A stretch of 64,000 nucleotides of DNA from Embleya scabrispora DSM 41855 (GTDB lineage: Bacteria; Actinomycetota; Actinomycetes; Streptomycetales; Streptomycetaceae): positions 124,001 through 188,000 of the forward strand of contig NZ_KB889741.1 in the NCBI RefSeq assembly GCF_000372745.1. The letters are read 5' to 3'. The notes under the pieces are model-generated. The model was given only the letters and a program-made list of their open reading frames with translations. It had not been told where the DNA came from and searched no databases. Shown in pieces: positions 1 to 64,000 of this stretch. Position numbers and translations under genes: made by a program. The number at the start of each line of letters is the position of its first letter. The first letter of the stretch is position 1.

Positions 1-617
1 GCGATCCCGCGCCGGTTCAGCGCCGCGAGCACGTCCGCGAGCTTGTCGAAGGCGTCCTGCCATGCCTCGGCGGTCATCTGTTGCGAGCCGACGTGAACCG
101 ACAGGCCCGCGGGAGTCAGACCCAGGGCCCGGGCCTCCGCCAGGACGAGGATCGCGTCCGTGCCCGAGCAGCCGAATTTGCGGCTCAGGCCCCACAGGGC
201 CCCCTCGCCGCCGGTGGCCAGTCGGCAGAAGACCCGGGAACCGGGAGCGTGGGCGGCGACGGCCCGCACGTCCTCCAGGCTGTCGGTGGCGAAATCCCGG
301 ATCCCGAGCCTATATGCGTCCCGGATGTTCCGGTCCGACTTGATGGTGTTGCCGTAGTGGATGTGCTCGATCGGTACGCCGGTGGCGATGGCCTGCTCGA
401 TCTCGTGCGGACTCGCCGCGTCGAAACCGGCGCCCTTGCGGGCCAGGCAGGAAAGCACCTCGTCGACGGGGCATGCCTTCATCGCGAATCTGACCGAGAC
501 GTCGGGCAACTCCGCGAGCAGCGAGTCGTATCGCTCCTCGATGCCGGTCAGATCGAAGACGATGCGGTCCTCGGTGGAAGCCGCCAGGGCGGCGCGCAGG
601 TGTGCGTTCATGTGCAT
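1..617 (-). CDS. PLP-dependent fold-III (ornithine/diaminopimelate-type) decarboxylase, N-terminal part, runs off the left edge
   Basis: The first ~205 residues match the alanine-racemase-like barrel of group IV amino-acid decarboxylases. Visible marks are AMKACP at residues ~45-50, whose lysine would hold PLP (family form YAVKAN), then DAASPHEI, the NTIKSD strand (family NPCKS) and SVHVGSQ. The C-terminal domain lies outside the window. The start is ATG at 617; an ATG two codons on (611) is equally possible because no strong ribosome site is visible. It begins 18 nt after the stop of the DUF6271-like gene, so it is the third gene of a leftward operon. The family decarboxylates basic amino acids, diaminopimelate or, in antibiotic clusters, carrier- or product-bound substrates. 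Substrate cannot be told from this part. The fold assignment is secure, the exact reaction is not. Confidence 0.85.
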   Translation of the reverse strand, partial: MHMNAHLRAALAASTEDRIVFDLTGIEERYDSLLAELPDVSVRFAMKACPVDEVLSCLARKGAGFDAASPHEIEQAIATGVPIEHIHYGNTIKSDRNIRDAYRLGIRDFATDSLEDVRAVAAHAPGSRVFCRLATGGEGALWGLSRKFGCSGTDAILVLAEARALGLTPAGLSVHVGSQQMTAEAWQDAFDKLADVLAALNRRGI

Positions 618-635
618 GATTGGGTCCGGGCCCCA

Positions 636-1949
636 CTATCGGTGCGGTTCGTGGACGCTCGTGGCCTTGCCGGCGTGGATCAGTGCCTCCCACGCCTCGA
701 TCAGCAGCGTGAAGTCTTCGATATCCGACCGGGCCTCGTCGAGCAGGCGCGGGCCACGGGCGGCCAGCGTGTCGGCGAAGGCGGCGTAACGGCCGCCCAG
801 GCTGCGATAGGAGCGGTCGAGGCTGCGCAGCCGGTGCACGTTCTCGGCACGATCCGACCCGGCGGCGGCCCGGGCGAGTTCGGCGACGGCGGCGGGCCGG
901 AGGCGTTGTTCGGCGTCGAGCAGCGCACCGGCGGCCGTCGCCATCTCGGCGTAGATGGCATTGAAGTAGAGCATCGACAGGAAGAACTTGGTCAGCCGCA
1001 GCTGGTAGGCGACGAAGCCCGAGTCGGTGCGGCGCTCCTCGGTGTAGAAGTTCACGATGTTGCGGTTGTGCAGTACACCCGGCAACTCGGCGTCGTGGAT
1101 CAGGTGCATGAGGAAGTAGTCGCTGCCGATGGTGTCGGTCGCCGGCGGCAGCGGTACCCGCTCGTACACCTCGTGACGGAAGGCGATGTTGCACATGTCC
1201 AGCCGCATCGGATCGACGATGGTCAGGGTCGAGTGGTCCCGGACGAAGGGGTCGGTGCCCGCTCCGGTGAAGGATTCCTCGACCAGCCGTCGCTTTTGTT
1301 GCTCGGACCATTCGGGTGGGGCCCACAGGCTGACGATGTCGAAATAGGTCTCGGGGTCCAGGCGTTGGATCTCGCCGATGTCCACCGACAGTTCGCCGAC
1401 GAAGGAACTGCCGGCCAGCACCACGGGCCTGTCGGCGTGGGCCGGATCCAGGACGGTTTCGCTCACACCGGACGCCGCGTCGCGAGCCCGCTTTCCGAGC
1501 GACGTCAGCTCGTGGTGGATGGGAAAGACCGGTTCCCCGTTCAGCGTCTGATAGTTGCTGTCCGAATCCCGGCGGTGGATCGACGCACACCCGAGCGCGG
1601 CGGCGATCAGGAAGGCGCGATTGGTGCAGGCGCCGTAGGAGACGGCGGCGGGCAGCATCAGGTCGAGGAACAGGTCCGGAGTGTCGACGCCCGCCCGGTC
1701 GACGACCCTGCGTAGGAAGTTCCGCTGTGTGGCTTCGTCGAGATGGTGCACGATCACGTTCGGCGAGGCGGGCGTCGCGTCGACGACCTTGGCATGGATC
1801 GTGAACGCGGACTCCTCGCAGGAGTCGAGAATCAGCAGGTGCACCTCGACGTCGAAGTGCGTTGCCGCGTACTCGGCTTCCTCGGCGATGGCGGATATCG
1901 TGGCGGCGCAGGCCCGGTTCGTGGGCAGGGTCAGGCAGATTTTGTGCAT
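636..1949 (-). CDS. DUF6271-like protein of unknown function, 437 aa
   Basis: The N-terminus MHKICLTLPTNRACAATI followed by an alternating hydrophobic/acidic pattern (VEVHLLILDS) resembles the actinobacterial DUF6271 family, which has a glycosyltransferase-A-like look; I name the family from memory of its N-terminus. The residues IGSDYFLMHLIHDAELPG in the second half suggest a conserved active site. There is no signal peptide or membrane segment. The start is the ATG at 1949, which overlaps the last 19 bases of the upstream oxygenase gene, so translation is likely coupled. It sits between a 2-oxoglutarate oxygenase and a PLP decarboxylase, which argues for a role in building a small amino-acid-derived or sugar-containing metabolite. 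Function is unknown. Confidence 0.8.
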   Translation of the reverse strand: MHKICLTLPTNRACAATISAIAEEAEYAATHFDVEVHLLILDSCEESAFTIHAKVVDATPASPNVIVHHLDEATQRNFLRRVVDRAGVDTPDLFLDLMLPAAVSYGACTNRAFLIAAALGCASIHRRDSDSNYQTLNGEPVFPIHHELTSLGKRARDAASGVSETVLDPAHADRPVVLAGSSFVGELSVDIGEIQRLDPETYFDIVSLWAPPEWSEQQKRRLVEESFTGAGTDPFVRDHSTLTIVDPMRLDMCNIAFRHEVYERVPLPPATDTIGSDYFLMHLIHDAELPGVLHNRNIVNFYTEERRTDSGFVAYQLRLTKFFLSMLYFNAIYAEMATAAGALLDAEQRLRPAAVAELARAAAGSDRAENVHRLRSLDRSYRSLGGRYAAFADTLAARGPRLLDEARSDIEDFTLLIEAWEALIHAGKATSVHEPHR

Positions 1950-2998
1950 GCCGGCTCTCCGGTGAACTGGTCGGTGTCCAGCCCGCGCCACGATTCGAGC
2001 CCCAGGAGCTTCCTGCCGAGGTCGTTCAGCGTGGCGGTGCCGTACCTGAGCGATTCGTGCCTGGTGGCGTCGCCGACGAGGGTCTTGTTCCAATCCGGTG
2101 TGCTCAGGTGACGCCAGGACTCGATCCGGGATCGCCGTTGCTCGTGGTGGGATTCCAAGGCGGGCATCATGGACAGGTACTGGACCGCCCGGACGCCGTC
2201 CGCGGAGGTGTTGCGGGCCACCCCGTGGGCGAGCAGCCCGTTCCAGATCAGCAGGTCGCCGGCCGCGAGTTCCGGTCGGATCACCGGGAATTCGCCGCGG
2301 TCGGCGGCGGGCCGGATCGGATCCCGATCCGCGGGTTGGCCGGCCTTCCACTCGCCGAACCGGCGGAACAGCTCGGGCGAGCACTGGAATCCGCCGTGAT
2401 CCGGCTGCGTGGCATCGAGCGCGATGATGCCCTGGACCCGTTGCGGCGGCACCTCGAGGGTGGTGTCGACGTCCCAGTGCAGCTCGATGTCGAACCCCTT
2501 GTCCGTGGGCGCGATGTGTGCGCGATCACGGTCCCGGATGTTGGGCGGGTTCAGGTTGAGGCGGTCCAGGGTCACCCACAACTCTTCGCAGTCCCACACG
2601 TCGACGAACGCGTCGTAGACGCGACGTGTCTGGCGACTGTCCCAGATGAGCTGATGGTGGTATGCCTCGACGAAGCCGTAGATGTGCAGTTCCCGGTCCA
2701 GATCGGAGCGGAACTCCCGATCGTCGGAGTACCAACCCTGCGGATGTCGTGGATCGAGTCCTTGGAAGTCCCAGGCGAATTCCAGCAGGCGAGCGGCTGC
2801 GGCGGCCGGGATGGCCTCCTTCACCACGACGTACCCGTACGTCTGCCAGAAGTCGAAGTCCTGCTCGGACAACACGCGAAGGGGCCGGGACTTCCGGAGA
2901 TCACGCAGCGGCGTCGGGGCCAGGTACGTTTCGCCGTCCGCGCTGAAGTAGGGAATATCGGAGGCTGCTCTATACGGATAGGCGTCGGGCGTCGCCAT
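1931..2998 (-). CDS. Phytanoyl-CoA dioxygenase (PhyH) family Fe(II)/2-oxoglutarate oxygenase, 355 aa
   Basis: PhyH-family non-haem iron oxygenase. The iron facial triad is visible as HWD (in IELHWDVDT) and the distal histidine in LLAHGVARN; the arginine a few residues on (DGVRAVQ) would bind 2-oxoglutarate. The length of 355 aa is normal to slightly long. I chose ATG 2998 (MATPDAYPY) because TTGGAG lies about 8 nt upstream; the frame stays open further upstream without a better site. It is the first gene of the operon with the DUF6271-like and decarboxylase genes. Such enzymes hydroxylate or halogenate free or tethered amino acids in natural-product pathways; hydroxylation of the pathway intermediate is my inference. 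Confidence 0.88.
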   Translation of the reverse strand: MATPDAYPYRAASDIPYFSADGETYLAPTPLRDLRKSRPLRVLSEQDFDFWQTYGYVVVKEAIPAAAAARLLEFAWDFQGLDPRHPQGWYSDDREFRSDLDRELHIYGFVEAYHHQLIWDSRQTRRVYDAFVDVWDCEELWVTLDRLNLNPPNIRDRDRAHIAPTDKGFDIELHWDVDTTLEVPPQRVQGIIALDATQPDHGGFQCSPELFRRFGEWKAGQPADRDPIRPAADRGEFPVIRPELAAGDLLIWNGLLAHGVARNTSADGVRAVQYLSMMPALESHHEQRRSRIESWRHLSTPDWNKTLVGDATRHESLRYGTATLNDLGRKLLGLESWRGLDTDQFTGEPACTKSA

Positions 2999-4014
2999 GT
3001 GATTACTCCAAGGCTCGAATTTTTCCGTGGCTGATCGCACATCGACCGCACCGGGGCGGTTGATCGATCGGGTGTGGGGGAGTGTCGGGTACGGGCGCAC
3101 CGGGGCCGGCCGTAGCCGGTCCGGCGGCGTGCCGAAATGGCCTATCCGACACCGCGGTTCACGTGTGACGGGTGGGCGTGGTGGACATGGGGGAGGGCCG
3201 GGGGCGTGTCCGGCGGGCTCGTGCGTGCCGCGGACCGATCAGGGGCAGCCGTCGACGCGACCTCCTCGCAGCACCCACGCCGCGCCCAGGCGCGGTCGCG
3301 CCGATTGTGGACAATGGCGTTGCGTGAGGCCGACCGCTGCGGAAGTTCGTTCGTACAACGGTGGATGGTCGCCCACAGACGCAGGCAGTCGCCGACTGCG
3401 GTATCAGGGTTCGGCAGTACCAGGGTTCGGTGATGAACCCTCCGCCGACTCCGACTCCGAGTCCGCCGACCCGCGATACGCCTTTTCGAAGGGACGAGCC
3501 GGCTTTACGACAGGCGGTCTCGGCAAGGGAGCGCGCTACCGCGCCCGGCCGTTCGCACCGTGGAGGTTCTGGTTCTCCGTGATGACAGAGCCGGGATTGC
3601 TACCTCCTTGTACTCGGTGCGCGCACGGGTCGTGGAACGCCCGTGGCGCACGCGCGGCGCCGACCGGCCGGTCCGCCTGGTCGGCCGACGGCCATGCCGG
3701 AGCACCGCTCCGATCCCCGTTCCACTAGGTTGGTCTAGACCAACTTTCAGTGTCAACCCCCGCGTTGATCCTTTTTGCAACCGCTCGCGGGCGCGCGGTG
3801 ACGCATGCGGATGTGGCGTCAGGGTGCGCGAGGCAGCGGCACGGGAAGCGGGAGAATAGCCCAACTGTGCTTGCGAGTAAGGGAGTTCGGCCTCAAGTCC
3901 GAGTGAACACGACGAGTCGTCCGGCGCGGCTGCGGCTGCGGCGGGCGGTCGGCGGCGAGTGTCTCGACGACGGGCTCGCCGAAGGCGCTCGGCCGCGCCG
4001 GCGCCGGGTGCGGC
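2999..4014. other. Gene-poor ~1 kb stretch with a dre operator and remnants
   Basis: No reading frame here has the codon bias of its neighbours. The clear signal is a dre-type palindrome at 3729-3744 with a TTGACA box on its leftward-reading side. A strong ribosome-binding-like AAGGAGGT on the minus strand at about 3601-3609 has no ATG/GTG/TTG at the right distance. An imperfect hairpin lies at about 3618-3652. This looks like the promoter of a lost DasR-regulated gene or a long leader for the PhyH operon (start 2998). I cannot decide which. Confidence 0.5.
3729..3744. promoter_or_regulatory. dre-type operator (DasR-like GntR site)
   Basis: GTTGGTCTAGACCAAC is a perfect 16-bp palindrome whose core TGGTCTAGACCA matches the known streptomycete dre consensus for DasR, the N-acetylglucosamine/chitin regulator. 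On the minus strand TTGACA (3750-3755) precedes it by 5 nt. The operator would therefore fall in the -35/-10 spacer of a leftward promoter; the -10 (CAACCT-like) is weak. No gene of amino-sugar metabolism follows within 700 bp. Confidence 0.65.
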
Positions 4015-4707
4015 TCAGATCTTGGCCACGTCCGCCAGGAAGGCGTCCACCAGAGCGTCGGCCCGCTCCCGGGCACCCGTCTCCGTCCGGCGCAACGCCG
4101 CGACCTCCAGGCCGAGTTCGCGGGCCTCGGCATCGCCGCCGCCGGCGAGCCAGGCGGCCACGATCCCCGGGGTGACCTCGGGATGGAACTGCACGCCGAG
4201 CGAACGACCCACGACATACGCTTGCGGGCCGGCCGCGGACCGGGCTGTCTCACGCCCACCCGGCGGAACCGTGAAGCGGTCGAAGTGCCACTGGTACCAG
4301 GGGCCGGGCGAGATCAGGGCCGGCTCGTCCGACTCGATCGTGTGCCACCCCAACTCGAACCTCGGTGCCCGCTCCACGCGCCCGCCCAGCGCCGCCGCGA
4401 GCGCCTGTGCGCCGAAGCAGATCCCCAGGACGGGTACGTCCGCCCGGACCGCCTCGGCCAGCAGCGCGAGTTCCTCGCCGATCCAGGTGCCTATCGTCGC
4501 GGTGTCGTAGACCGACCACGGCGCCCCGAGTGACACGACCAGGTCGAAGTCGGTGGGGCGCGGGAAGGCGACGCGTACATCGGGAGAGTGGAAGCGCTGC
4601 TCGGGGACGACCGTCACCTCGTGCGACACGAAACCGCGTTCGGCCAGACGCGCGCCGACATACCCGGCGTGCGACTGGTGGTCGTGGCGGATGATCAAGG
4701 CGCGCAA
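4015..4707 (-). CDS. Class I glutamine amidotransferase (GMP-synthase-like GATase), 230 aa
   Basis: Single-domain class I GATase. The nucleophile elbow GICFGAQ carries the catalytic Cys, and VQFHPEVT carries the His and Glu of the triad. No synthetase domain is attached, so it belongs to the stand-alone GMP-synthase-like GATases that hydrolyse glutamine or gamma-glutamyl compounds. I chose TTG at 4707 because GGAGG lies 5 nt upstream; the frame is open to another TTG at 4740, but that one lies inside a likely operator. It diverges from the amidohydrolase remnant at 4927 and may have worked with it in nitrogen or amine catabolism. The substrate is unknown. Confidence 0.85.
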   Translation of the reverse strand: MRALIIRHDHQSHAGYVGARLAERGFVSHEVTVVPEQRFHSPDVRVAFPRPTDFDLVVSLGAPWSVYDTATIGTWIGEELALLAEAVRADVPVLGICFGAQALAAALGGRVERAPRFELGWHTIESDEPALISPGPWYQWHFDRFTVPPGGRETARSAAGPQAYVVGRSLGVQFHPEVTPGIVAAWLAGGGDAEARELGLEVAALRRTETGARERADALVDAFLADVAKI

Positions 4708-4725
4708 CGAAGCCTCCGAGACTGA

Positions 4726-4881
4726 TTTGGTCCCAAACAATAAGCCGGCCCGACGCGGATGACAAGGTCGCGGCGTCGAGTGTGGGGTCGCGCCCGCCGG
4801 TCTCGTCGTTCGGAGTCGAAGAATCGGCCGGGGGCTTGTGGAGGCCGAGGTCGATCCATATCGTTTGGCCTCAAATAATAT
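4726..4881. promoter_or_regulatory. Paired operator-like repeats in a divergent promoter
   Basis: Two 18-bp copies in the same orientation, TTTGGTCCCAAACAATAA (4726-4743) and TTTGGCCTCAAATAATAT (4864-4881), agree at 14 positions. The first half of each is an inverted repeat (TTTGG-2-CCAAA, one mismatch in the second copy). One copy sits just upstream of the amidotransferase start and the other about 45 bp before the amidohydrolase start, as expected of one regulator controlling both directions. No regulator gene is adjacent. Confidence 0.5.
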
Positions 4882-4926
4882 CGGGTGCCGACTCCCGGTG
4901 TGTAGCCGCTACGCAAGGAGACCCGT

Positions 4927-5410
4927 ATGCCGGTCTGCGCCGATCTCGTCCTGATCAACGGCCGCGTACTCACCGTGGACGCCGCGTTCACCGTCGCCGA
5001 GGCGCTCGCGGTCCGCGCCGGTCGGATCGTCGCGGTCGGCTCGGACGCCGAAATCCGGCCGCTGATCGGACCCGGGATCGAAGTGGTCGATCTGGCCGGG
5101 CGTACCGCGCTGCCCGGCAGCAACGACTCGCACCCGCACGCGTGCGCCTTCGGCGCGACCCGCCCGCCGCTCGCCGTCGACGACACCCCGATTGGCGCCG
5201 CGGTGTGTCCGCGATGATGCCGCGCGAATCCAAGGCCACCGGCCGGGCCGGCGGCCCCGAGCAGTGCGTCGACTTGGCCACGGCGGTGCGCGCGTACACG
5301 GTTCGAGGCCCGGGCCCGGGCCACCGAGACCGAGGGGATGGCCGCCCGGATCCCTGGAACGGCCCGACCGGGTCACTTCGGCCCTGGCCGACTTCCTGCC
5401 GAAATCCTAG
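4927..5410 (+). pseudogene. Amidohydrolase (YtcJ-like, amidohydrolase 3) remnant with internal deletion
   Basis: An intact start (ATG 4927, AAGGAG 8 nt upstream) leads into a typical amidohydrolase N-terminus: [13 protein letters not shown], then [19 protein letters not shown], the metal-binding HxH strand. Homology stops near residue 88 and the frame ends at 5217. About 370 residues of barrel are missing. Just downstream, in another frame, a piece of the family C-terminus is readable (EQCVDLATAVRAYTV, about 5258-5302), followed by further frame changes to 5410. The gene is dead but its promoter with the paired operator is still in place. The living enzyme would hydrolyse an amide, formamide or carbamate side chain. 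Confidence 0.75.
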
Positions 5411-5453
5411 GCGGAGGTTCGAAACGGCAAGAGTGTCGGCCGCCACGCGGCGA

Positions 5454-6395
5454 TCACGTGTCGAACAGGGCGCTGACGCTTTCGCCGTTGTGGATGCGGC
5501 GGACGGCCTCGGCGAGGGCGGGGGCGATGGACAGGACGCGCAGTTTGTCGGTGTGTTCCCCGGCGGGGATCGGGACCGTGTTGGTGCAGACGATCTCCAG
5601 CACGTCGGGCTGGTCGGACAGGCGCTTGAGGGCACCGGCGGCGAACAGGCCGTGCGTGCACGCGACGCGGATCGAACGGGCGCCCAACTCGCGGAGTCGG
5701 TCGAGCAGTTCCAGGACCGTGCTGCCCTTGGCGATCTCGTCGTCCAAGACGATCACGTCCCGGCCGGCGACCTCGCCGATCACCGCGCTGATCGCCACCC
5801 GGTCGTCGGCGAAGCGCTGCTTGGCGCCCGCGGCGACCTGGGCGCCGAGCATTCGGGCGAAGGCGGCGGCCTCCTTGGCGTTGCCCAGGTCGGGCGAGAC
5901 CACGGTGGTGTCGGACAGGTCGTAGCGCCGGAAATGCTCGGCCAACTCGCGCAGCGCGTGCAGGTGGTCGACCGGGACGGAGAAGAATCCGTGCACCTGC
6001 GGCGAGTGCAGCGTCATCGCCAGCACCCGGCTCGCGCCGGAGGCGACCATGAGGTCGGCGACCAATCGGCCGCCGATGGAGATGCGCGGCGCGTCCTTCT
6101 TGTCCGAGCGGGCGTAGGCGTAGTGCGGCATCACCACCGTGATCCGGCCCGCCGAGGCGCCGCGTGCGGCGTCGCACATCAGCAACAACTCGACCAGGTT
6201 CTCCTGGACCGGTGCGACCAGCGGCTGGATCAGGAACACGTCGTGCTCGCGGCAGTTGGCCTGAAGTTGCACCTCCAGGCAGTCGTTCGCGAATCTGTTC
6301 ACCCGGGTCGGACTGAGCGGGACACCCAGGTGCGCACAGACCTGGGCGGCCAATTCGGGATGTGCGCTACCGCTGAACACGGCGATCTCTCGCAC
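5454..6395 (-). CDS. prs: Ribose-phosphate pyrophosphokinase (PRPP synthetase) paralogue, 313 aa
   Basis: Makes 5-phosphoribosyl 1-diphosphate from ribose 5-phosphate and ATP in the known family. Family order is clear: AVFSGSAHPELA, RFANDCLEVQL (family FsDGE), HYAYARSDKKDAPR (family YaRqDRk), LMVASGASRVLAMTLHSPQVHGFF, VVSPDLGNAKEAAAFA, and the PRPP loop VIVLDDEIAKGST. Several usually strict residues differ: the loop is normally DDxIDTGGT and the flexible loop normally has QDRK. This is therefore a divergent paralogue and not the housekeeping copy. GTG at 6395 has AAGGAG 6 nt upstream. It stands alone between the amidohydrolase remnant and the FG-GAP gene. Confidence 0.85.
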   Translation of the reverse strand: MREIAVFSGSAHPELAAQVCAHLGVPLSPTRVNRFANDCLEVQLQANCREHDVFLIQPLVAPVQENLVELLLMCDAARGASAGRITVVMPHYAYARSDKKDAPRISIGGRLVADLMVASGASRVLAMTLHSPQVHGFFSVPVDHLHALRELAEHFRRYDLSDTTVVSPDLGNAKEAAAFARMLGAQVAAGAKQRFADDRVAISAVIGEVAGRDVIVLDDEIAKGSTVLELLDRLRELGARSIRVACTHGLFAAGALKRLSDQPDVLEIVCTNTVPIPAGEHTDKLRVLSIAPALAEAVRRIHNGESVSALFDT

Positions 6396-6498
6396 GAACG
6401 CTCCTTGCTCTCTAGAGTCGCAGTCGTGGGCCCGTCGCCACATGCTATGGGCCGGCGCCCCGGACGCCGAAACGGCCGGACCCGGCCCCGGATCGGTC

Positions 6499-6537
6499 GT
6501 CGAGCGGGGGCGGGCGCGGCGCCGGCCCCCGCTCGAC
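6499..6537 (-). terminator. Stem-loop terminator after the FG-GAP gene
   Basis: Perfect 13-bp arms GTCGAGCGGGGGC (6499-6511) and GCCCCCGCTCGAC (6525-6537) with a 13-nt loop lie 4 nt beyond the stop of the leftward gene ending at 6542. There is no U tract, as is common for terminators in high-GC actinomycetes. Confidence 0.7.
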
Positions 6538-6541
6538 CCGG

Positions 6542-9500
6542 TCAGTGGATGTCGGTGATGGTGGTGGTCCAGCCGGAGTTGCCGACCTGGACCTGGGGGG
6601 CGTGCGTCTGCGGCCCGCCGGCGTAGAAGTACAGCACGCCCCGACCGTTGTCGCCGCCGGGAGCGGTGGCGTAGAAGTCCGGGGTCTCCTTGCCGGTGGT
6701 GGGCACCCAGACTCGGGTGCCGTTGCGGATCTCCACCGCGCCCTGGGCGTTGGGCACGGTCGCGATGCTCGGTCGATTGGCGGGATTCCACCCGGCCGTC
6801 CCGTAGACGCCGCTCGGTTGCGCGGTATAGCCCGTCGCGTCGCGGGTGCCGGGGTAGAGGTTGAGCTTGCCGTAGTAGTTGGCCGTGGTCGATTCGGTGT
6901 GCTGACGACTGATCAGGTCCGGGATGCCGTCACCGGTCACGTCACCCGCGGCGTACAGGTCGAAGGGCGCCCAGCCCCAGGTGTTGAGCACGCGGCGCGC
7001 GCCGAGGTCCAAGCCGCCGTTGCCGTCGCCGGGGTACAGGACCAGTGCGGTGCCCTCGGTGGTCAGCAGATCGGGGCGACCGTCGCCGGTGGCGTCCCCC
7101 GGGGCGACCAACTGGAGCCCGGCCGGCCAGTTCCCGCCGCCGGGGTGCGGAATCTCCTTGCGGGTGAAGTAGTCCGGTATGCCGGTGCCGTCGTTGGCGT
7201 ACAGGAACACCCGGTAGCCGCCGTCCGTCTGGGGCAGCCCCACGAAGTAGTCCTCGTAGCCGTCGAGCGGCGCCGCCTGCGTGGTGTACGGGCCGGTGAA
7301 GTCGCCGCGGTGGGTGATCCTCGCGCCGGTCCAGCCCGTCGCGCCGATCTCCCGGGGATCGTGCAGGGTGCCGTCGCCGGCCCCCGGGTACAGGTACAGC
7401 CTGCCGTTGCCGCCGACACCGACCAGGTCGGGTCGGCCGTCGCCGTCCAGGTCGCCGTCGCGGTCGTCCCAGTCGCCGGTGTCGGGCGAGTCGAGGCCGG
7501 TGACCCAGTCGATCGGCTGGGTCTTGATGGTGACCGCATCGCCGTCGGCGGGCACGGTGGCCCAGTCGAGTTGATGGGCCGTGTCGTCACTGCCGACATT
7601 GATCAGGGACCGGTTGCCCGCCTTGTCGTACGCGCGGACGTAGAGCCGGGATTCGGGGAAGCGGTTCGGGCTGACGGTGATGTCGGCGTAATAGTCGTCG
7701 GTCGCCGGCGTGGTCGAGTCCGGCTGCGCGGCGACCCGGTCGGCGTCCTCGCAACCCTCGTTGCCGGTGGAAAGGTAGCGGTCGAGGAAGTAGCAGAAGG
7801 ACGCGATGCCGACGTTGTCGGTGGCGCGCAGGCGCAGTGTGCGCGGGGTCCGGGCGGGGCTTTGCGCGATGTCGATGCGCTTGCCGTCGATGGGGGTCAC
7901 GGTGGGTTTACCCGGTGCGATCTTGTCCACGTTGAAACCGCAGGCCGCGGTCCACCCGGTGTCGGTGTTGCCGTCCCGGCCGAGGGCCATCCATTTGTAG
8001 CGGTGGCCGTCCTGGAGTTGCCCGATCGGGATGGTCACATGCCCGGTGGCGTTCTGGCCGACCGTGGTGGTGGGTGCGGTGACGGTGTCGCCGCCGTACT
8101 CCCAGACCGTGAACGCATCGGTGACGTTGCCGCCGTCGGCGTCGGACACCCGGGCGGTCAGCACGATGTCGTTGTTGCCGACCGTGGGCCACGTGGCGGG
8201 GTCGGCGTCGCAGCGGATGCCGACGTTGCCCGATCCGCCGGGAGCCCACGGGCTCGCCCACGCGGCGTGCTCCTGCATCACCGGTGCGTGGTTGTAGGTG
8301 ACCTCCAGGGCCGGGTTGTTGGCGAACTTCTTCCAGCTGGTGTGGTCCTTGCCGGCCGCTCCGGGGGCGCGCAGACCGAGGGTGATATTCGGCCAACTCC
8401 CGTTGGCGGCCTCCTGGACGGCGGCCTTGACCGCGGCGGCGTTGAAGTCCTCGCCGGCGGGTGTGCAGGAACTGCTCCAGCCGTGGGCGAAGGACTTGCT
8501 CTGCAGGGTGCGGATCCAGTTCGGTCGGTTGTTCCAGGTGGTGGCGGCCGAGATGGTGCCGGTCAGGCCCAGTTCGACGGAACTCTTGGTGCAGCTCCAC
8601 GACTTCTGGTTGAAGAAGTTGACGTTGGCCGAGATGATCGTGGATTTGCCCAGGCCGTCGGTGTTGAGCTCGAAGTACGACTCGGCCGTGCCGTAGCTGC
8701 GTGCGTCGGGGTCGTCCTCGTAGCCGACCCGGGCGAGCTTGTCGTCGAAGTGCTGGCCGTTGAAGAACGAGGTGCCGGCCACGCCCGAGTCGTTGTCGCG
8801 CTTGTAGGCGATGGTCCAGTCCTCCCGCCAACCATCCGAGAACACCGGGTCGATCACCACGGGGAAGACGGTGTCCGGGGCGGCGAGCAGGCGTGCGTCC
8901 GGAGTGAGGCGCAGCGTGTCGCCGTCCACCGCGACCGCTACGGGTACCGCGTCGACGGGCACCTCCGCGCCGCCCGCGACCGGTCCCTGTGGCGCGATCG
9001 CGGCGGCCGTACGGGTGCCGACCACGCCGGCGTCGGTTCGGGTGCCGCTGTCCCACATCGCGGGGGCGGGCGCCTTGAAGACGACCGTGCCCGCCGCGTC
9101 GGTGGCCGCGAGGCCGCCGTCCGGCCCGTCGGTCACTTTCAAGCCGGCCCCGGTCAGGCCATATCGGATTTCCTTGAGTGCGGGATTTTCCGCGGCCGAA
9201 CGATTCTTGACGATCAGATGCTGGCTGATCCCGTCGATGTCCGCGATCAATTCAAGATCCACCCCGGGAAGGACCTCCGGATAGCGTGCGGTGGCACCTT
9301 CGAGGGTCGGTCGGGGTAGCGGCTGCGGCCAGGACAGGGAAAGGCTTTTGTCATTTTTTGTCATGCCGGCCATGACTGCCGTGCCGCCCGGCGAAAACGA
9401 GATCGGGAATACCGACGCGGTCGGCGAAATTCGGCCGTCCGGGCCCACCCGTAGGGTCGCGTCGACCGGGCGCCAAGTGCCGTCGATGTTGGTGCGCACC

Positions 9501-9781
9501 GGTCGCAGGTAGGACCGACTGGTCACCGTACCGTCCGGGTTGGCCCACTTCTCGGTGCTCGGCGTTCGATCCGCCTCGATCTCGATTGGCCGGCCTGCCG
9601 CCTTGGCCTGCGCATATACGTCCGGCGTCGATTGGCCGGCGCCGGCGGCAGGCGGGTCGGCGGCGGGCACGGGCTCGGCCGCATGCGTGGGCCGGCTCAC
9701 GCCGCTCGCCCACAGCGCCGCCACGACCACTGCGACCGAGCCCCGTCGCAGGGCCCGCCCGCGTCGGTGTTGAGTTCGCAC
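6542..9781 (-). CDS. Secreted DNRLRE-domain protein with C-terminal FG-GAP/VCBS repeats, 1079 aa
   Basis: The N-terminus VRTQHRRGRALRRGSVAVVVAALWASGVSRPTHA is a signal peptide. GTG 9781 is chosen because GGGAG lies ~7 nt upstream; the frame stays open further but lacks a site. A DNRLRE-type domain (about residues 330-500: NDSGVAGTSFFNGQ, ARVGYEDDPDARS, then ALEVTYNHAP) is followed by Ig-like linkers and at least three FG-GAP calcium-type repeats (GDLDGDGRPDLVGVG, GDATGDGRPDLLTTEG, GDVTGDGIPDLISR). Such proteins are secreted beta-propeller surface proteins that are often encoded beside RHS proteins. This one is divergent from the RHS toxin across 289 bp, which suggests joint expression or a joint role at the cell surface (inference). 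Confidence 0.85.
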   Translation of the reverse strand: MRTQHRRGRALRRGSVAVVVAALWASGVSRPTHAAEPVPAADPPAAGAGQSTPDVYAQAKAAGRPIEIEADRTPSTEKWANPDGTVTSRSYLRPVRTNIDGTWRPVDATLRVGPDGRISPTASVFPISFSPGGTAVMAGMTKNDKSLSLSWPQPLPRPTLEGATARYPEVLPGVDLELIADIDGISQHLIVKNRSAAENPALKEIRYGLTGAGLKVTDGPDGGLAATDAAGTVVFKAPAPAMWDSGTRTDAGVVGTRTAAAIAPQGPVAGGAEVPVDAVPVAVAVDGDTLRLTPDARLLAAPDTVFPVVIDPVFSDGWREDWTIAYKRDNDSGVAGTSFFNGQHFDDKLARVGYEDDPDARSYGTAESYFELNTDGLGKSTIISANVNFFNQKSWSCTKSSVELGLTGTISAATTWNNRPNWIRTLQSKSFAHGWSSSCTPAGEDFNAAAVKAAVQEAANGSWPNITLGLRAPGAAGKDHTSWKKFANNPALEVTYNHAPVMQEHAAWASPWAPGGSGNVGIRCDADPATWPTVGNNDIVLTARVSDADGGNVTDAFTVWEYGGDTVTAPTTTVGQNATGHVTIPIGQLQDGHRYKWMALGRDGNTDTGWTAACGFNVDKIAPGKPTVTPIDGKRIDIAQSPARTPRTLRLRATDNVGIASFCYFLDRYLSTGNEGCEDADRVAAQPDSTTPATDDYYADITVSPNRFPESRLYVRAYDKAGNRSLINVGSDDTAHQLDWATVPADGDAVTIKTQPIDWVTGLDSPDTGDWDDRDGDLDGDGRPDLVGVGGNGRLYLYPGAGDGTLHDPREIGATGWTGARITHRGDFTGPYTTQAAPLDGYEDYFVGLPQTDGGYRVFLYANDGTGIPDYFTRKEIPHPGGGNWPAGLQLVAPGDATGDGRPDLLTTEGTALVLYPGDGNGGLDLGARRVLNTWGWAPFDLYAAGDVTGDGIPDLISRQHTESTTANYYGKLNLYPGTRDATGYTAQPSGVYGTAGWNPANRPSIATVPNAQGAVEIRNGTRVWVPTTGKETPDFYATAPGGDNGRGVLYFYAGGPQTHAPQVQVGNSGWTTTITDIH

Positions 9782-10070
9782 GACTTTCTCCCTCGTAGCG
9801 TCCGCGGGCCGGGAAGGCCCGCGCGACCGCCGCAGCGTAGCGACGACTTTCGGCCGGCGGGAGGGGTCGGGCGAGTTAAGCGGTATTACCCCGATGCGGT
9901 CGCATGGCAATCGTTTTCGACGGTCGTAAAACCGTGCGATGGATTCCGTTGTCGATTCTCCGGCAAAGTCGTTCGACAAGCGCAGCCGGGCTCTATTCGT
10001 CCGGGAGAATATTTGCTAGCTTTCGCTGGCCATTGATCACGGAGGTCGGGCGCCACAACGGGGGTTTCGC

Positions 10071-13000
10071 GTGTCTCGGTGGGAATGGGGCGGATTCACG
10101 GCGGGCGGTTCGACCCGACGCCGGATGTTGGGAACGGGCGTTGCGATGGTGCTCGTGGGCACCCTGGTCGCGGCCTCGCCCGATGCGGACGGATCGCACT
10201 TCAAGGTCCGGGATCCGCAGCATGAGCGCTCGATCGACGGCACGTCGATCTCCGCCGACGCCAAGCGCCCGCCGGGCGACTCCACACGCGACGCGCCGCT
10301 CACCGACCCCCGGCCCGCGTGGCCGGCCGCGGGCACCGCCACCGTCGACCTGGGCGGCACCGGCGACCGGGACGCGCGGGTGACGGCGGCGCCCCAGGCC
10401 GGTGCGGTCGCCCGGGCCCCGGGCCTGCCGGTCAAGGTCGCCGCGCTGACCCCGGCCGGCGTCGCCGCCGCGCGGATCCAGGGCGCGGACGCTGCGGCGC
10501 CGGTGAGCCGGCTGCGTGTGCAGGTCGCCGACCACCGGGCCGCCGTACGGGCGGGCCTGGACGGCGTGCTGCTGTCGGTCCAGCGGGCCGACGGCGGTGC
10601 CGCCCCCGGCGGGGTCCGGGTCGAACTCGACTACCGGGCGTTTCGGGCCGCGCACGGCGCCGGTTGGGCGGACCGGCTGCGCCTGGTGCAGTTCCCGGCC
10701 TGTGTGCTGACCACCCCGGACAACCCCGACTGCCGGGTGGGCATCCCGTTGGCCGCCCGCAACGACGGTGCGACGGACACGCTCTCCGCCGAGGTCGCCG
10801 CGGCGCCCGACCCGGCGGCGCCGGCCGACCCCGCAGGGCCGCGCGCAGCGCCCGCCGCAGCCACCGTGCTGGCCGCCACCGCCGGCACCGCCGGCGGCTC
10901 GGGCGACTTCAAGGCCACCTCGCTGTCCCCCTCCGGCAGTTGGAGTGCGGGCGGCAGCGCCGGTGGCTTCACCTGGAGCGATCCGATCCCGCTGCCGCCG
11001 ACGCCGGGCGCGTTGGCCCCGCAACTGGCGCTCGGCTACTCCTCGTCCGCCGTCGACGGCCGCACCTCGTCCACCTCCAGTCAGCCGTCGGTGATCGGCG
11101 AGGGCTGGGGCGGCCTGGAGCAGGGCTTCATCGAGCGGCGCTACCGGGGGTGCAAGGACGACAAGGACACGCCCGGGTCGAACACGGCCAAGGACGGCGA
11201 CTGGTGCTGGGCCGGCGGCCAGTTCGTCACCGTCTCGCTCAACGGCAAGTCCGCCGAACTGGTCCGCGACGACACGTCCGGCACCTGGAAACTCTCCGAC
11301 GACGACGGCTCCCGCGTCGAGCACCTGACCGGCACCGCCGCCGACACCGGCAACGGCGACGACGGCGACGCGGTGGACGGCGCCAACGAGTACTGGCGGG
11401 TGACCACGGGCGAGGGCACCCAGTACTGGTTCGGCAAGAACCGGATGGCGGGCTGGAGCACGGGCAAGCCGGAGACCAACTCGGTCTACACCGCACCCGT
11501 CTTCGGCAACAACCCCGGCGAGCCCGGCCATCAGGCGGCGTTCGCCGATTCGGCGAAGACCCAGGCCTGGCGCTGGAACCTCGACTTCGTCACCGACGTG
11601 CACGGCAACGCGTCCGCCTACTTCTACGACCGGGAAAGGAACTTCTACGCCAAGAGCGGCGCGACCACCGGCACCGGCGAGTACACGCGCGGCGGCTACC
11701 CGATCCGGATCGAATACGGCCACCGCGCCGACACCCTCTACAGCGCACCCGCGCCCGCCAAGGTCGACTTCACCTACGCCGAGCGCTGCCTGAGCGACTG
11801 CGCCACCTTCGACAAGGACCACGCGGCGAGCTGGCCGGACGTCCCGGTCGATCTGAACTGCGAGAAGGACAAGACCTGTTACATCGGGTCGCCGACGTTT
11901 TGGACCCGCAAGCGGCTGACCCGGATCGACACCTCGGTGTGGTCCGGCAGCGGTACCACCTACACCGCTGCCGACACGTGGGACCTGGAGCAGACCCTGC
12001 CCGGCAGTGGCGACCGGGGCGGCAAGGCCCTGTGGCTGGCCTCGATCACGCACACCGGCAAGGCTCCGGGCAGCGCGGCGATCACCCTGCCGAAGATCAC
12101 CTTCGAGGGCACCCTGATGCCCAACCGGGTGGATGGGGCGGAGGGCCTACCGCCGCTGTACAAGTACCGGATCACCCGGATCAACTCGGAGACCGGCGCG
12201 GACACCCTGGTCACCTACTCCCCGCAGGACTGCACGCCCACCGACCTGCCCACGCCGGACAGCAACACCCGGCGCTGCTACCCGGTGTGGTGGACCCCCG
12301 ACGGTCAGACCGATCCGGTCAAGGACTGGTTCAACACCTACGTGGTCACCCGGGTCGCCGACGACGACCTGGTCGCCGGCAGCGGCTCGGCGACGGTGCT
12401 CACCTCTTACGAATACCTCGGTGGAGCCGCCTGGCACCGCGACGAGGACGAGTTCACCCTCGACAAGCACCGCACCTGGAACCAGTTCCGCGGCTACGGC
12501 ACGGTGCGGGTGCGCAAGGGCGAGGCCGACCCGGTGCTCGGTGAGACGGTGTTCTTCCGAGGTATGGACGGCGACCGGCTCGCCGACGGCAAGACCCGTT
12601 CGGCGGCCGTCCAGGGCATCACCGACCGCCCCGAGCTCACCGGGCAGATCCGCGAACAGATCGGCTACGACAAGGACATCGCCCGCGGCGGCACGCCCGC
12701 CACGTCCACCGTCACCGAACCGCAGGTGGTCCGGCAGACCGCCACCCGGCCCCGGCTCGCCGGGCTGCCCGCGCTGACCGCCGGCCAGGTCAAGACCACC
12801 ACCGAGACCAAGAAGGTCCGCCTCTCCGACGGCGGTTGGCAGAGCGTACGCACCAACCGGACCTTCGACCAGGACGGCCAACCGCTCACCGTCGACGACG
12901 AGGGCGACATCGCGGTCACCGGCGACGAGACCTGCACCCGCACCACCTATGTCGATGCCGACCGCACCGCGTGGCTGCTCGCCTACCCCGCCTCCGAACT

Positions 13001-16000
13001 GCACACCTCCGCACGCTGCTCGGTCGCCGCCGCCCCGGCGAACACCATCGCCGAATCCCGCAACTACTACGACGGCCGGGCGCTGGGCCAGGCCCCCGTG
13101 GCAGGCAAGGGCAACACCACCCGGCAGGAGGGGCTGGAGCGCTTCGACGGCACCACCCCCGTCTACGGCGTCGCCGCGGTCACCACCCACGACCCCTACG
13201 GCCGCGAGTCGACCGTCACCGGCGAGGACGGCAAGGTCAACACGACGACGTACACGCCCGCAACCGGCCGCAACCCCACCGAGGTCGCGGTCACCAACCC
13301 CAAGGGCTGGACGGGACGCACCACCGTCGACCCGGTACGCGGCCTGACCCTGAAGTCGACCGACGCGAACGGGCGCGGCTCCACCTCCGCCTTCGACGCG
13401 CTCGGCCGGCTGACCTCGGTGTGGTTATCCGGCCGACCCACCAAGGACCCGGCGAACCTGGTCTACAGCTACGCCCCCAGCCAGTCCGCGCCCACCGCGG
13501 TGACCACCAAAACGCTCCTCGACGACGGCAGTTACCACACCGAGATCACGCTCTCCGACGGCCTGCTGAGGCCGCGTCAGGTACAGAGCCAGGTAGCCGA
13601 CGGCCGGGTGGTGACGGACACCTTCTACGACGACCAGGGCCGCAAGGCCAAGGAGAACGCCGGATTCTTCAACGCCAAGGCGCCCACCGGCCAACTGCTC
13701 TCCGTCGCGGACGCGCAGATCCCCTCGCAGACCGCCTTCGAGTACGACGGCCAAGGGCGCACCACCGCGTCCGTGTTCAAGTCGCTCAACAACGAGCGTT
13801 GGCGGACCAGGACCCTGTACGGCGGCAACTGGGTGGCCACCGTGCCGCCCGCCGGCGGCACCACGACGCTCAAGGTCACCGACGTGGTGGGCCGCACCGT
13901 CGAACTGCGGCAGTACAAGGACGCCAACCCCGCCGACGGGGCACCCGTCCCCGGCTACGACGCGCCGCCCAGCGCCTACGACGCGACACGCTACCGCTAC
14001 GACGCCGCCGGCAACCGGACCAAGGTGATCGACGCGGGCGGCAGCACCTGGACCTACGAGTACGACCTGCGCGGCCGGCAGACCAAGGCGATCGACCCCG
14101 AACAGGGCACCACCCGAACCACCTATGTGCCCGGCGGCAGGCTCGGCGCCGACCAAGTCGAGACGGTCACCGACCCGCGCGGCAAGACCCTCGCTTACAC
14201 CTACGACGAACTCGGCCGCAAAACCTCGATGCGCGAAGGCGGCACGACCGGCCCGGTACGTGCCGAGTGGGCCTACGACCTGCCGGGCAACCTGGGCCTG
14301 GCCCGCTCCTCGACCCGGATCGACAACGGCCTGCGCTACGTCTCGGAGACCACCGGCTACGACACCGTCGGACACCCCAGCGGCGTCAAGGTCACCATCC
14401 CCGCCGCACCCGGCGAGGAGAAGCTGGCCGGTGAATACACCACCACCAGCGCATTCACCCCGGGCACCGGCCTGCTCGACACGGTCACCTACGGCCAGTC
14501 CTGGGGCGGCCTGCCCGCCGAGAAACTCGACTACGGCTACACGAAGTTCGGCCTGGCCAACTCGCTCGTGTCGGGCAACACCCGCTACGTCAACGGCACC
14601 CTGTACTCGCCCTTCGGCGAGGCGATCCAGACCCAATTCGGCAACGTCGGCCGGCGCACGATCGCCACGATGACCTACGCCGAGGACACCCGCCGGCTGG
14701 TCAGGTCCGTCGCGGACCGGGAGAAGGCCGGGCCGCAGACCCTCGACGACCTGAACTACACCACCGACGCCGGCGGCAACATCGTCCGGGTCGTGAACAA
14801 CCGCGACGACGCGACGAGCACGGACACCCAGTGCTTCGCGTACGACTACCGCAGCCGGATGACCGAAGCCTGGACCGCGACCGACAACTGCTCGGCCGGC
14901 CCGGCCGCGGGCGGCACGCCCAAGGTCGGCGGCGTCGACGCCTACTGGACCTCCTACACCTTCGACACGGTGGGCAACCGCCGGACCGAGAAGCAGCACG
15001 ATCCCACCGGCAACACCGCCAAGGACGTCACCCGCACCTACAACACCACCGCACACCGCCTGGACTCGGTGGACGCGGCCGGGCCCGGGGGCGTCAACCG
15101 CACCTCCTACGGATACGACGACGCGGGTAACACCACCCGCCGCACCGTCGGCGGCGACGACCGGAACATGACCTGGGACGTCGAGGGCCGGATGGCGACA
15201 GCCAGCACCACCGTCGCCGGCCAGGCCAGGACCAGCAGCTTCGTCTACGACCCCGACGGCACCCGGCTGCTGCGCCGCGAACCCGACGGCGTCACGCTCT
15301 ACCTGGGCAGCACCGAGCTCAAGCTCACCCGCGCGACCGGCTCGGTCACCGGCACCCGCTACTACGCGGGCGCGGGCGGGCAGTTCGTCCGCTCCTCGGA
15401 CGGCAGGGCGTCGATCCTGATCGCCGACCAGCACGGCACCAGCCAACTCGCCGTCGACTACGCGAGCATGAACCACACCCGCCGAGGCTCGATGCCCTAC
15501 GGCGACGCGCGCGGCACCCAGCCCGCCGTGTGGCCGGACGACAAGGGCTTCCTCGGTGCGCCCAAGGACTCCTCCACCGGCCTGACCCACATCGGGGCCC
15601 GCGAGTACGACCCCGGCGCGGGCCGATTCATGTCCCGCGACCCGCAGACCGTCGCCGAGGACCCGGCCCAGCTCAACCCGTACACCTACGGCGGCGGCAA
15701 TCCGGTCAACATCGCCGACCCCAGCGGCATGGGCTGGGGCAGCTTCCTCAAGAAGGCGGCCAAGGTCGTCGCGGTGGCGGTGGTCATCGCCGTGGTGGTC
15801 ACCGCGGTCGTGGTCGCGGCACCGGTGCTGGTGCCGGCCGCCGCGGCGAGCGCGGGCATCGTGGCCGGCACCAGCGCGGTGGCCGTCGGCGCCGAACTCG
15901 GGCTAACCGCGGGCAGCCTGTACCTCGCCCAACAGGCCTTCGAGGAGGGCGGCAAACTTCCCGCCCGCAATCAGAGCGACGACAAGTGCAAGAAGAACAG

Positions 16001-17051
16001 CTTCGTCGCGGCCACCCCGGTGCTGCTCGCCGACGGCACGGCCAAGCCGATCGACCAGGTCCGGGTCGGCGACCGGGTCGCGGCGGCGCCGGAGGCCGAC
16101 ACCTCCAGCGGCACCGACCCGCCGGTCCGGCCGGAGCAGGTCAGCGCGATCCACGTCACCGACGACGACACCTCCTTCGTCGACGTCACCGTGGGCACCG
16201 CCGACGGTCCGCGCACCATCACCTCGACCGCCGACCACCGATTCCTCGACGCCACCACCGGTGCCTGGACCCGGGCCGCCGACCTCAAGGCCGGCGAGGA
16301 ACTGCGCACCCCGACCGGCCGGGCCGAGATCCTCTCGGTCCGCCCGTACAGCACCACCGCGAAGACCTACAACCTCACCGTCGACCGGCTGCACACCTAC
16401 TTCGTCCAGGCCGACCACACTCCGGTCCTGGTACACAACGACGGCGGCAGCGACAACTGCGAGCACGTCGTGCTCGGCGTCGGCAGGTATTCCGACAAGC
16501 TGGCCTGGGACTACCGCGCGGGACAGTCCGACCCGACCAATCCCGCGGAAGAACCCTCGCCCCAGGCCCGCACGTTCAACCAGTCCTTCACGGGCGCCGA
16601 CAACACCAGGAGCGGAGACCAGCACGGCAACGCGCCGCCGGCGTGGATGACCTCGGTCCAGGCGGCCGTCAACAACGAATCGACCCGGCTGTCCATCACC
16701 CTGGAGGGTCTGCCCGGGAACACGCCCCGGGAGAAGTTCCAGAACGCGGTGCTGCGCGGCATGTGGGCCCAGCGGTACCCGGACTCGGACGGATGGCGCA
16801 AGGCCGCCTCGGACGGATACCAGACGGCCTGGGAGATGTTGACCGTCTTCCGCGCCGTGCAGGAGAAGAAGCGCTCGTGGGGCAGCATCGAATGGTTCGA
16901 CGGCGACGGCAGCGGAAACCGGCGGAAGGTCTCCACCGCCGAAATGGGTCCCGCGCCGGACGACGACTGGGAAGAGGAACTGCTCCAGATCTACGCGGCC
17001 ATTCGGGACATGATGGAGAAGTGGGCCTGGCTCTTCGGCTCCCCGTGGTGA
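10071..17051 (+). CDS. RHS-repeat polymorphic toxin with HINT domain and C-terminal toxin module, 2326 aa
   Basis: Secreted polymorphic toxin. Order: Sec signal after an Arg-rich start (RRRMLGTGVAMVLVGTLVAA); an SpvB/TcdB-like shell segment (about residues 280-700); a long array of RHS/YD repeats (for example YRYDAAGNRTKVID, YEYDLRGRQTKAID); the RHS core GLTHIGAREYDPGAGRFMSRDP (~1835-1857) ending NPVNIADPSG; a long hydrophobic Ala/Val helix (~1895-1945); a HINT autoprotease fold from ~1980 (SFVAATPVLLADG...) to HTYFVQADHTPVLVHN (~2123); then ~200 variable residues. That tail starts EHVVLGVGRYSD and contains ARTFN, like type-27 polymorphic toxin tips (from memory). The tail is cut free and delivered in known systems. 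GTG 10071 is preceded by GGGGG ~6 nt away. The next gene is the likely immunity protein. Confidence 0.9.
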   Translation: MSRWEWGGFTAGGSTRRRMLGTGVAMVLVGTLVAASPDADGSHFKVRDPQHERSIDGTSISADAKRPPGDSTRDAPLTDPRPAWPAAGTATVDLGGTGDRDARVTAAPQAGAVARAPGLPVKVAALTPAGVAAARIQGADAAAPVSRLRVQVADHRAAVRAGLDGVLLSVQRADGGAAPGGVRVELDYRAFRAAHGAGWADRLRLVQFPACVLTTPDNPDCRVGIPLAARNDGATDTLSAEVAAAPDPAAPADPAGPRAAPAAATVLAATAGTAGGSGDFKATSLSPSGSWSAGGSAGGFTWSDPIPLPPTPGALAPQLALGYSSSAVDGRTSSTSSQPSVIGEGWGGLEQGFIERRYRGCKDDKDTPGSNTAKDGDWCWAGGQFVTVSLNGKSAELVRDDTSGTWKLSDDDGSRVEHLTGTAADTGNGDDGDAVDGANEYWRVTTGEGTQYWFGKNRMAGWSTGKPETNSVYTAPVFGNNPGEPGHQAAFADSAKTQAWRWNLDFVTDVHGNASAYFYDRERNFYAKSGATTGTGEYTRGGYPIRIEYGHRADTLYSAPAPAKVDFTYAERCLSDCATFDKDHAASWPDVPVDLNCEKDKTCYIGSPTFWTRKRLTRIDTSVWSGSGTTYTAADTWDLEQTLPGSGDRGGKALWLASITHTGKAPGSAAITLPKITFEGTLMPNRVDGAEGLPPLYKYRITRINSETGADTLVTYSPQDCTPTDLPTPDSNTRRCYPVWWTPDGQTDPVKDWFNTYVVTRVADDDLVAGSGSATVLTSYEYLGGAAWHRDEDEFTLDKHRTWNQFRGYGTVRVRKGEADPVLGETVFFRGMDGDRLADGKTRSAAVQGITDRPELTGQIREQIGYDKDIARGGTPATSTVTEPQVVRQTATRPRLAGLPALTAGQVKTTTETKKVRLSDGGWQSVRTNRTFDQDGQPLTVDDEGDIAVTGDETCTRTTYVDADRTAWLLAYPASELHTSARCSVAAAPANTIAESRNYYDGRALGQAPVAGKGNTTRQEGLERFDGTTPVYGVAAVTTHDPYGRESTVTGEDGKVNTTTYTPATGRNPTEVAVTNPKGWTGRTTVDPVRGLTLKSTDANGRGSTSAFDALGRLTSVWLSGRPTKDPANLVYSYAPSQSAPTAVTTKTLLDDGSYHTEITLSDGLLRPRQVQSQVADGRVVTDTFYDDQGRKAKENAGFFNAKAPTGQLLSVADAQIPSQTAFEYDGQGRTTASVFKSLNNERWRTRTLYGGNWVATVPPAGGTTTLKVTDVVGRTVELRQYKDANPADGAPVPGYDAPPSAYDATRYRYDAAGNRTKVIDAGGSTWTYEYDLRGRQTKAIDPEQGTTRTTYVPGGRLGADQVETVTDPRGKTLAYTYDELGRKTSMREGGTTGPVRAEWAYDLPGNLGLARSSTRIDNGLRYVSETTGYDTVGHPSGVKVTIPAAPGEEKLAGEYTTTSAFTPGTGLLDTVTYGQSWGGLPAEKLDYGYTKFGLANSLVSGNTRYVNGTLYSPFGEAIQTQFGNVGRRTIATMTYAEDTRRLVRSVADREKAGPQTLDDLNYTTDAGGNIVRVVNNRDDATSTDTQCFAYDYRSRMTEAWTATDNCSAGPAAGGTPKVGGVDAYWTSYTFDTVGNRRTEKQHDPTGNTAKDVTRTYNTTAHRLDSVDAAGPGGVNRTSYGYDDAGNTTRRTVGGDDRNMTWDVEGRMATASTTVAGQARTSSFVYDPDGTRLLRREPDGVTLYLGSTELKLTRATGSVTGTRYYAGAGGQFVRSSDGRASILIADQHGTSQLAVDYASMNHTRRGSMPYGDARGTQPAVWPDDKGFLGAPKDSSTGLTHIGAREYDPGAGRFMSRDPQTVAEDPAQLNPYTYGGGNPVNIADPSGMGWGSFLKKAAKVVAVAVVIAVVVTAVVVAAPVLVPAAAASAGIVAGTSAVAVGAELGLTAGSLYLAQQAFEEGGKLPARNQSDDKCKKNSFVAATPVLLADGTAKPIDQVRVGDRVAAAPEADTSSGTDPPVRPEQVSAIHVTDDDTSFVDVTVGTADGPRTITSTADHRFLDATTGAWTRAADLKAGEELRTPTGRAEILSVRPYSTTAKTYNLTVDRLHTYFVQADHTPVLVHNDGGSDNCEHVVLGVGRYSDKLAWDYRAGQSDPTNPAEEPSPQARTFNQSFTGADNTRSGDQHGNAPPAWMTSVQAAVNNESTRLSITLEGLPGNTPREKFQNAVLRGMWAQRYPDSDGWRKAASDGYQTAWEMLTVFRAVQEKKRSWGSIEWFDGDGSGNRRKVSTAEMGPAPDDDWEEELLQIYAAIRDMMEKWAWLFGSPW

Positions 17052-17112
17052 TCCGACACCCCGGACCACGGTACGACGGCGGGCCGCCCGGTCCGGGGAA
17101 AGGCAGACGGAG

Positions 17113-18525
17113 TTGACGGATCGACCCGAGGTGCACACGGCCTGGGTGGCGGGACTGGCGGAGAACCCGGCGACGCCGGCGACGGTGGCCGAGCGCGCGC
17201 TCGCGCTGGTCCCGTCGCCCGGCGACGACGCGGAGTGGCTGCGCCGCCTGCCGCTGTCGCCGACCGGCGCGGCGGCGGCGGTCGGGCATCCCGACCCGGG
17301 GGTGCGCGCGACGGTGGCGGAGAATCCCCACCTGCCGGCGGACCTGCTCGGCCGGCTCGCGCTCGACCCCGAACCGAGGGTGCGCGTGCGCTGCCTGCGG
17401 GCCGCGATCGACCGCGACCTGGCGCTGCCCGTGGAAGCGGTCGCCGCATCGGCCCGAGACGTCGACCCGGTGATCCGTCGGCGCACCGCCATGTTGCCGG
17501 GGGCGCACCACGACGTGTGGCAGCGCCTGGCTCGCGACCCGGACCCGACGGTCCGGGCGGCCGTGCTCCGTTTCCACCCGGATCTGTGGGCGCTGCTGAC
17601 TCCGACGGACCGCGCGGCACTGGGGGGTGACCCCGACCCCCGGATCGCAGAGGCGGTCGCGGCGGCCCGACGCGGAGACCGGCCGCTGCCACGCACGGCG
17701 GCCGCCTACGCCGACGAACCCGAACCGGCCCGCCGCCGGCTCGCCGTTGCGCACGCCGACCTCGATCGCGACCTCGCCGAGGCGCTCGTCCGGGACCCGG
17801 ACGCGGCCACCCGGGCCCGGGTGGCCGGCAACGTACACCTGCCGCCCGACCTGGTCGAACTCCTCGCGACGGACCCCGACCCGACCGTGCGGCTGGCCGC
17901 GTCGCTGGCCGAAGGGCTCACCGAGGAGCAACGCGCGGCCGTGGAGTACACCGTCCCCGAAGGCCAACCCCCGCCGGTGCCCTGGGTGTTCGAGCGCCGT
18001 GAGGATCCCCGGGCGATGCGCCGCGCGGCCGGATCCGCGCACGTGCTGCTCCGGCGTGCCGTCGCGGGTCTGCCCCGGCTGCCTGCGGATGTGGTGCAAC
18101 TCCTGGCCGACGACCCGGACTTCGAGGTCCGACACACGCTCTGTCACGCCTGCGCGGACACTCCGCACGAGGTGCTGCTCGCGATGTACGCGAGCGACCC
18201 GCACCGGGACTGGTCGCTGCTGCGCCGGATGCCCGCCTTCGCCCGGGCCGGCCTGGCCCGATTCGTCGACGACCCGAACCGACGACTGCGCCTGGCCGCC
18301 CTGGCGGACCCCGAGGCCGACCCGGCCGTGCTCGAAAAGCTCGGCCACGACCCGGATCCGTGGGTACGGAGCGAGGCCGCACGCGATCCGCGGCTGCCGC
18401 TCGCCCGGCTGACCGAGCTCCTCGACGACCCGGACACCGCCGGCGCGGCCGCCGCCAACCCGGCCCTGCCGGTCGCCGTCATGGGCGACCTGCTGGAGCG
18501 TGTACGGGCGGCGCGTACCGGCTGA
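17113..18525 (+). CDS. Leucine-rich-repeat-variant (HEAT-like) protein, candidate immunity factor, 470 aa
   Basis: The whole protein is a run of ~24-residue alpha repeats of the leucine-rich-repeat-variant type, with phrases such as HPDPGVRATVAENPHLPADLLGRLA, DPDPTVRAAVLRFHP and DPDAATRARVAGNVHLPPDLVELLA. There is no signal peptide, membrane segment or catalytic motif, so it is probably a cytoplasmic binding protein. It starts 61 nt after the toxin on the same strand. TTG 17113 is chosen with GGGGAAAGG ~9 nt upstream; GTG 17131 is the alternative. Placement directly after an RHS-HINT toxin is the usual place of the immunity gene, hence the proposed job; direct toxin binding is inference. It is also large for an immunity protein. 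Confidence 0.75.
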   Translation: MTDRPEVHTAWVAGLAENPATPATVAERALALVPSPGDDAEWLRRLPLSPTGAAAAVGHPDPGVRATVAENPHLPADLLGRLALDPEPRVRVRCLRAAIDRDLALPVEAVAASARDVDPVIRRRTAMLPGAHHDVWQRLARDPDPTVRAAVLRFHPDLWALLTPTDRAALGGDPDPRIAEAVAAARRGDRPLPRTAAAYADEPEPARRRLAVAHADLDRDLAEALVRDPDAATRARVAGNVHLPPDLVELLATDPDPTVRLAASLAEGLTEEQRAAVEYTVPEGQPPPVPWVFERREDPRAMRRAAGSAHVLLRRAVAGLPRLPADVVQLLADDPDFEVRHTLCHACADTPHEVLLAMYASDPHRDWSLLRRMPAFARAGLARFVDDPNRRLRLAALADPEADPAVLEKLGHDPDPWVRSEAARDPRLPLARLTELLDDPDTAGAAAANPALPVAVMGDLLERVRAARTG

Positions 18526-18534
18526 CCGCGAGGT

Positions 18535-18849
18535 CTACGGCAGCCGGGCGCCGACGCGCAGCAGTACGTCGCCCGAGCCGTCGGGCGACGGCTGTACCGA
18601 CCACACCCGCTCGGACACCGCGATGCCGCGCTCGGTCGTGTACTTCCCGACCCACAGCGTCGAACGCTCGTCCGGGTCGACCAGCACCTGCGCCGTCGTT
18701 CGCGAGCCGTCCGCGAACAGCAGGTCGCCCGGCGTCGTCCCGGCCCGGTGCGGGTCGTTCGTCCCCGGCGCGTGTACTCGCACCAGGGCGCCCGGATACA
18801 GGTGTGAACCCGCGGCCCGCAGGACGGGTCGCTCGATCGCGTCGCTCAC
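18535..18849 (-). CDS. Small conserved-looking protein of unknown function, 104 aa
   Basis: A soluble, beta-rich-looking protein: it opens VSDAIERPVLRAAGSHLYPGA and has a central LLFADGSRTTAQVLVDPDE stretch and WVGKYTTERG. GTG 18849 has AAAGGAG 9 nt upstream, which makes this a convincing gene despite its size. It is convergent with the repeat protein ending at 18525, only 9 bp away. No domain recognised, no signal peptide. Confidence 0.7.
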   Translation of the reverse strand: MSDAIERPVLRAAGSHLYPGALVRVHAPGTNDPHRAGTTPGDLLFADGSRTTAQVLVDPDERSTLWVGKYTTERGIAVSERVWSVQPSPDGSGDVLLRVGARLP

Positions 18850-19116
18850 GCGAGTCGCTCCTTTCGTCGGGTACGCGGCTCGCGCACCGTGGCCATGGGG
18901 TGCCGGTGGCCCGCGCATTCGCACCGGCGGATGGCAGGTGCCCCGGTGGCACGAAGGTGGGTACCGGTGCTCGATGGGCGGGGTGGGCCCGGCGGTCGAT
19001 GCCCAATCCCCGGCCCATCCAACGCCAACGCGCGTCCGGGCGCTCCCGGTGTTGCGTCCATCGGGTGACCCCCGGCCGGCCCGACCGGGCACCCGAGCGG
19101 CCGAGCTCCCGGACGA

Positions 19117-20052
19117 TCAGGTCCAGTCCCAGCCGATGCCCAGGATGCCCGGCGCGACGTCCCGTTCGGCCAGGTGGACCACGCTGTGCCGGCCGTTGAG
19201 GGTCAGATCGCGCCGGTCGGTGCGCGGCGCGCCCGCCGTGCTTCGGGTGAACCGGCGGCAGTGCACCGGCAGAGCGGCGGGGTCGAAGCGCACCTGGAGC
19301 ACGTACTGCCCGCACGGGAAGGTGAAACCGCGCACGTACTCGTCGCTGGGTCCGCCGGTGCCGTCCTCGAAGCCGTAGCCGAAGACGTAGGTGTCCCCGG
19401 AGCGCAGCCGCGCGTCGAACAACAGCTCCGCCACCAGCACGGCGGCGTCCCGGCTCCAGCGCACCCGCCCCACCCGGCAGTTCTCCGTCGCCCGGACCCG
19501 GACCTGCTCGGGCGCGCAGCCGCGGTCGCCGATGTGGATGGCGAGATAGCGGTCCACCCCGTCGCGATGCGCGCGGACCACGTGCTGCGAGGCGCGGTCA
19601 AGGAGTTCGCGGCGGGCTCCGACCCGGACCTGTTCGAGCTGGCACACCGTGTGCAGGCCGCCGTCCGCGGGCGACTCCAGGTCGGTCAACAACCGGCCCA
19701 GCGTGCCGGATTCCTCCACCACCGCGCGGTAGGGACGCGACGCGGTGCGCTCGGTGGCCTCCGGCTCCAACAGCCTGGTCAGCGCGTGCGGCGGCAGCTC
19801 CAGCACGTCCTCCAGCGCTCGCACCGCGCGCAGCGACTCGGCCCGCTGCGGCCGACGCGCGCCCTGCTGCCAGTAGCTGAGGCTGGTCACCCCGACCTGC
19901 ACGCCGCGCTGGGCCAGCCGGTGCTGCACCCGGTGCAGCGCCAGGCCGCGGGCGGCCAGTGCCGCGCGCAACGCCACATGGAACGGGCCCGCGCGCAGCG
20001 CCCGCGCCAACTCCGCCTCGACCGGGTCGTTTCGGGTGTCGGTCCGCGGCAT
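19117..20052 (-). CDS. Cytoplasmic HTH (XRE-like) regulator, 311 aa
   Basis: The N-terminal ~90 residues carry a Cro/C1-like helix-turn-helix (LRAALAARGLALHRVQHRLAQRGVQVGVTSLSYWQQGARRPQ, where SLSYWQQG is the recognition-helix region). About 220 residues of unknown effector domain follow, ending GILGIGWDWT. ATG 20052 has GGGAGG 8 nt upstream. A perfect palindrome GTGAACGTTCAC lies 15 bp before the start, suggesting autoregulation. It is divergent from the secreted cysteine peptidase operon and is its most likely regulator. Effector unknown. Confidence 0.8.
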   Translation of the reverse strand: MPRTDTRNDPVEAELARALRAGPFHVALRAALAARGLALHRVQHRLAQRGVQVGVTSLSYWQQGARRPQRAESLRAVRALEDVLELPPHALTRLLEPEATERTASRPYRAVVEESGTLGRLLTDLESPADGGLHTVCQLEQVRVGARRELLDRASQHVVRAHRDGVDRYLAIHIGDRGCAPEQVRVRATENCRVGRVRWSRDAAVLVAELLFDARLRSGDTYVFGYGFEDGTGGPSDEYVRGFTFPCGQYVLQVRFDPAALPVHCRRFTRSTAGAPRTDRRDLTLNGRHSVVHLAERDVAPGILGIGWDWT

Positions 20053-20066
20053 CGCTCGCCTCCCTT

Positions 20067-20165
20067 GTGAACGTTCACGGCGGACCGGTCGGGATCGGCG
20101 CTCGCGACCGAGGTGTTCCAGTCGACCGGTCGCGGGTCGTTCACAGGCCGGTCCAGGCGTTCACA
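20067..20165. promoter_or_regulatory. GTTCAC operator cluster between HTH regulator and peptidase
   Basis: The palindrome GTGAACGTTCAC (20067-20078) and two further GTTCACA half-sites at 20139-20145 and 20159-20165, exactly 20 bp apart (two helical turns), all sit in the 235-bp divergent promoter region. This is a plausible binding array for the adjacent HTH regulator. Confidence 0.5.
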
Positions 20166-20287
20166 CCACCGCTTCACCCCGCATTGAAGCGTCTTGAAAC
20201 ACACCACGACAACACCCGATGCTCCACCTTGCCGCGTCCGGACGCGCGCCACGCCCCACCTCGTCCCTCCGTCACGGAAGGAACGTC

Positions 20288-20956
20288 ATGACTCGACCGT
20301 CCCCACGAACGGGCCTGGTATCCGGCCGCCGCACCTCGGCGCTGACCCTCGCGGTGGTCGCGCTGCTCTCCGCGCTGCTCGCGGTGCCCTCGGCCGCATC
20401 CGCCTCGACCGCGGGCGCCTTCGTCCCGGCCGCACGGACGCAGACCTCGGCGGAGCAGGCGCAGCCGCTCGCGCTCGCCGCCAAGAAACTGAACATCACC
20501 ATGCAGGCCCAGCAGAAGAGCAACTGGTGCTGGGCGGGCTCGGGCAACACCATCGCCACCTGGTACGGCCGCACCTACAGCCAGAACCAGTTCTGCAACG
20601 CGGCTTTCGGCCGTTCGCAGAGCACCGAGTGCCCCAACTCGCAAGCCACGCTGGGCAACGTGCAGACCGCGCTGCGCTGGGCCGGAATCAACTCCGGTTC
20701 CTACGTCAGCGGTTGGCTCCAGTACGGCACCGTGCAGACCGAGATCAACGCGAACCGGCCGATCGAGACTCGGATCCAGTGGTCCTCGGGCGGCGGACAC
20801 ATGCACGTGATCCACGGCTACGACACCGCCCAGAGCTGGGTCTACTGGGGCGACCCGTGGCCGGACAACTACCGCTACAACTGGGCCGCGCACGACTGGT
20901 ACGTGGACAACAACGAGTTCTCCTGGACCCACTCGCTCTACCGGATCGGAGCGTGA
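20288..20956 (+). CDS. Secreted papain-like cysteine peptidase (C70/AvrRpt2-type), 222 aa
   Basis: A Sec signal (LTLAVVALLSALLAVPSAASA) and a short propeptide lead to KLNITMQAQQKSNWCWAGSGNTIATWYG, the catalytic-Cys helix of the papain-like C70/staphopain group. The catalytic His is in GGHMHVIHGYD, and WVYWGDPWPDN supplies the third residue region. ATG 20288 follows AAGGAA. The mature enzyme is about 160 aa, typical. The next gene begins 4 nt after the stop, so the two are co-translated and probably form a pair. It may be a toxin-like or nutrient peptidase of the cell exterior; substrate unknown. Confidence 0.88.
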   Translation: MTRPSPRTGLVSGRRTSALTLAVVALLSALLAVPSAASASTAGAFVPAARTQTSAEQAQPLALAAKKLNITMQAQQKSNWCWAGSGNTIATWYGRTYSQNQFCNAAFGRSQSTECPNSQATLGNVQTALRWAGINSGSYVSGWLQYGTVQTEINANRPIETRIQWSSGGGHMHVIHGYDTAQSWVYWGDPWPDNYRYNWAAHDWYVDNNEFSWTHSLYRIGA

Positions 20957-20960
20957 CGCC

Positions 20961-21779
20961 ATGACCGGAGGCGGCATCAAGCGCCTGTTCGCGGCGGGTA
21001 CCCTCGCGGCGGCGCTCACCTTGGCCCTTACCCCGCAGACCGCGCACGCCGCGTCCGTACCCGCGCCGCCGGCGCCGGACGCGATCAGCGTGGGCGCCGC
21101 ACGCGACGTGATCGCGGCGCCCGGCACGCTCGACACGCTGTCCAGGTTCTTCGCCCGCGACGGCGCGCTCGCCGCGGCGGACGCGGCGCCCAGGATCGAG
21201 GGCGACGTGGTCGCCGTGTACACGCTGGCCCCGGAGTTCGTCGCGGCCCGGCCCGGGGCCCGGCCGGTGCCGATTGCCCGGCAGGAGTTCCTGGCGGCCA
21301 CGGTCGTGGCCGCGGACGGCCGCAAGGCGTCGGTGTGGACCGCCGACACCCCGCGGGGCCGGCAGGTGGTCAACATCGCGGACGGCGACGACGAGGCCCG
21401 CTACGCCGCGGCCGGCGCCCGCCTGTCGGCTGCCGGCATCGTCTTCCGCGAGCCGCAGATCAACGCCTGGTACGTGCAGGACGGTGATCGGGTGTTGCCG
21501 CTGAACGCCGATGCCAAGCGCGCGATCGGCGCGGGCGGGACCGGCGTCTCGGCGTACCGGGACCGGGTGCACCGAGCCTATGCGGACAAGCTGCCCGGCT
21601 CCGGCTACGACGCCAAGGGCCTGGCGGGCGGCTTCGGGCCGAACGACACCGGCCCGGGCGCGGCGCACACCGCGGACGACTCGTTCCCGGTCGCGCCGAC
21701 CGCGATCGCCGCGGCCGGCCTGCTCGGCTTCGCCGGCGTGTCCGGCGTGCTGGTCAGGGTTCGGCGGCGCCGCGGCTGA
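20961..21779 (+). CDS. Secreted, C-terminally membrane-anchored partner of the peptidase, 272 aa
   Basis: It has a signal peptide (KRLFAAGTLAAALTLALTPQTAHA) and an extracellular domain of about 215 residues with no recognised fold. A C-terminal hydrophobic helix (PTAIAAAGLLGFAGVSGVLVRV) ends in RRRR, so the protein should sit in the membrane facing outward. No LPxTG sortase motif is present. It starts 4 nt after the peptidase gene, which suggests that it restrains, anchors or activates that enzyme (inference). Confidence 0.78.
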   Translation: MTGGGIKRLFAAGTLAAALTLALTPQTAHAASVPAPPAPDAISVGAARDVIAAPGTLDTLSRFFARDGALAAADAAPRIEGDVVAVYTLAPEFVAARPGARPVPIARQEFLAATVVAADGRKASVWTADTPRGRQVVNIADGDDEARYAAAGARLSAAGIVFREPQINAWYVQDGDRVLPLNADAKRAIGAGGTGVSAYRDRVHRAYADKLPGSGYDAKGLAGGFGPNDTGPGAAHTADDSFPVAPTAIAAAGLLGFAGVSGVLVRVRRRRG

Positions 21780-21813
21780 TCCCGATGCCCGGCGGCCCCG
21801 ACCGGGGCCGGGA

Positions 21814-21867
21814 CCTTCCGGCGAGCGGGGTCGACGCCCTCCCCCACGTCGACCCCGTTCGGGAAGG
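21814..21867. terminator. Bidirectional stem-loop between convergent genes
   Basis: Inner perfect arms GGGGTCGACG (21827-21836) and CGTCGACCCC (21847-21856) are flanked by an outer CCTTCC/GGAAGG pair (21814-21819, 21862-21867). It lies between the peptidase operon ending at 21779 and argS, which ends at 21945 from the other side. Confidence 0.65.
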
Positions 21868-21944
21868 CCCTTTCGCGCCCGCGCCCGCGCCGTGCCCGTG
21901 CCCGCGCCCGCCGAGCACGCGGGTGAGGGCGCGGGCGTGGCCTG

Positions 21945-23729
21945 CTACATGCGATCGGGCGTCTCGATGCCCAGCAGGTCCAGGCCGCGTGCCAGGGTGC
22001 GTGCGGTCAGGTCGCACAGGATCAGCCGCGAGTACCGGGTCTCGCCCTCCGAGCGCAGCACCGGGCAGTTCTCGAAGAAGCCGGTGAACGCGGTGGCCAG
22101 CTCGAACAGGTGGAGGGCGAGGCGGTGGAAGTCCAGCGATTCGCCGACCTCCTCGATCACGTCCGGGAAGGCCAAAAGCCGCAGGGCCAGCGCCCGTTCG
22201 GCGGGCTCCCCGATCACCAGGGGTTCGATCGGCTGCGGCGCCTCGACACCTCCTCGCCGCAGGATCGAGCGGGTTCGGGCATGCGCGTACTGGAGATAGG
22301 GCGCGGTGTTGCCGTCCAAGGAGAGCATTCGGTCGTAGTCGAAGCGGTAGTCCTTGCGCCGATCCCCGGACAGGTCCGCGTACTTCACCGCACCGATGCC
22401 CACCGCCCGGGCCACCGCCGCCCGCGCATCCGCGTCCAGGTCCGGGTTCTTCTCGGCGATGACGGCGGCGGCCCGGGCCACCGCCTCGTCGAGCAGGTCC
22501 ACCAGCTTGACCGAAGCCCCGGCCCGAGTGCGCAGGATCTTCCCGTCGGATCCCAGGACGTAGCCGAATTCGACGTGCTCGACCCGCGCGGCCGCGGTGG
22601 CCCGAACCGCGTCGCGTGCGGTCGCACCGGGCCCGCTCGCGTCGCACGCGGTCGCCCTGTGCCAGCCGGCGTCGCGCGCGGTGGCGAAGACCATCTCCAG
22701 GTGCTCGCTCTGCGGCGTGCCGACCACGTACAACAGCCGGTCCGCCGCCAGGTCCCGCAGCCGGTGCCGCAGGGTGGCCAGATCGGTGGCGGCGTAACCG
22801 AATCCGCCGTCGCTCTTGCGCACGATCAGCGGCAGCGGCTCGCCGTCGCGATTGACGAACCCCGCGGGGAAGACACACTGCGCGCCGGCGCTTTCCCGGA
22901 GCAGCCCCAGAGCGGTCAACTCCTCGACCAACGGCGGCAGTTCGTCGTTGTAGTGACTCTCCCCGAAGAAGTCGTCCGCAGTGAGCCGGACACCGAGTCG
23001 GGCGTAGACGGCCATGAAGTACTTCTTGGATTCGCTCACCAGGACCCGCCACAACCGCAATGTGGTCGGATCGCCCGCCTGCAACGCGACCACACGTTCC
23101 CGGGACCGGACCCGGAATGCCTCGTCGGCGTCGAACGCACGGCGCGCGGCCTGGTAGAAGCCGGTCAGGTCGCCGACCGAGAGTTCGTGTGCGGCCTCGG
23201 TCTCGCCGACGTCCAGGAGGTGTTCGATCAGCATGCCGAACGGGGTGCCCCAGTCGCCGAGGTGGTTGCGGCGCAGCACGGTGTGGCCCTGCCATTCCAG
23301 TACCCGGACGGCGGCGTCGCCGATGATCGTCGAGCGCAGGTGGCCGACGTGCATCTCCTTGGCGGTGTTCGGGCCCGAGTAGTCGACGACGATCGTCTCG
23401 GGCCTGGCGGTACGCGGCACGCCGAGCCGTTCGTCGGCGGCGATTTCGGCGAGCAGCCGGCCGAGTCCGGTCGGCGCGAGGGTGAGATTCACGAAGCCGG
23501 GCCCGCTGATCTCCACCGCCGAACACAGGTCGTCCAAGACGGCGTACCGGAGCACCTCGGCCGCGATCTCGCGCGCGTCGCGGCCCAGGCGTCGGCCCAG
23601 GGCCAGGGCCCCGTCGCACTGGAAGTCCGCGTGCCGGCCGCGACGTATCGACGGATCGGCGGGCATGCCCGCGACCTGTGCGAACGCCGGGGCCAGCCGC
23701 TCGATGAGCAGCTTCTCCGGAGTGACCAT
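21945..23729 (-). CDS. argS: Arginyl-tRNA synthetase, 594 aa
   Basis: Charges tRNA-Arg. The N-terminal additional domain with GPGFVNLTL is followed by the class I signature SGPNTAKEMHVGHLRSTIIGD (HIGH form HVGH). The KMSK loop is replaced by SDGKILRTRAG, as is normal for many bacterial ArgRS, and the anticodon domain ends ...LLGIETPDRM. Full length for the family. ATG 23729 was kept because the N-terminus aligns from there. No co-directional partner is near. Set among accessory genes, it may be a second copy besides a housekeeping argS, but that cannot be judged from the window. Confidence 0.93.
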   Translation of the reverse strand: MVTPEKLLIERLAPAFAQVAGMPADPSIRRGRHADFQCDGALALGRRLGRDAREIAAEVLRYAVLDDLCSAVEISGPGFVNLTLAPTGLGRLLAEIAADERLGVPRTARPETIVVDYSGPNTAKEMHVGHLRSTIIGDAAVRVLEWQGHTVLRRNHLGDWGTPFGMLIEHLLDVGETEAAHELSVGDLTGFYQAARRAFDADEAFRVRSRERVVALQAGDPTTLRLWRVLVSESKKYFMAVYARLGVRLTADDFFGESHYNDELPPLVEELTALGLLRESAGAQCVFPAGFVNRDGEPLPLIVRKSDGGFGYAATDLATLRHRLRDLAADRLLYVVGTPQSEHLEMVFATARDAGWHRATACDASGPGATARDAVRATAAARVEHVEFGYVLGSDGKILRTRAGASVKLVDLLDEAVARAAAVIAEKNPDLDADARAAVARAVGIGAVKYADLSGDRRKDYRFDYDRMLSLDGNTAPYLQYAHARTRSILRRGGVEAPQPIEPLVIGEPAERALALRLLAFPDVIEEVGESLDFHRLALHLFELATAFTGFFENCPVLRSEGETRYSRLILCDLTARTLARGLDLLGIETPDRM

Positions 23730-23812
23730 GTGCGGAAGCTAGTCCACCGGGCCCGGCGGCCTCATGCCATTTTCCCGCCCGGGCCGGCGAGTCGAGCCGG
23801 GCGCGGGGTGGG

Positions 23813-24190
23813 TCAGTGGGTCCCCGGGCTCCCGTCGGGGCGGGTGATCCGGTCGAGTTCGGCGTCGAGCGTGCGGGCCGCGGCGGAGGGGCTCAGCCGG
23901 TCGGGATACAGCAGCACGTGCGCGCTCAGGCCGTCGATCAGGCCGGCAGGTCGGCCGTGGTCCGGTCGACGTCCACGCCGTCGATCAGTTCGCCGTTGTC
24001 CCGGGCGTCGCGCAGCACGCCGCGGACGATCACGCTCAGGTGCTCGCGTTCGCGGCGGTTGCTCTCGGCGACCTTCGGGGCGACCAGGGCGCGATGCCAC
24101 ATGGTCACCTCGAGCACGGTCTCCCGGCGGCGGTCCTCGTCCAGCGGAAGCGGGTCGGTCGGCCCGCTCCGCAGCGCGGCCATCCCGAAG
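23813..24190 (-). pseudogene. TetR-family regulator fragment, C-terminal part only, frameshifted
   Basis: Residues such as LPLDEDRRRETVLEVTMWHRALVAPKVAESNRR and VIVRGVLRDARDNGELIDGVDVDRTTAD are the ligand domain of a BetI/TetR-type repressor. The frame then stops at 23938, but the protein continues in the next frame (GLIDGLSAHVLLYPDRLSPSAAARTLDAELDRI) to the stop at 23813. The N-terminal DNA-binding domain is missing. Both a frameshift and loss of the HTH show a dead gene. Confidence 0.7.
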
Positions 24191-24360
24191 CGGCCGCCGA
24201 CGACCCGACATGTCGGCGGCCCAAGGCTTTGCCGGCCGATCCCGGCGGACCCCGCACCGTACTCCGCGCCGGGCCCGGTCGGGCGACGTTCGCCGCGCAC
24301 GGCCGCGCCGGTCGGCGTCCGGGCGCATCTTCGGCAGCATTTCGTCGCCGGGAGTGTGCG

Positions 24361-25761
24361 CTACAAGATCAGTGACAGCAGCAGTACGAAGCCGCCGGCG
24401 ACGACCGAGATGATCGTTTCCATCAGGGACCAGGTCTTCACCGTCTGGCCCACGCTCATCCCGAAGTACTCCTTGACCAGCCAGAATCCGGCGTCGTTGA
24501 GGTGGCTGAAGAACAGCGACCCGGCGCCCACGGCCAGTACGAGCAGGGCGGTGTGCGTGCTGCTCATGTCCGCCGCCAGCGGGGCCACCAGGCCCGCCGC
24601 CGAGATGGTCGCCACCGTCGCCGAGCCGGTGGCCAGGCGGATCGCCACCGCGATCAGCCACGCGAGCAGCAGCGGCGAGACGGCCCAGTCCTGGGATATG
24701 TCCAGGATCATTCGGCCGACGCCCACGTCGACCAGGGTCTGCTTGAAGCCGCCGCCCGCGCCGACGATCAGCAGGATGCCGGCGATCGGCAGCAGCGCCT
24801 TCTCCACCGTGGTCGACACCCGGTCCCGGGTGAACCCGGCGGCTCGGCCGAGCGTGAACATCGCCACGATCACCGCCGACAGCAGTGCGATCAGCGGCGA
24901 GCCGACCACGTCCGCGACCCGCTGGACACGGTCGGCGGGGTCGTCGACGACGATGTCGACCAGTGCCTTGCCGAGCATCAGCGCCACCGGCAGCAGCACG
25001 GTGCCCACGGTCACGGCGAAGCTGGGTCGCCGCTCCAGGTCCGCCGAGGAGCGCTCCGGGACCAGGCTCTGCGGCGGCGCGATGTCCACCCAGCGCGCGG
25101 CGTAGCGGCCGAACAGCGGGCCGGCGATGGCCAGCGTCGGTATCGCCACCAGCACGCCCAGCGCGAGCACCACGCCCAGGTCGGCGTGGATGGCGTCGAT
25201 GGCCGCGAGTGGCCCGGGGTGCGGCGGGACCAAACCGTGCATCACGGACAGGCCGGCCAGTGCCGGGATGCCCACCCGCATCAGCGAGTGGTTGCCGCGC
25301 TTGGCCACCAGAAGCACGACCGGGATCAGCAGGACCACGCCGACCTCGAAGAACAGCGGCAGCCCGATGATGCCCGCGATCAGCGCCATCGCCCAGGGCA
25401 TGGTGCGATCGCTCGCCTTGGCCAGGATGGTGTCCACGATCTGGTCGGCGCCGCCGGAGTCGGCCAGCAGCTTGCCCAGGATCGCGCCGAGTGCGATCAG
25501 TACGCCCACGCCCGCGACGGTGGAGCCCAGACCCGACGTGAAGCTGGTGATCACCTTGTCCAGCGGAGCTGCCGCCACCGCGCCGAGCGCCAGCGACCCG
25601 ATGGTCAGCGCGAGGAAGGCGTGCAGCTTGAACCGGCCGATGAGCAGCACGATCACGCCGATGCCGACGAGTACCGCCAGGCCCAGTCGGGCGTGCCCGG
25701 CCGAGGTTATCGGCGCGACCGCCGCCCCCGCCGCCAGCGTCGGCAGGTCGATGGTGGTCAC
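24361..25761 (-). CDS. gntP: GntP-family gluconate:H+ symporter, 466 aa
   Basis: A polytopic membrane protein with about 12 hydrophobic segments and GntP-family phrases (VLIALGAILGKLLADSGGADQIV, PLFFEVGVVLLIPVV, VPPHPGPLAAIDAI, FFSHLNDAGFWLVKEYFG). It imports gluconate or a related aldonate. GTG 25761 follows AGGGGA; the start overlaps the last 4 bases of gntK, so the two are translationally coupled. Regulation is probably by the divergent GntR protein. Confidence 0.93.
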   Translation of the reverse strand: MTTIDLPTLAAGAAVAPITSAGHARLGLAVLVGIGVIVLLIGRFKLHAFLALTIGSLALGAVAAAPLDKVITSFTSGLGSTVAGVGVLIALGAILGKLLADSGGADQIVDTILAKASDRTMPWAMALIAGIIGLPLFFEVGVVLLIPVVLLVAKRGNHSLMRVGIPALAGLSVMHGLVPPHPGPLAAIDAIHADLGVVLALGVLVAIPTLAIAGPLFGRYAARWVDIAPPQSLVPERSSADLERRPSFAVTVGTVLLPVALMLGKALVDIVVDDPADRVQRVADVVGSPLIALLSAVIVAMFTLGRAAGFTRDRVSTTVEKALLPIAGILLIVGAGGGFKQTLVDVGVGRMILDISQDWAVSPLLLAWLIAVAIRLATGSATVATISAAGLVAPLAADMSSTHTALLVLAVGAGSLFFSHLNDAGFWLVKEYFGMSVGQTVKTWSLMETIISVVAGGFVLLLSLIL

Positions 25762-26282
25762 GAGTTCCCCTGATTCGCTTCGAGACGGCGCAGCGCGGCG
25801 ACGGCCTGTTCGGTTATGGCGTCCGGGCCGGGCGAGATGTCGAGCGCGAGTCCCGCCTCGTCCGGCTCCAGCGGTTGCAGATCGGCGAACTGCGAGGCGA
25901 GCAGGGCCTCCGGCATGAAGTGGCCGGTCCGCTCGTGCAGGCGCGCGGCGATCAGCGCGCGGTCGCCGACGAGGTGGAAGGTGATCACCCCGGGTGCCGC
26001 CCGGCGCAGCCGATCGCGGTAGGCGCGCTTGAGCGCGGAGCAGCCGACCACGCCGCCGGAGCGCTCGTGTGCGGCGAGCCAGTCGCCGATGGCGTCCAGC
26101 CACGGCGCACGGTCCACGTCGTCCAACGGGATCCCGGCCGACATCTTGGCGATGTTGGCGGGTGGGTGGAAGTCGTCCGCGTCCGCGTAGGGCACCCGCA
26201 GCTCGGCGGCCAGCAGCCGGCCGACCGTCGACTTCCCCGTGCCGGACACACCCATGACCACCACGACGTGGGGGGCGTTCAT
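25758..26282 (-). CDS. gntK: Gluconokinase, 174 aa
   Basis: Phosphorylates gluconate to 6-phosphogluconate for the pentose phosphate or Entner-Doudoroff route. The P-loop GVSGTGKST is at residues 11-19, then DADDFHPPANIAKMSAGIPLDDVDRAPWL and CSALKRAYRDRLR, all typical of the short GntK family; length is normal. ATG at 26282. First gene of the gntK-gntP operon. Confidence 0.95.
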   Translation of the reverse strand: MNAPHVVVVMGVSGTGKSTVGRLLAAELRVPYADADDFHPPANIAKMSAGIPLDDVDRAPWLDAIGDWLAAHERSGGVVGCSALKRAYRDRLRRAAPGVITFHLVGDRALIAARLHERTGHFMPEALLASQFADLQPLEPDEAGLALDISPGPDAITEQAVAALRRLEANQGNS

Positions 26283-26348
26283 CGATACCTCGCTGTCCTT
26301 GCCCGGCTCGTGCTCGGGCGCCGTCCCATACCCAAACGCATAGGTGAT

Positions 26349-26377
26349 ACTTAATCAAGACTTGGGAGTCGTTAAGT
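26349..26377. promoter_or_regulatory. Inverted repeat in the gnt divergent promoter
   Basis: ACTTAA (26349-26354) and TTAAGT (26372-26377), with the related ATACGTAAT at 26379-26387, lie in the AT-rich part of the 145-bp space between gntK and the GntR gene. This is the likely operator of that regulator. Confidence 0.5.
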
Positions 26378-26427
26378 CATACGTAATCCGGGCGGCCCGA
26401 CGCACCCCGCCCAGTAGGCTGATCGCC

Positions 26428-27156
26428 ATGGAGAACGAGGGCCGGGGCTTGCATATGAAGGTGCTGGAGTCCCTCGGGCCGGCCATCACGGCCGGCGTCC
26501 ACCCCGCCGGCACGGTTTTGCGCACCGACGAGCTGGAGCATCGCTTCGAGGTCTCGCGAACCGTGGTCCGCGAGGCCGTTCGGGTGCTGGAGTCGATGCG
26601 GCTCGTCGAGTCGCGGCGCCGGGTCGGAGTCACCGTGTGCCCGCCCGAGCAGTGGAACGTCTTCGACCCGTACGTGATCCGCTGGCGCCTGGCCGGTGCC
26701 GATCGCCCGCGCCAGCTCCGGTCGCTGACCGCGCTGCGCTCGGCGATCGAGCCCGCCGCGGCGGCACTGGCCGCCGTGTCCGCGACGCCGACCCAGTGCG
26801 CGGCGCTGACCGAGCACGCGCTGGGCATGGTCTCCACCTCGCGCGGTCGGCAGTTGGCGGCGTACCTCGTGCACGACATCGCCTTCCACCGGGTGATTCT
26901 GGCCGCGTCGGGCAACGAGATGTTCGCCCGGCTGGGCGATGTGGTCGCCGAGGTGCTGACCGGACGCACCCACCACCATGTGATGTTCCCGGACCCGGAC
27001 CCGACCGCGGTCACGCTGCACGTGCGCCTCGCCGAGGCGATCCGCGAGGGCGACGCGGCCGGCGCGGAGCGGCTGACCCGCGGGATCACCGTCGGCGCGA
27101 TGGCCGAACTGGACGTACTGGCACCGCAGTTCGAGACGGGCGCCGATCGGTTCTAG
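26428..27156 (+). CDS. gntR: GntR/FadR-family regulator of gluconate use, 242 aa
   Basis: N-terminal winged helix (ELEHRFEVSRTVVREAVRVLESMRLVESRRRVGVTV) plus an all-helical FCD ligand domain containing the metal-binding histidines (DIAFHRVILAASGN, HVRLAEAIREGD). ATG 26428 is chosen; ATG 26455 (MKVLESLGP), with GAGGGC upstream, is an alternative. It is divergent from gntK-gntP, the standard arrangement for a gluconate-responsive repressor. Confidence 0.88.
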   Translation: MENEGRGLHMKVLESLGPAITAGVHPAGTVLRTDELEHRFEVSRTVVREAVRVLESMRLVESRRRVGVTVCPPEQWNVFDPYVIRWRLAGADRPRQLRSLTALRSAIEPAAAALAAVSATPTQCAALTEHALGMVSTSRGRQLAAYLVHDIAFHRVILAASGNEMFARLGDVVAEVLTGRTHHHVMFPDPDPTAVTLHVRLAEAIREGDAAGAERLTRGITVGAMAELDVLAPQFETGADRF

Positions 27157-27277
27157 CCGGCCGGCACGACTCGCGACCTGGCCTGCGCCTCGACTCGTGC
27201 CCGGCTGCGGCCTGCTTTGCCGGGGTCGGTGGATCACCAACCTCTTTGTCCGGAAAGGGACTTCGCTTCCGTTGGCG

Positions 27278-27310
27278 TGGTCCAGACCATTGACCGAGTG
27301 GTCTGGACCT
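27278..27310 (+). promoter_or_regulatory. Two dre-type direct repeats in the LPMO promoter
   Basis: TGGTCCAGACCA (27278-27289) and TGGTCTGGACCT (27299-27310) are 21 bp apart and match the 12-bp direct repeats known from Streptomyces chitinase promoters, which are DasR sites. A good promoter is embedded: TTGACC (27290-27295), 17-bp spacer, TAACTT (27313-27318). The second repeat lies inside the spacer, where bound DasR would block polymerase. Confidence 0.8.
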
Positions 27311-27422
27311 CTTAACTTGAGGAGCGCACTACGGATGTGAACAACCGGTGAAATAAGGCGTACGACGCGGACCCGGACCGTTCGAACGTCCTTCGCATTC
27401 ACTCGTCCCCTAGGAGAGTTCC

Positions 27423-28013
27423 ATGCGTAAAAGGACCATCCTGACGGCGCTGACCATCCCCGCCGTCTCGTTTCCCCTGATGACGGCCGGTACGGCGGGT
27501 GCGCACGGCTGGGTCACCAGCCCGCCGAGCCGTGCCGCCTACTGCGCCCAGGGCACCGTCACCAACTGCGGTGAGATCCAGTGGGAACCGCAGAGCGTGG
27601 AGGGCCCCAAGGGCTTCCCGGCGCGCGGACCGGCCGACGGCAGGCTCTGTGCGGGCGGCAACAGCCGATTCGCCGAACTCGACGACCCGCGTGGCGGCGC
27701 GTGGCCGAGCACCGCGGTGACCTCGGGGTCGAGCAAGACGTTCACCTGGAAGCTCACCGCGCGGCACGCCACCACGTCGTTCCGCTACTTCGTCACCAAG
27801 TCCGGCTGGAGTCCCAGCCAGCCGATCACCCGGGCGCAGTTGGAGAGCACCCCGTTCCTGACCGTCCCCTACAACGGGGTCCAGCCCGCCGCGACCGTCT
27901 CGCACACCGGCACGCTCCCGGCCGGCCGCAGCGGCAAGGCGGTGATCTTCGCGGTCTGGGACATCGCGGACACCGGCAACGCCTTCTACCAGTGCACCGA
28001 CGTCACCTTCTGA
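27423..28013 (+). CDS. AA10 lytic polysaccharide monooxygenase (chitin-binding type), 196 aa
   Basis: A secreted copper enzyme that oxidatively cleaves crystalline chitin or cellulose. A 27-residue signal peptide ends TAGTAGA, so the mature protein starts with His28 (HGWVTSPPSR), the first ligand of the histidine brace; the second is the His in TARHATTSFRYFVTK. The end IFAVWDIADTGNAFYQCTDVTF is the family C-terminus. There is no extra carbohydrate-binding module. AGGAG precedes ATG 27423. The dre repeats upstream favour chitin as substrate. Confidence 0.93.
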   Translation: MRKRTILTALTIPAVSFPLMTAGTAGAHGWVTSPPSRAAYCAQGTVTNCGEIQWEPQSVEGPKGFPARGPADGRLCAGGNSRFAELDDPRGGAWPSTAVTSGSSKTFTWKLTARHATTSFRYFVTKSGWSPSQPITRAQLESTPFLTVPYNGVQPAATVSHTGTLPAGRSGKAVIFAVWDIADTGNAFYQCTDVTF

Positions 28014-28031
28014 TCGACCCACTCGCACGCG

Positions 28032-28060
28032 CGGACCGCCGGGACCTGTCCGGCGGTCCG
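28032..28060 (+). terminator. Stem-loop terminator after the LPMO gene
   Basis: Perfect 11-bp arms CGGACCGCCGG (28032-28042) and CCGGCGGTCCG (28050-28060) with a 7-nt loop, 18 nt after the stop codon. Confidence 0.75.
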
Positions 28061-28084
28061 TCGGGTTCCGCCGGCAGGGCCCGG

Positions 28085-28672
28085 TCACCCGCCGCCGGGG
28101 CGGGCCCGTACGTGCATGCGCTCGCCCTGCTTGCCGTACAGGCTGAGGAACTCCACCGGCTCCGGCCCGGCGCAGATGAACGCGTGCGGGGTACGGGTGT
28201 CGAATTCGGCGGCCTCGCCCGCGGCGAGTACGAGATCGTGCTCGCCCAGGAACAGCCGCAGCCGGCCGGACAGGATGTACATCCACTCGTAGCCCTCGTG
28301 CGTCTGCAACTCCGGTTCGGTCCCGCCGACTCCGGGCGGCAGGATCTGCTTGAACGCGTGCAGCCCGCCGCTGTACCGGGTCAACGGAATGATGGTCATC
28401 CCGTAGCGCTGGATCGGGCGCGCGTGCACCCGCGGGTCGCCGGTCTCCGGCGCGTCCACCAACTCGTCCAGCTGCACGCCGTACGCCTTCGCCAGCGGGA
28501 GCAGCAGTTCCAGGGTGGGTTTGCGCTGCCCGGACTCCAGTCTGGACAACGTGCTGGGGGAGATTCCCGTCGTCGCGCTCAGGTCGGTCAGGGTGGTGCC
28601 CCGCTCCTGGCGCAAGGCGCGCAGGCGTGGGCCGACCGCGGTCAGGACGGAGGTGAGATCGCCATTTTTCAT
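28085..28672 (-). CDS. XRE-family regulator with cupin domain, 195 aa
   Basis: N-terminal helix-turn-helix (RLRALRQERGTTLTDLSATTGISPSTLSRLESGQRKPTLE) and C-terminal cupin sensor (ELQTHEGYEWMYILSGRLRLFLGEHDLVLAAGEAAEFDTRTPHAF). ATG 28672 gives MKNGDLT. It is divergent from the methyltransferase gene across 142 bp; this XRE-cupin/methyltransferase pairing is recurrent in actinomycetes and suggests that it represses its neighbour. Confidence 0.9.
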   Translation of the reverse strand: MKNGDLTSVLTAVGPRLRALRQERGTTLTDLSATTGISPSTLSRLESGQRKPTLELLLPLAKAYGVQLDELVDAPETGDPRVHARPIQRYGMTIIPLTRYSGGLHAFKQILPPGVGGTEPELQTHEGYEWMYILSGRLRLFLGEHDLVLAAGEAAEFDTRTPHAFICAGPEPVEFLSLYGKQGERMHVRARPGGG

Positions 28673-28814
28673 GGCTCCATTTGCCGACTCGGCAACAACG
28701 TTTGTCAATCGAAGTACGGCAGGCGGACCATGTCGAGCGGGCGCCGAACCACACGTCGCCCGGCCCGATCGGGAGTGGTCGGGCCGCATCCGCCACCGCA
28801 CGGAGGACCCCACG

Positions 28815-29474
28815 ATGACCGACGACCGGATCACCGAGCACGCCGAACAGCCCTCGGCAGCGGAAATCTGGGACGCGCGCTATGCGGAGAGCAACCGGAT
28901 CTGGAGCGGCAACCCGAACGCCGCCCTGGTTCGCGAGACCTCGGACCTGCCGCCCGGCCGGGCCCTGGACCTGGGCTGCGGCGAGGGCGGCGACGCGATC
29001 TGGCTCGCCAAGCGGGGTTGGCGGGTCACCGCCACCGACGTCTCCCGGATCGCCCTGGAGCGGGCGGCCGAGCACGCGAAGGCGGAGCAGGTCGCCGAGC
29101 TGATCGACTGGCAGTGGCACGACCTGGGCGCGACCTTCCCGGCCGGCACCTTCGACCTGGTCTCGGCGCACTTCCTGCACTCGCACGGCGAGTTGAACCG
29201 CGAAGCGATCCTGCGTACCGCCGCCACGACGGTCGCGCCCGGCGGCGTGCTGTTGATCGTCGGCCACTCGGGGCTCCCGCCGTGGGAGAAGAACCCACAC
29301 CCCGGTGTGGTCCTGCCGACCCCCGACGAGGTTCTCGCCGCGCTCGAACTCCCGGAGGGGCAGTGGGAGGTGCTCCGCAAGGAGGAGCACGAGCGGATCC
29401 AGAACGACCCCGAGGGCCGGCCGATCACCCGCACGGACAACACCGTGATGGTGCGCCGTCGCCCGACCGGCTGA
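28815..29474 (+). CDS. SAM-dependent methyltransferase (TehB/UbiE-like), 219 aa
   Basis: Class I methyltransferase: ALDLGCGEGGDAIWLAKRGWRVTATDVS is motif I with the following acidic strand, and TFDLVSAHFLHS and TVAPGGVLLIVGH are motifs II-III. The N-terminal AEIWDARYAESNRIWSGNPN is typical of small-molecule or thiopurine/tellurite-type enzymes. ATG 28815 follows CGGAGG. Probably controlled by the divergent cupin regulator. Substrate unknown. Confidence 0.9.
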   Translation: MTDDRITEHAEQPSAAEIWDARYAESNRIWSGNPNAALVRETSDLPPGRALDLGCGEGGDAIWLAKRGWRVTATDVSRIALERAAEHAKAEQVAELIDWQWHDLGATFPAGTFDLVSAHFLHSHGELNREAILRTAATTVAPGGVLLIVGHSGLPPWEKNPHPGVVLPTPDEVLAALELPEGQWEVLRKEEHERIQNDPEGRPITRTDNTVMVRRRPTG

Positions 29475-29518
29475 GCGGGTTCCGGAACCACCGGAGCCGA
29501 TGGGGCACGGGAGCGTGC

Positions 29519-29672
29519 CCGGCACCGGGGGTACGATCCGGCGCCGGGAGTTCGATCCGGTCCCGGGAATCGGGTGCGGCGCCGGGAGCCTGGTCGGCTC
29601 CGGGAGTTCGATCCGGCTCCGGGATCGGATCCGGCGCCGAGAGTCCGGTCCGGCGCCGAGTTCCGGATCCGA
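29519..29672. repeat. Imperfect GC-rich repeats between convergent genes
   Basis: Variants of a unit containing CCGGGAGTTCGATCCGG and GGATCCGGCGCCG recur about five times, with both direct and inverted matches, in the gap between the methyltransferase and the DUF2264 gene. Possible terminator or a slippage-grown array. Confidence 0.5.
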
Positions 29673-31592
29673 TCAGGCGGGTTCGTGCGTGACGGAGCAG
29701 CCGTCCGCCCCCGTTCGCCGGACCCGGCTCACGCCGCCGTCGGCCCACCACACGTCCGCGTCCGACGCCGTCACCGTCACCCGCGGCGCCGGGACGAGCG
29801 CGGTGTCCGCCCAGGTCAGCGACAGCACGGTGACCAGCGGGCCGGTCGCCACCGTGCCCTCCAGCACGGCCAGTTCGGCCTGCTCGCCGAACGCGGTTCC
29901 GTGCGCCGCCGCGTGCACGGCCGCCCGCTCCCAGCCGTGCGCGCCGGTCAGCGTGCTGCGCACCGACGCGGTGTCCACCCGCGCGCCGAGCCCCTCGACC
30001 GCGGACCGCAACCGGGCGCCGGCTGCCGCAGCGGGCGCCCACCCGCTCGCGCGCACCGCGGTGCCCGTCGGCGCCAGGACGTGGTGCACGCGTACCTCGT
30101 ACGGCCCGCGCACCACGCTGACCGACACGATCCGGGTGTCCGGGACCGGGTGCCCGTCGAGTGTGGGCGAATGCGCCGAGGCGGCCCATCCGGGACCCGC
30201 GCCCAGCGGCTCGATCCGGCCGCGTTCGGTCACCCGGCCGGCCAGTACCAGCCCGATGTGGTTGTCCGCCGGATCGCCGCAACGTGTGGGGCCGGTCAGC
30301 GTCGAGTAGGCCAGCCGCGCGTACAGCGGATCGTCGGCGTCGAGCGCGGCGGCCGGCACGGCCGGCTGGTGGTCGGCGCCGTGGTTGACCAGCCGGGCCA
30401 CGCCGTGCCCGGCGTGCACGAGCAGTCCGGGACCGGGCAGGCCCAGTGCAGGGTCCGCGTCCGCCTGCTCGGCCGGTCCGGCGCTCTCGCGCGCGGTCCA
30501 CACCTCGTGCCGCTCGGGCAGCAGCAGGCCGACGAAGCCCTTGGCCGCCCAGTACGGCGACGCCGAGCCCGAGTAGGGCTGTACGGTCGCCGCGTCCGGG
30601 CCGTACCAGCCGAGCGAGAGCAGGCCGTCGCGGGCCGCGCCGCGGTCCAGGAAGTGGCGCAGCACGCCGCTCGCCAGGCGCCGGGTGGTGCCCGGCGAGT
30701 ACGGCGTGGCGTCCACGAGCGCGCCCAGCCACAGCGGGGCCGCGGACGCGAACCGGTAGGTCAGCGAACGCCCCTGGTGCAGCGGCGCGCCGGTGCGGTC
30801 GAAGAGCCGGCCGTATCCGGTCAGGAACTCGCGCAGCCGCTCGCGGCGCACCGGGTCGGTCGGCTCGCCCGCGACCGCCGCGCACAGCAGCGGATACAGG
30901 TGCATGGCCCAGCCGTTGTAGTGGTCGAAGTACCGCCCGGCGCCGTCGGTGTACCACCCGTCGCCGACGTACCACTTCTCGATCCGGGCCAGGCCGCGGT
31001 CGATCGCGGCCCGGGCCTGTCCGGTGTGCCGGTCGGCCGCCTCCAGGAAGGTGCCCACCGCGACCGGGAAGAGCCACCAGTTGTTGTCCACCGGTTCGTG
31101 CCGCAGCGCACCGGCGAGCCAGTCGGCCGCCCGCTCGCGGACGGACTCGTCGAGCCGATCCCACAACTGATCCTTCGTCAGGTGCAGGGCCAGGGCCACC
31201 GAAGCGGCCTCCACCATCGCCTGGCCGCGATCGACCACGGCCGGCCACGATTCCGCATCCGCCGTGCCCGGCGCGGCCGTTCCCGCGCGCAGCCCGTCCG
31301 CGTACGGCTCCAGCAGGGCCGCCGGGACGGGCCGGCCGGAGGCGGCGGTGCCGGCCGCGCGCAGCGCCGCGAGCAGGAACGTACGGGCGTAGCCCTCCAG
31401 GCCGTCCGAGCGCTCGCCGGACCAACTCGTGCGTCCGGGCAGGGTGATCAGCGCGCCGCCCGGGGAGCGGTACGGGCGCACCGCGGTGAGCAGACCGTCG
31501 GCCACCGCCTCCCAGTGCGCCCGGGTCCAGCCGGTGTACGGGCTCAGGGTGCGGTCCTCCGGGGGCAGCACGAAGGGGTGCGGTGTGTTCAC
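29673..31592 (-). CDS. DUF2264 family protein, 639 aa
   Basis: Matches the DUF2264 pattern: PYTGWTRAHWEAVADGLL, SDGLEGYARTFLLAA, DNNWWLFPVAVGTFLEAA, WYVGDGWYTDGAGRYFDHYNGWAMHLYPLL. The N-terminal ~370 residues look like an alpha/alpha barrel and the rest like a beta-sandwich, as in polysaccharide lyases and unsaturated glucuronyl hydrolases. No signal peptide, so it acts in the cytoplasm. GTG 31592 has GAGGAG 4 nt upstream. It is divergent from the DeoR/LacI-type regulator and has that regulator's operator ~75 bp upstream. Likely processes imported acidic oligosaccharides (inference). Confidence 0.85.
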   Translation of the reverse strand: MNTPHPFVLPPEDRTLSPYTGWTRAHWEAVADGLLTAVRPYRSPGGALITLPGRTSWSGERSDGLEGYARTFLLAALRAAGTAASGRPVPAALLEPYADGLRAGTAAPGTADAESWPAVVDRGQAMVEAASVALALHLTKDQLWDRLDESVRERAADWLAGALRHEPVDNNWWLFPVAVGTFLEAADRHTGQARAAIDRGLARIEKWYVGDGWYTDGAGRYFDHYNGWAMHLYPLLCAAVAGEPTDPVRRERLREFLTGYGRLFDRTGAPLHQGRSLTYRFASAAPLWLGALVDATPYSPGTTRRLASGVLRHFLDRGAARDGLLSLGWYGPDAATVQPYSGSASPYWAAKGFVGLLLPERHEVWTARESAGPAEQADADPALGLPGPGLLVHAGHGVARLVNHGADHQPAVPAAALDADDPLYARLAYSTLTGPTRCGDPADNHIGLVLAGRVTERGRIEPLGAGPGWAASAHSPTLDGHPVPDTRIVSVSVVRGPYEVRVHHVLAPTGTAVRASGWAPAAAAGARLRSAVEGLGARVDTASVRSTLTGAHGWERAAVHAAAHGTAFGEQAELAVLEGTVATGPLVTVLSLTWADTALVPAPRVTVTASDADVWWADGGVSRVRRTGADGCSVTHEPA

Positions 31593-31664
31593 GGATCTCC
31601 TCGACTGGACGCTCCCGGGCGTCGACACGCTAGGGGGGTCGATCGATCAGGTCAAGAGCCGGTT

Positions 31665-31677
31665 TGATCGAACGATC
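31665..31677. promoter_or_regulatory. Operator TGATCGAACGATC, copy 1
   Basis: The 13-bp motif TGATCGAACGATC lies in the 204-bp gap between the DUF2264 gene and the regulator gene. The identical motif recurs at 32946-32958 before the ABC transporter genes. Core GATCGAACGATC is near-palindromic (GATCG-N2-CGATC). It is followed by an AT-rich AATCAAAATCG stretch, typical of a promoter. Confidence 0.7.
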
Positions 31678-31796
31678 CTTTTCAATCAAAATCGAATGGC
31701 GATGCCCTAGGCTGAGCCGGTGACCGGACAGCAGCCGGGCGCAGGGGGGCACGGCCCGTTCCGGGCGTGCGCTGATTCGGAAGGACGACGTCCACG

Positions 31797-32948
31797 GTGT
31801 TGGCGGAACAGCGGCAGGAACTCATTCTCAGAACGGCCCGCGAACAGGGCAGCGTCAAGGTGGTCGAGATCGCCGAGGAGCTGGGCGTGTCCCTGGTCAC
31901 CGTGCGGCGCGACGTGACCGCCCTTGTGGCGAGCGGTCTGCTGGCCCGGGTGCACGGCGGCGCCACCCTGCCGCACGCGCGCCCGTCCGTGCCGGAGCCG
32001 GGCCGGCCGCCGGCGAACGGCCACGACGGGCCGACGGTGGGCATGCTCGTGCCGTCCGCCACCTACTACTTTCCGGAGGTCGTGCGCGGCGCCCGGGACG
32101 CGGTCGAGGCGATCGGCGGCCGGCTGGTGCTGGGTATCTCGCGCTATCTGCCCAGCGAGGACCGCGACCAGGTGGACCAGCTGTTGCGCGGTGGCGTGGA
32201 CGGCCTGCTGCTGACCCCCTCGCGGGCGCCGGGGCCGGGCGGCGAGGACGCGTGGATGGGGCGACTGCCGGTGCCCGTCGTGCTGGTGGAGCGCCGCGCC
32301 GAGATCGGCTCCGGGCTCGAACACCTGGACCGGGTGGCCTCCGATCACGCGTTGGGCGCGGCGCAGGCGGTCCGCCGGCTGGGCACGCTGGGCCACGAGC
32401 GCATCCTGCTCGTGGCCCGGCTGGGCAGTCCGACCACGCCCGCCGTGCACGCCGGGTACACCGCCGCGATGGCCGCGTCGGGTCTGACCCCGCCGGATCC
32501 GGCCGGGGTGGAGACGCCGCATCCGGGTGAGGACGCGGACGGCTTCGACCGGGCGGTCGCCAGGGTGATCGAGGCGGCCCGCTCGGGCGCGGCCACCGCC
32601 GCGCTCGTGCACAACGACCAGGACGCGCTGCTGCTGGTGTCCCGGTTGCGTGCGGCGGGCCTGGACGTGCCCGGTGACCTGGCGCTGATCGCGTACGACG
32701 ACGAGGTGGCCGCGCTGGCCGATCCGCCGCTGAGTGCGATCGCGCCGGCCAAGCACGAGGTGGGCCGGATCGCGGTCGAGCTGCTCGCCGCGCGGTTGGC
32801 CGACGGGGACGACGGGCGCGCGCCGCGGCACATCTCGCTGGTGCCCAGGCTGCGGTTGCGGGCCACCACCGAGCCGGCCGACCGGGGGGAGTCGATCGAG
32901 TCGGCCGAGCCGATGCGGACAAGCGAAAGTAACCAAGCCACTCTGTGA
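31797..32948 (+). CDS. DeoR-type HTH / LacI-type sensor regulator, 383 aa
   Basis: The first ~60 residues are a DeoR-like winged helix (RQELILRTAREQGSVKVVEIAEELGVSLVTVRRDVTALVASGLLARVHGG). The remainder is a LacI/periplasmic-binding-like sugar sensor (TVGMLVPSATYYFPEVVRGARDAVEAIGGRLVLGIS, then ALIAYDDEVAALADPPLSAIAPAKHEVGRIAVELL). GTG 31797 follows GGAAGGA. Two near-palindromic operators flank the gene, one towards DUF2264 and one towards the transporter, so it most likely represses both sides until an oligosaccharide binds. Confidence 0.9.
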   Translation: MLAEQRQELILRTAREQGSVKVVEIAEELGVSLVTVRRDVTALVASGLLARVHGGATLPHARPSVPEPGRPPANGHDGPTVGMLVPSATYYFPEVVRGARDAVEAIGGRLVLGISRYLPSEDRDQVDQLLRGGVDGLLLTPSRAPGPGGEDAWMGRLPVPVVLVERRAEIGSGLEHLDRVASDHALGAAQAVRRLGTLGHERILLVARLGSPTTPAVHAGYTAAMAASGLTPPDPAGVETPHPGEDADGFDRAVARVIEAARSGAATAALVHNDQDALLLVSRLRAAGLDVPGDLALIAYDDEVAALADPPLSAIAPAKHEVGRIAVELLAARLADGDDGRAPRHISLVPRLRLRATTEPADRGESIESAEPMRTSESNQATL

Positions 32949-32959
32949 TCGAACGATCA
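32946..32959. promoter_or_regulatory. Operator TGATCGAACGATCA, copy 2
   Basis: TGATCGAACGATCA overlaps the stop codon of the regulator and lies ~110 bp before the ABC lipoprotein gene. It is identical in 13 bases to the copy at 31665. An AT-rich segment (TTTTTCATCGATTGTTCATTTG region) follows as the likely promoter. Confidence 0.7.
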
Positions 32960-33067
32960 TAGCGAGTTTCGTTTTTCATCGATTGTTCATTTGCTCTTGA
33001 CGCTGTTCGCTCCTGACCGAATGATGCTCGCTATCGCCTTCGATGCAGGTTCGACCCAGGAGCGTCC

Positions 33068-34405
33068 ATGCAGCGCACATCCATCAGACTCGGCACGGCT
33101 CTCGTCGGCATAGTCACCGCCCTGAGCCTCGTCACCGGCTGTGGTGGCGGCGACGACAAGAAGAAGGACGCCGGCGCCGCCCCCGCCGCCCCGGGCGGCG
33201 GCTCGGGCCAGAAGCAGGAACTCACCTTCTGGTCCTGGACCAAGGGCACCCAGGAGGTCGTGGACGCGTTCAACAAGTCGCACCCCGACATCCAGGTCAA
33301 GTACGAGCAGATCCCGTCCGGCAACGCGGGCGGCTACGCGAAGATGGCCAACGCGGTCAAGGCGGGCAACGCCCCCGACGTGCTCACCATCGAATACCCG
33401 CAACTGCCGGACTTCGTCAGCCAGGGGGCCGTGCAGGACCTCACGTCGAAGGTGTCCGGCCTCAAGTCGAAGTTCCCCGCGTCGGTGAACAAGCTGACCG
33501 AGCTCGGCGGCAAGACCTGGGCGGTGCCGCTGGACGCCGCACCGATGGCGCTGTACTACCGCAAGGACTTCTTCACCGACCACAACATCGCCGTGCCCAA
33601 GACCTGGGACGAGTACCGGGCCGCCGCCGAGCAGGTCAAGAAGGCCGATCCGAACGCCCGGATCGGCACCTTCTACCCGGACGACCCCAGCACCATGGCC
33701 GGGCTCACCTGGCAGGCCGGCGGTGCCTGGTTCGGCACCGAGGGCGACGCGTGGAAGGTCTCGCTCACCGACCCGAACGCGCGCAAGGTCGGCGAGTACT
33801 GGAACAAGCTGGTCACCGACGACCTGGTGCGCGTGCAGCCCTCGTTCAGCCAGCAGTGGAACGCCGACCTCAAGAGCGGCGGCACGGTCGGCATCGTCGG
33901 CGCCTCGTGGAGCGCGGGCGTGCTCAAGAGCAGCCAGCCCGACCTGGCCGGCAAGTGGGCGGTCGCGCCGCTGCCGGACTGGGGCACCCCGTCCAACGGC
34001 ATGCTCGGCGGCTCGACCTTCGCGGTGAGCAAGGACAGCAAGAAGAGCAAGGCCGCGCTCACCTTCATCGAGTGGATGACCACCACCAAGGAGGGCATCT
34101 CCGCGCGGATCGCCTCCGGCACCTCCAGCGCGTACCCGGCCGCCACCGAACTGGTGCCCACCGCGGCACAGTTCTTCGACACCGGCTACTTCGGCAAGCA
34201 GGACATCTACCCGCTGTTCACCGAGGCGACCGGGAAGATCGGCGCCGGCTGGACCTGGGGTCCGTCGATGACCCAGACCAACACCATCCTCAAGGACCAG
34301 TTCGGCAAGCTCTCCAGCGGCGGCAGCATCGTGGGCGCCCTGGAGGAGGCCCAGCGGAGCACCGTCGAGGACCTGAAGAAGCGCGGCATCTCGGTCAAGA
34401 GCTGA
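33068..34405 (+). CDS. ABC transporter sugar-binding lipoprotein, 445 aa
   Basis: Family 1 extracellular solute-binding protein. The lipobox is LVTGC with Cys25, followed by a flexible GGGDDKKKDAG linker. Then LTFWSWTKGTQEVVDAFNKSHPDIQVKYEQIPSG, NAPDVLTIEYPQLPDFV and WAVPLDAAPMALYYRKDFF, all typical of oligosaccharide binders. AGGAG precedes ATG 33068. It delivers the sugar to the two permeases encoded next; no ATPase gene is present, so a shared MsiK-like ATPase probably powers it, as is usual in streptomycetes. Confidence 0.93.
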   Translation: MQRTSIRLGTALVGIVTALSLVTGCGGGDDKKKDAGAAPAAPGGGSGQKQELTFWSWTKGTQEVVDAFNKSHPDIQVKYEQIPSGNAGGYAKMANAVKAGNAPDVLTIEYPQLPDFVSQGAVQDLTSKVSGLKSKFPASVNKLTELGGKTWAVPLDAAPMALYYRKDFFTDHNIAVPKTWDEYRAAAEQVKKADPNARIGTFYPDDPSTMAGLTWQAGGAWFGTEGDAWKVSLTDPNARKVGEYWNKLVTDDLVRVQPSFSQQWNADLKSGGTVGIVGASWSAGVLKSSQPDLAGKWAVAPLPDWGTPSNGMLGGSTFAVSKDSKKSKAALTFIEWMTTTKEGISARIASGTSSAYPAATELVPTAAQFFDTGYFGKQDIYPLFTEATGKIGAGWTWGPSMTQTNTILKDQFGKLSSGGSIVGALEEAQRSTVEDLKKRGISVKS

Positions 34406-34514
34406 CCGCTCGGCCCGCGCGGCCGCACTTCGGCCCGACCCGTGATCCGCAGGCCCCCGGTGCGCTCGGCCACAGCCGCCCCGCACCGGGGGACCGCCAC
34501 GAGGAAGCAGTTCC

Positions 34515-35420
34515 ATGAACACATCCCTGCGCGCCGGACGCCGGCGCCGGAAGACCACCGCCGCGCTGTTCCTGACCCCGTTCTACGCGCTGTTCATCGC
34601 CACCATGGTCGTGCCGATCGGTTACGCGATCTGGCTCAGCCTGTTCACCGAGAAGACCTCGGGCCTGGGCTTCGGCGGCACCAGACGCGTGTTCAGCGGC
34701 TTCGGCAACTACGCCGACGCGCTCGGCGACGACAAGTTCCGTGACGGATTCGTCGCGATCGGGCTGTACTGCCTCCTCTACATCCCGGTGATGGTCGGCA
34801 CCGCCCTCGCCCTGGCGCTCCTGCTGGACTCGGCGCTGGCCCGGGCGCGTCGGTTCTTCCAACTCGCCCTGTTCCTGCCGCACGCGGTCCCGGGCATCAT
34901 CGCCGCGTTGATCTGGGTCTACCTCTACACGCCGGGCCTGAGCCCGGTCGTGGAACTGCTCGAATCCGGCGGCCTGCACTGGGACTTCCTGGCCTCGGAC
35001 ACCGCGCTGTTCTCGATCGTCAACATCGCCACGTGGGAGTGGATCGGCTACAACATGATCATCTTCTACGCCGCGCTCCAGGCGATCCCGCGCGAGGTGG
35101 TCGAGGCGGCCACCGTCGACGGCGCCGGGCCGGTGCGCATCGCGGTCTCGGTGAAGATCCCGATGATCCGCGCCGCCGTCGCGATGACGATGTTGTTCAC
35201 CATCATCGGCTCGCTGCAACTGTTCACCGAGCCGTCCATCCTCAGCGACGCCAACCCCGCCGTGGGCAGTTCCTGGACACCCAACATGTACGCCTACTCG
35301 GCCGCCTTCCGCGCCAACGACTTCGGCCTCGCGGCGGCCGCCTCGGTGCTGCTCGCCGTGTTCGCCGCGGCGCTGTCGTTCGGCGTCACCCGCCTGTCGT
35401 CCGGACGGAGGACCGCATGA
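34515..35420 (+). CDS. ABC sugar transporter permease (MalF-like), 301 aa
   Basis: Six predicted membrane helices, starting AALFLTPFYALFIATMVVPIGYAIWLSLF. The cytoplasmic EAA loop is EVVEAATVDGAGPVRIAVSVKIPMI at about residues 195-219, the contact site for the ATPase. Its stop overlaps the next start by 4 bases (ATGA). Confidence 0.93.
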   Translation: MNTSLRAGRRRRKTTAALFLTPFYALFIATMVVPIGYAIWLSLFTEKTSGLGFGGTRRVFSGFGNYADALGDDKFRDGFVAIGLYCLLYIPVMVGTALALALLLDSALARARRFFQLALFLPHAVPGIIAALIWVYLYTPGLSPVVELLESGGLHWDFLASDTALFSIVNIATWEWIGYNMIIFYAALQAIPREVVEAATVDGAGPVRIAVSVKIPMIRAAVAMTMLFTIIGSLQLFTEPSILSDANPAVGSSWTPNMYAYSAAFRANDFGLAAAASVLLAVFAAALSFGVTRLSSGRRTA

Positions 35421-36361
35421 GCACCACCGTGCAGCAGCCGGACGGGGTCGCGGCCGACGCGCCCGCGCCCACCCGTAAACCCGCAGCGGGGCCCGCCCGC
35501 CGCCCACGCGCCAAGGGCCGCGCCACCGAGGCGCTGATGGGCAAGGTCGCCGTCAACGGCGCCCTGGTGCTGGTCACGCTCTACATGATGTTGCCGCTGG
35601 CCTGGCTGCTGATCGCCGCGACCAAGGACATGGGCGGCCTGTTCGGCGGCGACGGCTTCGCGTTCGAGGGATTCCACTTCACCGAGAACGTCAAGGCCGT
35701 CAGCACCGAGGGCGACGGCATCTACTGGCACTGGTACCTCAACAGCCTGCTCTACGCCGGCGTCGGCGCGGCGCTCGGCTCGTTCATCAGCGTGCTCGCC
35801 GGCTACGCGTTCGACAAGTTCGACTTCCCCGGCAAGGAGAAGCTGTTCGGCGGCGTGCTGCTGGGCGTGCTCGTGCCCACCACCGCCGTCGCGCTGCCGC
35901 TGTACCTGCTCGCGTCCAAGGTGGGCCTGGTCAACACCTTCTGGGCGGTGTTCATCCCGGTCATCGTCAATCCGTTCGGCGTCTACCTGGCCCGGGTGTT
36001 CAGCGCCGGATACATCCCCGGCGAGGTGCTCGAAGCCGCCCGAATGGACGGCGCCGGCGAGATCCGGACCTTCTTCTCGGTCGCCATGCCGATGATGATG
36101 CCGGGCTTCGTGACCATCTTCCTGTTCCAGTTCACCGCGATCTGGAACAACTTCTTCCTGCCCCTGGTGATGCTCTCCGACCAGAAGCTGTACCCGGTCA
36201 GCCTGGGTCTGTATTCGTGGAACACCAACGCGCACGCGTACCCCGAGTTCTATCCGCTGGTCATCACCGGCTCTCTGATGGCCGTGGTCCCGCTGGTCGT
36301 CGCCTTCGTCTCGCTCCAGCGCCACTGGCGTGCGGGCCTGTCCGCGGGGAGCGTCAAGTGA
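35417..36361 (+). CDS. ABC sugar transporter permease (MalG-like), 314 aa
   Basis: Second permease: a Pro/Ala-rich cytoplasmic start, six helices, and the EAA loop EVLEAARMDGAGEIRTFFSVAMPMM at about residues 201-225. The C-terminus ends SLQRHWRAGLSAGSVK (family typically LQR..v.Gl..GavK). ATG 35417 overlaps the previous stop, and its own stop overlaps the next GTG. Confidence 0.93.
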   Translation: MSTTVQQPDGVAADAPAPTRKPAAGPARRPRAKGRATEALMGKVAVNGALVLVTLYMMLPLAWLLIAATKDMGGLFGGDGFAFEGFHFTENVKAVSTEGDGIYWHWYLNSLLYAGVGAALGSFISVLAGYAFDKFDFPGKEKLFGGVLLGVLVPTTAVALPLYLLASKVGLVNTFWAVFIPVIVNPFGVYLARVFSAGYIPGEVLEAARMDGAGEIRTFFSVAMPMMMPGFVTIFLFQFTAIWNNFFLPLVMLSDQKLYPVSLGLYSWNTNAHAYPEFYPLVITGSLMAVVPLVVAFVSLQRHWRAGLSAGSVK

Positions 36362-37419
36362 GCAACGGCACCGCCCGATTCGAGCCCGCCGCCGGCGCGC
36401 CCGCACCGGCACGACACCGACCCCGACTCCTGCTCGCGATGGATCCGTCCGTGGCCGGGCGCATCCTGGACACCCGGGCACGCGAGCGACTCGTCGCGCT
36501 GGCCGACGTCGATCTCGACCTGATCGCCGACGACTTCGACAGCCCCGAGGCCGCCGCAGCGCTGGCCGAGGCGGAAGTCCTGTTCACCTGCTGGGGCAGC
36601 GCCCGCCTGGACGCCGCGGTGTTGGCCCGGGCACCACGACTGCGCGCGGTGGTGCACGCGGCCGGCTCGGTCAAGCACCACGTCACCGACGCCGCCTGGG
36701 AACGCGGCCTGATCGTCTCCTCGGGCGCCGCGGCCAACGCCCTGCCGGTGGCCGAGTACACCGTCGCCGCCGTACTGTTCGCCAACAAGCGGGTCCTGCA
36801 GATCCGGGACGCCTACCGCGCGGAGCGGCGCCTGGTGGACTGGGACGCGCGGTTCCCGGGTTTCGGCAACTACCGGCGCACCATCGGTATCGTCGGCGCC
36901 TCCCGGATCGGCCGCCGGGTGCTCGAATTGCTCCGCCCGTTCGATTTCGAACTGCTGCTGCACGACCCGTATGTGACTGCCGATCAGGCCGCGGCACTGG
37001 GCGCGCGCGGGGTGGATCTGGACGAACTGGTGCGAAGCTCGGACGTGGTCAGCGTGCACGCACCCGAACTTGAGTCCACCCGACACCTCCTGGACCGCCG
37101 CCGGCTCGCGCTGATGCGGGACGGCGCGACGCTGATCAACACCGCCCGCGGCTCCCTCGTGGACCAGGACGCACTCACCGAGGAACTGGTCGCGGGCCGA
37201 CTCGACGCCGTCATCGACGTCACCGAACCGGACGTACTCCCGGCCGCCTCGCCGCTCTACGACCTGCCCAACGTGCTCCTGACCCCACACATCGCCGGCT
37301 CCCTGGGCGGAGAACTGCGCCGCATGGTCGCCCTGGCCCTGGACGAACTCGACCGCTACACCCGAGGCGTCCCCTTCAGCCACGCAGTCGAACCGGCAAC
37401 GCTGACCCACTCGGCCTGA
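36358..37419 (+). CDS. D-2-hydroxyacid dehydrogenase, 353 aa
   Basis: NAD-dependent 2-hydroxyacid dehydrogenase: substrate-domain start, then the Rossmann motif GIVGASRIGRRVLELL (about residues 179-194), LINTARGSLVDQDAL with the catalytic Arg, VTEPDV with the Glu, and LLTPHIAGS with the His. It reduces or oxidises a 2-keto acid in the cytoplasm. GTG 36358 overlaps the permease stop, so it belongs to the transporter operon and presumably handles a sugar-acid product of the imported oligosaccharide. Confidence 0.9.
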   Translation: MSNGTARFEPAAGAPAPARHRPRLLLAMDPSVAGRILDTRARERLVALADVDLDLIADDFDSPEAAAALAEAEVLFTCWGSARLDAAVLARAPRLRAVVHAAGSVKHHVTDAAWERGLIVSSGAAANALPVAEYTVAAVLFANKRVLQIRDAYRAERRLVDWDARFPGFGNYRRTIGIVGASRIGRRVLELLRPFDFELLLHDPYVTADQAAALGARGVDLDELVRSSDVVSVHAPELESTRHLLDRRRLALMRDGATLINTARGSLVDQDALTEELVAGRLDAVIDVTEPDVLPAASPLYDLPNVLLTPHIAGSLGGELRRMVALALDELDRYTRGVPFSHAVEPATLTHSA

Positions 37420-37802
37420 AGCAACCTCGAACGCCGGCCGGCCCGCGAACCCGCCCCGGCCGGTGTTCGAGGCAAAGACCCCACTAACCCGAGTCCCCCA
37501 CCTCGCCCCCGCCGGCACCCGGCACCGACTCGGCCCGTCCCAAGCCCGATGCCCGCAATCTCAGCCCCGTCGGTCTTCGGTACCGGATTCGGTCCGACTC
37601 AAGTGTGAGGGCCGCGATTTCAGCCCGGCCGGCGTTTGAGGCCACCCCGGAGCAACCGACGCGCGAGGTCCGCCGAAACCGTCAGCCCGGCCGGCGTTCG
37701 AGGCCGACTAGCCCGGCCGGCGCTTGAGGCCGAGAGACCCGGCCCACAAATCTTCCGGCCCCGGCCGGAGGCACTTGCACGACCCCCCAGACCGGAGGTC
37801 AC
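37420..37802. repeat. Cluster of streptomycete-type intergenic repeats
   Basis: The unit GCCCGGCCGGCGTTTGAGGC and near copies occur at about 37621-37642, 37683-37704 and 37709-37730 (direct), plus 37452-37473 and, inverted, 37425-37447; a decayed copy is near 37562. The first two form a 17-bp stem-loop (see next entry). Similar elements are common between genes in Streptomyces. No gene in this stretch. Confidence 0.7.
37425..37473 (+). terminator. Long stem-loop formed by two inverted repeat copies
   Basis: CCTCGAACGCCGGCCGG pairs with CCGGCCGGTGTTCGAGG (one G-U pair) across a 14-nt loop, 6 nt after the dehydrogenase stop. A strong transcription terminator for the ABC operon. Confidence 0.7.
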
Positions 37803-39923
37803 ATGCACGGCTTCAGACCCCTGACCCTCGCCCTCTCGGCGACCCTCCTGGCCACGGCATGCCTGGCTACCGCCCAAGCCGCCGGAGCCACGACCGCATC
37901 CCCGACCACGACGTACGTCGACTGCGGCGTAGGCCGACCGGACGCCACCGGGACCACCCCCGAGGACCCACTGGGCGACCTCGCCCCGATCAACACCCGC
38001 ACCTTCGCCGCGGGCGACCGCGTCCTGTTCCGCGCCGGCACCGTGTGCACCGGCACGCTCACCCCGAAGGGCTCCGGCACCGCGGGCAACCCGATCACGA
38101 TCGGCGCCTACGGCGAGGGCCCGCGCCCGGTGATCCAGGGCATCGGCGGCCCCTCCACCGTGCGCTTGGTCGATCAGAGCTGGTGGACCGTGCAGGGCCT
38201 CCACGTGACCAACCCGGCGACCACGCAGGCCCTGCGTACCGGAGTTCAGATCGACACCACCACCCCGGAGCGCAAGTACGGGATCGTGTTGCGCGACCTG
38301 GAGGTCTCCGACGTCGCCGGCTGGAGCGACAAGACCGGTGCCAACGCGGGTTGGTTCTCCGCCTCGGCCGGCATCGTCGTGCTCGGCCGGGCGACCGCCG
38401 GCCCGATCGAGGGCCTGACCATCGCCGACAACCAGGTGCACGACACCGGTGGCGGCGGCATCAAGATCTCGGTCAAGCCCGCCGACTTCCACCGCGACGT
38501 GCTGATCCGGGCGAACACCATCCGCAGCGTCGGCGGCGACGGGATCGTGGTGCACGGCTCGGACGCGCCGCTGGTCGAGTACAACCTCTTCGACGACGGC
38601 GGAGGCGGCAAGTACCCCTACGTCAACGGGAACTTCGCCGGGATGTGGCCGATCAACTCGCGTGACCCGGTGTTCCAGTACAACGAGGTCACTCGGCAAC
38701 GACCGTCCATCTTCGACTCGACCGCGTGGGACTGCGACGGCGCGATCACCGGTTCGTGCACCTACCAGTACAACTACTCGCACGACAACGGCGGCGGCTT
38801 CTACCTCGGCTGCCAGAACTGCACCGCCCTCGGCAACTTCCACGCCACCCAGATCCTGCGCTTCAACATCGCCCAGGACGACTGCCGGATCCGGGCCAAC
38901 GCGTCGGGCGACAACACCAGCCCGCTGCGGATGTACAACAACACCTTCTTCTGCCCGAGCAAGAAGATGGACGTCGAACTCCCGGGTGGCGCCTCGGCGG
39001 ACACGCTGGTCGCCAACAACGTCTTCGTCGCCGGTCAGGGCGCGCTGCCCACGGGAGCGGGGATCAGGTATCAGGCCAACGTCTACCACGGCGGCTTCAC
39101 CGTACCCATCGGAGACCCCTCGGCCGTGACCGGCGACCCGGGCCTGGCCGCCCCCGGCACCGCGACCGGCCGTACCGACGCGAGCGGTTACGCGTTGCTT
39201 GCCGGATCTCCCGCGCTGGGCAGCGGAGTCGCGGTGCCGGGCATGGGCACGCACGACTACTTCGGCAATCCCGTGACGGGCGGTGGCGCGGGGGTCAACC
39301 GGGGCGCCTACAACGGCTCGGCGGTGGCCGCGCCGCGCTATTCGTCGATCGCCGCCGCTTACAACAACGTCGGGGTCGGCGACGACGCCAACCCGAACAC
39401 CGGCGGCCTCGGGCTGTCCGGACGCAGCTACTCCGGGCCGGCGCTGGCGGCGGCCGGATACGTCCCGGGCGGTACGGTCGGCGCGGGCGGCGCCCAATTC
39501 ACGTGGCACCCGCGCGCGTACGGTCTGCCGGACAACGTCAAGGTCGCCGGGCAGCGCATCGCGCTGACCGGCAGCGGCAGTCGCCTCGTGGTGCTGGGCG
39601 CGGGCGCGTACGGGGCGCAAAGCGGCACCGTCACCGTCACCTACACCGACGGCACGTCCTCGACCGCGACGCTCACCCTGGGCGACTGGTGGAGCACCGC
39701 CGCCGGTCCGTCCGATCAGGTCGCGGTCCGCGCCGCCTATCACCACAAGCCGCAGACCGACTACCGCAATCCGGCCACGGCACGGTCCGAGGAGGACGTC
39801 ACGGTAAGGGTCGCGTCATTGGCGATCGACCCGTCCCGGACGGTGGATTCGGTGACCCTGCCGACGGGCGGCCCGATTGCCGGGCCCGGGTTGCACGTGT
39901 TCGATCTGAAGGTCGTCGCCTGA
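37803..39923 (+). CDS. Secreted right-handed beta-helix protein (pectate-lyase-like fold), 706 aa
   Basis: Signal peptide (PLTLALSATLLATACLATAQAAGA). Then TTTYVDCGVGRPDATGTTPEDPLGDL and AGDRVLFRAGTVCTGTLTPKGSGTAGNPITIGAYG, the usual entry into a parallel beta-helix of lyases or hydrolases, with coil phrases such as LTIADNQVHDTGGGGIKI, VLIRANTIRSVGGDGIVVHG and PLRMYNNTFF. The last ~200 residues form a separate beta-domain (KVAGQRIALTGSGSRLVVLGAGAYG). GGAGG precedes ATG 37803. As it follows the ABC/DUF2264 locus, it probably cleaves the polysaccharide outside the cell. The C-terminal foldase gene overlaps it. Confidence 0.87.
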   Translation: MHGFRPLTLALSATLLATACLATAQAAGATTASPTTTYVDCGVGRPDATGTTPEDPLGDLAPINTRTFAAGDRVLFRAGTVCTGTLTPKGSGTAGNPITIGAYGEGPRPVIQGIGGPSTVRLVDQSWWTVQGLHVTNPATTQALRTGVQIDTTTPERKYGIVLRDLEVSDVAGWSDKTGANAGWFSASAGIVVLGRATAGPIEGLTIADNQVHDTGGGGIKISVKPADFHRDVLIRANTIRSVGGDGIVVHGSDAPLVEYNLFDDGGGGKYPYVNGNFAGMWPINSRDPVFQYNEVTRQRPSIFDSTAWDCDGAITGSCTYQYNYSHDNGGGFYLGCQNCTALGNFHATQILRFNIAQDDCRIRANASGDNTSPLRMYNNTFFCPSKKMDVELPGGASADTLVANNVFVAGQGALPTGAGIRYQANVYHGGFTVPIGDPSAVTGDPGLAAPGTATGRTDASGYALLAGSPALGSGVAVPGMGTHDYFGNPVTGGGAGVNRGAYNGSAVAAPRYSSIAAAYNNVGVGDDANPNTGGLGLSGRSYSGPALAAAGYVPGGTVGAGGAQFTWHPRAYGLPDNVKVAGQRIALTGSGSRLVVLGAGAYGAQSGTVTVTYTDGTSSTATLTLGDWWSTAAGPSDQVAVRAAYHHKPQTDYRNPATARSEEDVTVRVASLAIDPSRTVDSVTLPTGGPIAGPGLHVFDLKVVA

Positions 39924-40777
39924 TGTCCGGCCGGGGACGGGCCGGGAGTCCGGCGCGCGGAGTCGAGCCGCAGGCGGGCGTCACGTGCCGCCGCCGGCGG
40001 CGCGTGCTCGGCTGGGCCGCCGCACTGACCGCGACGATCGCGGTCGTGGGTGTCTCGGTGGCCTTCCTGGGCCCGTCCTCGGCATCCGGACGGGCGACAC
40101 CCGCATCCGGCGGCGGCCCGGCCTCGCGGGCGGAGGCCGTCAATTCGGCCGCCGTGGTCGCGACGGTCGACGAAGTACCGCTCACAGCTGGTGAGTTGCG
40201 TCGGGCCGCGATGCGGTTGCGGGCCGAGGTGGTCGCGGAGTTCCCGATCACCGGGGCGCGCGCCCAGTACTGGCGGACGCCGATCGCGGGTCGGACGCCG
40301 CACGAGGTGCTGACGGAGCGGGCGTTGCGGGCGGCGGCGCAGGATTCGGTGCTGCGGCGTTGGGCGCAGCAGGCCGGGGTGTTGGCCGACCCGACCGAGG
40401 CCGGATTCCGGGCCCGATTCGAAGCCGAGAACGCGCGCCGCGCGGCGGCCCGGGCGTCCAGGCGTCCGGTGCCGGGTGTGCCGAGCTACGACGAGGACGG
40501 CTTCGCACGCAACGAGGCGGCCGAACTCGCGCGGGCGCTACGCGAGTCGCCGTCGGACCGAGTGGACCTGTCCGAGTCGCGACTGCGCGATCGCTACGCC
40601 GAACTGGCGGGTGCGGCCGGGCCGTCGGCCGAGGTGCCATCGTTCGAGCAGGCCCGGGACCGGATTCGGCTCGATCTCCTGTCGGCCGCATTCGACGGGG
40701 AACTGTCGCGAAGGGTGGCCACGGCGCGCACGATTGCCCTGCCGGCGGCCGACGCCGTGATCGGCGGAGCCGAATAG
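39923..40777 (+). CDS. SurA/PpiC-like secretion chaperone, membrane-anchored, 284 aa
   Basis: An Arg-rich N-terminus and one membrane helix (VLGWAAALTATIAVVGVSVAFLG) are followed by an extracellular SurA-N-like helical domain: VVATVDEVPLTAGELRRAAMRLRAEV, then repeated amphipathic helices and PSFEQARDRIRLDLLSAAFDGELSRRV. A canonical parvulin catalytic domain is not evident. ATG 39923 shares a base with the stop of the beta-helix gene (TGATG), so translation is coupled and the protein is probably a dedicated foldase for it (inference). Confidence 0.75.
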   Translation: MSGRGRAGSPARGVEPQAGVTCRRRRRVLGWAAALTATIAVVGVSVAFLGPSSASGRATPASGGGPASRAEAVNSAAVVATVDEVPLTAGELRRAAMRLRAEVVAEFPITGARAQYWRTPIAGRTPHEVLTERALRAAAQDSVLRRWAQQAGVLADPTEAGFRARFEAENARRAAARASRRPVPGVPSYDEDGFARNEAAELARALRESPSDRVDLSESRLRDRYAELAGAAGPSAEVPSFEQARDRIRLDLLSAAFDGELSRRVATARTIALPAADAVIGGAE

Positions 40778-40783
40778 TCCGGC

Positions 40784-41160
40784 GGGCCGTGGCGCACGTC
40801 CGGGCCTGGAGCGGTACGGACGGCGTGGACCACGCGGTCAACTACACCGGCAATGCCGGCGTGCTGCGCCTGGCCGTCGATGCATTGCGGCTGGGCGGCA
40901 GCTTCTGTCCGGCCTCCGGCAACCAGGTCCCGCCCGGCCAGTTCCCGATCACCGTCAACGACTTCACCCGCCTGGAGATCACCGTCGTCGGCACCCGAGG
41001 CGCCCGCCACCGCGACGCCCTCGCGGTGCTCGACCTCCTCGGCCGCGGGCGGATCGGTGCGCGTGTCGCGGCTCGGTTCCCGTTGGCCGAGGCGGCTCGG
41101 GCGCACGCACTGATGGAGGACGACACCGATCTCGTGGGCCGGGTCGTGCTCAAACCCTGA
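40784..41160 (+). pseudogene. Zinc-type alcohol dehydrogenase remnant, C-terminal third
   Basis: Readable from about 40784: GTDGVDHAVNYTGNAGVLRLAVDALRLGGSFCPASGN, then LEITVVGTRGARHRDALAVLDLLGRGRI and the family end AHALMEDDTDLVGRVVLKP with a proper stop. The catalytic domain and most of the cofactor domain are missing, and no start with a ribosome site exists. The frame upstream belongs to shadow sequence of the foldase gene. A truncated relic. Confidence 0.7.
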
Positions 41161-41302
41161 ACGCCACCGCCGGGAGCGCGGGTTGGTCTCGGCGCGGCCC
41201 CGGTCGCGCCGGGGCCGGCACCCGGTCGCGGTGTCACACGGCGCCGCGCAGGGCGCGTGTACTCCCGCTCGCGAGACCGGCGCTGCGTCGTAGGCGGGTG
41301 TG

Positions 41303-41914
41303 CTACGCCGGGTTCCGAGGGTCCTCGGCGGATCGGTCGGCGATTCCCGCGTCGGTGAAGGTCACTTCCTCGACGTGCGCGACGATCTCGACCTCGTCGC
41401 CCAGTGCCCATTCGGCCACCCGCGAGACCATCGGCGCCGGTACCGCCTCGCTGATGCCGGGCGCGGCCGGGATGTCGTACGTGGCGTGCGCGTCGTGCGG
41501 CAGTACCACTCGGTAGCCCCGTGCCAGCGCCTCCCGCGCGGTCGCGCCCACGCACATCTCGGACATCACCCCGCACACGGCCACACCCGTGACGCCCGCC
41601 CGGGTCAGCAGGTCCGCCAGCGGCGTACCGTCGAAGCCGTCGTCCTCGGTCTTGCGAACCACCACCTCACGGGGGCCAGCCGCCACCGGCAGCCGCAACT
41701 TCCAACCGGGCGTGCCGATCTCGTCGTCCGCGCCGACCGGCCCGTCGTTCTGGAGATGCACCACCAACGCACCGTTCGCCCGGGCCCGGGCGATCAACGT
41801 GGCGGCTCGCTCCACCACCCGCTCCGCCGCCGGTACCGCGCCGGCGCCGGTGACGAAGGCCATCTGCACGTCGACGACCAGCAGGGCGGACACGGGTTCG
41901 ATGTTCGCTGTCAT
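41303..41914 (-). CDS. Isochorismatase-family cysteine hydrolase, 203 aa
   Basis: The family start ALLVVDVQMAFVTG holds the catalytic Asp. It is followed by VVHLQNDGPVGADDEIGTPGWKL, VVRKTEDDGFDGTPLADLL with the Lys, and GVAVCGVMSEMCVGATAREALARGYRVVLPHDAHAT with the nucleophilic Cys in MCVGAT. Members hydrolyse amides such as nicotinamide, N-carbamoyl compounds or ureido acids. ATG 41914 begins 58 nt after the serine hydrolase gene on the same strand, probably one operon. Substrate not predictable. Confidence 0.9.
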   Translation of the reverse strand: MTANIEPVSALLVVDVQMAFVTGAGAVPAAERVVERAATLIARARANGALVVHLQNDGPVGADDEIGTPGWKLRLPVAAGPREVVVRKTEDDGFDGTPLADLLTRAGVTGVAVCGVMSEMCVGATAREALARGYRVVLPHDAHATYDIPAAPGISEAVPAPMVSRVAEWALGDEVEIVAHVEEVTFTDAGIADRSAEDPRNPA

Positions 41915-41972
41915 GCCACCCCATCCTGCCCGCCGAGTTCCCCCGCCGATCCGCGGGGTCCGCGAACACGCC

Positions 41973-43067
41973 CTATCCGAAGGCCAGTCTGCGGAATTCG
42001 TTGCGGATGGCGGCCAGCGGCTCGCGTTCGCGGGTGAAGTAGACCTTGTTGGTGAGCAGGACCGCCCAGCGCCGCCGTCGCGCCGAGATCCACATGGCGG
42101 TGCCGGTGAAGCCGTAGTGGACGTAGACGCCCTCGGCCGGATGGGTGCCCGGGGCCGGATGCCAGAACAGGCCCCGGGCGGGTTCGAGGTCACCGGTGTG
42201 GACGGTCAGCGATTCCTCGACCCAGGCGGGACCGAAGCCGGGGGCGGGGCCGCGGTCGGCGGGAGGCGCGCCGAGCAGGTGGCGAAGGAAACGGGCCAGG
42301 TCGTCGCGGACGGTGAAGGCGCCGGCGATGCCGCAGACACCGCCGAGCAGGCGTGCGGACGGGTCGTGCACCGTGCCACGGAGTCGGCCCCCGCTGTCCG
42401 GGTCGGGCTCGGTGGGCGCACAGTCGGCGCCGAGCGCGGTGGGGAGCGGGCCGAAGCGGGTGTCGCGCATGCCGAGCGGTTGCCAGATTCGGGAGCCGGC
42501 GACGTGGTCGAGGGTGTCGGCCGCGAGGTGTTCGACGAGATAGCCGAGGATCAGCGCGGCCCGGTCGGTGTACTCGACGGCTTCGCCGGGCGGGCGGTGC
42601 AGGACTTCGCGCAGGACGCCGGTGCGGATGGTGTCCGGGTCGGTGCCGTAGTGGAGGGCCAGGTCCGCGTGCGGCGGAACGCCCGCGGTGTGGGTGAGCA
42701 GCCGGCGGGCGGTGACGTCGCCGAGCGGGTGACCGGCGACCTCGGGCCAATACGAGGCGAGGGGCGCGTCGAGGGGCAGGACGCCGTCCTCCCAGAGGGC
42801 GCCCACGCAGGCCCAGACAGCGATGATCTTGGTAAGGCTGGCCACGTCGAAGATGGTGTTCGGGTTCATTCGTACGTCGACTCGCCCGCGGGTTCGGTTG
42901 TCGCCGCGGGTGAACGGCCCGATCGGTGCGAGCGGGTCGAGGGTGCCGCCGGCTCCGGTCGCGCGGGTGCCTCGGGCGTCGCCGACGGCCCATACCGCGC
43001 CGGGGTAGACCCGGTCTCGAACGCCGGCGTTCACGAGTCGTCGGATGCCTGCGGACTCGGATGTCAT
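41973..43067 (-). CDS. Beta-lactamase-fold serine hydrolase (class C / EstB-like), 364 aa
   Basis: Serine hydrolase of the penicillin-binding/beta-lactamase fold. SLTK at residues 77-80 is the SxxK motif, EYTDRAALI is the Tyr-containing second motif, and VHYGFTGTAMWI supplies the third, H-x-G-like motif. There is no signal peptide, so it is a cytoplasmic esterase, amidase or DD-peptidase-like enzyme and not a secreted lactamase. ATG 43067 (GAGG 6 nt upstream) is preferred over the TTG/ATG further up. Confidence 0.9.
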   Translation of the reverse strand: MTSESAGIRRLVNAGVRDRVYPGAVWAVGDARGTRATGAGGTLDPLAPIGPFTRGDNRTRGRVDVRMNPNTIFDVASLTKIIAVWACVGALWEDGVLPLDAPLASYWPEVAGHPLGDVTARRLLTHTAGVPPHADLALHYGTDPDTIRTGVLREVLHRPPGEAVEYTDRAALILGYLVEHLAADTLDHVAGSRIWQPLGMRDTRFGPLPTALGADCAPTEPDPDSGGRLRGTVHDPSARLLGGVCGIAGAFTVRDDLARFLRHLLGAPPADRGPAPGFGPAWVEESLTVHTGDLEPARGLFWHPAPGTHPAEGVYVHYGFTGTAMWISARRRRWAVLLTNKVYFTREREPLAAIRNEFRRLAFG

Positions 43068-43285
43068 CGCCCACCTCATCGGCTACCCGTCGCCCTTTCG
43101 CCTCCCGACGCGCATCGTCGCGCTTCCTCGTGACGCCTCGTCGAGTTTTGCCCGGCCGACCGTGCCGTGCCGGGTTGCCGCGCCGGGTTTGCCACGCCGA
43201 TTGTTGCTCGCCTGCCGGGTGGCGGTCCGGTGGGCCGCCGGGTCGGCGAGCCGCGTTCGCCCGGCCGCGGGGATTCCGGGACGCC

Positions 43286-43750
43286 CTACTCCGCGGGGTG
43301 CTCAGCCTCGACGAGAGCGGTGATCACCCGGTCCAGTGCGGCCAGGTCCGCCCGTGGGAGGTCGCGCAGGATCTCCGGGGGGTCGTCCAGAATGCCGCGG
43401 GCGATCTGTGCGATGCGCAGGCCCTCCGGGGTCACCGCCAGCATCCGCTGCCTGCGGTCGGCGGGGTGGATGGTGCGTTCGATCAGGCCGCGGCGTTCGA
43501 GGTCGTCGACGACCAGAGTCGTGTACGGCTTGTCGGTGGACAACCGAGCGGCCAGTTCGCGCATGGACAGCGGACCGGCGGCGATCCGGCGCAGTGCCTT
43601 GACGCGGACGAAGCTGAGCCCGGTTGCCTCGGTGACCTGGCGGCGGCGATCGTGGCGCTCCAGGACGAGGGTGCGCATCCCGGTCCAGACCCGTCCCGCG
43701 GCGTCCGAGGGGGCGTCGCTCGCCGCGTCGCGTGCGGGGGAACCCGTCAT
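43286..43750 (-). CDS. MarR-family regulator, 154 aa
   Basis: Winged-helix MarR protein: LSFVRVKALRRIAAGPLSMRELAARLSTDKPYTTLVVDDLERRGLIERTIHPADRRQRMLAVTPEG. ATG 43750 overlaps the last 4 bases of the efflux-pump gene. The likely operator is the 14-bp palindrome at 45252. It would repress the pump operon until a pump substrate binds. Confidence 0.9.
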   Translation of the reverse strand: MTGSPARDAASDAPSDAAGRVWTGMRTLVLERHDRRRQVTEATGLSFVRVKALRRIAAGPLSMRELAARLSTDKPYTTLVVDDLERRGLIERTIHPADRRQRMLAVTPEGLRIAQIARGILDDPPEILRDLPRADLAALDRVITALVEAEHPAE

Positions 43751-45216
43751 TGCCTCACGTCCGTCGTCTCCGGCGCCCCGGCGGGCGGCGCCGCCGCGGG
43801 CATCAGTTTCGCGCCCGTGCGCTCGGCGGTGCGCAGGGCCCAGCGGCCCGTGGTGAGCATACCGAGGCCCGCGACCGAGACGCCGCAGCCCAGCACGATC
43901 CACCATCCGGCGTGCGTCGCGGCGGCCAGGCCGGCGCCGCCGGGTGTGGACAGCACGGATCCCATGGTGGTGCCGACCACCGCGACCCCGAAGGACTGGC
44001 CGACCTGGCGACTCGTCGACGCGATCGCCGAGGCCACCCCCGCCTGGGCGCGCGGCATGCCGGACACGGCGGTGTTCGTGATCGGCGCGTTGACCAGCCC
44101 GAAGCCGATGCCGAACAGGCTGTACGCGGCGACCATCCGCACGGTGGAGGTGTCGTCGGCCAGCCCGACCAGCAACGCGGCGCTCGCCGCGATGGCGAGG
44201 CCGGCCGCGACCAGCGGTATGCGCGGGCCGACCCGTCCGACCAGCCGCCCGGAGATCGGCGAGAACACGAACGTCATCAGCGCCATCGGCAGCGTACGCA
44301 GACCCGCCTCGGTCGGCGAGTAGCCGCGTGCCTCCTGGAGATAGAGCGTGTTCAGGAAGAGGAATCCGGACATCGACGCGAACGTGCACACCGCGATCAC
44401 GGTCGCGCCCGCGAACGGCGCGCTGCGGAAGAAGCGCAGGTCGATCAGCGGTTCCGCGCGCCGCGGCGACCAGTACAGCAGGCCCGCCAGGCAGGCCGCG
44501 GCCAGGGCGAACAACGCGACGATCAGCGGCGCGGACCACCCCGCCTCGCGACCCTCGATGATCGCGTAGGTGAGCGACAGCAGGAACGCGAACACCAGTA
44601 CCTGAGCGACCGGATCCGCCCGCCTGGGGCGCGCGGCCTTGGACTCCGGTACGTAGAGCGCGGTGAGCACCATGGCGGCGAGCGCGACCGGCACATTGAT
44701 CCAGAACACCGACCGCCAGCCGGCCGAGTCGACCAGCGCGCCGCCCACGATCGGCCCGAGCGCCATGGCGATTCCGATCACCGCGCCCCACATGCCGATC
44801 GCGCGGGCGCGTTCGCGGGGTTCGGTGAAGGTGTTGGTGATGATCGACATCGCGACCGGGTTGAGCATCGACCCACCGACGGCCTGGACCACCCGGAACG
44901 CGATCAACCACCCGAGCCCCGGCGCCAGGCCGCACAACACCGAGCCCGCGGCGAACAACACGAGTCCGGTCTGGAAGACCCGACGCCGACCGATCCGATC
45001 AGCCGTCGAGCCGGCCACCATGAGCAGCGAGGCCAGCACCAGCGTGTAGGCGTCGATGGTCCATTGAAGCTGCGACACCGAGGCGTCGAGATCACTCCGA
45101 ATGGATGGCAGAGCCACGTTCAGGATGGTGTTGTCGAGCCCGACGATGAACAGACTCATGCAACAGGTCAACAGAACGAGGAGCTTTCTGCGCTGATCGG
45201 TGCCGATGGACGACAT
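43747..45216 (-). CDS. DHA2-family (EmrB/QacA) multidrug efflux MFS transporter, 489 aa
   Basis: About 14 membrane helices. Family marks: SLFIVGLDNTILNVALPSI (helix 1 with Asp), STADRIGRRRVFQTG (loop 2-3), FRVVQAVGGSMLNPVAMSII and GPIVGGALVDSAGWRSVFWINVPVA (motif C). ATG 45216 has GGAGAGG just upstream. First gene of the operon with the MarR regulator. Confidence 0.93.
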   Translation of the reverse strand: MSSIGTDQRRKLLVLLTCCMSLFIVGLDNTILNVALPSIRSDLDASVSQLQWTIDAYTLVLASLLMVAGSTADRIGRRRVFQTGLVLFAAGSVLCGLAPGLGWLIAFRVVQAVGGSMLNPVAMSIITNTFTEPRERARAIGMWGAVIGIAMALGPIVGGALVDSAGWRSVFWINVPVALAAMVLTALYVPESKAARPRRADPVAQVLVFAFLLSLTYAIIEGREAGWSAPLIVALFALAAACLAGLLYWSPRRAEPLIDLRFFRSAPFAGATVIAVCTFASMSGFLFLNTLYLQEARGYSPTEAGLRTLPMALMTFVFSPISGRLVGRVGPRIPLVAAGLAIAASAALLVGLADDTSTVRMVAAYSLFGIGFGLVNAPITNTAVSGMPRAQAGVASAIASTSRQVGQSFGVAVVGTTMGSVLSTPGGAGLAAATHAGWWIVLGCGVSVAGLGMLTTGRWALRTAERTGAKLMPAAAPPAGAPETTDVRQ

Positions 45217-45251
45217 GCACCTCTCCAATCGTTACTGAAGTACAATCATTA

Positions 45252-45265
45252 TGGTTGTACAACCA
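45252..45265. promoter_or_regulatory. MarR-type palindromic operator
   Basis: TGGTTGTACAACCA is a perfect 14-bp palindrome 36 bp before the pump start; a second half-site TACAAT (45241-45246) lies next to it. The position and symmetry fit the MarR protein encoded at the end of the operon. Confidence 0.7.
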
Positions 45266-45389
45266 ATTGAAGGAGGTCGTCAACCGACCCGATCTCGCGC
45301 TGCCCGTCGAACCTCGAACCGCCTGGGGCGGGGGGCGGGCGTGCCGGGCGGGGCGGGTGTGCGGGGACCACCCGGCGGTGCGCATATCG

Positions 45390-46045
45390 AACCGACGTGT
45401 CGCCGAAGCACTGCCGGAAAAGCCGATCGGGATTCTCTTTCCCGGGCTGTCACATCTTCGGGCCGAAGTCCATCAGGGCTGTGTCGACGCGATCCGGTGC
45501 CGCCGGATTGGGAATCTGCACGAGGCGGGCGTCAAGGCCGGCGTACGTCGGATGGTGGTGGCCTCGATCATCGGCATCGACGCCTCGACCGCGGGCTACA
45601 ACGCCGCCAAGTCGGCCCAGAGCAGGCCGTGCCGGCCGGTCCGCTGCCGGTTCGGATCCTGCGCGCGGCGCAGTTCCACGAGTTCGTGGCGGAGCTCGTG
45701 AGCTGGGGGATCCAGGGCGAGGTCTGCCAAGTGCCCAGGACGCGCACCCAACTGATCGCCGCCCGCGCCGTCGCGGAGGGCTTGGTCGACCTGGCCACGG
45801 GGGACGGGCCGGTGGCCGAGTCGCCGGGCACCCCGTTCGCGGAGATCGCCGGCCCCCGCGAGGAGAACCTCGCCGCAATGGCCGAACCGGTGCCGGCCCG
45901 ACGCGGCCACGAGGTCCGCATCGAAGAGGTGAGCGACCCGGCCAACCCGGACCGCGAGGTGTTCGAAAACGGCGGCCTGCTTCCTTCCCCGCACGCCGTC
46001 CTGTCCGGCCCGACCCACCGCGACTGGCTCGAAGCGCAGGCGTAG
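45390..46045 (+). pseudogene. Mosaic relic: LacI-regulator piece joined to a frameshifted NmrA-like reductase
   Basis: From about 45390 the frame reads RRVAEALPEKPIGILFPGLSHLRAEVHQGCVDAI, the hinge and first strand of a LacI-type regulator. It then passes without a stop into NLHEAGVKAGVRRMVVASIIGIDASTAGYNAAKSAQ, the middle of an NmrA/SDR-like NAD(P)-binding protein. That continues in another frame after ~45625 as GPLPVRILRAAQFHEFVAELVSWG, ending at 46045. Both pieces lack their starts, so neither works. Confidence 0.65.
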
Positions 46046-46203
46046 GACCGCGGTTCGTTCTTCCGGCCGCGGGTTGGCGTGTGTTTCATGGCCCCGCAGC
46101 GGGCGTGTTCATCGATCCGGGGTCGGCCGGACACCCCGCCGCCGGACCGGCCGGCTGCGGCTCGGCACCGTGCCGTCGACCCGGCGGGGCAACGCTGTTC
46201 GGC

Positions 46204-47682
46204 TCAGCCGGTCGGGGTTCGGCGGGCGGTCCAGATCTTGCGTTCGGCACTCAGGACGTCCGGAGTGACCCGGGGGGTGGCGTCCCAGACCATCGTGTCG
46301 CGATGGGTGCGGGTATAGCGCGGCCACTGGGCGCCCGGGTCGAGGTCGCGGATGAAGGCGACCCACGCGCCGTGCATCGCGTCGGCCAGCTTCTGGGGCG
46401 CGTCGGGGCCGGTCGCGTTCTTCGCGTTCTCGGCGGCCAGCAGGTCGAAGGCGAACGGCAGGTCGAGGCAGTGGAAGGCCTTCCCGCCGAACGTCGGTGA
46501 GGTGGAGAGCCATTCGAAGGCGTACAGCCAGGTCGGCCGGTCCTGACCCGCCCGGGCCTCGGCGATGGAGACCGCGGTGCCGCGGAACAGGGTGTCGGTG
46601 ATCGCCTGGCCGATCACCTGGGCGGGGGCGGCGCCGTCGTGCAGGGCGAGATACGCCTCGACGCCCTCGGGCGGCAGGCCGGCGGAGCCGAGGATGGCGA
46701 CGGCGACCTCGATCGGGGCGTCCGACATCTCGAATTCGGCGACGGCGTTGAACTCGTGATGGGTGGCACCGAGCATCAGCGGTGCGGGTGTGGCCGAGCC
46801 GTCGCGGAACGCCGTGTGTACGTCCTCGGGGATCAACTCGCCGTCGGAGAACGGCGCCAGCAATAGGCCCGGCAGCGCGGCGGCGCCCTCGTCGGGCGCG
46901 GTGAGCAGGTCCTGCAAGCGCAGCAACTCGTCGTGCGAGAGGTCGCGCAGCGCGGCGGCGGTCGCGGGCAGGCCGGTGCGGGAGGTGAAGAGTTCGGCGA
47001 CGGCGAGGCCGTCCGCGCGGCTCTGCGGCTCCATCACCGCGCCGGAGACCGAGATCGCGGCCCGGAAGAGGTCGTGCGCGGACGGCGCGACCATCAGCGT
47101 CTGCACCGCGCCGCCACCCGCCGACTGGCCGGCGATGGTGACCTTGGCCGGGTCGCCGCCGAAGGCCGCGATGTTGTCCCGGACCCAGCGCAGGGCGGCG
47201 ATCCAGTCCAGGACGCCCCGGTTGTCGGGCGCGCCCTCCAGGTGCAGGAAACCCTCGATGCCCAGCCGGTAGCCGAGCGAGACCAGGACCACGCCGTCCC
47301 GGTTGAACGCGGTGCCGTCGTACCACGGGCTCGCGGGGGAGCCGGCGACGAAGCCGCCGCCGTGGATCCAGACCAGTACCGGCAGCGCGGCGTCCGGGCT
47401 CGGGTCGGGCGTGAACACGTTGACGCCCAGTACGTCGTCGCCGGGGATCGACGGCTCCGGGATGATCGTCGGCCCGTCACCGAACGCGCGGCGCTGGGCG
47501 GTGGGGCCGTACGCGGTGGCCATCAGCGGTTCGGTCCACGCCTCGGGAGCCTCGGGCGCGGCGAAGCGCAGGTCGCCGACGGGAGGCTTGGCGTACGGGA
47601 TGCCCAGGAAGCGGGCGGACCGGCCCTCCCAGAACCCTTGGACGGGACCCAGATTGGTGGTGACGAGCGGCTGCTGGGGCAC
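46204..47682 (-). CDS. Carboxylesterase type B (para-nitrobenzyl-esterase-like), 492 aa
   Basis: Alpha/beta-hydrolase of the type-B carboxylesterase family: GPVQGFWEGRSARFLGIPYAKPPVGDLRFA, LPVLVWIHGGGFVAGSPAS (oxyanion hole), and the nucleophile elbow VTIAGQSAGGGAV. No signal peptide. GTG 47682 has AAAGGA 9 nt upstream. It is divergent from the ROK regulator across 201 bp and may be its target. Hydrolyses small esters; natural substrate unknown. Confidence 0.92.
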   Translation of the reverse strand: MPQQPLVTTNLGPVQGFWEGRSARFLGIPYAKPPVGDLRFAAPEAPEAWTEPLMATAYGPTAQRRAFGDGPTIIPEPSIPGDDVLGVNVFTPDPSPDAALPVLVWIHGGGFVAGSPASPWYDGTAFNRDGVVLVSLGYRLGIEGFLHLEGAPDNRGVLDWIAALRWVRDNIAAFGGDPAKVTIAGQSAGGGAVQTLMVAPSAHDLFRAAISVSGAVMEPQSRADGLAVAELFTSRTGLPATAAALRDLSHDELLRLQDLLTAPDEGAAALPGLLLAPFSDGELIPEDVHTAFRDGSATPAPLMLGATHHEFNAVAEFEMSDAPIEVAVAILGSAGLPPEGVEAYLALHDGAAPAQVIGQAITDTLFRGTAVSIAEARAGQDRPTWLYAFEWLSTSPTFGGKAFHCLDLPFAFDLLAAENAKNATGPDAPQKLADAMHGAWVAFIRDLDPGAQWPRYTRTHRDTMVWDATPRVTPDVLSAERKIWTARRTPTG

Positions 47683-47883
47683 GGGGGTGATCCTTTGCGC
47701 GGAGGGGTCGGTCTGGCGGTCCGGCGGTCGGCACGGGGGGTGACGCCCGAGCTTTCCATGGGGGAGTATCGGTCCCGAACGCTAAATATTACAAGAGTTG
47801 AAAAAACTACCCGCACGTTCCATAGGATCGCAAGGCCGGGAGCTGCGAAGGGCCGGGGGTCGCGAAGGGGCAGAATCGGTTGC

Positions 47884-49125
47884 GTGAACAACCCCACCGA
47901 CACCGCCGCGGTACGACGTCACAACGTGGCTCTCGTGCTGCGCGAGATCGCCGCGCACGGCCCCTGCGCGCGTACCGAGGTCGCGGCGGCCACCGGCCTC
48001 GTGCACGCGTCGGTCAGCGCCCTGGCCGCCGACCTGATCGGGCGTGGTCTGGTGGCCGAGGTGGGCTCCGCGTCGTCCGGCGGTCGGGGCCGGCCGCGTC
48101 GGCTGCTGCGCCTGGTGCCCGGGCGGGTGGTGGCGATCGCGCTACAGGTGACGCTGGAGCGGGTCGAGGTGATGGCCGCGGACCTTGCCGGCGCGGTGGC
48201 GCATCGCGCATCCGTACCGCACCGCGCGCCGTTCGGCGACCCCGAGCCACTGGCCGCGGTGCTCGCGCGCGAGATCGGGCGGGCCGAGGCGGTCGTGCGC
48301 GCTCGGCGCGACGCGCATCTGGCCCGGGTGGTGATCGCGATGGCAGGACCGGTGACCGGGTCCGGGCATACCGTTGCCGCCGCGATCGACTTCGGCTGGT
48401 CGCGGACCGACCTGCGCGCACTGGTGCTGGCGCACCTGCCCGACCTCGCCTGCCCATTGGACGTGGTCAACGACGCGAACGTCGCGGCCCTGGCCGAATT
48501 TCATGCGCGCGCCGAACAGGGCGGCGAACTCCCGTGTGCCGTCGCGTACATCAAGGCCGACACCGGCGTCGGGGGCGGCCTGGTGGTCGGCGGCCGGATC
48601 CACACCGGTACGCACGGCATGGCCGGCGAAGTGGGCCACATCCCGGTCGCGTTCGACGGCCCCGACTGTCCGTGTGGCGCGCGCGGGTGCCTGGCGATGT
48701 ACGTCGGGCCCGAGCCGCTGACCGCCGCCGCGGGGCTCGCCGACGTGGCCGCGCGGGACGGGGTCGACGGAGCCCTGGCCGAACTCGACCGCCGACTGCG
48801 CGCCGGCGACCCGCGTGCGACCGACGCGCTCGCGTTCGCGGGCCGCTCGGTGGGCGCGGCGGTGCTGGCCATCTCCGGGCTGGTGGACCCGGGCGAGGTG
48901 ATCCTCGGCGGCTACCTGGCAACCTGGGCGGCGTGGCTGACCCCCGGCATCGACGCCGTCATGGCGGGCCGCCGCGCGGGTGCCCCCCACCTGGAACCGG
49001 CCATCGTACGAGGCATGTTGGGCCCGGACGCGACCCTGCACGGAGCCCTGCGAACCAGTCGAGAGGCCACCCTCGACGACGCCACCACCGTTCCCACCCT
49101 CGACAAGCCGACCCCGGCGGGCTGA
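47884..49125 (+). CDS. ROK-family transcriptional regulator/kinase, 413 aa
   Basis: N-terminal winged helix (VRRHNVALVLREIAAHGPCARTEVAAATGLVHASVSALAADLIGRGLV) joined to a ROK domain. The ROK signature reads IKADTGVGGGLVVGGRIHTGTHGMAGEVGHIPV and the zinc motif is CPCGARGCLAMYV (usually ...GCLE). The presence of the HTH marks it as a regulator of the NagC/XylR type. GTG 47884 is used (VNNPTDTAAVRRHN). An AT-rich patch with AGTT-N5-AACT lies before it and may be its operator. Confidence 0.9.
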   Translation: MNNPTDTAAVRRHNVALVLREIAAHGPCARTEVAAATGLVHASVSALAADLIGRGLVAEVGSASSGGRGRPRRLLRLVPGRVVAIALQVTLERVEVMAADLAGAVAHRASVPHRAPFGDPEPLAAVLAREIGRAEAVVRARRDAHLARVVIAMAGPVTGSGHTVAAAIDFGWSRTDLRALVLAHLPDLACPLDVVNDANVAALAEFHARAEQGGELPCAVAYIKADTGVGGGLVVGGRIHTGTHGMAGEVGHIPVAFDGPDCPCGARGCLAMYVGPEPLTAAAGLADVAARDGVDGALAELDRRLRAGDPRATDALAFAGRSVGAAVLAISGLVDPGEVILGGYLATWAAWLTPGIDAVMAGRRAGAPHLEPAIVRGMLGPDATLHGALRTSREATLDDATTVPTLDKPTPAG

Positions 49126-49446
49126 CCCGGTCACCAGCCCTCCGCCCGTCACCCTCACCGCCCCGGCCCCGGCCATTGCCTCTGCCCCCGCCTCTGCCCC
49201 GGTCTCCGTCCGGCCTGCGCCCGGCCCCGACCTCCGCCCGGGCTTCGCCCAGATCTGGCCTCAGCCCCGGCCCCGGTTCGGTCCCCGCCCCGGCTCAGTC
49301 CCGACCTGCGATGTCGCCGAGCGTGCGCCCTACTCACTCCAGGCGCCGGGCAACATGACGGCGACTTCCCACAGAACGTGTCCCCGCCCCGCCGGCGCGG
49401 CGAATGCGGCAGGGAATCGGCCGCATTGACGCGCAGAATCGTGACC
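49126..49446. repeat. Low-complexity GCCCC-type tract
   Basis: From about 49140 to 49310 the sequence is a run of degenerate GCCCCGG/GCCTCTGCC units without an open frame of normal codon use. It ends near CACTCCAGGCGCC. I see no gene and no clear promoter box except that the next gene starts at 49447. Confidence 0.5.
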
Positions 49447-50559
49447 ATGAAACCCCCTTCCGGCCGGTTCCGAACCGTGCTCACCCGTCGGGCGCTCAAC
49501 CGAACCCTGTTGACGCGTCAGTTCCTCGCCGAGCGCACCTGCCGCAGCTCGGCCGAGGTGGTCCGGCACTTGGTCGCCATGCAGGCACAGGAGCCGAACT
49601 GGCCCTATGTGGGCCTGTGGACCCGAGTAGCGGACCTGCGGCACGCGGAGCCGACCGCCCTGTACACGGACCGCACCGTCGTCCGCGGCCCACTGCTGCG
49701 CGGCACCCAACACATGGCGACGGCCGAGGACTACGCCTGGATCCGGCCGCTGCTCCAACCCGCTCCCGGAACCGAGCTGCGCCCGAGCTACTACGCCCGC
49801 GAGACCCGGGGCCTGGCCCCCGCCGAACTTGCCGCAGCCGGACGGGAGTTGCTGGGGGAGGGACAACTGACCAGGCGAGCACTGGGCCGGCTCCTGGCGG
49901 AGCGCTATCCGGGCCGCTCCGGGGCCGTGCTCACGGCGGCGGTACAGCGGCTGCTGCCGATCGTGCATCCCACGCCCGACGGGGTATGGGGTGGCTGGGG
50001 TACGCGCCCGTCGGTGTCCATGGCGTTGGCCCCGGCGTGGACCGGGCGGGCGATGGATCCGGCGCCCGCGGCACGGGAGTTGATCGGGCGATATCTCGCC
50101 GCGTTCGGCCCGGCGACGGTGGCCGACGTGCAGGGCTGGTCCGGGCTCAAGCGGCTGCGCGACGTGGTCGAGGGCATGCCGCTACGGGCGCTGCGCGACG
50201 TCGACGGGCGCGAGCTGTACGACCTGCCCGACGCGGAACTCGCCGACGAGGACCGGCCGGCGCCGGTCCGCTTCCTGCCCGCGTATGACAACGTGCTGCT
50301 CGGGCATGTCGATCGGTCCCGGATCCTGGCCGACGAGGACCGCCGACTGGTCATGCCGGGCGGCGCGCTCGTGCTGCCCACGTTCCTGGTCGACGGCTTC
50401 GTCCACGGCACCTGGTCCGTGCACGCCACCGGCCTGCGGATACGGCCGTTTCGGCCGCTTTCGCCGGACCAGGAGCGACAGGTCGCCGAAGAGGCGTCCC
50501 GGCTGGCCGAGTTCGCCATCGCGGATCCCGACGCGCGGCGGGTCGACATCGCCGCGTGA
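49447..50559 (+). CDS. Winged-helix DNA-binding domain protein (HTH_42 type), 370 aa
   Basis: Matches the HTH_42/YcaQ-like family: LTRRALNRTLLTRQFLAERTCRSSAEVVRHLVAMQAQEPNWPYVGLWTR, then RGTQHMATAEDYAWIRPLL, FGPATVADVQGWSGL and RFLPAYDNVLLGHVDRSRIL. E. coli relatives act on DNA crosslinks, and members guard producers against DNA alkylating antibiotics. ATG 49447 is chosen; GTG 49441 is possible. No partner gene. A DNA-repair role is by family only. Confidence 0.88.
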   Translation: MKPPSGRFRTVLTRRALNRTLLTRQFLAERTCRSSAEVVRHLVAMQAQEPNWPYVGLWTRVADLRHAEPTALYTDRTVVRGPLLRGTQHMATAEDYAWIRPLLQPAPGTELRPSYYARETRGLAPAELAAAGRELLGEGQLTRRALGRLLAERYPGRSGAVLTAAVQRLLPIVHPTPDGVWGGWGTRPSVSMALAPAWTGRAMDPAPAARELIGRYLAAFGPATVADVQGWSGLKRLRDVVEGMPLRALRDVDGRELYDLPDAELADEDRPAPVRFLPAYDNVLLGHVDRSRILADEDRRLVMPGGALVLPTFLVDGFVHGTWSVHATGLRIRPFRPLSPDQERQVAEEASRLAEFAIADPDARRVDIAA

Positions 50560-50733
50560 CCGGGCCTGCCCGCATCGAAGGGGAGGCCGTACCCATCGCG
50601 GTGAACCCGCCCCCGAACGGCTCCCGGCCCGCCTCGGACGTCCCCGAACCGGCTTCCCGACGCGCCTCGCACCGTCCCGAGCCGCTCCGGGTCCGCCTCG
50701 AACCGCCCCTGACGCCCCCGTCCCGCCCCCACC

Positions 50734-52116
50734 TCACCCGCCCGAGTCCACCCGCCCGTTCGCGGCAGTCGGCCACAGCGCCGCGCCCGCCGCGAGTGGC
50801 GGCAGCAGGGCGACCAGGGCAAGCGCATGCGCCGGGTCCATCGTCGTCGACAACGATCCGACCGCTGCCGCGCTCATTCCACCGCCGACGAAGTACACCT
50901 GGTTGAGCAATCCGACGGCGCCACCCCGTACGGCCGGGTCCACCAGCGTCGCGACCCGTCCGGTGGTGACGACCTGGCTCACCGCGAACGCCACGATGCA
51001 CAGCGAGGCGGCGACCACGATCACGAACGCGCCCGAGATCAGGCCGACCGTGAGCAGGCCCGCCGACGCGAGCACCGCGGTCACCGCGAACAGCCCTCGC
51101 CCACGCGGCCCGACGGCTCGGCGGGCCAGGACGAAACCGATCAGGCCGCCGGGCAGCAACGCCGCGCCCACCTGGAGCACGCTCCACCCGTACTGCCGGA
51201 CCAACAGCTGCGGCGCCGCGTACATCACCGAGAACAGCGCGCCGAACACGCCGATCCCCATCACCGCGGTGAGCACGATCGTGCGATCGCCGACCAGCGC
51301 ACGCGGCACGAAACCGTGCGGTCGACGCAGGGTCCACCCCATCAGGGTGCCGAGCGCGAGCGCCGCGGCCAAGCCCAGCGCGACCACCGTCGGGGTGCTC
51401 AGGGACAACGTGGGGGACTGGATCAGCACCAACAGCGTGGTAGCCGTGACCGCGACCAGCCCGGCGCCCACCGCGTCCACCGCACGCCGCGAACCGGCCC
51501 CGGTACGCCGCACCAGCGGCAGGCACAGCCCGATCACCGGCAGCGACAGCGCGGGCAGGACCAGGGTGGCCCGCCAACCGATCCACTCGGTGACCACGCC
51601 GCCGACCAGGGTGGCGCCGGCCCCGAACACCGCCATCGTGCCCCCGAATTCGCCCAGGACCCGGGCCCGTCGGGCCGGGTCCGTGGCCACCGCGAGGGCG
51701 AGCGCGCCGGAGATCATCGCCCCCGAACCGGCCGCCGCGACGAACCGCCCGGCGACCAGGACGCCCAGGTCGGGCGCGCCCAGGCACACCGCCATGCCCA
51801 GCGCCAGCAACGCGCCACCCGCGGACAGCGAGAAGCGCACACCGCGGGCGTCCGCCAGTCGGCCGAACACGGCCGTCCCCATGCCGAGCGCGAGCGCGTG
51901 CACGGTGAGCACCCAGCCGGTGGACGCCGGCCCGGCCGCGAGCGCGCGCCCCACGTCCGGCAGCGCGACCCCGGCTGCGGTGACCCCGAACACCGAGGGG
52001 CCGCCGAGCAGTCCGAGTCGCACCCCGGCCGCGCGAACCGGTCGGCCGATCGCCGGTGCCCGCGCCGCCACCCGCTCCCCGGTACTCCCGTCCGCTGCCG
52101 CCTGCTTCGTCGTCAC
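50734..52116 (-). CDS. MFS transporter (DHA2-like drug efflux), 460 aa
   Basis: About 13-14 hydrophobic helices with FGRLADARGVRFSLSAGGALLALGMAV (loop 2-3 motif), VAGRFVAAAGSGAMISGALALAVATDPARRARVLG and VGGVVTEWIGWRATLVLPAL (motif C). The N-terminus is Arg-rich. GTG 52116 is supported by GAGGAG 7 nt upstream. It is divergent from the quinone oxidoreductase gene. Probable exporter of a small hydrophobic compound. Confidence 0.9.
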   Translation of the reverse strand: MTTKQAAADGSTGERVAARAPAIGRPVRAAGVRLGLLGGPSVFGVTAAGVALPDVGRALAAGPASTGWVLTVHALALGMGTAVFGRLADARGVRFSLSAGGALLALGMAVCLGAPDLGVLVAGRFVAAAGSGAMISGALALAVATDPARRARVLGEFGGTMAVFGAGATLVGGVVTEWIGWRATLVLPALSLPVIGLCLPLVRRTGAGSRRAVDAVGAGLVAVTATTLLVLIQSPTLSLSTPTVVALGLAAALALGTLMGWTLRRPHGFVPRALVGDRTIVLTAVMGIGVFGALFSVMYAAPQLLVRQYGWSVLQVGAALLPGGLIGFVLARRAVGPRGRGLFAVTAVLASAGLLTVGLISGAFVIVVAASLCIVAFAVSQVVTTGRVATLVDPAVRGGAVGLLNQVYFVGGGMSAAAVGSLSTTMDPAHALALVALLPPLAAGAALWPTAANGRVDSGG

Positions 52117-52208
52117 GACCGCGCTCCTCGTCCGCGATGCCGCAGGATGTGCCCGACCATCGAGCCGGCGGCACCGACCCGGGCCACTCTCGACGGGCGC
52201 GTTCCCAC

Positions 52209-52236
52209 CGCCCATCCCCCAGGTGAGGGATGGGCG
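52209..52236. promoter_or_regulatory. Inverted repeat in a divergent promoter
   Basis: CGCCCATCCC (52209-52218) and GGGATGGGCG (52227-52236), with an 8-bp loop, lie midway in the 182-bp gap between the MFS and oxidoreductase genes. Operator or hairpin; no cognate regulator is adjacent except the LuxR protein at 53440. Confidence 0.45.
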
Positions 52237-52298
52237 CCCGGACGCGAGCGGCACAGGATCGAGGACGTCCGTACCGATCCACCCGAGGAGCACCCGCC

Positions 52299-53282
52299 AT
52301 GCAAGCCGTCATCGCCATCGATCACGGCGGTCCCGAGGTCCTGACCGCCGTGCCCGCACACCCCGAGCCGCGTCCCGGCAACGGTCGAGTACTGGTGGAG
52401 GTCGCCGCGAGCGGGGTCAACTTCATCGACATCAGCCAGCGCCGAGGCGTGTTCGCGGTACCCACGCCGTTCGTGCCCGGCGTCGAGGCCGCCGGGACGG
52501 TCGTCGAACTGGGCCCGGGAGTGACCGGCGTCGCCGTCGGTGACCCGGTCGCCTGGGTCATGGACGGCTCGGTGACCACCGCGCACGGCGCCTACGCGCA
52601 ACGCGCCGTGGTCTCCGCGGACCGCCTGGTGCCGATCCCCGACGGGTTGGATGCCGAGTCGGCCGCCTCGATCCTGATGCACGGGCTGACCGCGCACTAC
52701 CTCACCCACGATGCCTATCGGGTGCGCCCGGGCGACACCGTCGTGGTGCACGCGGCGGCCGGCGGCCTGGGCGGGCTGCTCACCCAGTACGCGGTGGCCC
52801 GCGGCGCACGGGTGATCGCGACGGTCTCCGACCCGGCCAAGCACGACCGGGCCCGCGCGGCCGGGGCGGACCTGGTACTGGGCTACGAGGGGTTCGCCGA
52901 GCGCGTCCGCGAGGCCACCGACGGGCGGGGCGCGGACGCGGTGTACGACGGGGTCGGCGCGGCGACCTTCGACGGCGGTCTGGCGAGCCTGCGTACCCGC
53001 GGCACCATGGTCCTGCTCGGCGGAGCGAGCGGCCCGGTCCGGGACTTCGACACGGGCCGCCTGCTCGGCGCCGGCTCGCTGTACCTGACCCGACCCGGCA
53101 TCGCCGACTACATTCGCGATCGCACGGAATTGCTCGGCCGGGCGCACGACGTGTTCGAGCGCATGCTCTCGGGGGCGCTGCGGGTGCACGTCGGCGGGCG
53201 GTACCCGTTGGCGCAGGCGCGGCGCGCGCACGAGGATCTGGAGAGCCGACGAAGCACCGGGAAGCTTCTGCTGATTCCGTAG
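52299..53282 (+). CDS. Quinone oxidoreductase / zinc-independent MDR reductase, 327 aa
   Basis: Medium-chain reductase of the QOR class: VLVEVAASGVNFIDISQRRGVF, FVPGVEAAGTVVELGPGVTGVAVGDPVA, and the NADPH fold VVVHAAAGGLGGLLTQYAVARGARVIATVSDPAK. It has no zinc-binding cysteines, as usual for QORs. ATG 52299 has GAGGAG 9 nt upstream. Reduces quinones or enones with NADPH. It precedes the LuxR gene on the same strand by 157 bp. Confidence 0.92.
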   Translation: MQAVIAIDHGGPEVLTAVPAHPEPRPGNGRVLVEVAASGVNFIDISQRRGVFAVPTPFVPGVEAAGTVVELGPGVTGVAVGDPVAWVMDGSVTTAHGAYAQRAVVSADRLVPIPDGLDAESAASILMHGLTAHYLTHDAYRVRPGDTVVVHAAAGGLGGLLTQYAVARGARVIATVSDPAKHDRARAAGADLVLGYEGFAERVREATDGRGADAVYDGVGAATFDGGLASLRTRGTMVLLGGASGPVRDFDTGRLLGAGSLYLTRPGIADYIRDRTELLGRAHDVFERMLSGALRVHVGGRYPLAQARRAHEDLESRRSTGKLLLIP

Positions 53283-53439
53283 GTTGACGCGATCGTCGGG
53301 CGGCCCGAGCGCGCGCTCGACCCGACGGCCGACCTCACCCGAGGCTCGGCCGCCCCCTCCGGGCCGTCGACCCGATTCCGGGCCGCCGACCCGATCCCTC
53401 CGAAGCCCGCCCGCGTGTCCGACCAGGAACGGAGCCCCG

Positions 53440-54525
53440 ATGACCCGCCGACCCGACAGCGCCGGCTGGAAACGCGACGAACTGCTGGCCCGTGCCGCCG
53501 AGGCGCCCGACGCGCTCGCGCTGTTCGCGACCGCGTCGGTGCGGCTGCGCCGCATGGTGCCGTTCGACGCGGCGGTGTGGCGCGCGACCGACCCGCTCAC
53601 CGGGCTGATCGCCGCGCCGATTCGGGTGGAGAACATCGACGCGGGTGGCTGCGCGGCGTTTTGGACCAGCGAATCGGACCCGGACACGGTCAACGCGTTC
53701 CGTGCCCTCGTGCACGCCCGGGTCCCGGCGGCGGCACTGCGCGAGAGCACCGGTGATCGTCCCGAGGCCAGTCCGCTCTACGACGCGTACCTGCGCCCGC
53801 GCCGATTCGGCGACGAGCTGCGCGCGGTGTTGCGGGTGGCCGGCCGTCCGTGGGGCAGCGTGAGTCTGTTCCGGGATCGGGACCGACCGGCCTTCACCGC
53901 CGCCGACACCGAACTGGTCGCGGGCCTGTCGGCTCCCCTCGCCGGGCGGTTGCGCGGCTTCCTGCGGCCGGGCGAGGCGACCGTCGAGGAGTTGGCGGAG
54001 GCGGACGAGGCGACCGGCGTACTGCTCTTCGATCGGGCCGGACGCCTGGTCTCGGCCAACGAGCAGGCCCGCGACCGGATCGCGAGCGTGGTCGGCGAGG
54101 ACGCGGACGGCGCGCTGCCGATGTGGATCGCCACCCTGGCCGCGGCCGGGACCGGCCGGGTGCGGGTGCTCACCCGGGCCGGCCGCTGGCTGGTGTGCCA
54201 CGCGTCTCGGCTCAGCGGCGACGACGCGTTCACCGTGGTGATGATCGAGGCGGCCCCGGCGTCCGAGGTGGCCGCGATCATCGTCGAGGCATACGAACTG
54301 ACCGGGCGGGAGAGCGAGATCACCCGCCTGATCGCGGGCGGCCTGGGCACCGACGACATCGCCCGCCGGCTGCACATCTCCACACACACCGTGCGCGACC
54401 ACATCAAATCAGTGCTGGCCAAGGTCGGTGTGGCCAGTCGGGGCGAACTGGTCGCCAAGTTGTTCACGGAACACGTGGGACCGGCGGCCGGGCGGTCGGT
54501 GTTTCGGGTGCGAACGGCGAGCTGA
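53440..54525 (+). CDS. LuxR-family regulator with GAF-like sensor, 361 aa
   Basis: The C-terminal LuxR helix-turn-helix is clear: YELTGRESEITRLIAGGLGTDDIARRLHISTHTVRDHIKSVLAKVGVASRGELVAKLF. The first ~170 residues look like a GAF domain (LFATASVRLRRMVPFDAAVWRATDPLTG, then GSVSLFRDRDRPAFTAADTELVAGLSAPLAGRL). A short PAS-like middle follows (EATGVLLFDRAGRLVSANEQARDRI). ATG 53440 follows GGAG. No kinase or ATPase domain. Signal unknown. Confidence 0.9.
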   Translation: MTRRPDSAGWKRDELLARAAEAPDALALFATASVRLRRMVPFDAAVWRATDPLTGLIAAPIRVENIDAGGCAAFWTSESDPDTVNAFRALVHARVPAAALRESTGDRPEASPLYDAYLRPRRFGDELRAVLRVAGRPWGSVSLFRDRDRPAFTAADTELVAGLSAPLAGRLRGFLRPGEATVEELAEADEATGVLLFDRAGRLVSANEQARDRIASVVGEDADGALPMWIATLAAAGTGRVRVLTRAGRWLVCHASRLSGDDAFTVVMIEAAPASEVAAIIVEAYELTGRESEITRLIAGGLGTDDIARRLHISTHTVRDHIKSVLAKVGVASRGELVAKLFTEHVGPAAGRSVFRVRTAS

Positions 54526-54565
54526 GTCGCTCCCCGGAGCGGTCCCCGGGGCCGCCCCGTCGACC

Positions 54566-55657
54566 TCAGCGCAGCATCGCCGCCATCAGGTCCGTGCCCA
54601 GCGTCGCCGTCGCCGAGGCGTCCAGGTCGTAGAGCACATACCGGCCGCGCCGCCGCATTCGCAGCAGCCCGGCCTTGCGCAGTACGGCCAGGTGTCGGGA
54701 AACCTCGGGCGCGGTCAGCTCCCAGGCCGAGGCCAGTTCGCCGGTGGTGTGCGAGCCGCGGGCGAGGGTGCGCGCCAGACGCAGCCGGACCGGATGCGAC
54801 AGCGCCTCCAAGCGCTGCCGTGCCAGGTCCATCGGGACCGGCTGCCGGACGTCCCGGTCGGTGACCGCGACCGGGTACTGGAGCACCGGACGCCAACCGC
54901 GTGCGTGCACCACGACCAGATGCGGGGCGCCGAACACCGTGGGCAGGAACGTCACCCCGTCGCCCACCGCGCTGGTCGCGTGGTCCTGGAGCTTGTCCAC
55001 CACGATCCGCTGCCGGGGCCCGTCCAGGTCGATCGCCCGGGAGACCGAGGCCAGGGTGTCGGCGACGCCGCGCCGGGCCATCAGATCCGCCTTCAACCGC
55101 AGATCGGCGGTCAGCCGCGGGTACACCCGCTGCCAGGTCGCGGTGAAGAACGCGTCCCGGCAGTCCTCCAACATCCGACGCACCCGGGCCCGCACCATCG
55201 GCGGATCCGCGATCAACCGATCCGCGAAGGACACCTGACGTGGGCCGCGAGCGTGCGCCAGGTTCAGGACGCGGTCGCGCGTGTTCGAGTCGCGCAACGG
55301 TGACGGGTTGCCGACGAGCAATCGGTCGGTTCCGCACGTGGCGACCAGCGCGGTCGACACGTAGGCGTCGTCGTCGAGGCGGTCCACCTCGTCCAATTCG
55401 TCGGCCAGGGTCGCTCCGGGCCTGCCCGGCAGCAGGAAGTCCGCCCGCGACGAGCGCCACAGGAATTCCGCTTCGAGCAGTTTGTCCGCCAGTTCCGGTC
55501 GCAGCGCCTCCCGGGTCTCGGCGACCCAGTCGTGGTGCGCCGGGTGATGCCCGGGCTCGGCGAGCACATGCAGCATCGCGGTCAACTCGGCGAGCGGGGA
55601 GGCCCCGAACAGCAGGTGCTCGGGCGGTACCCCCGTGATGTCGATGGTCAGGCTCAC
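54566..55657 (-). CDS. DUF5937/ArsR-type winged-helix regulator, 363 aa
   Basis: The N-terminal ~240 residues match the DUF5937 pattern (LTIDITGVPPEHLLFGASPLAELTAMLHVLAEPGHHPAHHDWVAET). The C-terminal ~85 residues are an ArsR winged helix (LEALSHPVRLRLARTLARGSHTTGELASAWELTAPEVSRHLAVLRKAGLLRMRRRGRYVLYDLD). GTG 55657. No metal-binding ELCVCDL-type motif is visible. It is divergent from an MFS gene and has an 8-bp-arm operator in the 100-bp gap, so it most likely controls that pump. Confidence 0.9.
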   Translation of the reverse strand: MSLTIDITGVPPEHLLFGASPLAELTAMLHVLAEPGHHPAHHDWVAETREALRPELADKLLEAEFLWRSSRADFLLPGRPGATLADELDEVDRLDDDAYVSTALVATCGTDRLLVGNPSPLRDSNTRDRVLNLAHARGPRQVSFADRLIADPPMVRARVRRMLEDCRDAFFTATWQRVYPRLTADLRLKADLMARRGVADTLASVSRAIDLDGPRQRIVVDKLQDHATSAVGDGVTFLPTVFGAPHLVVVHARGWRPVLQYPVAVTDRDVRQPVPMDLARQRLEALSHPVRLRLARTLARGSHTTGELASAWELTAPEVSRHLAVLRKAGLLRMRRRGRYVLYDLDASATATLGTDLMAAMLR

Positions 55658-55695
55658 GGCGGGATCATCGCAGGTGCCGGTCGGCGGGCCGGAGC

Positions 55696-55718
55696 CGATT
55701 GACGACAACGGTCAATCG
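55696..55718. promoter_or_regulatory. ArsR-type operator, 8-bp inverted arms
   Basis: CGATTGAC (55696-55703) and GTCAATCG (55711-55718) with a 7-bp spacer lie between the ArsR-type regulator and the MFS gene. Perfect symmetry at a divergent promoter suits the dimeric regulator. Confidence 0.65.
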
Positions 55719-55757
55719 AGGTGACCCGGCCGGGTCGGGCCGACGACGGTTTGGCCC

Positions 55758-57251
55758 ATGACGACGACTCCGGCGCGACCGCCTTCCATACCACTCGCGA
55801 CCCGACCGGCTTCCGACGCGGCGGTGGCTGCGAGCCCGGTGGTGACCGCGGGGGCGGCTGTGGCTTCGGGCCCGCCTGTGGGTGACGACCCGAGAGGGCG
55901 GACGCGGCCGGACCGGCCGGAGCGGCCGCCCTTGGGCGAGCTGGTGCGTGCCTCGGGCGGTCCGCGCTACGCCGTCGCGCTCGGGGTGGACGCGCTCGGG
56001 TCCGGGATGTTGCGGCCGTTCCTGCTCCTCTATGGGGTCCAGGTGCTGGGACTGGGCGTGGCTCGGGCCGGTACGGCGATGTCGATCGGCATGCTGCTCG
56101 GGCTCGCCACGGTGCCCTTCCTCGGCCGGTGGATCGATCGCGGCGCCCGGAGCGCGCCGGTCGCCGGTGCGATGCTGATCCGGGTCCTGGGTGTGGCGGC
56201 GCTGCTGCTCACCGGTGCCGGAGTGGGCGGTTCCGCCGTGTGGGGATTCACCGTCGCGGCGCTGTTCCTGGGGATCGGCGACCAGTGTTGGCCGCCCGCG
56301 CACGCCGCGCTGGTCGGCACGGTGGCCGACGAGCGCTATCGGGACGCCGCGCTCGCCGCGGGGCGGTCGCTGCGCAACGCGGGTCTGGGCGCCGGCGCGT
56401 TGATCGCGACGCTGACGATGACCGGCGGTACCGGAGCCCTGCGGGTGCTCGCGACGGTGACCGGGCTGGGCTACACCGTCGCCGCGCTGTTGGTCCGATC
56501 GATGCGCGTGACCGGCACCGGCCGGCCCGGGTCGCGGGGTGCGGCTGAACCGGCGGCCGACAGGCGGGTGGCCGACACGCGGGTGGGTGGCAAGGGGGCG
56601 CGCGGCGAGCGAACGGGCGGCAAGCGAACGGGCGGCCGGATCGGCGTGCTCGATGTGGCCAACCTGCCCTACGCGTTCTGCTTCAACGTGCTGGAAGTGG
56701 CGCTGCCCGCCGTACTCGTCACCCAACTGCACGCGTCCCCGGCCTGGTCCGCCGGCATCTTCGTGGCCAACACGCTCATCGTCGTCACCACGCAGATCGC
56801 CGTAGTGGTGTGGCTGTCCCGCCGCCCCCGACGCTCGGCGCCGGCCGGCGCGGGCCTCGTACTCGGCGTGTCCTACCTGGGCTTCTGGGCGGCCGGCGGC
56901 CTGGGCGGCCAGGCCGGCGCGGCGGCCATCGCGCTGGTGTCCGTGCTCTACACGGCCGGCGAGATCATGTACACCGGCAGCGCCACCGCACTCATCGTGG
57001 CGACCACGCCCGCCCACCGCCTGGGCCGGGCCCTGGCCCGATTCCAACTCGGCCACGGCATCGGCATGGCCGCGTCACCGGCGGTGTTGACGGCACTGTT
57101 CGCCTGGGGCCCGGGCGTACTGTGGGCCTCCCTCACCGCCACCACCCTGACGGCAGCCGCCGCAATCCACCGCTGGGCCCCCGACGACCGCACCCCGGCA
57201 AGCGGAACGCGGGCGAATCCGGTCCGTGTCGCCCGACCGCCCACACCGTGA
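55758..57251 (+). CDS. MFS transporter, 497 aa
   Basis: Twelve hydrophobic helices (for example YAVALGVDALGSGMLRPFLLLYGVQVLGLGVARAGTAMSIGMLLGLATVPFLGRWIDR). A long Pro/Arg-rich N-terminus and a charged central loop hold the short tandem GERTGGKRTGG. The partly repeated loop is visible in the DNA at 56570-56640. ATG 55758 has no ribosome site, so translation may be leaderless or start later. It is divergent from the ArsR regulator and probably repressed by it. Substrate unknown. Confidence 0.88.
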   Translation: MTTTPARPPSIPLATRPASDAAVAASPVVTAGAAVASGPPVGDDPRGRTRPDRPERPPLGELVRASGGPRYAVALGVDALGSGMLRPFLLLYGVQVLGLGVARAGTAMSIGMLLGLATVPFLGRWIDRGARSAPVAGAMLIRVLGVAALLLTGAGVGGSAVWGFTVAALFLGIGDQCWPPAHAALVGTVADERYRDAALAAGRSLRNAGLGAGALIATLTMTGGTGALRVLATVTGLGYTVAALLVRSMRVTGTGRPGSRGAAEPAADRRVADTRVGGKGARGERTGGKRTGGRIGVLDVANLPYAFCFNVLEVALPAVLVTQLHASPAWSAGIFVANTLIVVTTQIAVVVWLSRRPRRSAPAGAGLVLGVSYLGFWAAGGLGGQAGAAAIALVSVLYTAGEIMYTGSATALIVATTPAHRLGRALARFQLGHGIGMAASPAVLTALFAWGPGVLWASLTATTLTAAAAIHRWAPDDRTPASGTRANPVRVARPPTP

Positions 57252-57801
57252 AAACCTGCCGCCGATCCGGGACGCGCGGCCGGAACTCGCCGCACGAGGT
57301 CTGTCCGGTCACACGGGAGTGCGCTTCCAGCCAACCGGAGGGTACGGGAACTCCCATACCCCTGCGTGCAGTTGATCTACCAGTAGCGGCCGGGGCGGCG
57401 GCCGGCGACGGGGGACGAGAGGGCAAACATGGACGCGATCGCGGTGCTCGACCAGCTCACTGCTCCGCAGACTCGGGCGAATCCCTTCCCGCTGTACGAA
57501 CAGGCCCGTGAACTCGGCCCCGTACTGCCGGTGACCGACACGCTCGTGCTGGTCACCGGCTACGCGGCGGCCGATCGGGTGTTGCGTGACCGCGAGTTCG
57601 GCGTGCTGGACCGCGAGGCCAGTGCGGCGGTACTGGGCGACGAGCCGCGCCCCCGGTCGTGGGAACTATTCGGCCGGTCGATCCTGATGAACAATCCACC
57701 ATTGTTTCCTGTCGGCACCTCTGACCTGCGCAAACGCCGCGACCTCGACGAACACGAACCGTCTCGGCCCGTTTCAGCCCGACACTACCCGGATCGTCAC
57801 G

Positions 57802-57829
57802 CGGCCGTGCACCCATGGGTGCACGGCCG
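57802..57829. terminator. 28-bp perfect palindrome
   Basis: A perfect palindrome whose left half is CGGCCGTGCACCCA, centred between 57815 and 57816 on CATG. It sits ~100 bp inside the putative foreign segment. It could be a cruciform or hairpin terminator, or a protein-binding site of a mobile element. Confidence 0.55.
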
Positions 57830-57848
57830 GGCGCACCCCGAAAACACG

Positions 57849-57886
57849 GCAGGGGTTCGGCGCCGAATACGACGCCGAACCCCTGC
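57849..57886 (-). terminator. Stem-loop with 14-bp perfect arms
   Basis: GCAGGGGTTCGGCG (57849-57862) pairs perfectly with CGCCGAACCCCTGC (57873-57886) across a 10-nt loop. It lies downstream of the leftward operon ending at 58074 and is its probable terminator. No second tRNA-like arm is present. Confidence 0.7.
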
Positions 57887-58073
57887 TCAACGGGCCGCCG
57901 GCTTGGCGGAGCACGGCCACCCGCCGGCCACCAATCCACCCGAGGGAGGGCGACCCGACGCGCCCCGGCCGATGGCCGAAACACGTCCGTCCTACTAACG
58001 AACCAGCCCCAGCGACCGTTACCCCCGTTGCCGTGAGGGCCAAAACTGCTGCGCCTTCAACACGGTCAGGCCG

Positions 58074-58409
58074 CTACCCGTTCTCTGCGGACGGAGACAG
58101 GACACGATCCACGAGGTCTTGAAGCCGCGCGTCGAACTCCTTCTCACCGTCAGGGCCGAGTGTCGCCAGTGCGACGAGCGCCGTTACCGCGACGTCCACC
58201 AGCTCCTTCCGCACGTCATCCCACGAGTGCGACGCACCTTTCCGGGGGTTTGCGGCGAGAGCCCCGTGCAGTGCCTCCGCGACCTCGCCGTACTCCTCGC
58301 CGACCTTGAGCACGCGCAGCAACGTGCGTTCCCGTTCGGTCTGCTCGCCGGCGTTCTCGTCCAACCAGCGGCGGAGCCGGTTGATCTGTTCCCAGGTGTT
58401 CTCGTCCAT
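58074..58409 (-). CDS. MazG-like nucleotide pyrophosphohydrolase, 111 aa
   Basis: All-alpha NTP pyrophosphatase of the MazG-like type: LKVGEEYGEVAEALHGAL holds the metal-binding EExxE, and WDDVRKELVDVAVTALVALATLG the second acidic motif (ExxD). A single short domain, so it acts as a dimer or tetramer. ATG 58409 follows GGGAGAAG. It starts 26 nt after the kinase/phosphatase gene and is the last gene of the operon. It would hydrolyse (d)NTPs, possibly a modified one made by its neighbours (inference). Confidence 0.88.
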   Translation of the reverse strand: MDENTWEQINRLRRWLDENAGEQTERERTLLRVLKVGEEYGEVAEALHGALAANPRKGASHSWDDVRKELVDVAVTALVALATLGPDGEKEFDARLQDLVDRVLSPSAENG

Positions 58410-58435
58410 CCACTTCTCCCACGGTCGTACGGGTG

Positions 58436-59463
58436 TCAGAACAGGGCGGCCACGGGCTCCTCAGCCTGCGTGGGGTCGGTTACCGGCAGCGGCACCGAAG
58501 CGGGGACGGCGAGCCGCACCGTGAGCGCCGAGTGGTCGGTCAGCCGGTCCGGGCCGGTGCGGGGCTCGTGGACGTACGAGCAGCCGAGGAGCGTGCCGCC
58601 CAGGCTGGCCGAGACGTGCGCGTGGTCGTAGCGGTATCCGTCACCGGTCTTCCCGACCCACGAATACTCGCGCGCGTCCGCATGCAGCGTCCGGAACGCG
58701 TCCGCGTACCCGGCTCGGCCGAACGCCCCGTAGAAGTCGTACTCGAACGGGGCGAAGAATCGGTAGCGCGGCGAGTGATCAGGCTCCAGGACGTTGAGGT
58801 CTCCGAGCACGACCCGGGCGCCGGTCCGGCCGTCGGGAAGCGCCGCAGCGCACTCCCTCAGCCACCGCCACGGGCCCCTGACGGCCGCGACCACGGCACT
58901 GGCGACGGCGGCCGGGCCTTCGTCGCTCGCGTCGAGTCGGAGGACGCGGACGCCGGCGGCCATGAGGAACGTAGCGGCCTCGCGGAACGCCGCGCATTCC
59001 CGCGCGGTGCTGCCGGGGTCGCGCTCGTACCGGCTGTGGGCGCCACGGTTGGTCAGCCGCGCCTTGATCACGTCGGTGCGGGCGTTGAGGATCACGGCGA
59101 CGTCGGGCAAGTCGGCGTGCCGGTTCAGCTCCCACACCACATCGAGGTCCACGCCGTCCAAGACCTGGAGCACCAGCGACGAGGCAACGTACCGGTCACA
59201 CACGACCGTCTCGCCGCGCGCGAGCGCCGGCCGGATCTCCTCGTTCAGGTGCGCGTACCTGTCCGCCGCGATCAGGCACGCCATTGCCATACCCCGGTAC
59301 GTGTCGGTGCCGTTCCGCGCGAGCAGCCCCACCGGGTATCGCTCGGCTCCCGGGTCTGGCACACCGCGACGCCGATCGTCCGCAACTCCAGCGCGACGGC
59401 CGCCGTGGCCGTGGACTTCCCGATACCGCCCGGCCCGTCGATCGTGACGAACACCCCGCTCAC
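58436..59463 (-). pseudogene. tmk-like: Thymidylate-kinase-like domain fused to an EEP phosphatase/nuclease tail, with one apparent base missing
   Basis: GTG 59463 opens FVTIDGPGGIGKSTATAAVALELR, a P-loop dTMP kinase start, up to TREPSDT. The frame then slips near 59331-59338 (a C missing in ACCCGG) and goes on with VGLLARNGTDTYRGMAMACLIAADRYAHLNEEIRPALARGETVVCDRYVASSLVLQVLDG and the lid region LTNRGAHSRYERD. After ~205 residues the same open frame continues into the C-terminal half of an endonuclease/exonuclease/phosphatase domain (VVLGDLNVLEPDHSP, DGYRYDHAHVS, LTDHSALTVRL). The EEP N-terminal half is absent. Its start overlaps the radical SAM stop by 4 nt. If the slip is an assembly error, this is an intact fusion enzyme. 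Confidence 0.75.
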
Positions 59464-60571
59464 GACGCACCGACCACGGGCAGCATGCGCGACTGCCCCG
59501 GGACCACTGGGCACTGCTCCGTGTCGACGGCGCCGATACGCTCCCCGGCGGCAACGACCGCGGCCGGGCAGCCCTTCCCGCACGCGGCCGACATCGAGCA
59601 GCCGCCGCACGTCGGATTCGCCCCGAGATCCCACCGGTCGCTGAACTTCCCGTAGGCGTCGAGCCGTTCGGCGACGTCGTCGTATTCCCAGACGTTGCCG
59701 ACGAGGAAATCCGTGTCCGGGTGTTGGCTCACCCGCGTCCGCGCGGCGAAAACCAAGTAGGGGCAGATCGCCACGCACCGTCGGTGAACACGTAGATGAT
59801 CGTTCCGGCCTCGCAGCCCGCCAGCGGCTTCGAGTCGTTCGGGAAGCGGATGAGCGTGAGGTCCAAGTCGTCATCGGCGAACGGGAGCGCCAGGTCCCGG
59901 ATGTGCCGCATGTGGTCGTCCGGCCGGCGGAGCCGCTGGGAGCCGCGGGACGCCCCGCGCCCCATCGGCCCGAGCGGATTCATCAGCACGTACCGCGCGC
60001 CCTGCTCCTTCGCGAACGTGCAGAGCTGCCCGTACTCCTCGTCCTGGGCCAGGTTGTTCGGCGTGCACAACAGCCCTTGCAGGATGCCCGCCTCCCCGAA
60101 CGCCCTGACGGTGTCGACGGTTTCCTGGAAGCCCTCGGGCCGGCCCCGGAACACGCCGTGTGACTCGGGCGAGAACCCGTCGAGGCTCACGTTCATGTGC
60201 ACGCCCAGCTCGGCGAGACGGGCGACCTGCTCTGCCGTGACCATCGTCGCGTTCGTGCACACACCGACACCCATCCCGGCCGCGCGGAACGCCTCCGTGA
60301 TTCGGATCAGGTCCGCGTGCATGAACGGCTCACCGCCGGTCAACGTCCCGCGGTTCACGCGTGCCGCTGCGAGCTGCGGGATGAGCCGGCCGCGAACTGC
60401 GTCCAGCGGCATGTACGCGCCGCGCTTCGTCGCGGAGACGAAGCAGTGCTTGCACGTCTCGTTGCACGGCTCGCAGACCTGGATGAGAGCCTTGCGGTAC
60501 GGGTGGTCAACCGTCGTTCGGAAGTAGCAACTTGCTGCTTGGTCCCCGGTGCTGATCGGACGTGCGGTCAC
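59460..60571 (-). pseudogene. Radical SAM protein with SPASM-type C-terminus, one apparent base missing
   Basis: The cluster-binding motif CNETCKHC (CxxxCxxC) is near residues 33-40 of GTG 60571, followed by RGTLTGGEPFMHADLIRITEAF (GGE motif), VCTNATMVT, MNVSLDG and the rest of a radical SAM barrel to GTIIYVFTDG. The frame slips at about 59770-59785, and the next frame continues AICPYLVFAART... CGGCSMSAACGKGCPAAV, a SPASM/twitch cysteine cluster that binds an auxiliary Fe-S cluster. Gene length is one base short of a multiple of three. SPASM enzymes modify peptides, proteins or sugars; partner candidates are the two small upstream genes. GTG 60583 is an alternative start. Confidence 0.8.
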
Positions 60572-60656
60572 GTGCACCCCCACGATGAGATGGAATGGGC
60601 CCGCTCCCCGGCCGGGCGCACGACAGCACGGCCGGGGGCGGGAGTTCGATGGGCAA

Positions 60657-61070
60657 TCAGGAGACGAGCCGAGCCGGCTCGATGACTTCGACGTTGATGC
60701 TCGTCGACTCGGCGATTCGCCAACCGGTGTCGATCAGGAACTGCCGGTAGTCCGTGTACCAGTCGTGGACCTGAGCCGGAGTACCGACCAGCCGGCGCGC
60801 CCCGATGTCGTCCACGTCGAGGCCGGCCGGCAGCACCTTGAACCAGACCGGCCCCGACCCGCTCGACGGGAACTCCCTGAGGACCGTGACCTTCGCCCCG
60901 TCCGGGTTGTCGAGGGCGTCGTACAGGTCCCCACGGTCGGGGTGTTCGTACACCTCTGTCAGGTACGAGTCGTGAGGCTCACGCGGCAGATACCACCCAG
61001 CGCCCGCCTTCTCGATCGCATCGTCCAGGCGCCGCAACTTCTCCGGGTCGACGTCTCTCCGGTCCCTCAC
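60657..61070 (-). CDS. Unknown protein, 137 aa, second gene of the radical SAM operon
   Basis: Acidic soluble protein with RRLDDAIEKAGAGWYLPREPHDSYLTEVYEHPDRGDLYDALDNPDGAKVTVLREFP at its front and TPAQVHDWYTDYRQFLIDTGWRIAESTSINVEVIEPARLVS at its end. GTG 61070 overlaps the upstream stop by 4 bases (GTGA), which fixes the start. No domain recognised. Its position just before the radical SAM gene makes it a possible substrate, chaperone or partner (inference). Confidence 0.75.
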   Translation of the reverse strand: MRDRRDVDPEKLRRLDDAIEKAGAGWYLPREPHDSYLTEVYEHPDRGDLYDALDNPDGAKVTVLREFPSSGSGPVWFKVLPAGLDVDDIGARRLVGTPAQVHDWYTDYRQFLIDTGWRIAESTSINVEVIEPARLVS

Positions 61071-61369
61071 GACCCACCACCCCGGGGCATGTCCGCGAAC
61101 CGCAAGGGGAGGTCGGGGCCGTCGTCGACGATCCTCAGCGCGTGCTCCACCCCGTGCCGCACACGCCACCGCTCCGCCAAGGCCGGATCGACCATGTGCG
61201 CGTACTCCTGCCGCCCGGCGCACCCCGTGCACCCGGGCAACACCCGGCCCACGGTCCCGTGGACCTCGATGTGGTGCGTCACCAGATCGTGCAGAGCCAT
61301 CGACCGGCCCCGCCGCCCTCGGCTCGCCAGATCCGCGCACGTCTCGCACCCGGACATCAACTCGACCAT
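61067..61369 (-). CDS. Small CxxC-containing protein, first gene of the radical SAM operon, 100 aa
   Basis: Starts MVELMSGCETCADLASRGRRGR and later has LPGCTGCAGRQEYAHMVDPALAERWR. The two CxxC pairs plus DLVTHHIEVHG suggest a small zinc-binding or Fe-S protein. ATG 61369 is preferred because GGAGG lies 5 nt upstream; ATG 61381 is the alternative. Its stop overlaps the next start. No known family; possible substrate or zinc-ribbon adaptor of the operon. Confidence 0.72.
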   Translation of the reverse strand: MVELMSGCETCADLASRGRRGRSMALHDLVTHHIEVHGTVGRVLPGCTGCAGRQEYAHMVDPALAERWRVRHGVEHALRIVDDGPDLPLRFADMPRGGGS

Positions 61370-61709
61370 TCGAACCTCCATGCACGCGCTGTCGTGCTCT
61401 CGTCGGTGCCCCACGCCCGACCCCGCGCGGTGGGCGCGCTTCCCCAGGCCGGGCGTGGGGTGAAAGGGGGACCGGTCCCGCAGCCACGCCCGAAGGGGAC
61501 TGCGGGCCCGGGTGCCGCCCGTCTCGTGCGACCGGGAACGGACGGCGGCAGGGGACAAATCTGTGGGTCTCGCTTTCAAGCCAACTCCCGGGAAACCGAC
61601 CCGGCCGGACCTTCAAGCGGACTTTTCGGGCGGACTTTTCGAGGTCAGCGGTCTTAGGTGCCCCGGAAGTCGCTACCGTCGTCGTGATGCAGATCACGGA
61701 GGTGACGCG
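61370..61709. promoter_or_regulatory. Divergent promoter region with a 13-bp tandem repeat
   Basis: This 340-bp gap separates the leftward radical SAM operon from the rightward TPR regulator. It contains GCGGACTTTTCGG (61617-61629) followed at once by a second copy of GCGGACTTTTCG (61630-61641), and CTTTCAAGCC/CCTTCAAGCGG similar pieces nearby. No gene seen. Confidence 0.45.
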
Positions 61710-63014
61710 GTGCCGGAGCTGACCCCCTTCGAGGTCGCCTGTCTCGCGCACGGCTGGGACAAGCCGGCGGACTTTTTACGGGCCTTCCACGCTGCGGCCG
61801 ACGTGCTCGGCGAAGCGGTCACACTGACCGACCGCCAGTACCGCCGGTGGCGTCAACCCGACCCACCTGCACCCCGGGCGCGCGCCTGGAAGACCCTCCA
61901 CGCCATGTTCGCCGTCTGCCCGAGTGAGATTGGGTTCCCCGGACCGCCACCGGGTGCCACCGTGGGGAGTGCACCACTCCCCACACGGAAGGGCACCGGC
62001 GTGGATCGACGGGCTTTCCTGTCCGACTCCATCGGCGCAGCCGCCGCTGTTGGCTTGCCCGCCCAAGCTCTCTCACGGAGCCCAGCCGGAGGCACCGGCG
62101 CCATCGGCACCACACATCTCCTGGAGCTCAGGGCTGGTCTTCACGTCCTCTTCCAGCTCGACGCGGCGTACGGGGGCAGGGACGTTCGATCTTTGGCCGT
62201 CCGCCACCTGAGCCGAGTCCGCCGCATCATCAACACCGGCAAGTACCCGGACACGATCGGCCGTCAGCTTCGGCTCCTCTCGGGGGAGATCGCCGAACAC
62301 TGCGGCTGGCTGTACTACGACGCCGACAACCAAGAGAACGCGAAACGCTATTGGGGCGAGGCCCTGACGACGGCGACCATGCTCCGCGACACCAACCTCG
62401 AAATCCTGGTCTTCTCCTCCATGAGCCTCCAGGCATGCCACGAGGGCCGGCCCCGCGACGGCCTCGACCTGGCCCGCGCTGCCCAGGACCGTGCGACCCG
62501 CCTCGGGTCGCCGATCCTCCAGTCCCTCATTGCCGCCCGGGAAGCACGCGCCCTGTCGCTGTTGGCCGACGACACATCCGCTCGACGCCGAATGAGCGAG
62601 GCGATGCGGCTCGTCGACCGCAACAGGCGCGGGCGCCCCTCGCCCGAGTGGGCGGCCTTCCACGGGCATGCCGAACTGGACTACGCGCAGGGACTCCTCT
62701 ACACCGAACTCGGCCACCACCAAGCGGCGACCGGGTTCCTCCGCGCCGCGCTTGCCCACCAGGAGGCCAACTACGGACGCAACCGGGCCCTGTACCGCCT
62801 CACTCTGGCCCGGGGCCTGATCGGCGCCGGGGAAGTGGACGAAGGCGCCGCCCAAGCCGTGGGAAGCCTGGGCGATTTGGAAGAGGTCGAGTCGGGCCGC
62901 GTCAAACGACGCCTCACCGAGGTGGTCGGCGCGCTACGCGCCGTCGACGCCGTCTCCGCCCGGGAAGCCGCCGAGGAACTGGCCGAATACGTGGAAACGA
63001 AGGGGGCAGCGTGA
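61710..63014 (+). CDS. HTH/TPR-type regulator, 434 aa
   Basis: The first ~75 residues resemble the XRE-like entry of streptomycete TPR regulators (FLRAFHAAADVLGEAVTLTDRQYRRWRQPDPPAPRARAWKTLHAMFAV). A hydrophobic RRAFLSDSIGAAAAVGLPAQAL follows, then about eight helical TPR-like repeats (for example LLSGEIAEHCGWLYYDADNQENAKRYWGEALTTATML, DYAQGLLYTELGHHQAATGFLRAALAHQEANYG). GTG 61710 has GGAGG 7 nt upstream. Divergent from the radical SAM operon, so probably its regulator. Its stop shares a base with the GNAT start. Confidence 0.85.
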   Translation: MPELTPFEVACLAHGWDKPADFLRAFHAAADVLGEAVTLTDRQYRRWRQPDPPAPRARAWKTLHAMFAVCPSEIGFPGPPPGATVGSAPLPTRKGTGVDRRAFLSDSIGAAAAVGLPAQALSRSPAGGTGAIGTTHLLELRAGLHVLFQLDAAYGGRDVRSLAVRHLSRVRRIINTGKYPDTIGRQLRLLSGEIAEHCGWLYYDADNQENAKRYWGEALTTATMLRDTNLEILVFSSMSLQACHEGRPRDGLDLARAAQDRATRLGSPILQSLIAAREARALSLLADDTSARRRMSEAMRLVDRNRRGRPSPEWAAFHGHAELDYAQGLLYTELGHHQAATGFLRAALAHQEANYGRNRALYRLTLARGLIGAGEVDEGAAQAVGSLGDLEEVESGRVKRRLTEVVGALRAVDAVSAREAAEELAEYVETKGAA

Positions 63015-63580
63015 TGTCCGAGGTGGCCTACGGGCGATACGAGGGCCGAGAGGCCGCAGGACAACTCGACACCTTCCTACCGGCCTACGAGGAGGTCTAC
63101 GCCGAACCCCCGTACTGCGAAGGCCCCAGCGACGTGGCCCAGTTCATCGACCACTACCTGCTCCACACGCAGCGGCCGGGGATGCGGCTGGTCATCGCCC
63201 GCGACGGCGACGAGGTCATCGGTTTCACCTATGGATACTTCCTTCCTCGCAATACCGGATGGTGGACCAACGTCGAGCAGGTCCTTGCGGAGGACTTCAC
63301 GCGCGAGGACGGCAACCGCACGTGGGTGATCCTCGAACTTGCGGTCCGTGAAGCGTGGCGCCGACGCGGTATCGCCGCCGCTCTCCACGCCGCGCTACTC
63401 GATGGCCTGCACGTCGAGCGGGTGACACTCACCGTCCGCCCGGAACCGGAGGCGGCCCCGGCGCAGTCCGCGTACGCGTCGTGGGGTTACCGCACCGTCG
63501 GCCTGTCGCAGCCCTGGGACGGCGCGCCGGTCTACAGCGCCATGGTCCTCGAACTCGGCGGGCAGCCCGCCCAAGCCTGA
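63014..63580 (+). CDS. GNAT-family N-acetyltransferase, 188 aa
   Basis: Acetyl-CoA-dependent acetyltransferase: LVIARDGDEVIGFTYGYFLP (beta strands), WVILELAVREAWRRRGIAAALHAALLDGL (motif A, R-R-G-I-A for pyrophosphate binding) and SAYASWGYRTVGL (motif B). ATG 63014 overlaps the regulator stop (TGATG), giving tight coupling. Substrate unknown; the coupling suggests a shared role with the regulator and the nearby operon. Confidence 0.9.
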   Translation: MSEVAYGRYEGREAAGQLDTFLPAYEEVYAEPPYCEGPSDVAQFIDHYLLHTQRPGMRLVIARDGDEVIGFTYGYFLPRNTGWWTNVEQVLAEDFTREDGNRTWVILELAVREAWRRRGIAAALHAALLDGLHVERVTLTVRPEPEAAPAQSAYASWGYRTVGLSQPWDGAPVYSAMVLELGGQPAQA

Positions 63581-63764
63581 CCGGCCCGCACGTGCCGACG
63601 CCCCTCGCCGGGCGTCGAGCTGATTGACCGACGAACGCTGGTCCGCCCCGCCCGGTCCGCCGAAGCGGGGCGGAGTCGTCTCCACCCGAGCGCGCCCGGC
63701 AACCCCCCACCGCACTCCTTCGCGCGGCTTCCGATCAAGCCCCACCCGGTGCCACGCTGGCCCC

Positions 63765-64000
63765 ATGGACGAGCACGACACTCGAGACACCCACCCCCAC
63801 ACGCCGGACGTCACGATCCACACCGGCGGGCCGCGCCACCCGGACCCCGGCGAGATCCGCGCCGAACTCCCCGCCGACCTACGCGCCGAGTTCGACGACG
63901 AGTTCCGCCACGCGCTCAAGGTCGCGGACGACCTCGGAGACCTCTCGCAGCTCGCCCACGTCCTGGCCCAGTGGCAGGGAGAGATGTGGCTCCGCCGCAG
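63765..64000 (+). CDS. DUF6247-like small protein, N-terminal part, runs off the right edge
   Basis: The visible 78 residues include TGGPRHPDPGEIRAELPADLRAEFDDEFRHALKVADDLGDLSQLAHVLAQWQGEMWLRR, which resembles the actinobacterial DUF6247 family (named from memory: ALPPELR..F..EYRAAL...). Members often lie before small toxin-like genes. ATG 63765 is the only good start. The end lies outside the window. Confidence 0.55.
   Translation, partial: MDEHDTRDTHPHTPDVTIHTGGPRHPDPGEIRAELPADLRAEFDDEFRHALKVADDLGDLSQLAHVLAQWQGEMWLRR

Follow-up and report, generated by a model that had tools for sequence, protein, structure and literature searches.

Sequence comparison shows that the Embleya scabrispora DSM 41855 window (the whole stretch of DNA analyzed, 64,000 nt) contains a degraded mobile cassette of four genes, encoding a radical SAM/SPASM enzyme, a kinase, an EEP nuclease and a (d)NTP-cleaving enzyme. 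Other bacteria, and probably an archaeon too, have the cassette in undamaged form. We propose that its core would both make an altered nucleotide and protect the carrier from it, which by itself we consider rather probable, and that its likeliest purpose would be action against phages; for the core and this purpose taken together, we estimate the probability at roughly one half.

The first-pass annotation described five leftward genes at this locus, and five leftward reading frames are indeed observed at positions 58074–61369, with 4-nt overlaps at 61067–61070 and 59460–59463 and gaps of 26 nt (58410–58435) and 85 nt (60572–60656), but the radical SAM and kinase genes are each frameshifted. 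The neighbors that it named, a divergent TPR regulator and a GNAT gene, are both present. The features of the locus are:

58074..58409, minus strand: MazG-like protein, 111 aa, open frame, a putative (d)NTP pyrophosphohydrolase for pool cleaning (Pfam MazG cut-off 22, score 15.7 bits)
58436..58867, minus strand: C-terminal half of the EEP (ExoIII/APE1-like) gene (tblastn with the EEP of L019, only residues 128–270 match)
58868..59332, minus strand: main part of the thymidylate-kinase-like gene (tblastn with the kinase of L019, residues 45–199, 72% identity)
59326..59463, minus strand: N-terminal part of the kinase with the P-loop DGPGGIGKST, in another frame (tblastn with L019, residues 1–46, 67% identity)
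59460..59774, minus strand: SPASM tail of the radical SAM enzyme, second frame (tblastn with the radical SAM enzyme of L019, residues 266–368, 73% identity)
59759..60571, minus strand: radical SAM core with CxxxCxxC, start at 60571 (Radical_SAM Pfam 1.5e-20; 77% identity to L019)
60657..61070, minus strand: lineage-specific 137-aa protein (no Pfam/NCBIfam match)
61067..61369, minus strand: 100-aa CxxC ORF (no family match)
61710..63014, plus strand: NsdA-family TPR regulator (NF053720 289 bits, above the cut-off of 75)
63011..63580, plus strand: GNAT acetyltransferase, paired with the regulator (Acetyltransf_1 4.5e-9, 37 bits, cut-off 20.7)

The Thymidylate_kin (67.8 bits) and Radical_SAM (74.4 bits) Pfam scores of the window exceed their cut-offs. 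The SPASM tail scores 23.3 bits with TIGR04085, below the cut-off of 27, the ExoIII-like tail scores 21.4 bits vs. a cut-off of 182.55, and the top Pfam match of the MazG-like protein is Phage_CP76 with 18.8 bits, also below cut-off. These weak labels (MazG, SPASM, ExoIII-like) are upheld by intact relatives, and a plasmid copy is annotated as radical SAM, dTMP kinase, EEP family and MazG-like. The window MazG-like protein is 62% identical to its counterpart in the L011 cassette, which is intact, and residues 1–60 of the window protein match the syntenic copy from another Embleya locus, L134.

As seen by tblastn with L019, the radical SAM gene of the window is divided between two frames, with the frame change at approximately 59759–59774, and the kinase gene changes frame at approximately 59326–59332. 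The C-end of the kinase joins EEP residue 128 in frame at 58868/58867, and, as EEP residues 1–127 are missing, the window EEP is without three of the invariant positions (N9, E37 and Y110 in L016). In L134, about 404 bp are additionally present at this junction, the kinase (204 aa) and the EEP (279 aa) are separate, and all four cassette genes are complete. The kinase/EEP fusion initially annotated thus turns out to be a deletion scar; a true fusion is ruled out by this comparison and by the tblastn match being restricted to the C-terminal half of the EEP. The two frameshifts and the loss of one EEP half suggest that the window copy is very probably a relic, without function whatever the family does, although three of its frames (MazG, regulator and GNAT) are open and resemble those of L134. 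Sequencing errors could account for both frameshifts, but less easily for the deletion. As decay concerns the window copy only and not the family, it is compatible with the explanation preferred here. The dN/dS values between the window and L134 (0.09–0.44 over seven rows, kinase excluded) carry no weight in the argument.

This combination of genes is more than a chance assembly, since it is found again in different phyla. In the loci of one radical SAM/SPASM clade, the kinase is present in 50 of 54 and the EEP in 51 of 54, while neither is found in any of the 27 true outgroup radical SAM loci. One further locus, L067, is a clade fragment that had first been counted among 28 outgroup loci; its correction gives 50/55 for the kinase and 51/55 for the EEP. 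The association of radical SAM, kinase and (d)NTP-cleaving genes suggested by the first-pass annotation is therefore conserved elsewhere, with the EEP as a near-constant extra part. Since the radical SAM relatives were sampled as the best 80 of 456, the clade comprises at least 54 loci and is possibly undercounted. Among these best 80 the clade loci come mostly from Actinomycetota, and also from CPR, Bipolaricaulota, Bacteroidota and one archaeal contig; the clade spans phyla in the tree, for which 11 of the 28 outgroup loci were used and L061 was omitted, and which carried a long-branch warning. The distribution is patchy: the clade was seen in 5 of 200 genomes in the family and 3 of 396 in the phylum, the window's own genome included, in whole-genome searches whose scoring was limited to the top candidates of a first screen. 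Within the clade, L060 is without any partner, and L055 has an EEP and CYTH but no nearby kinase.

The fourth gene varies. Within 4.5 kb of the radical SAM gene, MazG is found at 21 of the 54 loci, a match to the NUDIX profile at 21, and CYTH at five, and MazG and NUDIX matches, as defined by the two cassette profiles, never share a locus. The signatures are kept in 21/21 and 20/21 MazG proteins, 21/21 NUDIX proteins (NUDIX box) and 5/5 CYTH proteins. A separate NUDIX-like cluster is present in L027 and L031, both with MazG, and 2 of 129 proteins of the neighbor set match Pfam NUDIX.

The five-gene system initially proposed does not hold, since conservation across loci does not extend to the two small genes upstream, both of which were rejected as cassette members. 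The 137-aa protein is found in one of 200 genomes, the window's own, and L134 has an 82% identical homolog upstream of its radical SAM gene. For the 100-aa CxxC ORF no significant tblastn match is observed among the cassette loci searched or in L134, the stretch of DNA around it is absent from L134, and the ORF perhaps does not belong to the system. A role of the NsdA–GNAT pair in the system is weakened by DNA resembling this stretch being present in other plasmids without the cassette.

The kinases have diverged from their housekeeping relatives. Of 30 housekeeping TMKs, 26 have an aromatic residue at the base-stacking position (one gap) vs. none of 51 cassette kinases, and 28 have Tyr at the 2'-OH gate (two gaps), where 50 of 51 cassette kinases have Leu (one gap); we assume both positions to have the same roles as in M. 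tuberculosis Tmk. The EEP is closest to ExoIII/APE1 (profile match to solved structures 2.4e-21), and its N9, E37, Y110, D149, N151, D207, D237 and H238, invariant in 17 of 17 aligned sequences, are presumably the metal and catalytic residues of ExoIII/APE1. In the radical SAM enzyme, both CxxxCxxC and the seven-cysteine SPASM motif (C-x11-G-x4-C / CX2CX5CX3C / C) are invariant in all 16 aligned cassette proteins; across the 54 loci, the three cysteine patterns are kept in 53, 51 and 50, and in the NBC_00690 plasmid copy the third cysteine of CxxxCxxC is missing.

Moreover, we observe sister systems. Ten loci combine the kinase and MazG or NUDIX with an AprD4-like radical SAM protein and, instead of the EEP, an AlkA-family glycosylase. 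Three others have the kinase and a DEDD (DnaQ-type) exonuclease in place of the EEP, two of them with a third radical SAM type that we take to be perhaps SPL-like; at these loci, where a pool-cleaning enzyme was not recognized, Tyr occupies the base position of the kinase. Eight further EEP loci contain a radical SAM protein of the AprD4-like cluster, with the cassette kinase absent. The interchangeable MazG/NUDIX/CYTH slot and the sister systems with other DNA-repair enzymes support the nucleotide theme of the first-pass annotation.

The cassette is located in prophage-like and integrative elements, with one copy on a plasmid, and the glycosylase sister type lies between lysis-like genes and an integrase in three of the four distinct viral loci, on prophage-like contigs (five viral loci are listed, L187 and L188 having identical DNA). 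The phage, transposon and replication gene names at these loci are our own assignments. Known defense genes (Lamassu, IetS, type IIG RM, ThsB, Cas3, type I methylase) are found near 6 of the 54 loci, a count made without a background control. Mobile carriage and these neighbors make the suggested role in phage defense plausible, tempered by that uncontrolled count, and antiphage use of the cassette appears likely but unproven. The PADLOC input comprised 100 of 117, 129 of 150 and 82 of 135 listed neighbor proteins. Matches beyond the six loci were mad8 at L056, HEC-05 at L054 and, with the locus not assigned, PDC-S02, GajB, RT, Cas1, HamC and others; some further matches, e.g., UvrD-type, may be housekeeping genes.

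In the mechanism that we propose, the radical SAM enzyme would alter a nucleotide or nucleoside, and the kinase would phosphorylate the product or a precursor of it on the way to the triphosphate. Synthesis of DNA (or RNA) would then be poisoned by the altered nucleotide, with the greatest benefit when an infecting phage is the target. Self-protection would be provided by MazG, NUDIX or CYTH, removing the altered triphosphate from the pool, and by the EEP, excising the altered residue from the host's own DNA ends.

The same chemistry might instead constitute a nucleoside antibiotic cluster, its product being exported against competitors. Actinomycetota, to which the loci mostly belong among the best 80 of 456 relatives, are rich in antibiotic producers. 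The closest published gene logic is that of thmABC, a radical SAM enzyme, a kinase and a triphosphatase producing 4'-thiothymidine in Photorhabdus, the triphosphatase acting as self-resistance (PMC12691670); pool clearing by the ThmC triphosphatase is shown only as resistance in E. coli. On the other hand, no constant transporter or tailoring neighbor accompanies the cassette (the commonest transporter-like cluster, an ABC ATPase, is present in 6 loci), the clade occurs in CPR and archaeal contigs, and the cassette or its sister type occupies a prophage cargo position, making an antibiotic cluster unlikely.

Nucleotide replacement or hypermodification is, in our view, quite unlikely. Here the modified nucleotide would be incorporated into the DNA of the carrier itself, MazG or NUDIX would clear away its ordinary counterpart, and unmarked DNA would be attacked by the nuclease or glycosylase. 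In phage T4 such a set consists of a nucleotide kinase, a (d)NTP pyrophosphatase and a DNA-acting enzyme, and the cassette resembles it in gene content, with its DNA-acting partners interchangeable. However, no polymerase or base-modifying synthase was recognized among the 30 commonest neighbor clusters, and, as the repair enzymes belong to three unrelated folds, lesion removal would fit better than restriction. In PMC13092281, a thymidylate synthase and a 5-hydroxymethyluracil kinase are validated, MazG is predicted and a dNMP kinase appears in a figure legend, with 0 occurrences of "radical SAM" in the main text.

SPASM enzymes mostly act on peptide substrates, the closest PDB match of the cassette enzyme is the peptide maturase SkfB, the top or second model matches of three cassette proteins include peptide maturases (StsB, 91–102 bits), and a small CxxC/CxxC protein, ZnR10, is encoded near 11 of the 54 loci. 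Still, peptide or protein modification, in which the SPASM enzyme would mature a peptide and the nucleotide enzymes would conjugate or activate it, is very unlikely, and the peptide-substrate option of the first-pass annotation gains little: the best 25 of 69–72 model families all score far below cut-off for the three proteins (StsB at most 101.9 bits vs. 625), the RiPP maturase models (StsB, AlbA, PapB, SkfB and similar) among those whose cut-offs are not reached, no ORF was found by eye to be common to 18 upstream regions between the regulator and radical SAM genes (five contain no ORF of at least 20 aa, and short frames common to close relatives exist there, so that a short peptide may yet be encoded), and ZnR10 was not found near the other 43 loci.

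Returning to the nucleotide core with self-protection, we tentatively suggest a wider reading, that of a modular class of immune systems new to the literature, with one diverged kinase, at least three kinds of radical SAM enzymes (SPASM, AprD4-like and a third, perhaps SPL-like) that would make a toxic nucleotide, and, for self-immunity, a DNA-repair enzyme (ExoIII-like EEP, AlkA-like glycosylase or DnaQ-like exonuclease) and, in the first two types, a pool cleaner (MazG, NUDIX or CYTH); carriage would be by prophages and other mobile elements, the window copy being a decayed member. If true, bacteria would possess a family of small gene sets that produce unusual nucleotides and encode the antidotes next door; the viperin concept would then extend to further radical SAM chemistries, and new nucleotide analogs with matched resistance and repair enzymes would be predicted. 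As unrelated repair and triphosphate-cleaving enzymes swap around one kinase family, specific and cheap tests are possible, and the identity of the repair enzyme should reveal which lesion its radical SAM partner makes. No description of this cassette was found in the titles and abstract starts of the open-access literature searched, thmABC being similar (PMC12691670).

Among known systems, the cassette shares the radical SAM core with StsB, SkfB, mycofactocin MftC, BlsE and NirJ, but scores far below the listed cut-offs (e.g., 57–79 bits vs. 400 for the BlsE model TIGR04466), and in the tree 17 cassette rows are apart from the MftC and BlsE rows (SH-aLRT 90). A SPASM tail is present in several of these families. 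The EEP has the active-site positions of exodeoxyribonuclease III/APE1, but scores 54.5 and 77.2 bits with the xth model, below its cut-off of 99.05, and stands beside a radical SAM gene in nearly all clade loci. The intact kinases exceed the TIGR00041 (dTMP kinase) cut-off of 83.25 bits (L019, 109.2; L032, 98.0), yet the base-stacking aromatic residue and the gate Tyr of Tmk are replaced. Viperin membership is excluded by the scores with NF038283 (L016, 54.7; L032, 54.0; L051, 58.7 bits; cut-off 180) and by the SPASM motif, in agreement with the distinction from viperin originally drawn. The systems named pVip in PADLOC are alike in the radical SAM core, the partly associated or fused kinase and the proposed altered-nucleotide logic, whereas the cassette differs in its seven-cysteine SPASM motif, its viperin score below cut-off, and the additional ExoIII-like EEP and (d)NTP-cleaving enzyme. 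With thmABC the cassette shares a compact set of radical SAM, kinase and triphosphate-cleaving genes, with the triphosphatase as self-resistance, but the thmABC kinase is an AbmG homolog, an EEP is not described, and the system is reported from Gammaproteobacteria, the likeness being drawn at the level of the gene set (PMC12691670). Viperin and, at the level of the gene set, thmABC appear to be the closest functional precedents.

The cassette, in which a radical SAM/SPASM gene is accompanied by a thymidylate-kinase-like kinase, an ExoIII/APE1-like EEP protein and a variable fourth gene (MazG, NUDIX or CYTH), reaches beyond the window: it is a conserved, mobile, and modular gene set, of which the window copy looks like a relic. 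The genes in the window are:

58074-61369, minus strand: MazG-like gene, kinase::EEP frame, radical SAM/SPASM gene, 137-aa gene, and 100-aa CxxC ORF
61710-63580, divergent, upstream of the cassette genes: NsdA-family TPR regulator and GNAT gene

The first-pass annotation described these as an operon of five genes with a kinase/EEP fusion; its overlaps and gaps between the genes are correct, but the copy is not intact and the fusion does not stand. Against intact homologues, the radical SAM and kinase genes are each divided between two frames, with junctions at about 59759-59774 and about 59326-59332, respectively, and similarity of the EEP starts only at residue 128. The same locus in Embleya sp. 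NBC_00888 (L134, NZ_CP108785.1), with 83–88% identity across aligned pieces, has separate genes of 374, 204, 279, and 111 aa, retains every cysteine pattern of both the radical SAM and the SPASM part, and carries approximately 404 bp more where the window joins the kinase to the EEP, which makes the fusion a scar. The two copies also differ in gene content: L134 lacks the stretch that holds the CxxC ORF, and the window lacks 2.2 kb of upstream genes of L134. Just past the cassette, at 57429-57998, the start of a cytochrome-P450-like gene was read from the sequence, with similarity soon lost; this region looks like an island edge or a decayed gene. DNA resembling 61710-63580 is found in other Streptomyces plasmids lacking the cassette (matches H18-H25), and a BlsE-type radical SAM gene at full score, 640 bits against a cut-off of 400, is present elsewhere in the genome of the window (contig C147, locus L147).

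A profile search for the radical SAM protein was analyzed for the best 80 of 456 relatives, with two viral contigs added. In this set the clade boundary is sharp, with at least 44% identity for members and at most 36% for the next matches, the fragment L067 aside. Fifty-four loci were studied (52 genome records and two viral contigs); in the tree, one branch (SH-aLRT 99) separates 11 outgroup rows from 53 of these loci together with the window row. The clade side comprises Actinomycetota, Candidatus Ryanbacteria, a Patescibacteria MAG, Bipolaricaulota, Aureispira, and Methanoregula; as the non-actinobacterial members are mostly MAG contigs, binning errors are possible. Profile matches to the kinase are present in 50, and to the EEP, in 51 of the 54 loci. 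L067, a clade fragment, was first grouped with the outgroup (28 loci), so that the fair denominators are 55 and 27: kinase 50/55 and EEP 51/55 in the clade versus 0/27 in the outgroup for either, and the radical SAM–kinase pairing noticed in the window indeed recurs elsewhere.

In 47 of 54 loci each of the three core genes is one open frame with a profile coverage of 85% or more; the remaining seven are L045, L055, L060, L061, L063, L064, and L095, the last ending at the contig end. The commonest order is radical SAM, kinase, EEP, with overlaps mostly of 4–10 nt; L051 has the kinase upstream. Few genomes have the cassette: 5 of 200 drawn from the family and 3 of 396 drawn from the phylum, the genome of the window counted in both. 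No published description of this gene set was found in the open-access literature searched.

Several loci have unusual structures. Genome G065 (L012, L013, L185) has the locus in two inverted copies; in one of them the radical SAM gene is broken up, with a 44-aa C-terminal piece beside the kinase at a distance of about 10 kb from the remainder. Reading of the sequence indicates genes resembling an IS21-type transposon that interrupt the radical SAM gene in L063 (3235-7427), and regulators in L059 and L103 similar to the XRE/ImmA-IrrE-like one of L064, where (5421-11024) one radical SAM copy is found amid two EEP genes, a zeta-toxin-like kinase (Pfam 1.6e-25), and this regulator. L172 (genome G090) has a cassette-type EEP and MazG, and between these and the upstream genes both the radical SAM and the kinase are missing; it is probably another decayed copy.

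By gene names read from the sequence, the S. plumbidurans cassette has an integrase and an excisionase-like gene on one side and phage-like lysis and tail genes on the other, and the S. fildesensis cassette has an integrase and replication genes nearby; in the Streptomyces set, 3 of 129 neighbor proteins match Phage_integrase. In Streptomyces sp. NBC_00690 the cassette, annotated as radical SAM, dTMP kinase, endonuclease/exonuclease/phosphatase, and MazG-like, resides on a 336-kb linear plasmid. Five viral loci bear a glycosylase, four of them distinct (L187 and L188 are identical DNA), and three of the four (set L186-L189) have glycosylase–radical SAM–kinase–NUDIX between endolysin/holin-like and integrase-like genes. 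As a raw count, 6 of the 54 loci have known defense genes, each confirmed at the protein level, in their neighborhood (Lamassu, L031; IetS, L050; type IIG restriction, L054; ThsB TIR, L058; Cas3, L033; type I methylase, L065), which is only suggestive of a role in defense. A LysR-like gene, usually divergent, is found near 19 loci, mostly in Pseudonocardiales; the DNA of 18 regulator–radical SAM intergenic regions is partly conserved (e.g., L032:8767-9001), and no ORF common to these 18 was found. The exact palindrome ATGTCC-N4-GGACAT occurs in three of them (L032, L035, L037).

The cassette kinase satisfies the dTMP kinase model, and differs from housekeeping Tmk at two positions which we take to be those of base stacking and the 2'-OH gate. 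At the former, 26 of 30 Tmk have Phe/Tyr, and all 51 cassette kinases have Ile, Cys, Val, or Ala; at the latter, 28 of 30 Tmk have Tyr (two gaps), and 50 of the 51 cassette kinases have Leu, with a gap in the other. Given these changes, plain dTMP is probably not the substrate. The EEP is ExoIII/APE1-like (structure match 5ewt, 2.4e-21), with an active site invariant in 17 of 17. Both families are broader than the radical SAM clade, each being present in 17 of 200 Streptomycetaceae genomes, including that of the window (thresholds 1e-35 for the kinase and 1e-30 for the EEP).

Up to a distance of 4.5 kb from the radical SAM gene, 21 loci have MazG and another 21 match the NUDIX profile, with no locus having both; a second NUDIX-like protein outside the profile count is present in MazG loci L027 and L031. 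CYTH occurs in five loci (L051, L055, L056, L057, L063), in L051 along with NUDIX. Signature motifs are retained in nearly all loci. Three unrelated triphosphate-splitting folds share one role, and this exchange is the strongest hint that the critical molecule is a nucleoside triphosphate.

Sixteen further kinase loci lie outside the clade. In ten, the kinase is accompanied by an AprD4-like radical SAM, an AlkA-family glycosylase, and either MazG (eight loci) or NUDIX (two loci); two (L163, L165) have a different radical SAM with CxxxCxxC, perhaps SPL-like, and a DEDD exonuclease, and in these no pool-cleaning enzyme was recognized; four are partial (L164, L168, L170, L171). These assignments come from comparing single members or a profile with the PDB, which gave AprD4 (4.5e-9), ExoX (2.9e-14), and glycosylases as 8 of 8 matches (best 1.2e-5); the third radical SAM type had no PDB match. 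Across 17 kinases compared here the gate position is Leu/Val in 12, and the pattern did not locate it in five; the base position is Tyr in all three exonuclease-type loci. Every type places a DNA-acting enzyme beside a radical SAM, joined in the main types by a pool-cleaning enzyme and a kinase of this one family, an arrangement that self-protection against an altered nucleotide would require. Eight loci (L173-L180) have the EEP with a 711–739-aa AprD4-like-cluster protein and, in our reading of the sequence, aldo/keto reductase-like and nucleotidyltransferase-like genes, without the cassette kinase. At L190 (6304-7903), a fragment of the glycosylase precedes a radical SAM-like protein of another kind, 371 aa long, and there is no kinase; this is possibly a further type.

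The linkage, slots, and residue changes of the cassette are established by sequence comparison. In the proposed mechanism, the cassette would make an altered nucleotide, which would be toxic, the host would protect itself against it, and the set may be used against phages. The first-pass interpretation, a system distinct from viperin and possibly for phage defense, is partly supported overall.

CxxxCxxC and seven SPASM cysteines are invariant in 16 of 16 aligned radical SAM proteins, and the three cysteine patterns are kept in 53, 51, and 50 of 54 loci. In the NBC_00690 plasmid copy (L133:9001-10110) Tyr replaces the third CxxxCxxC cysteine, the other three genes being open. The closest solved structures are SkfB (2.3e-25) and BlsE (2.8e-21); the first viperin match comes next at 1.5e-9. 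Three intact members score far under the cut-offs of the best 25 NCBIfam models listed for each, and MftC and BlsE rows are apart from 17 cassette rows in another tree. A nuclease is reported to remove the viperin product from RNA (PMC9415739). The thmABC cluster of radical SAM, kinase, and triphosphatase yields 4'-thiothymidine, and its triphosphatase alone is sufficient for resistance (PMC12691670); this different gene set thus offers an experimental precedent for the proposed division of labor.
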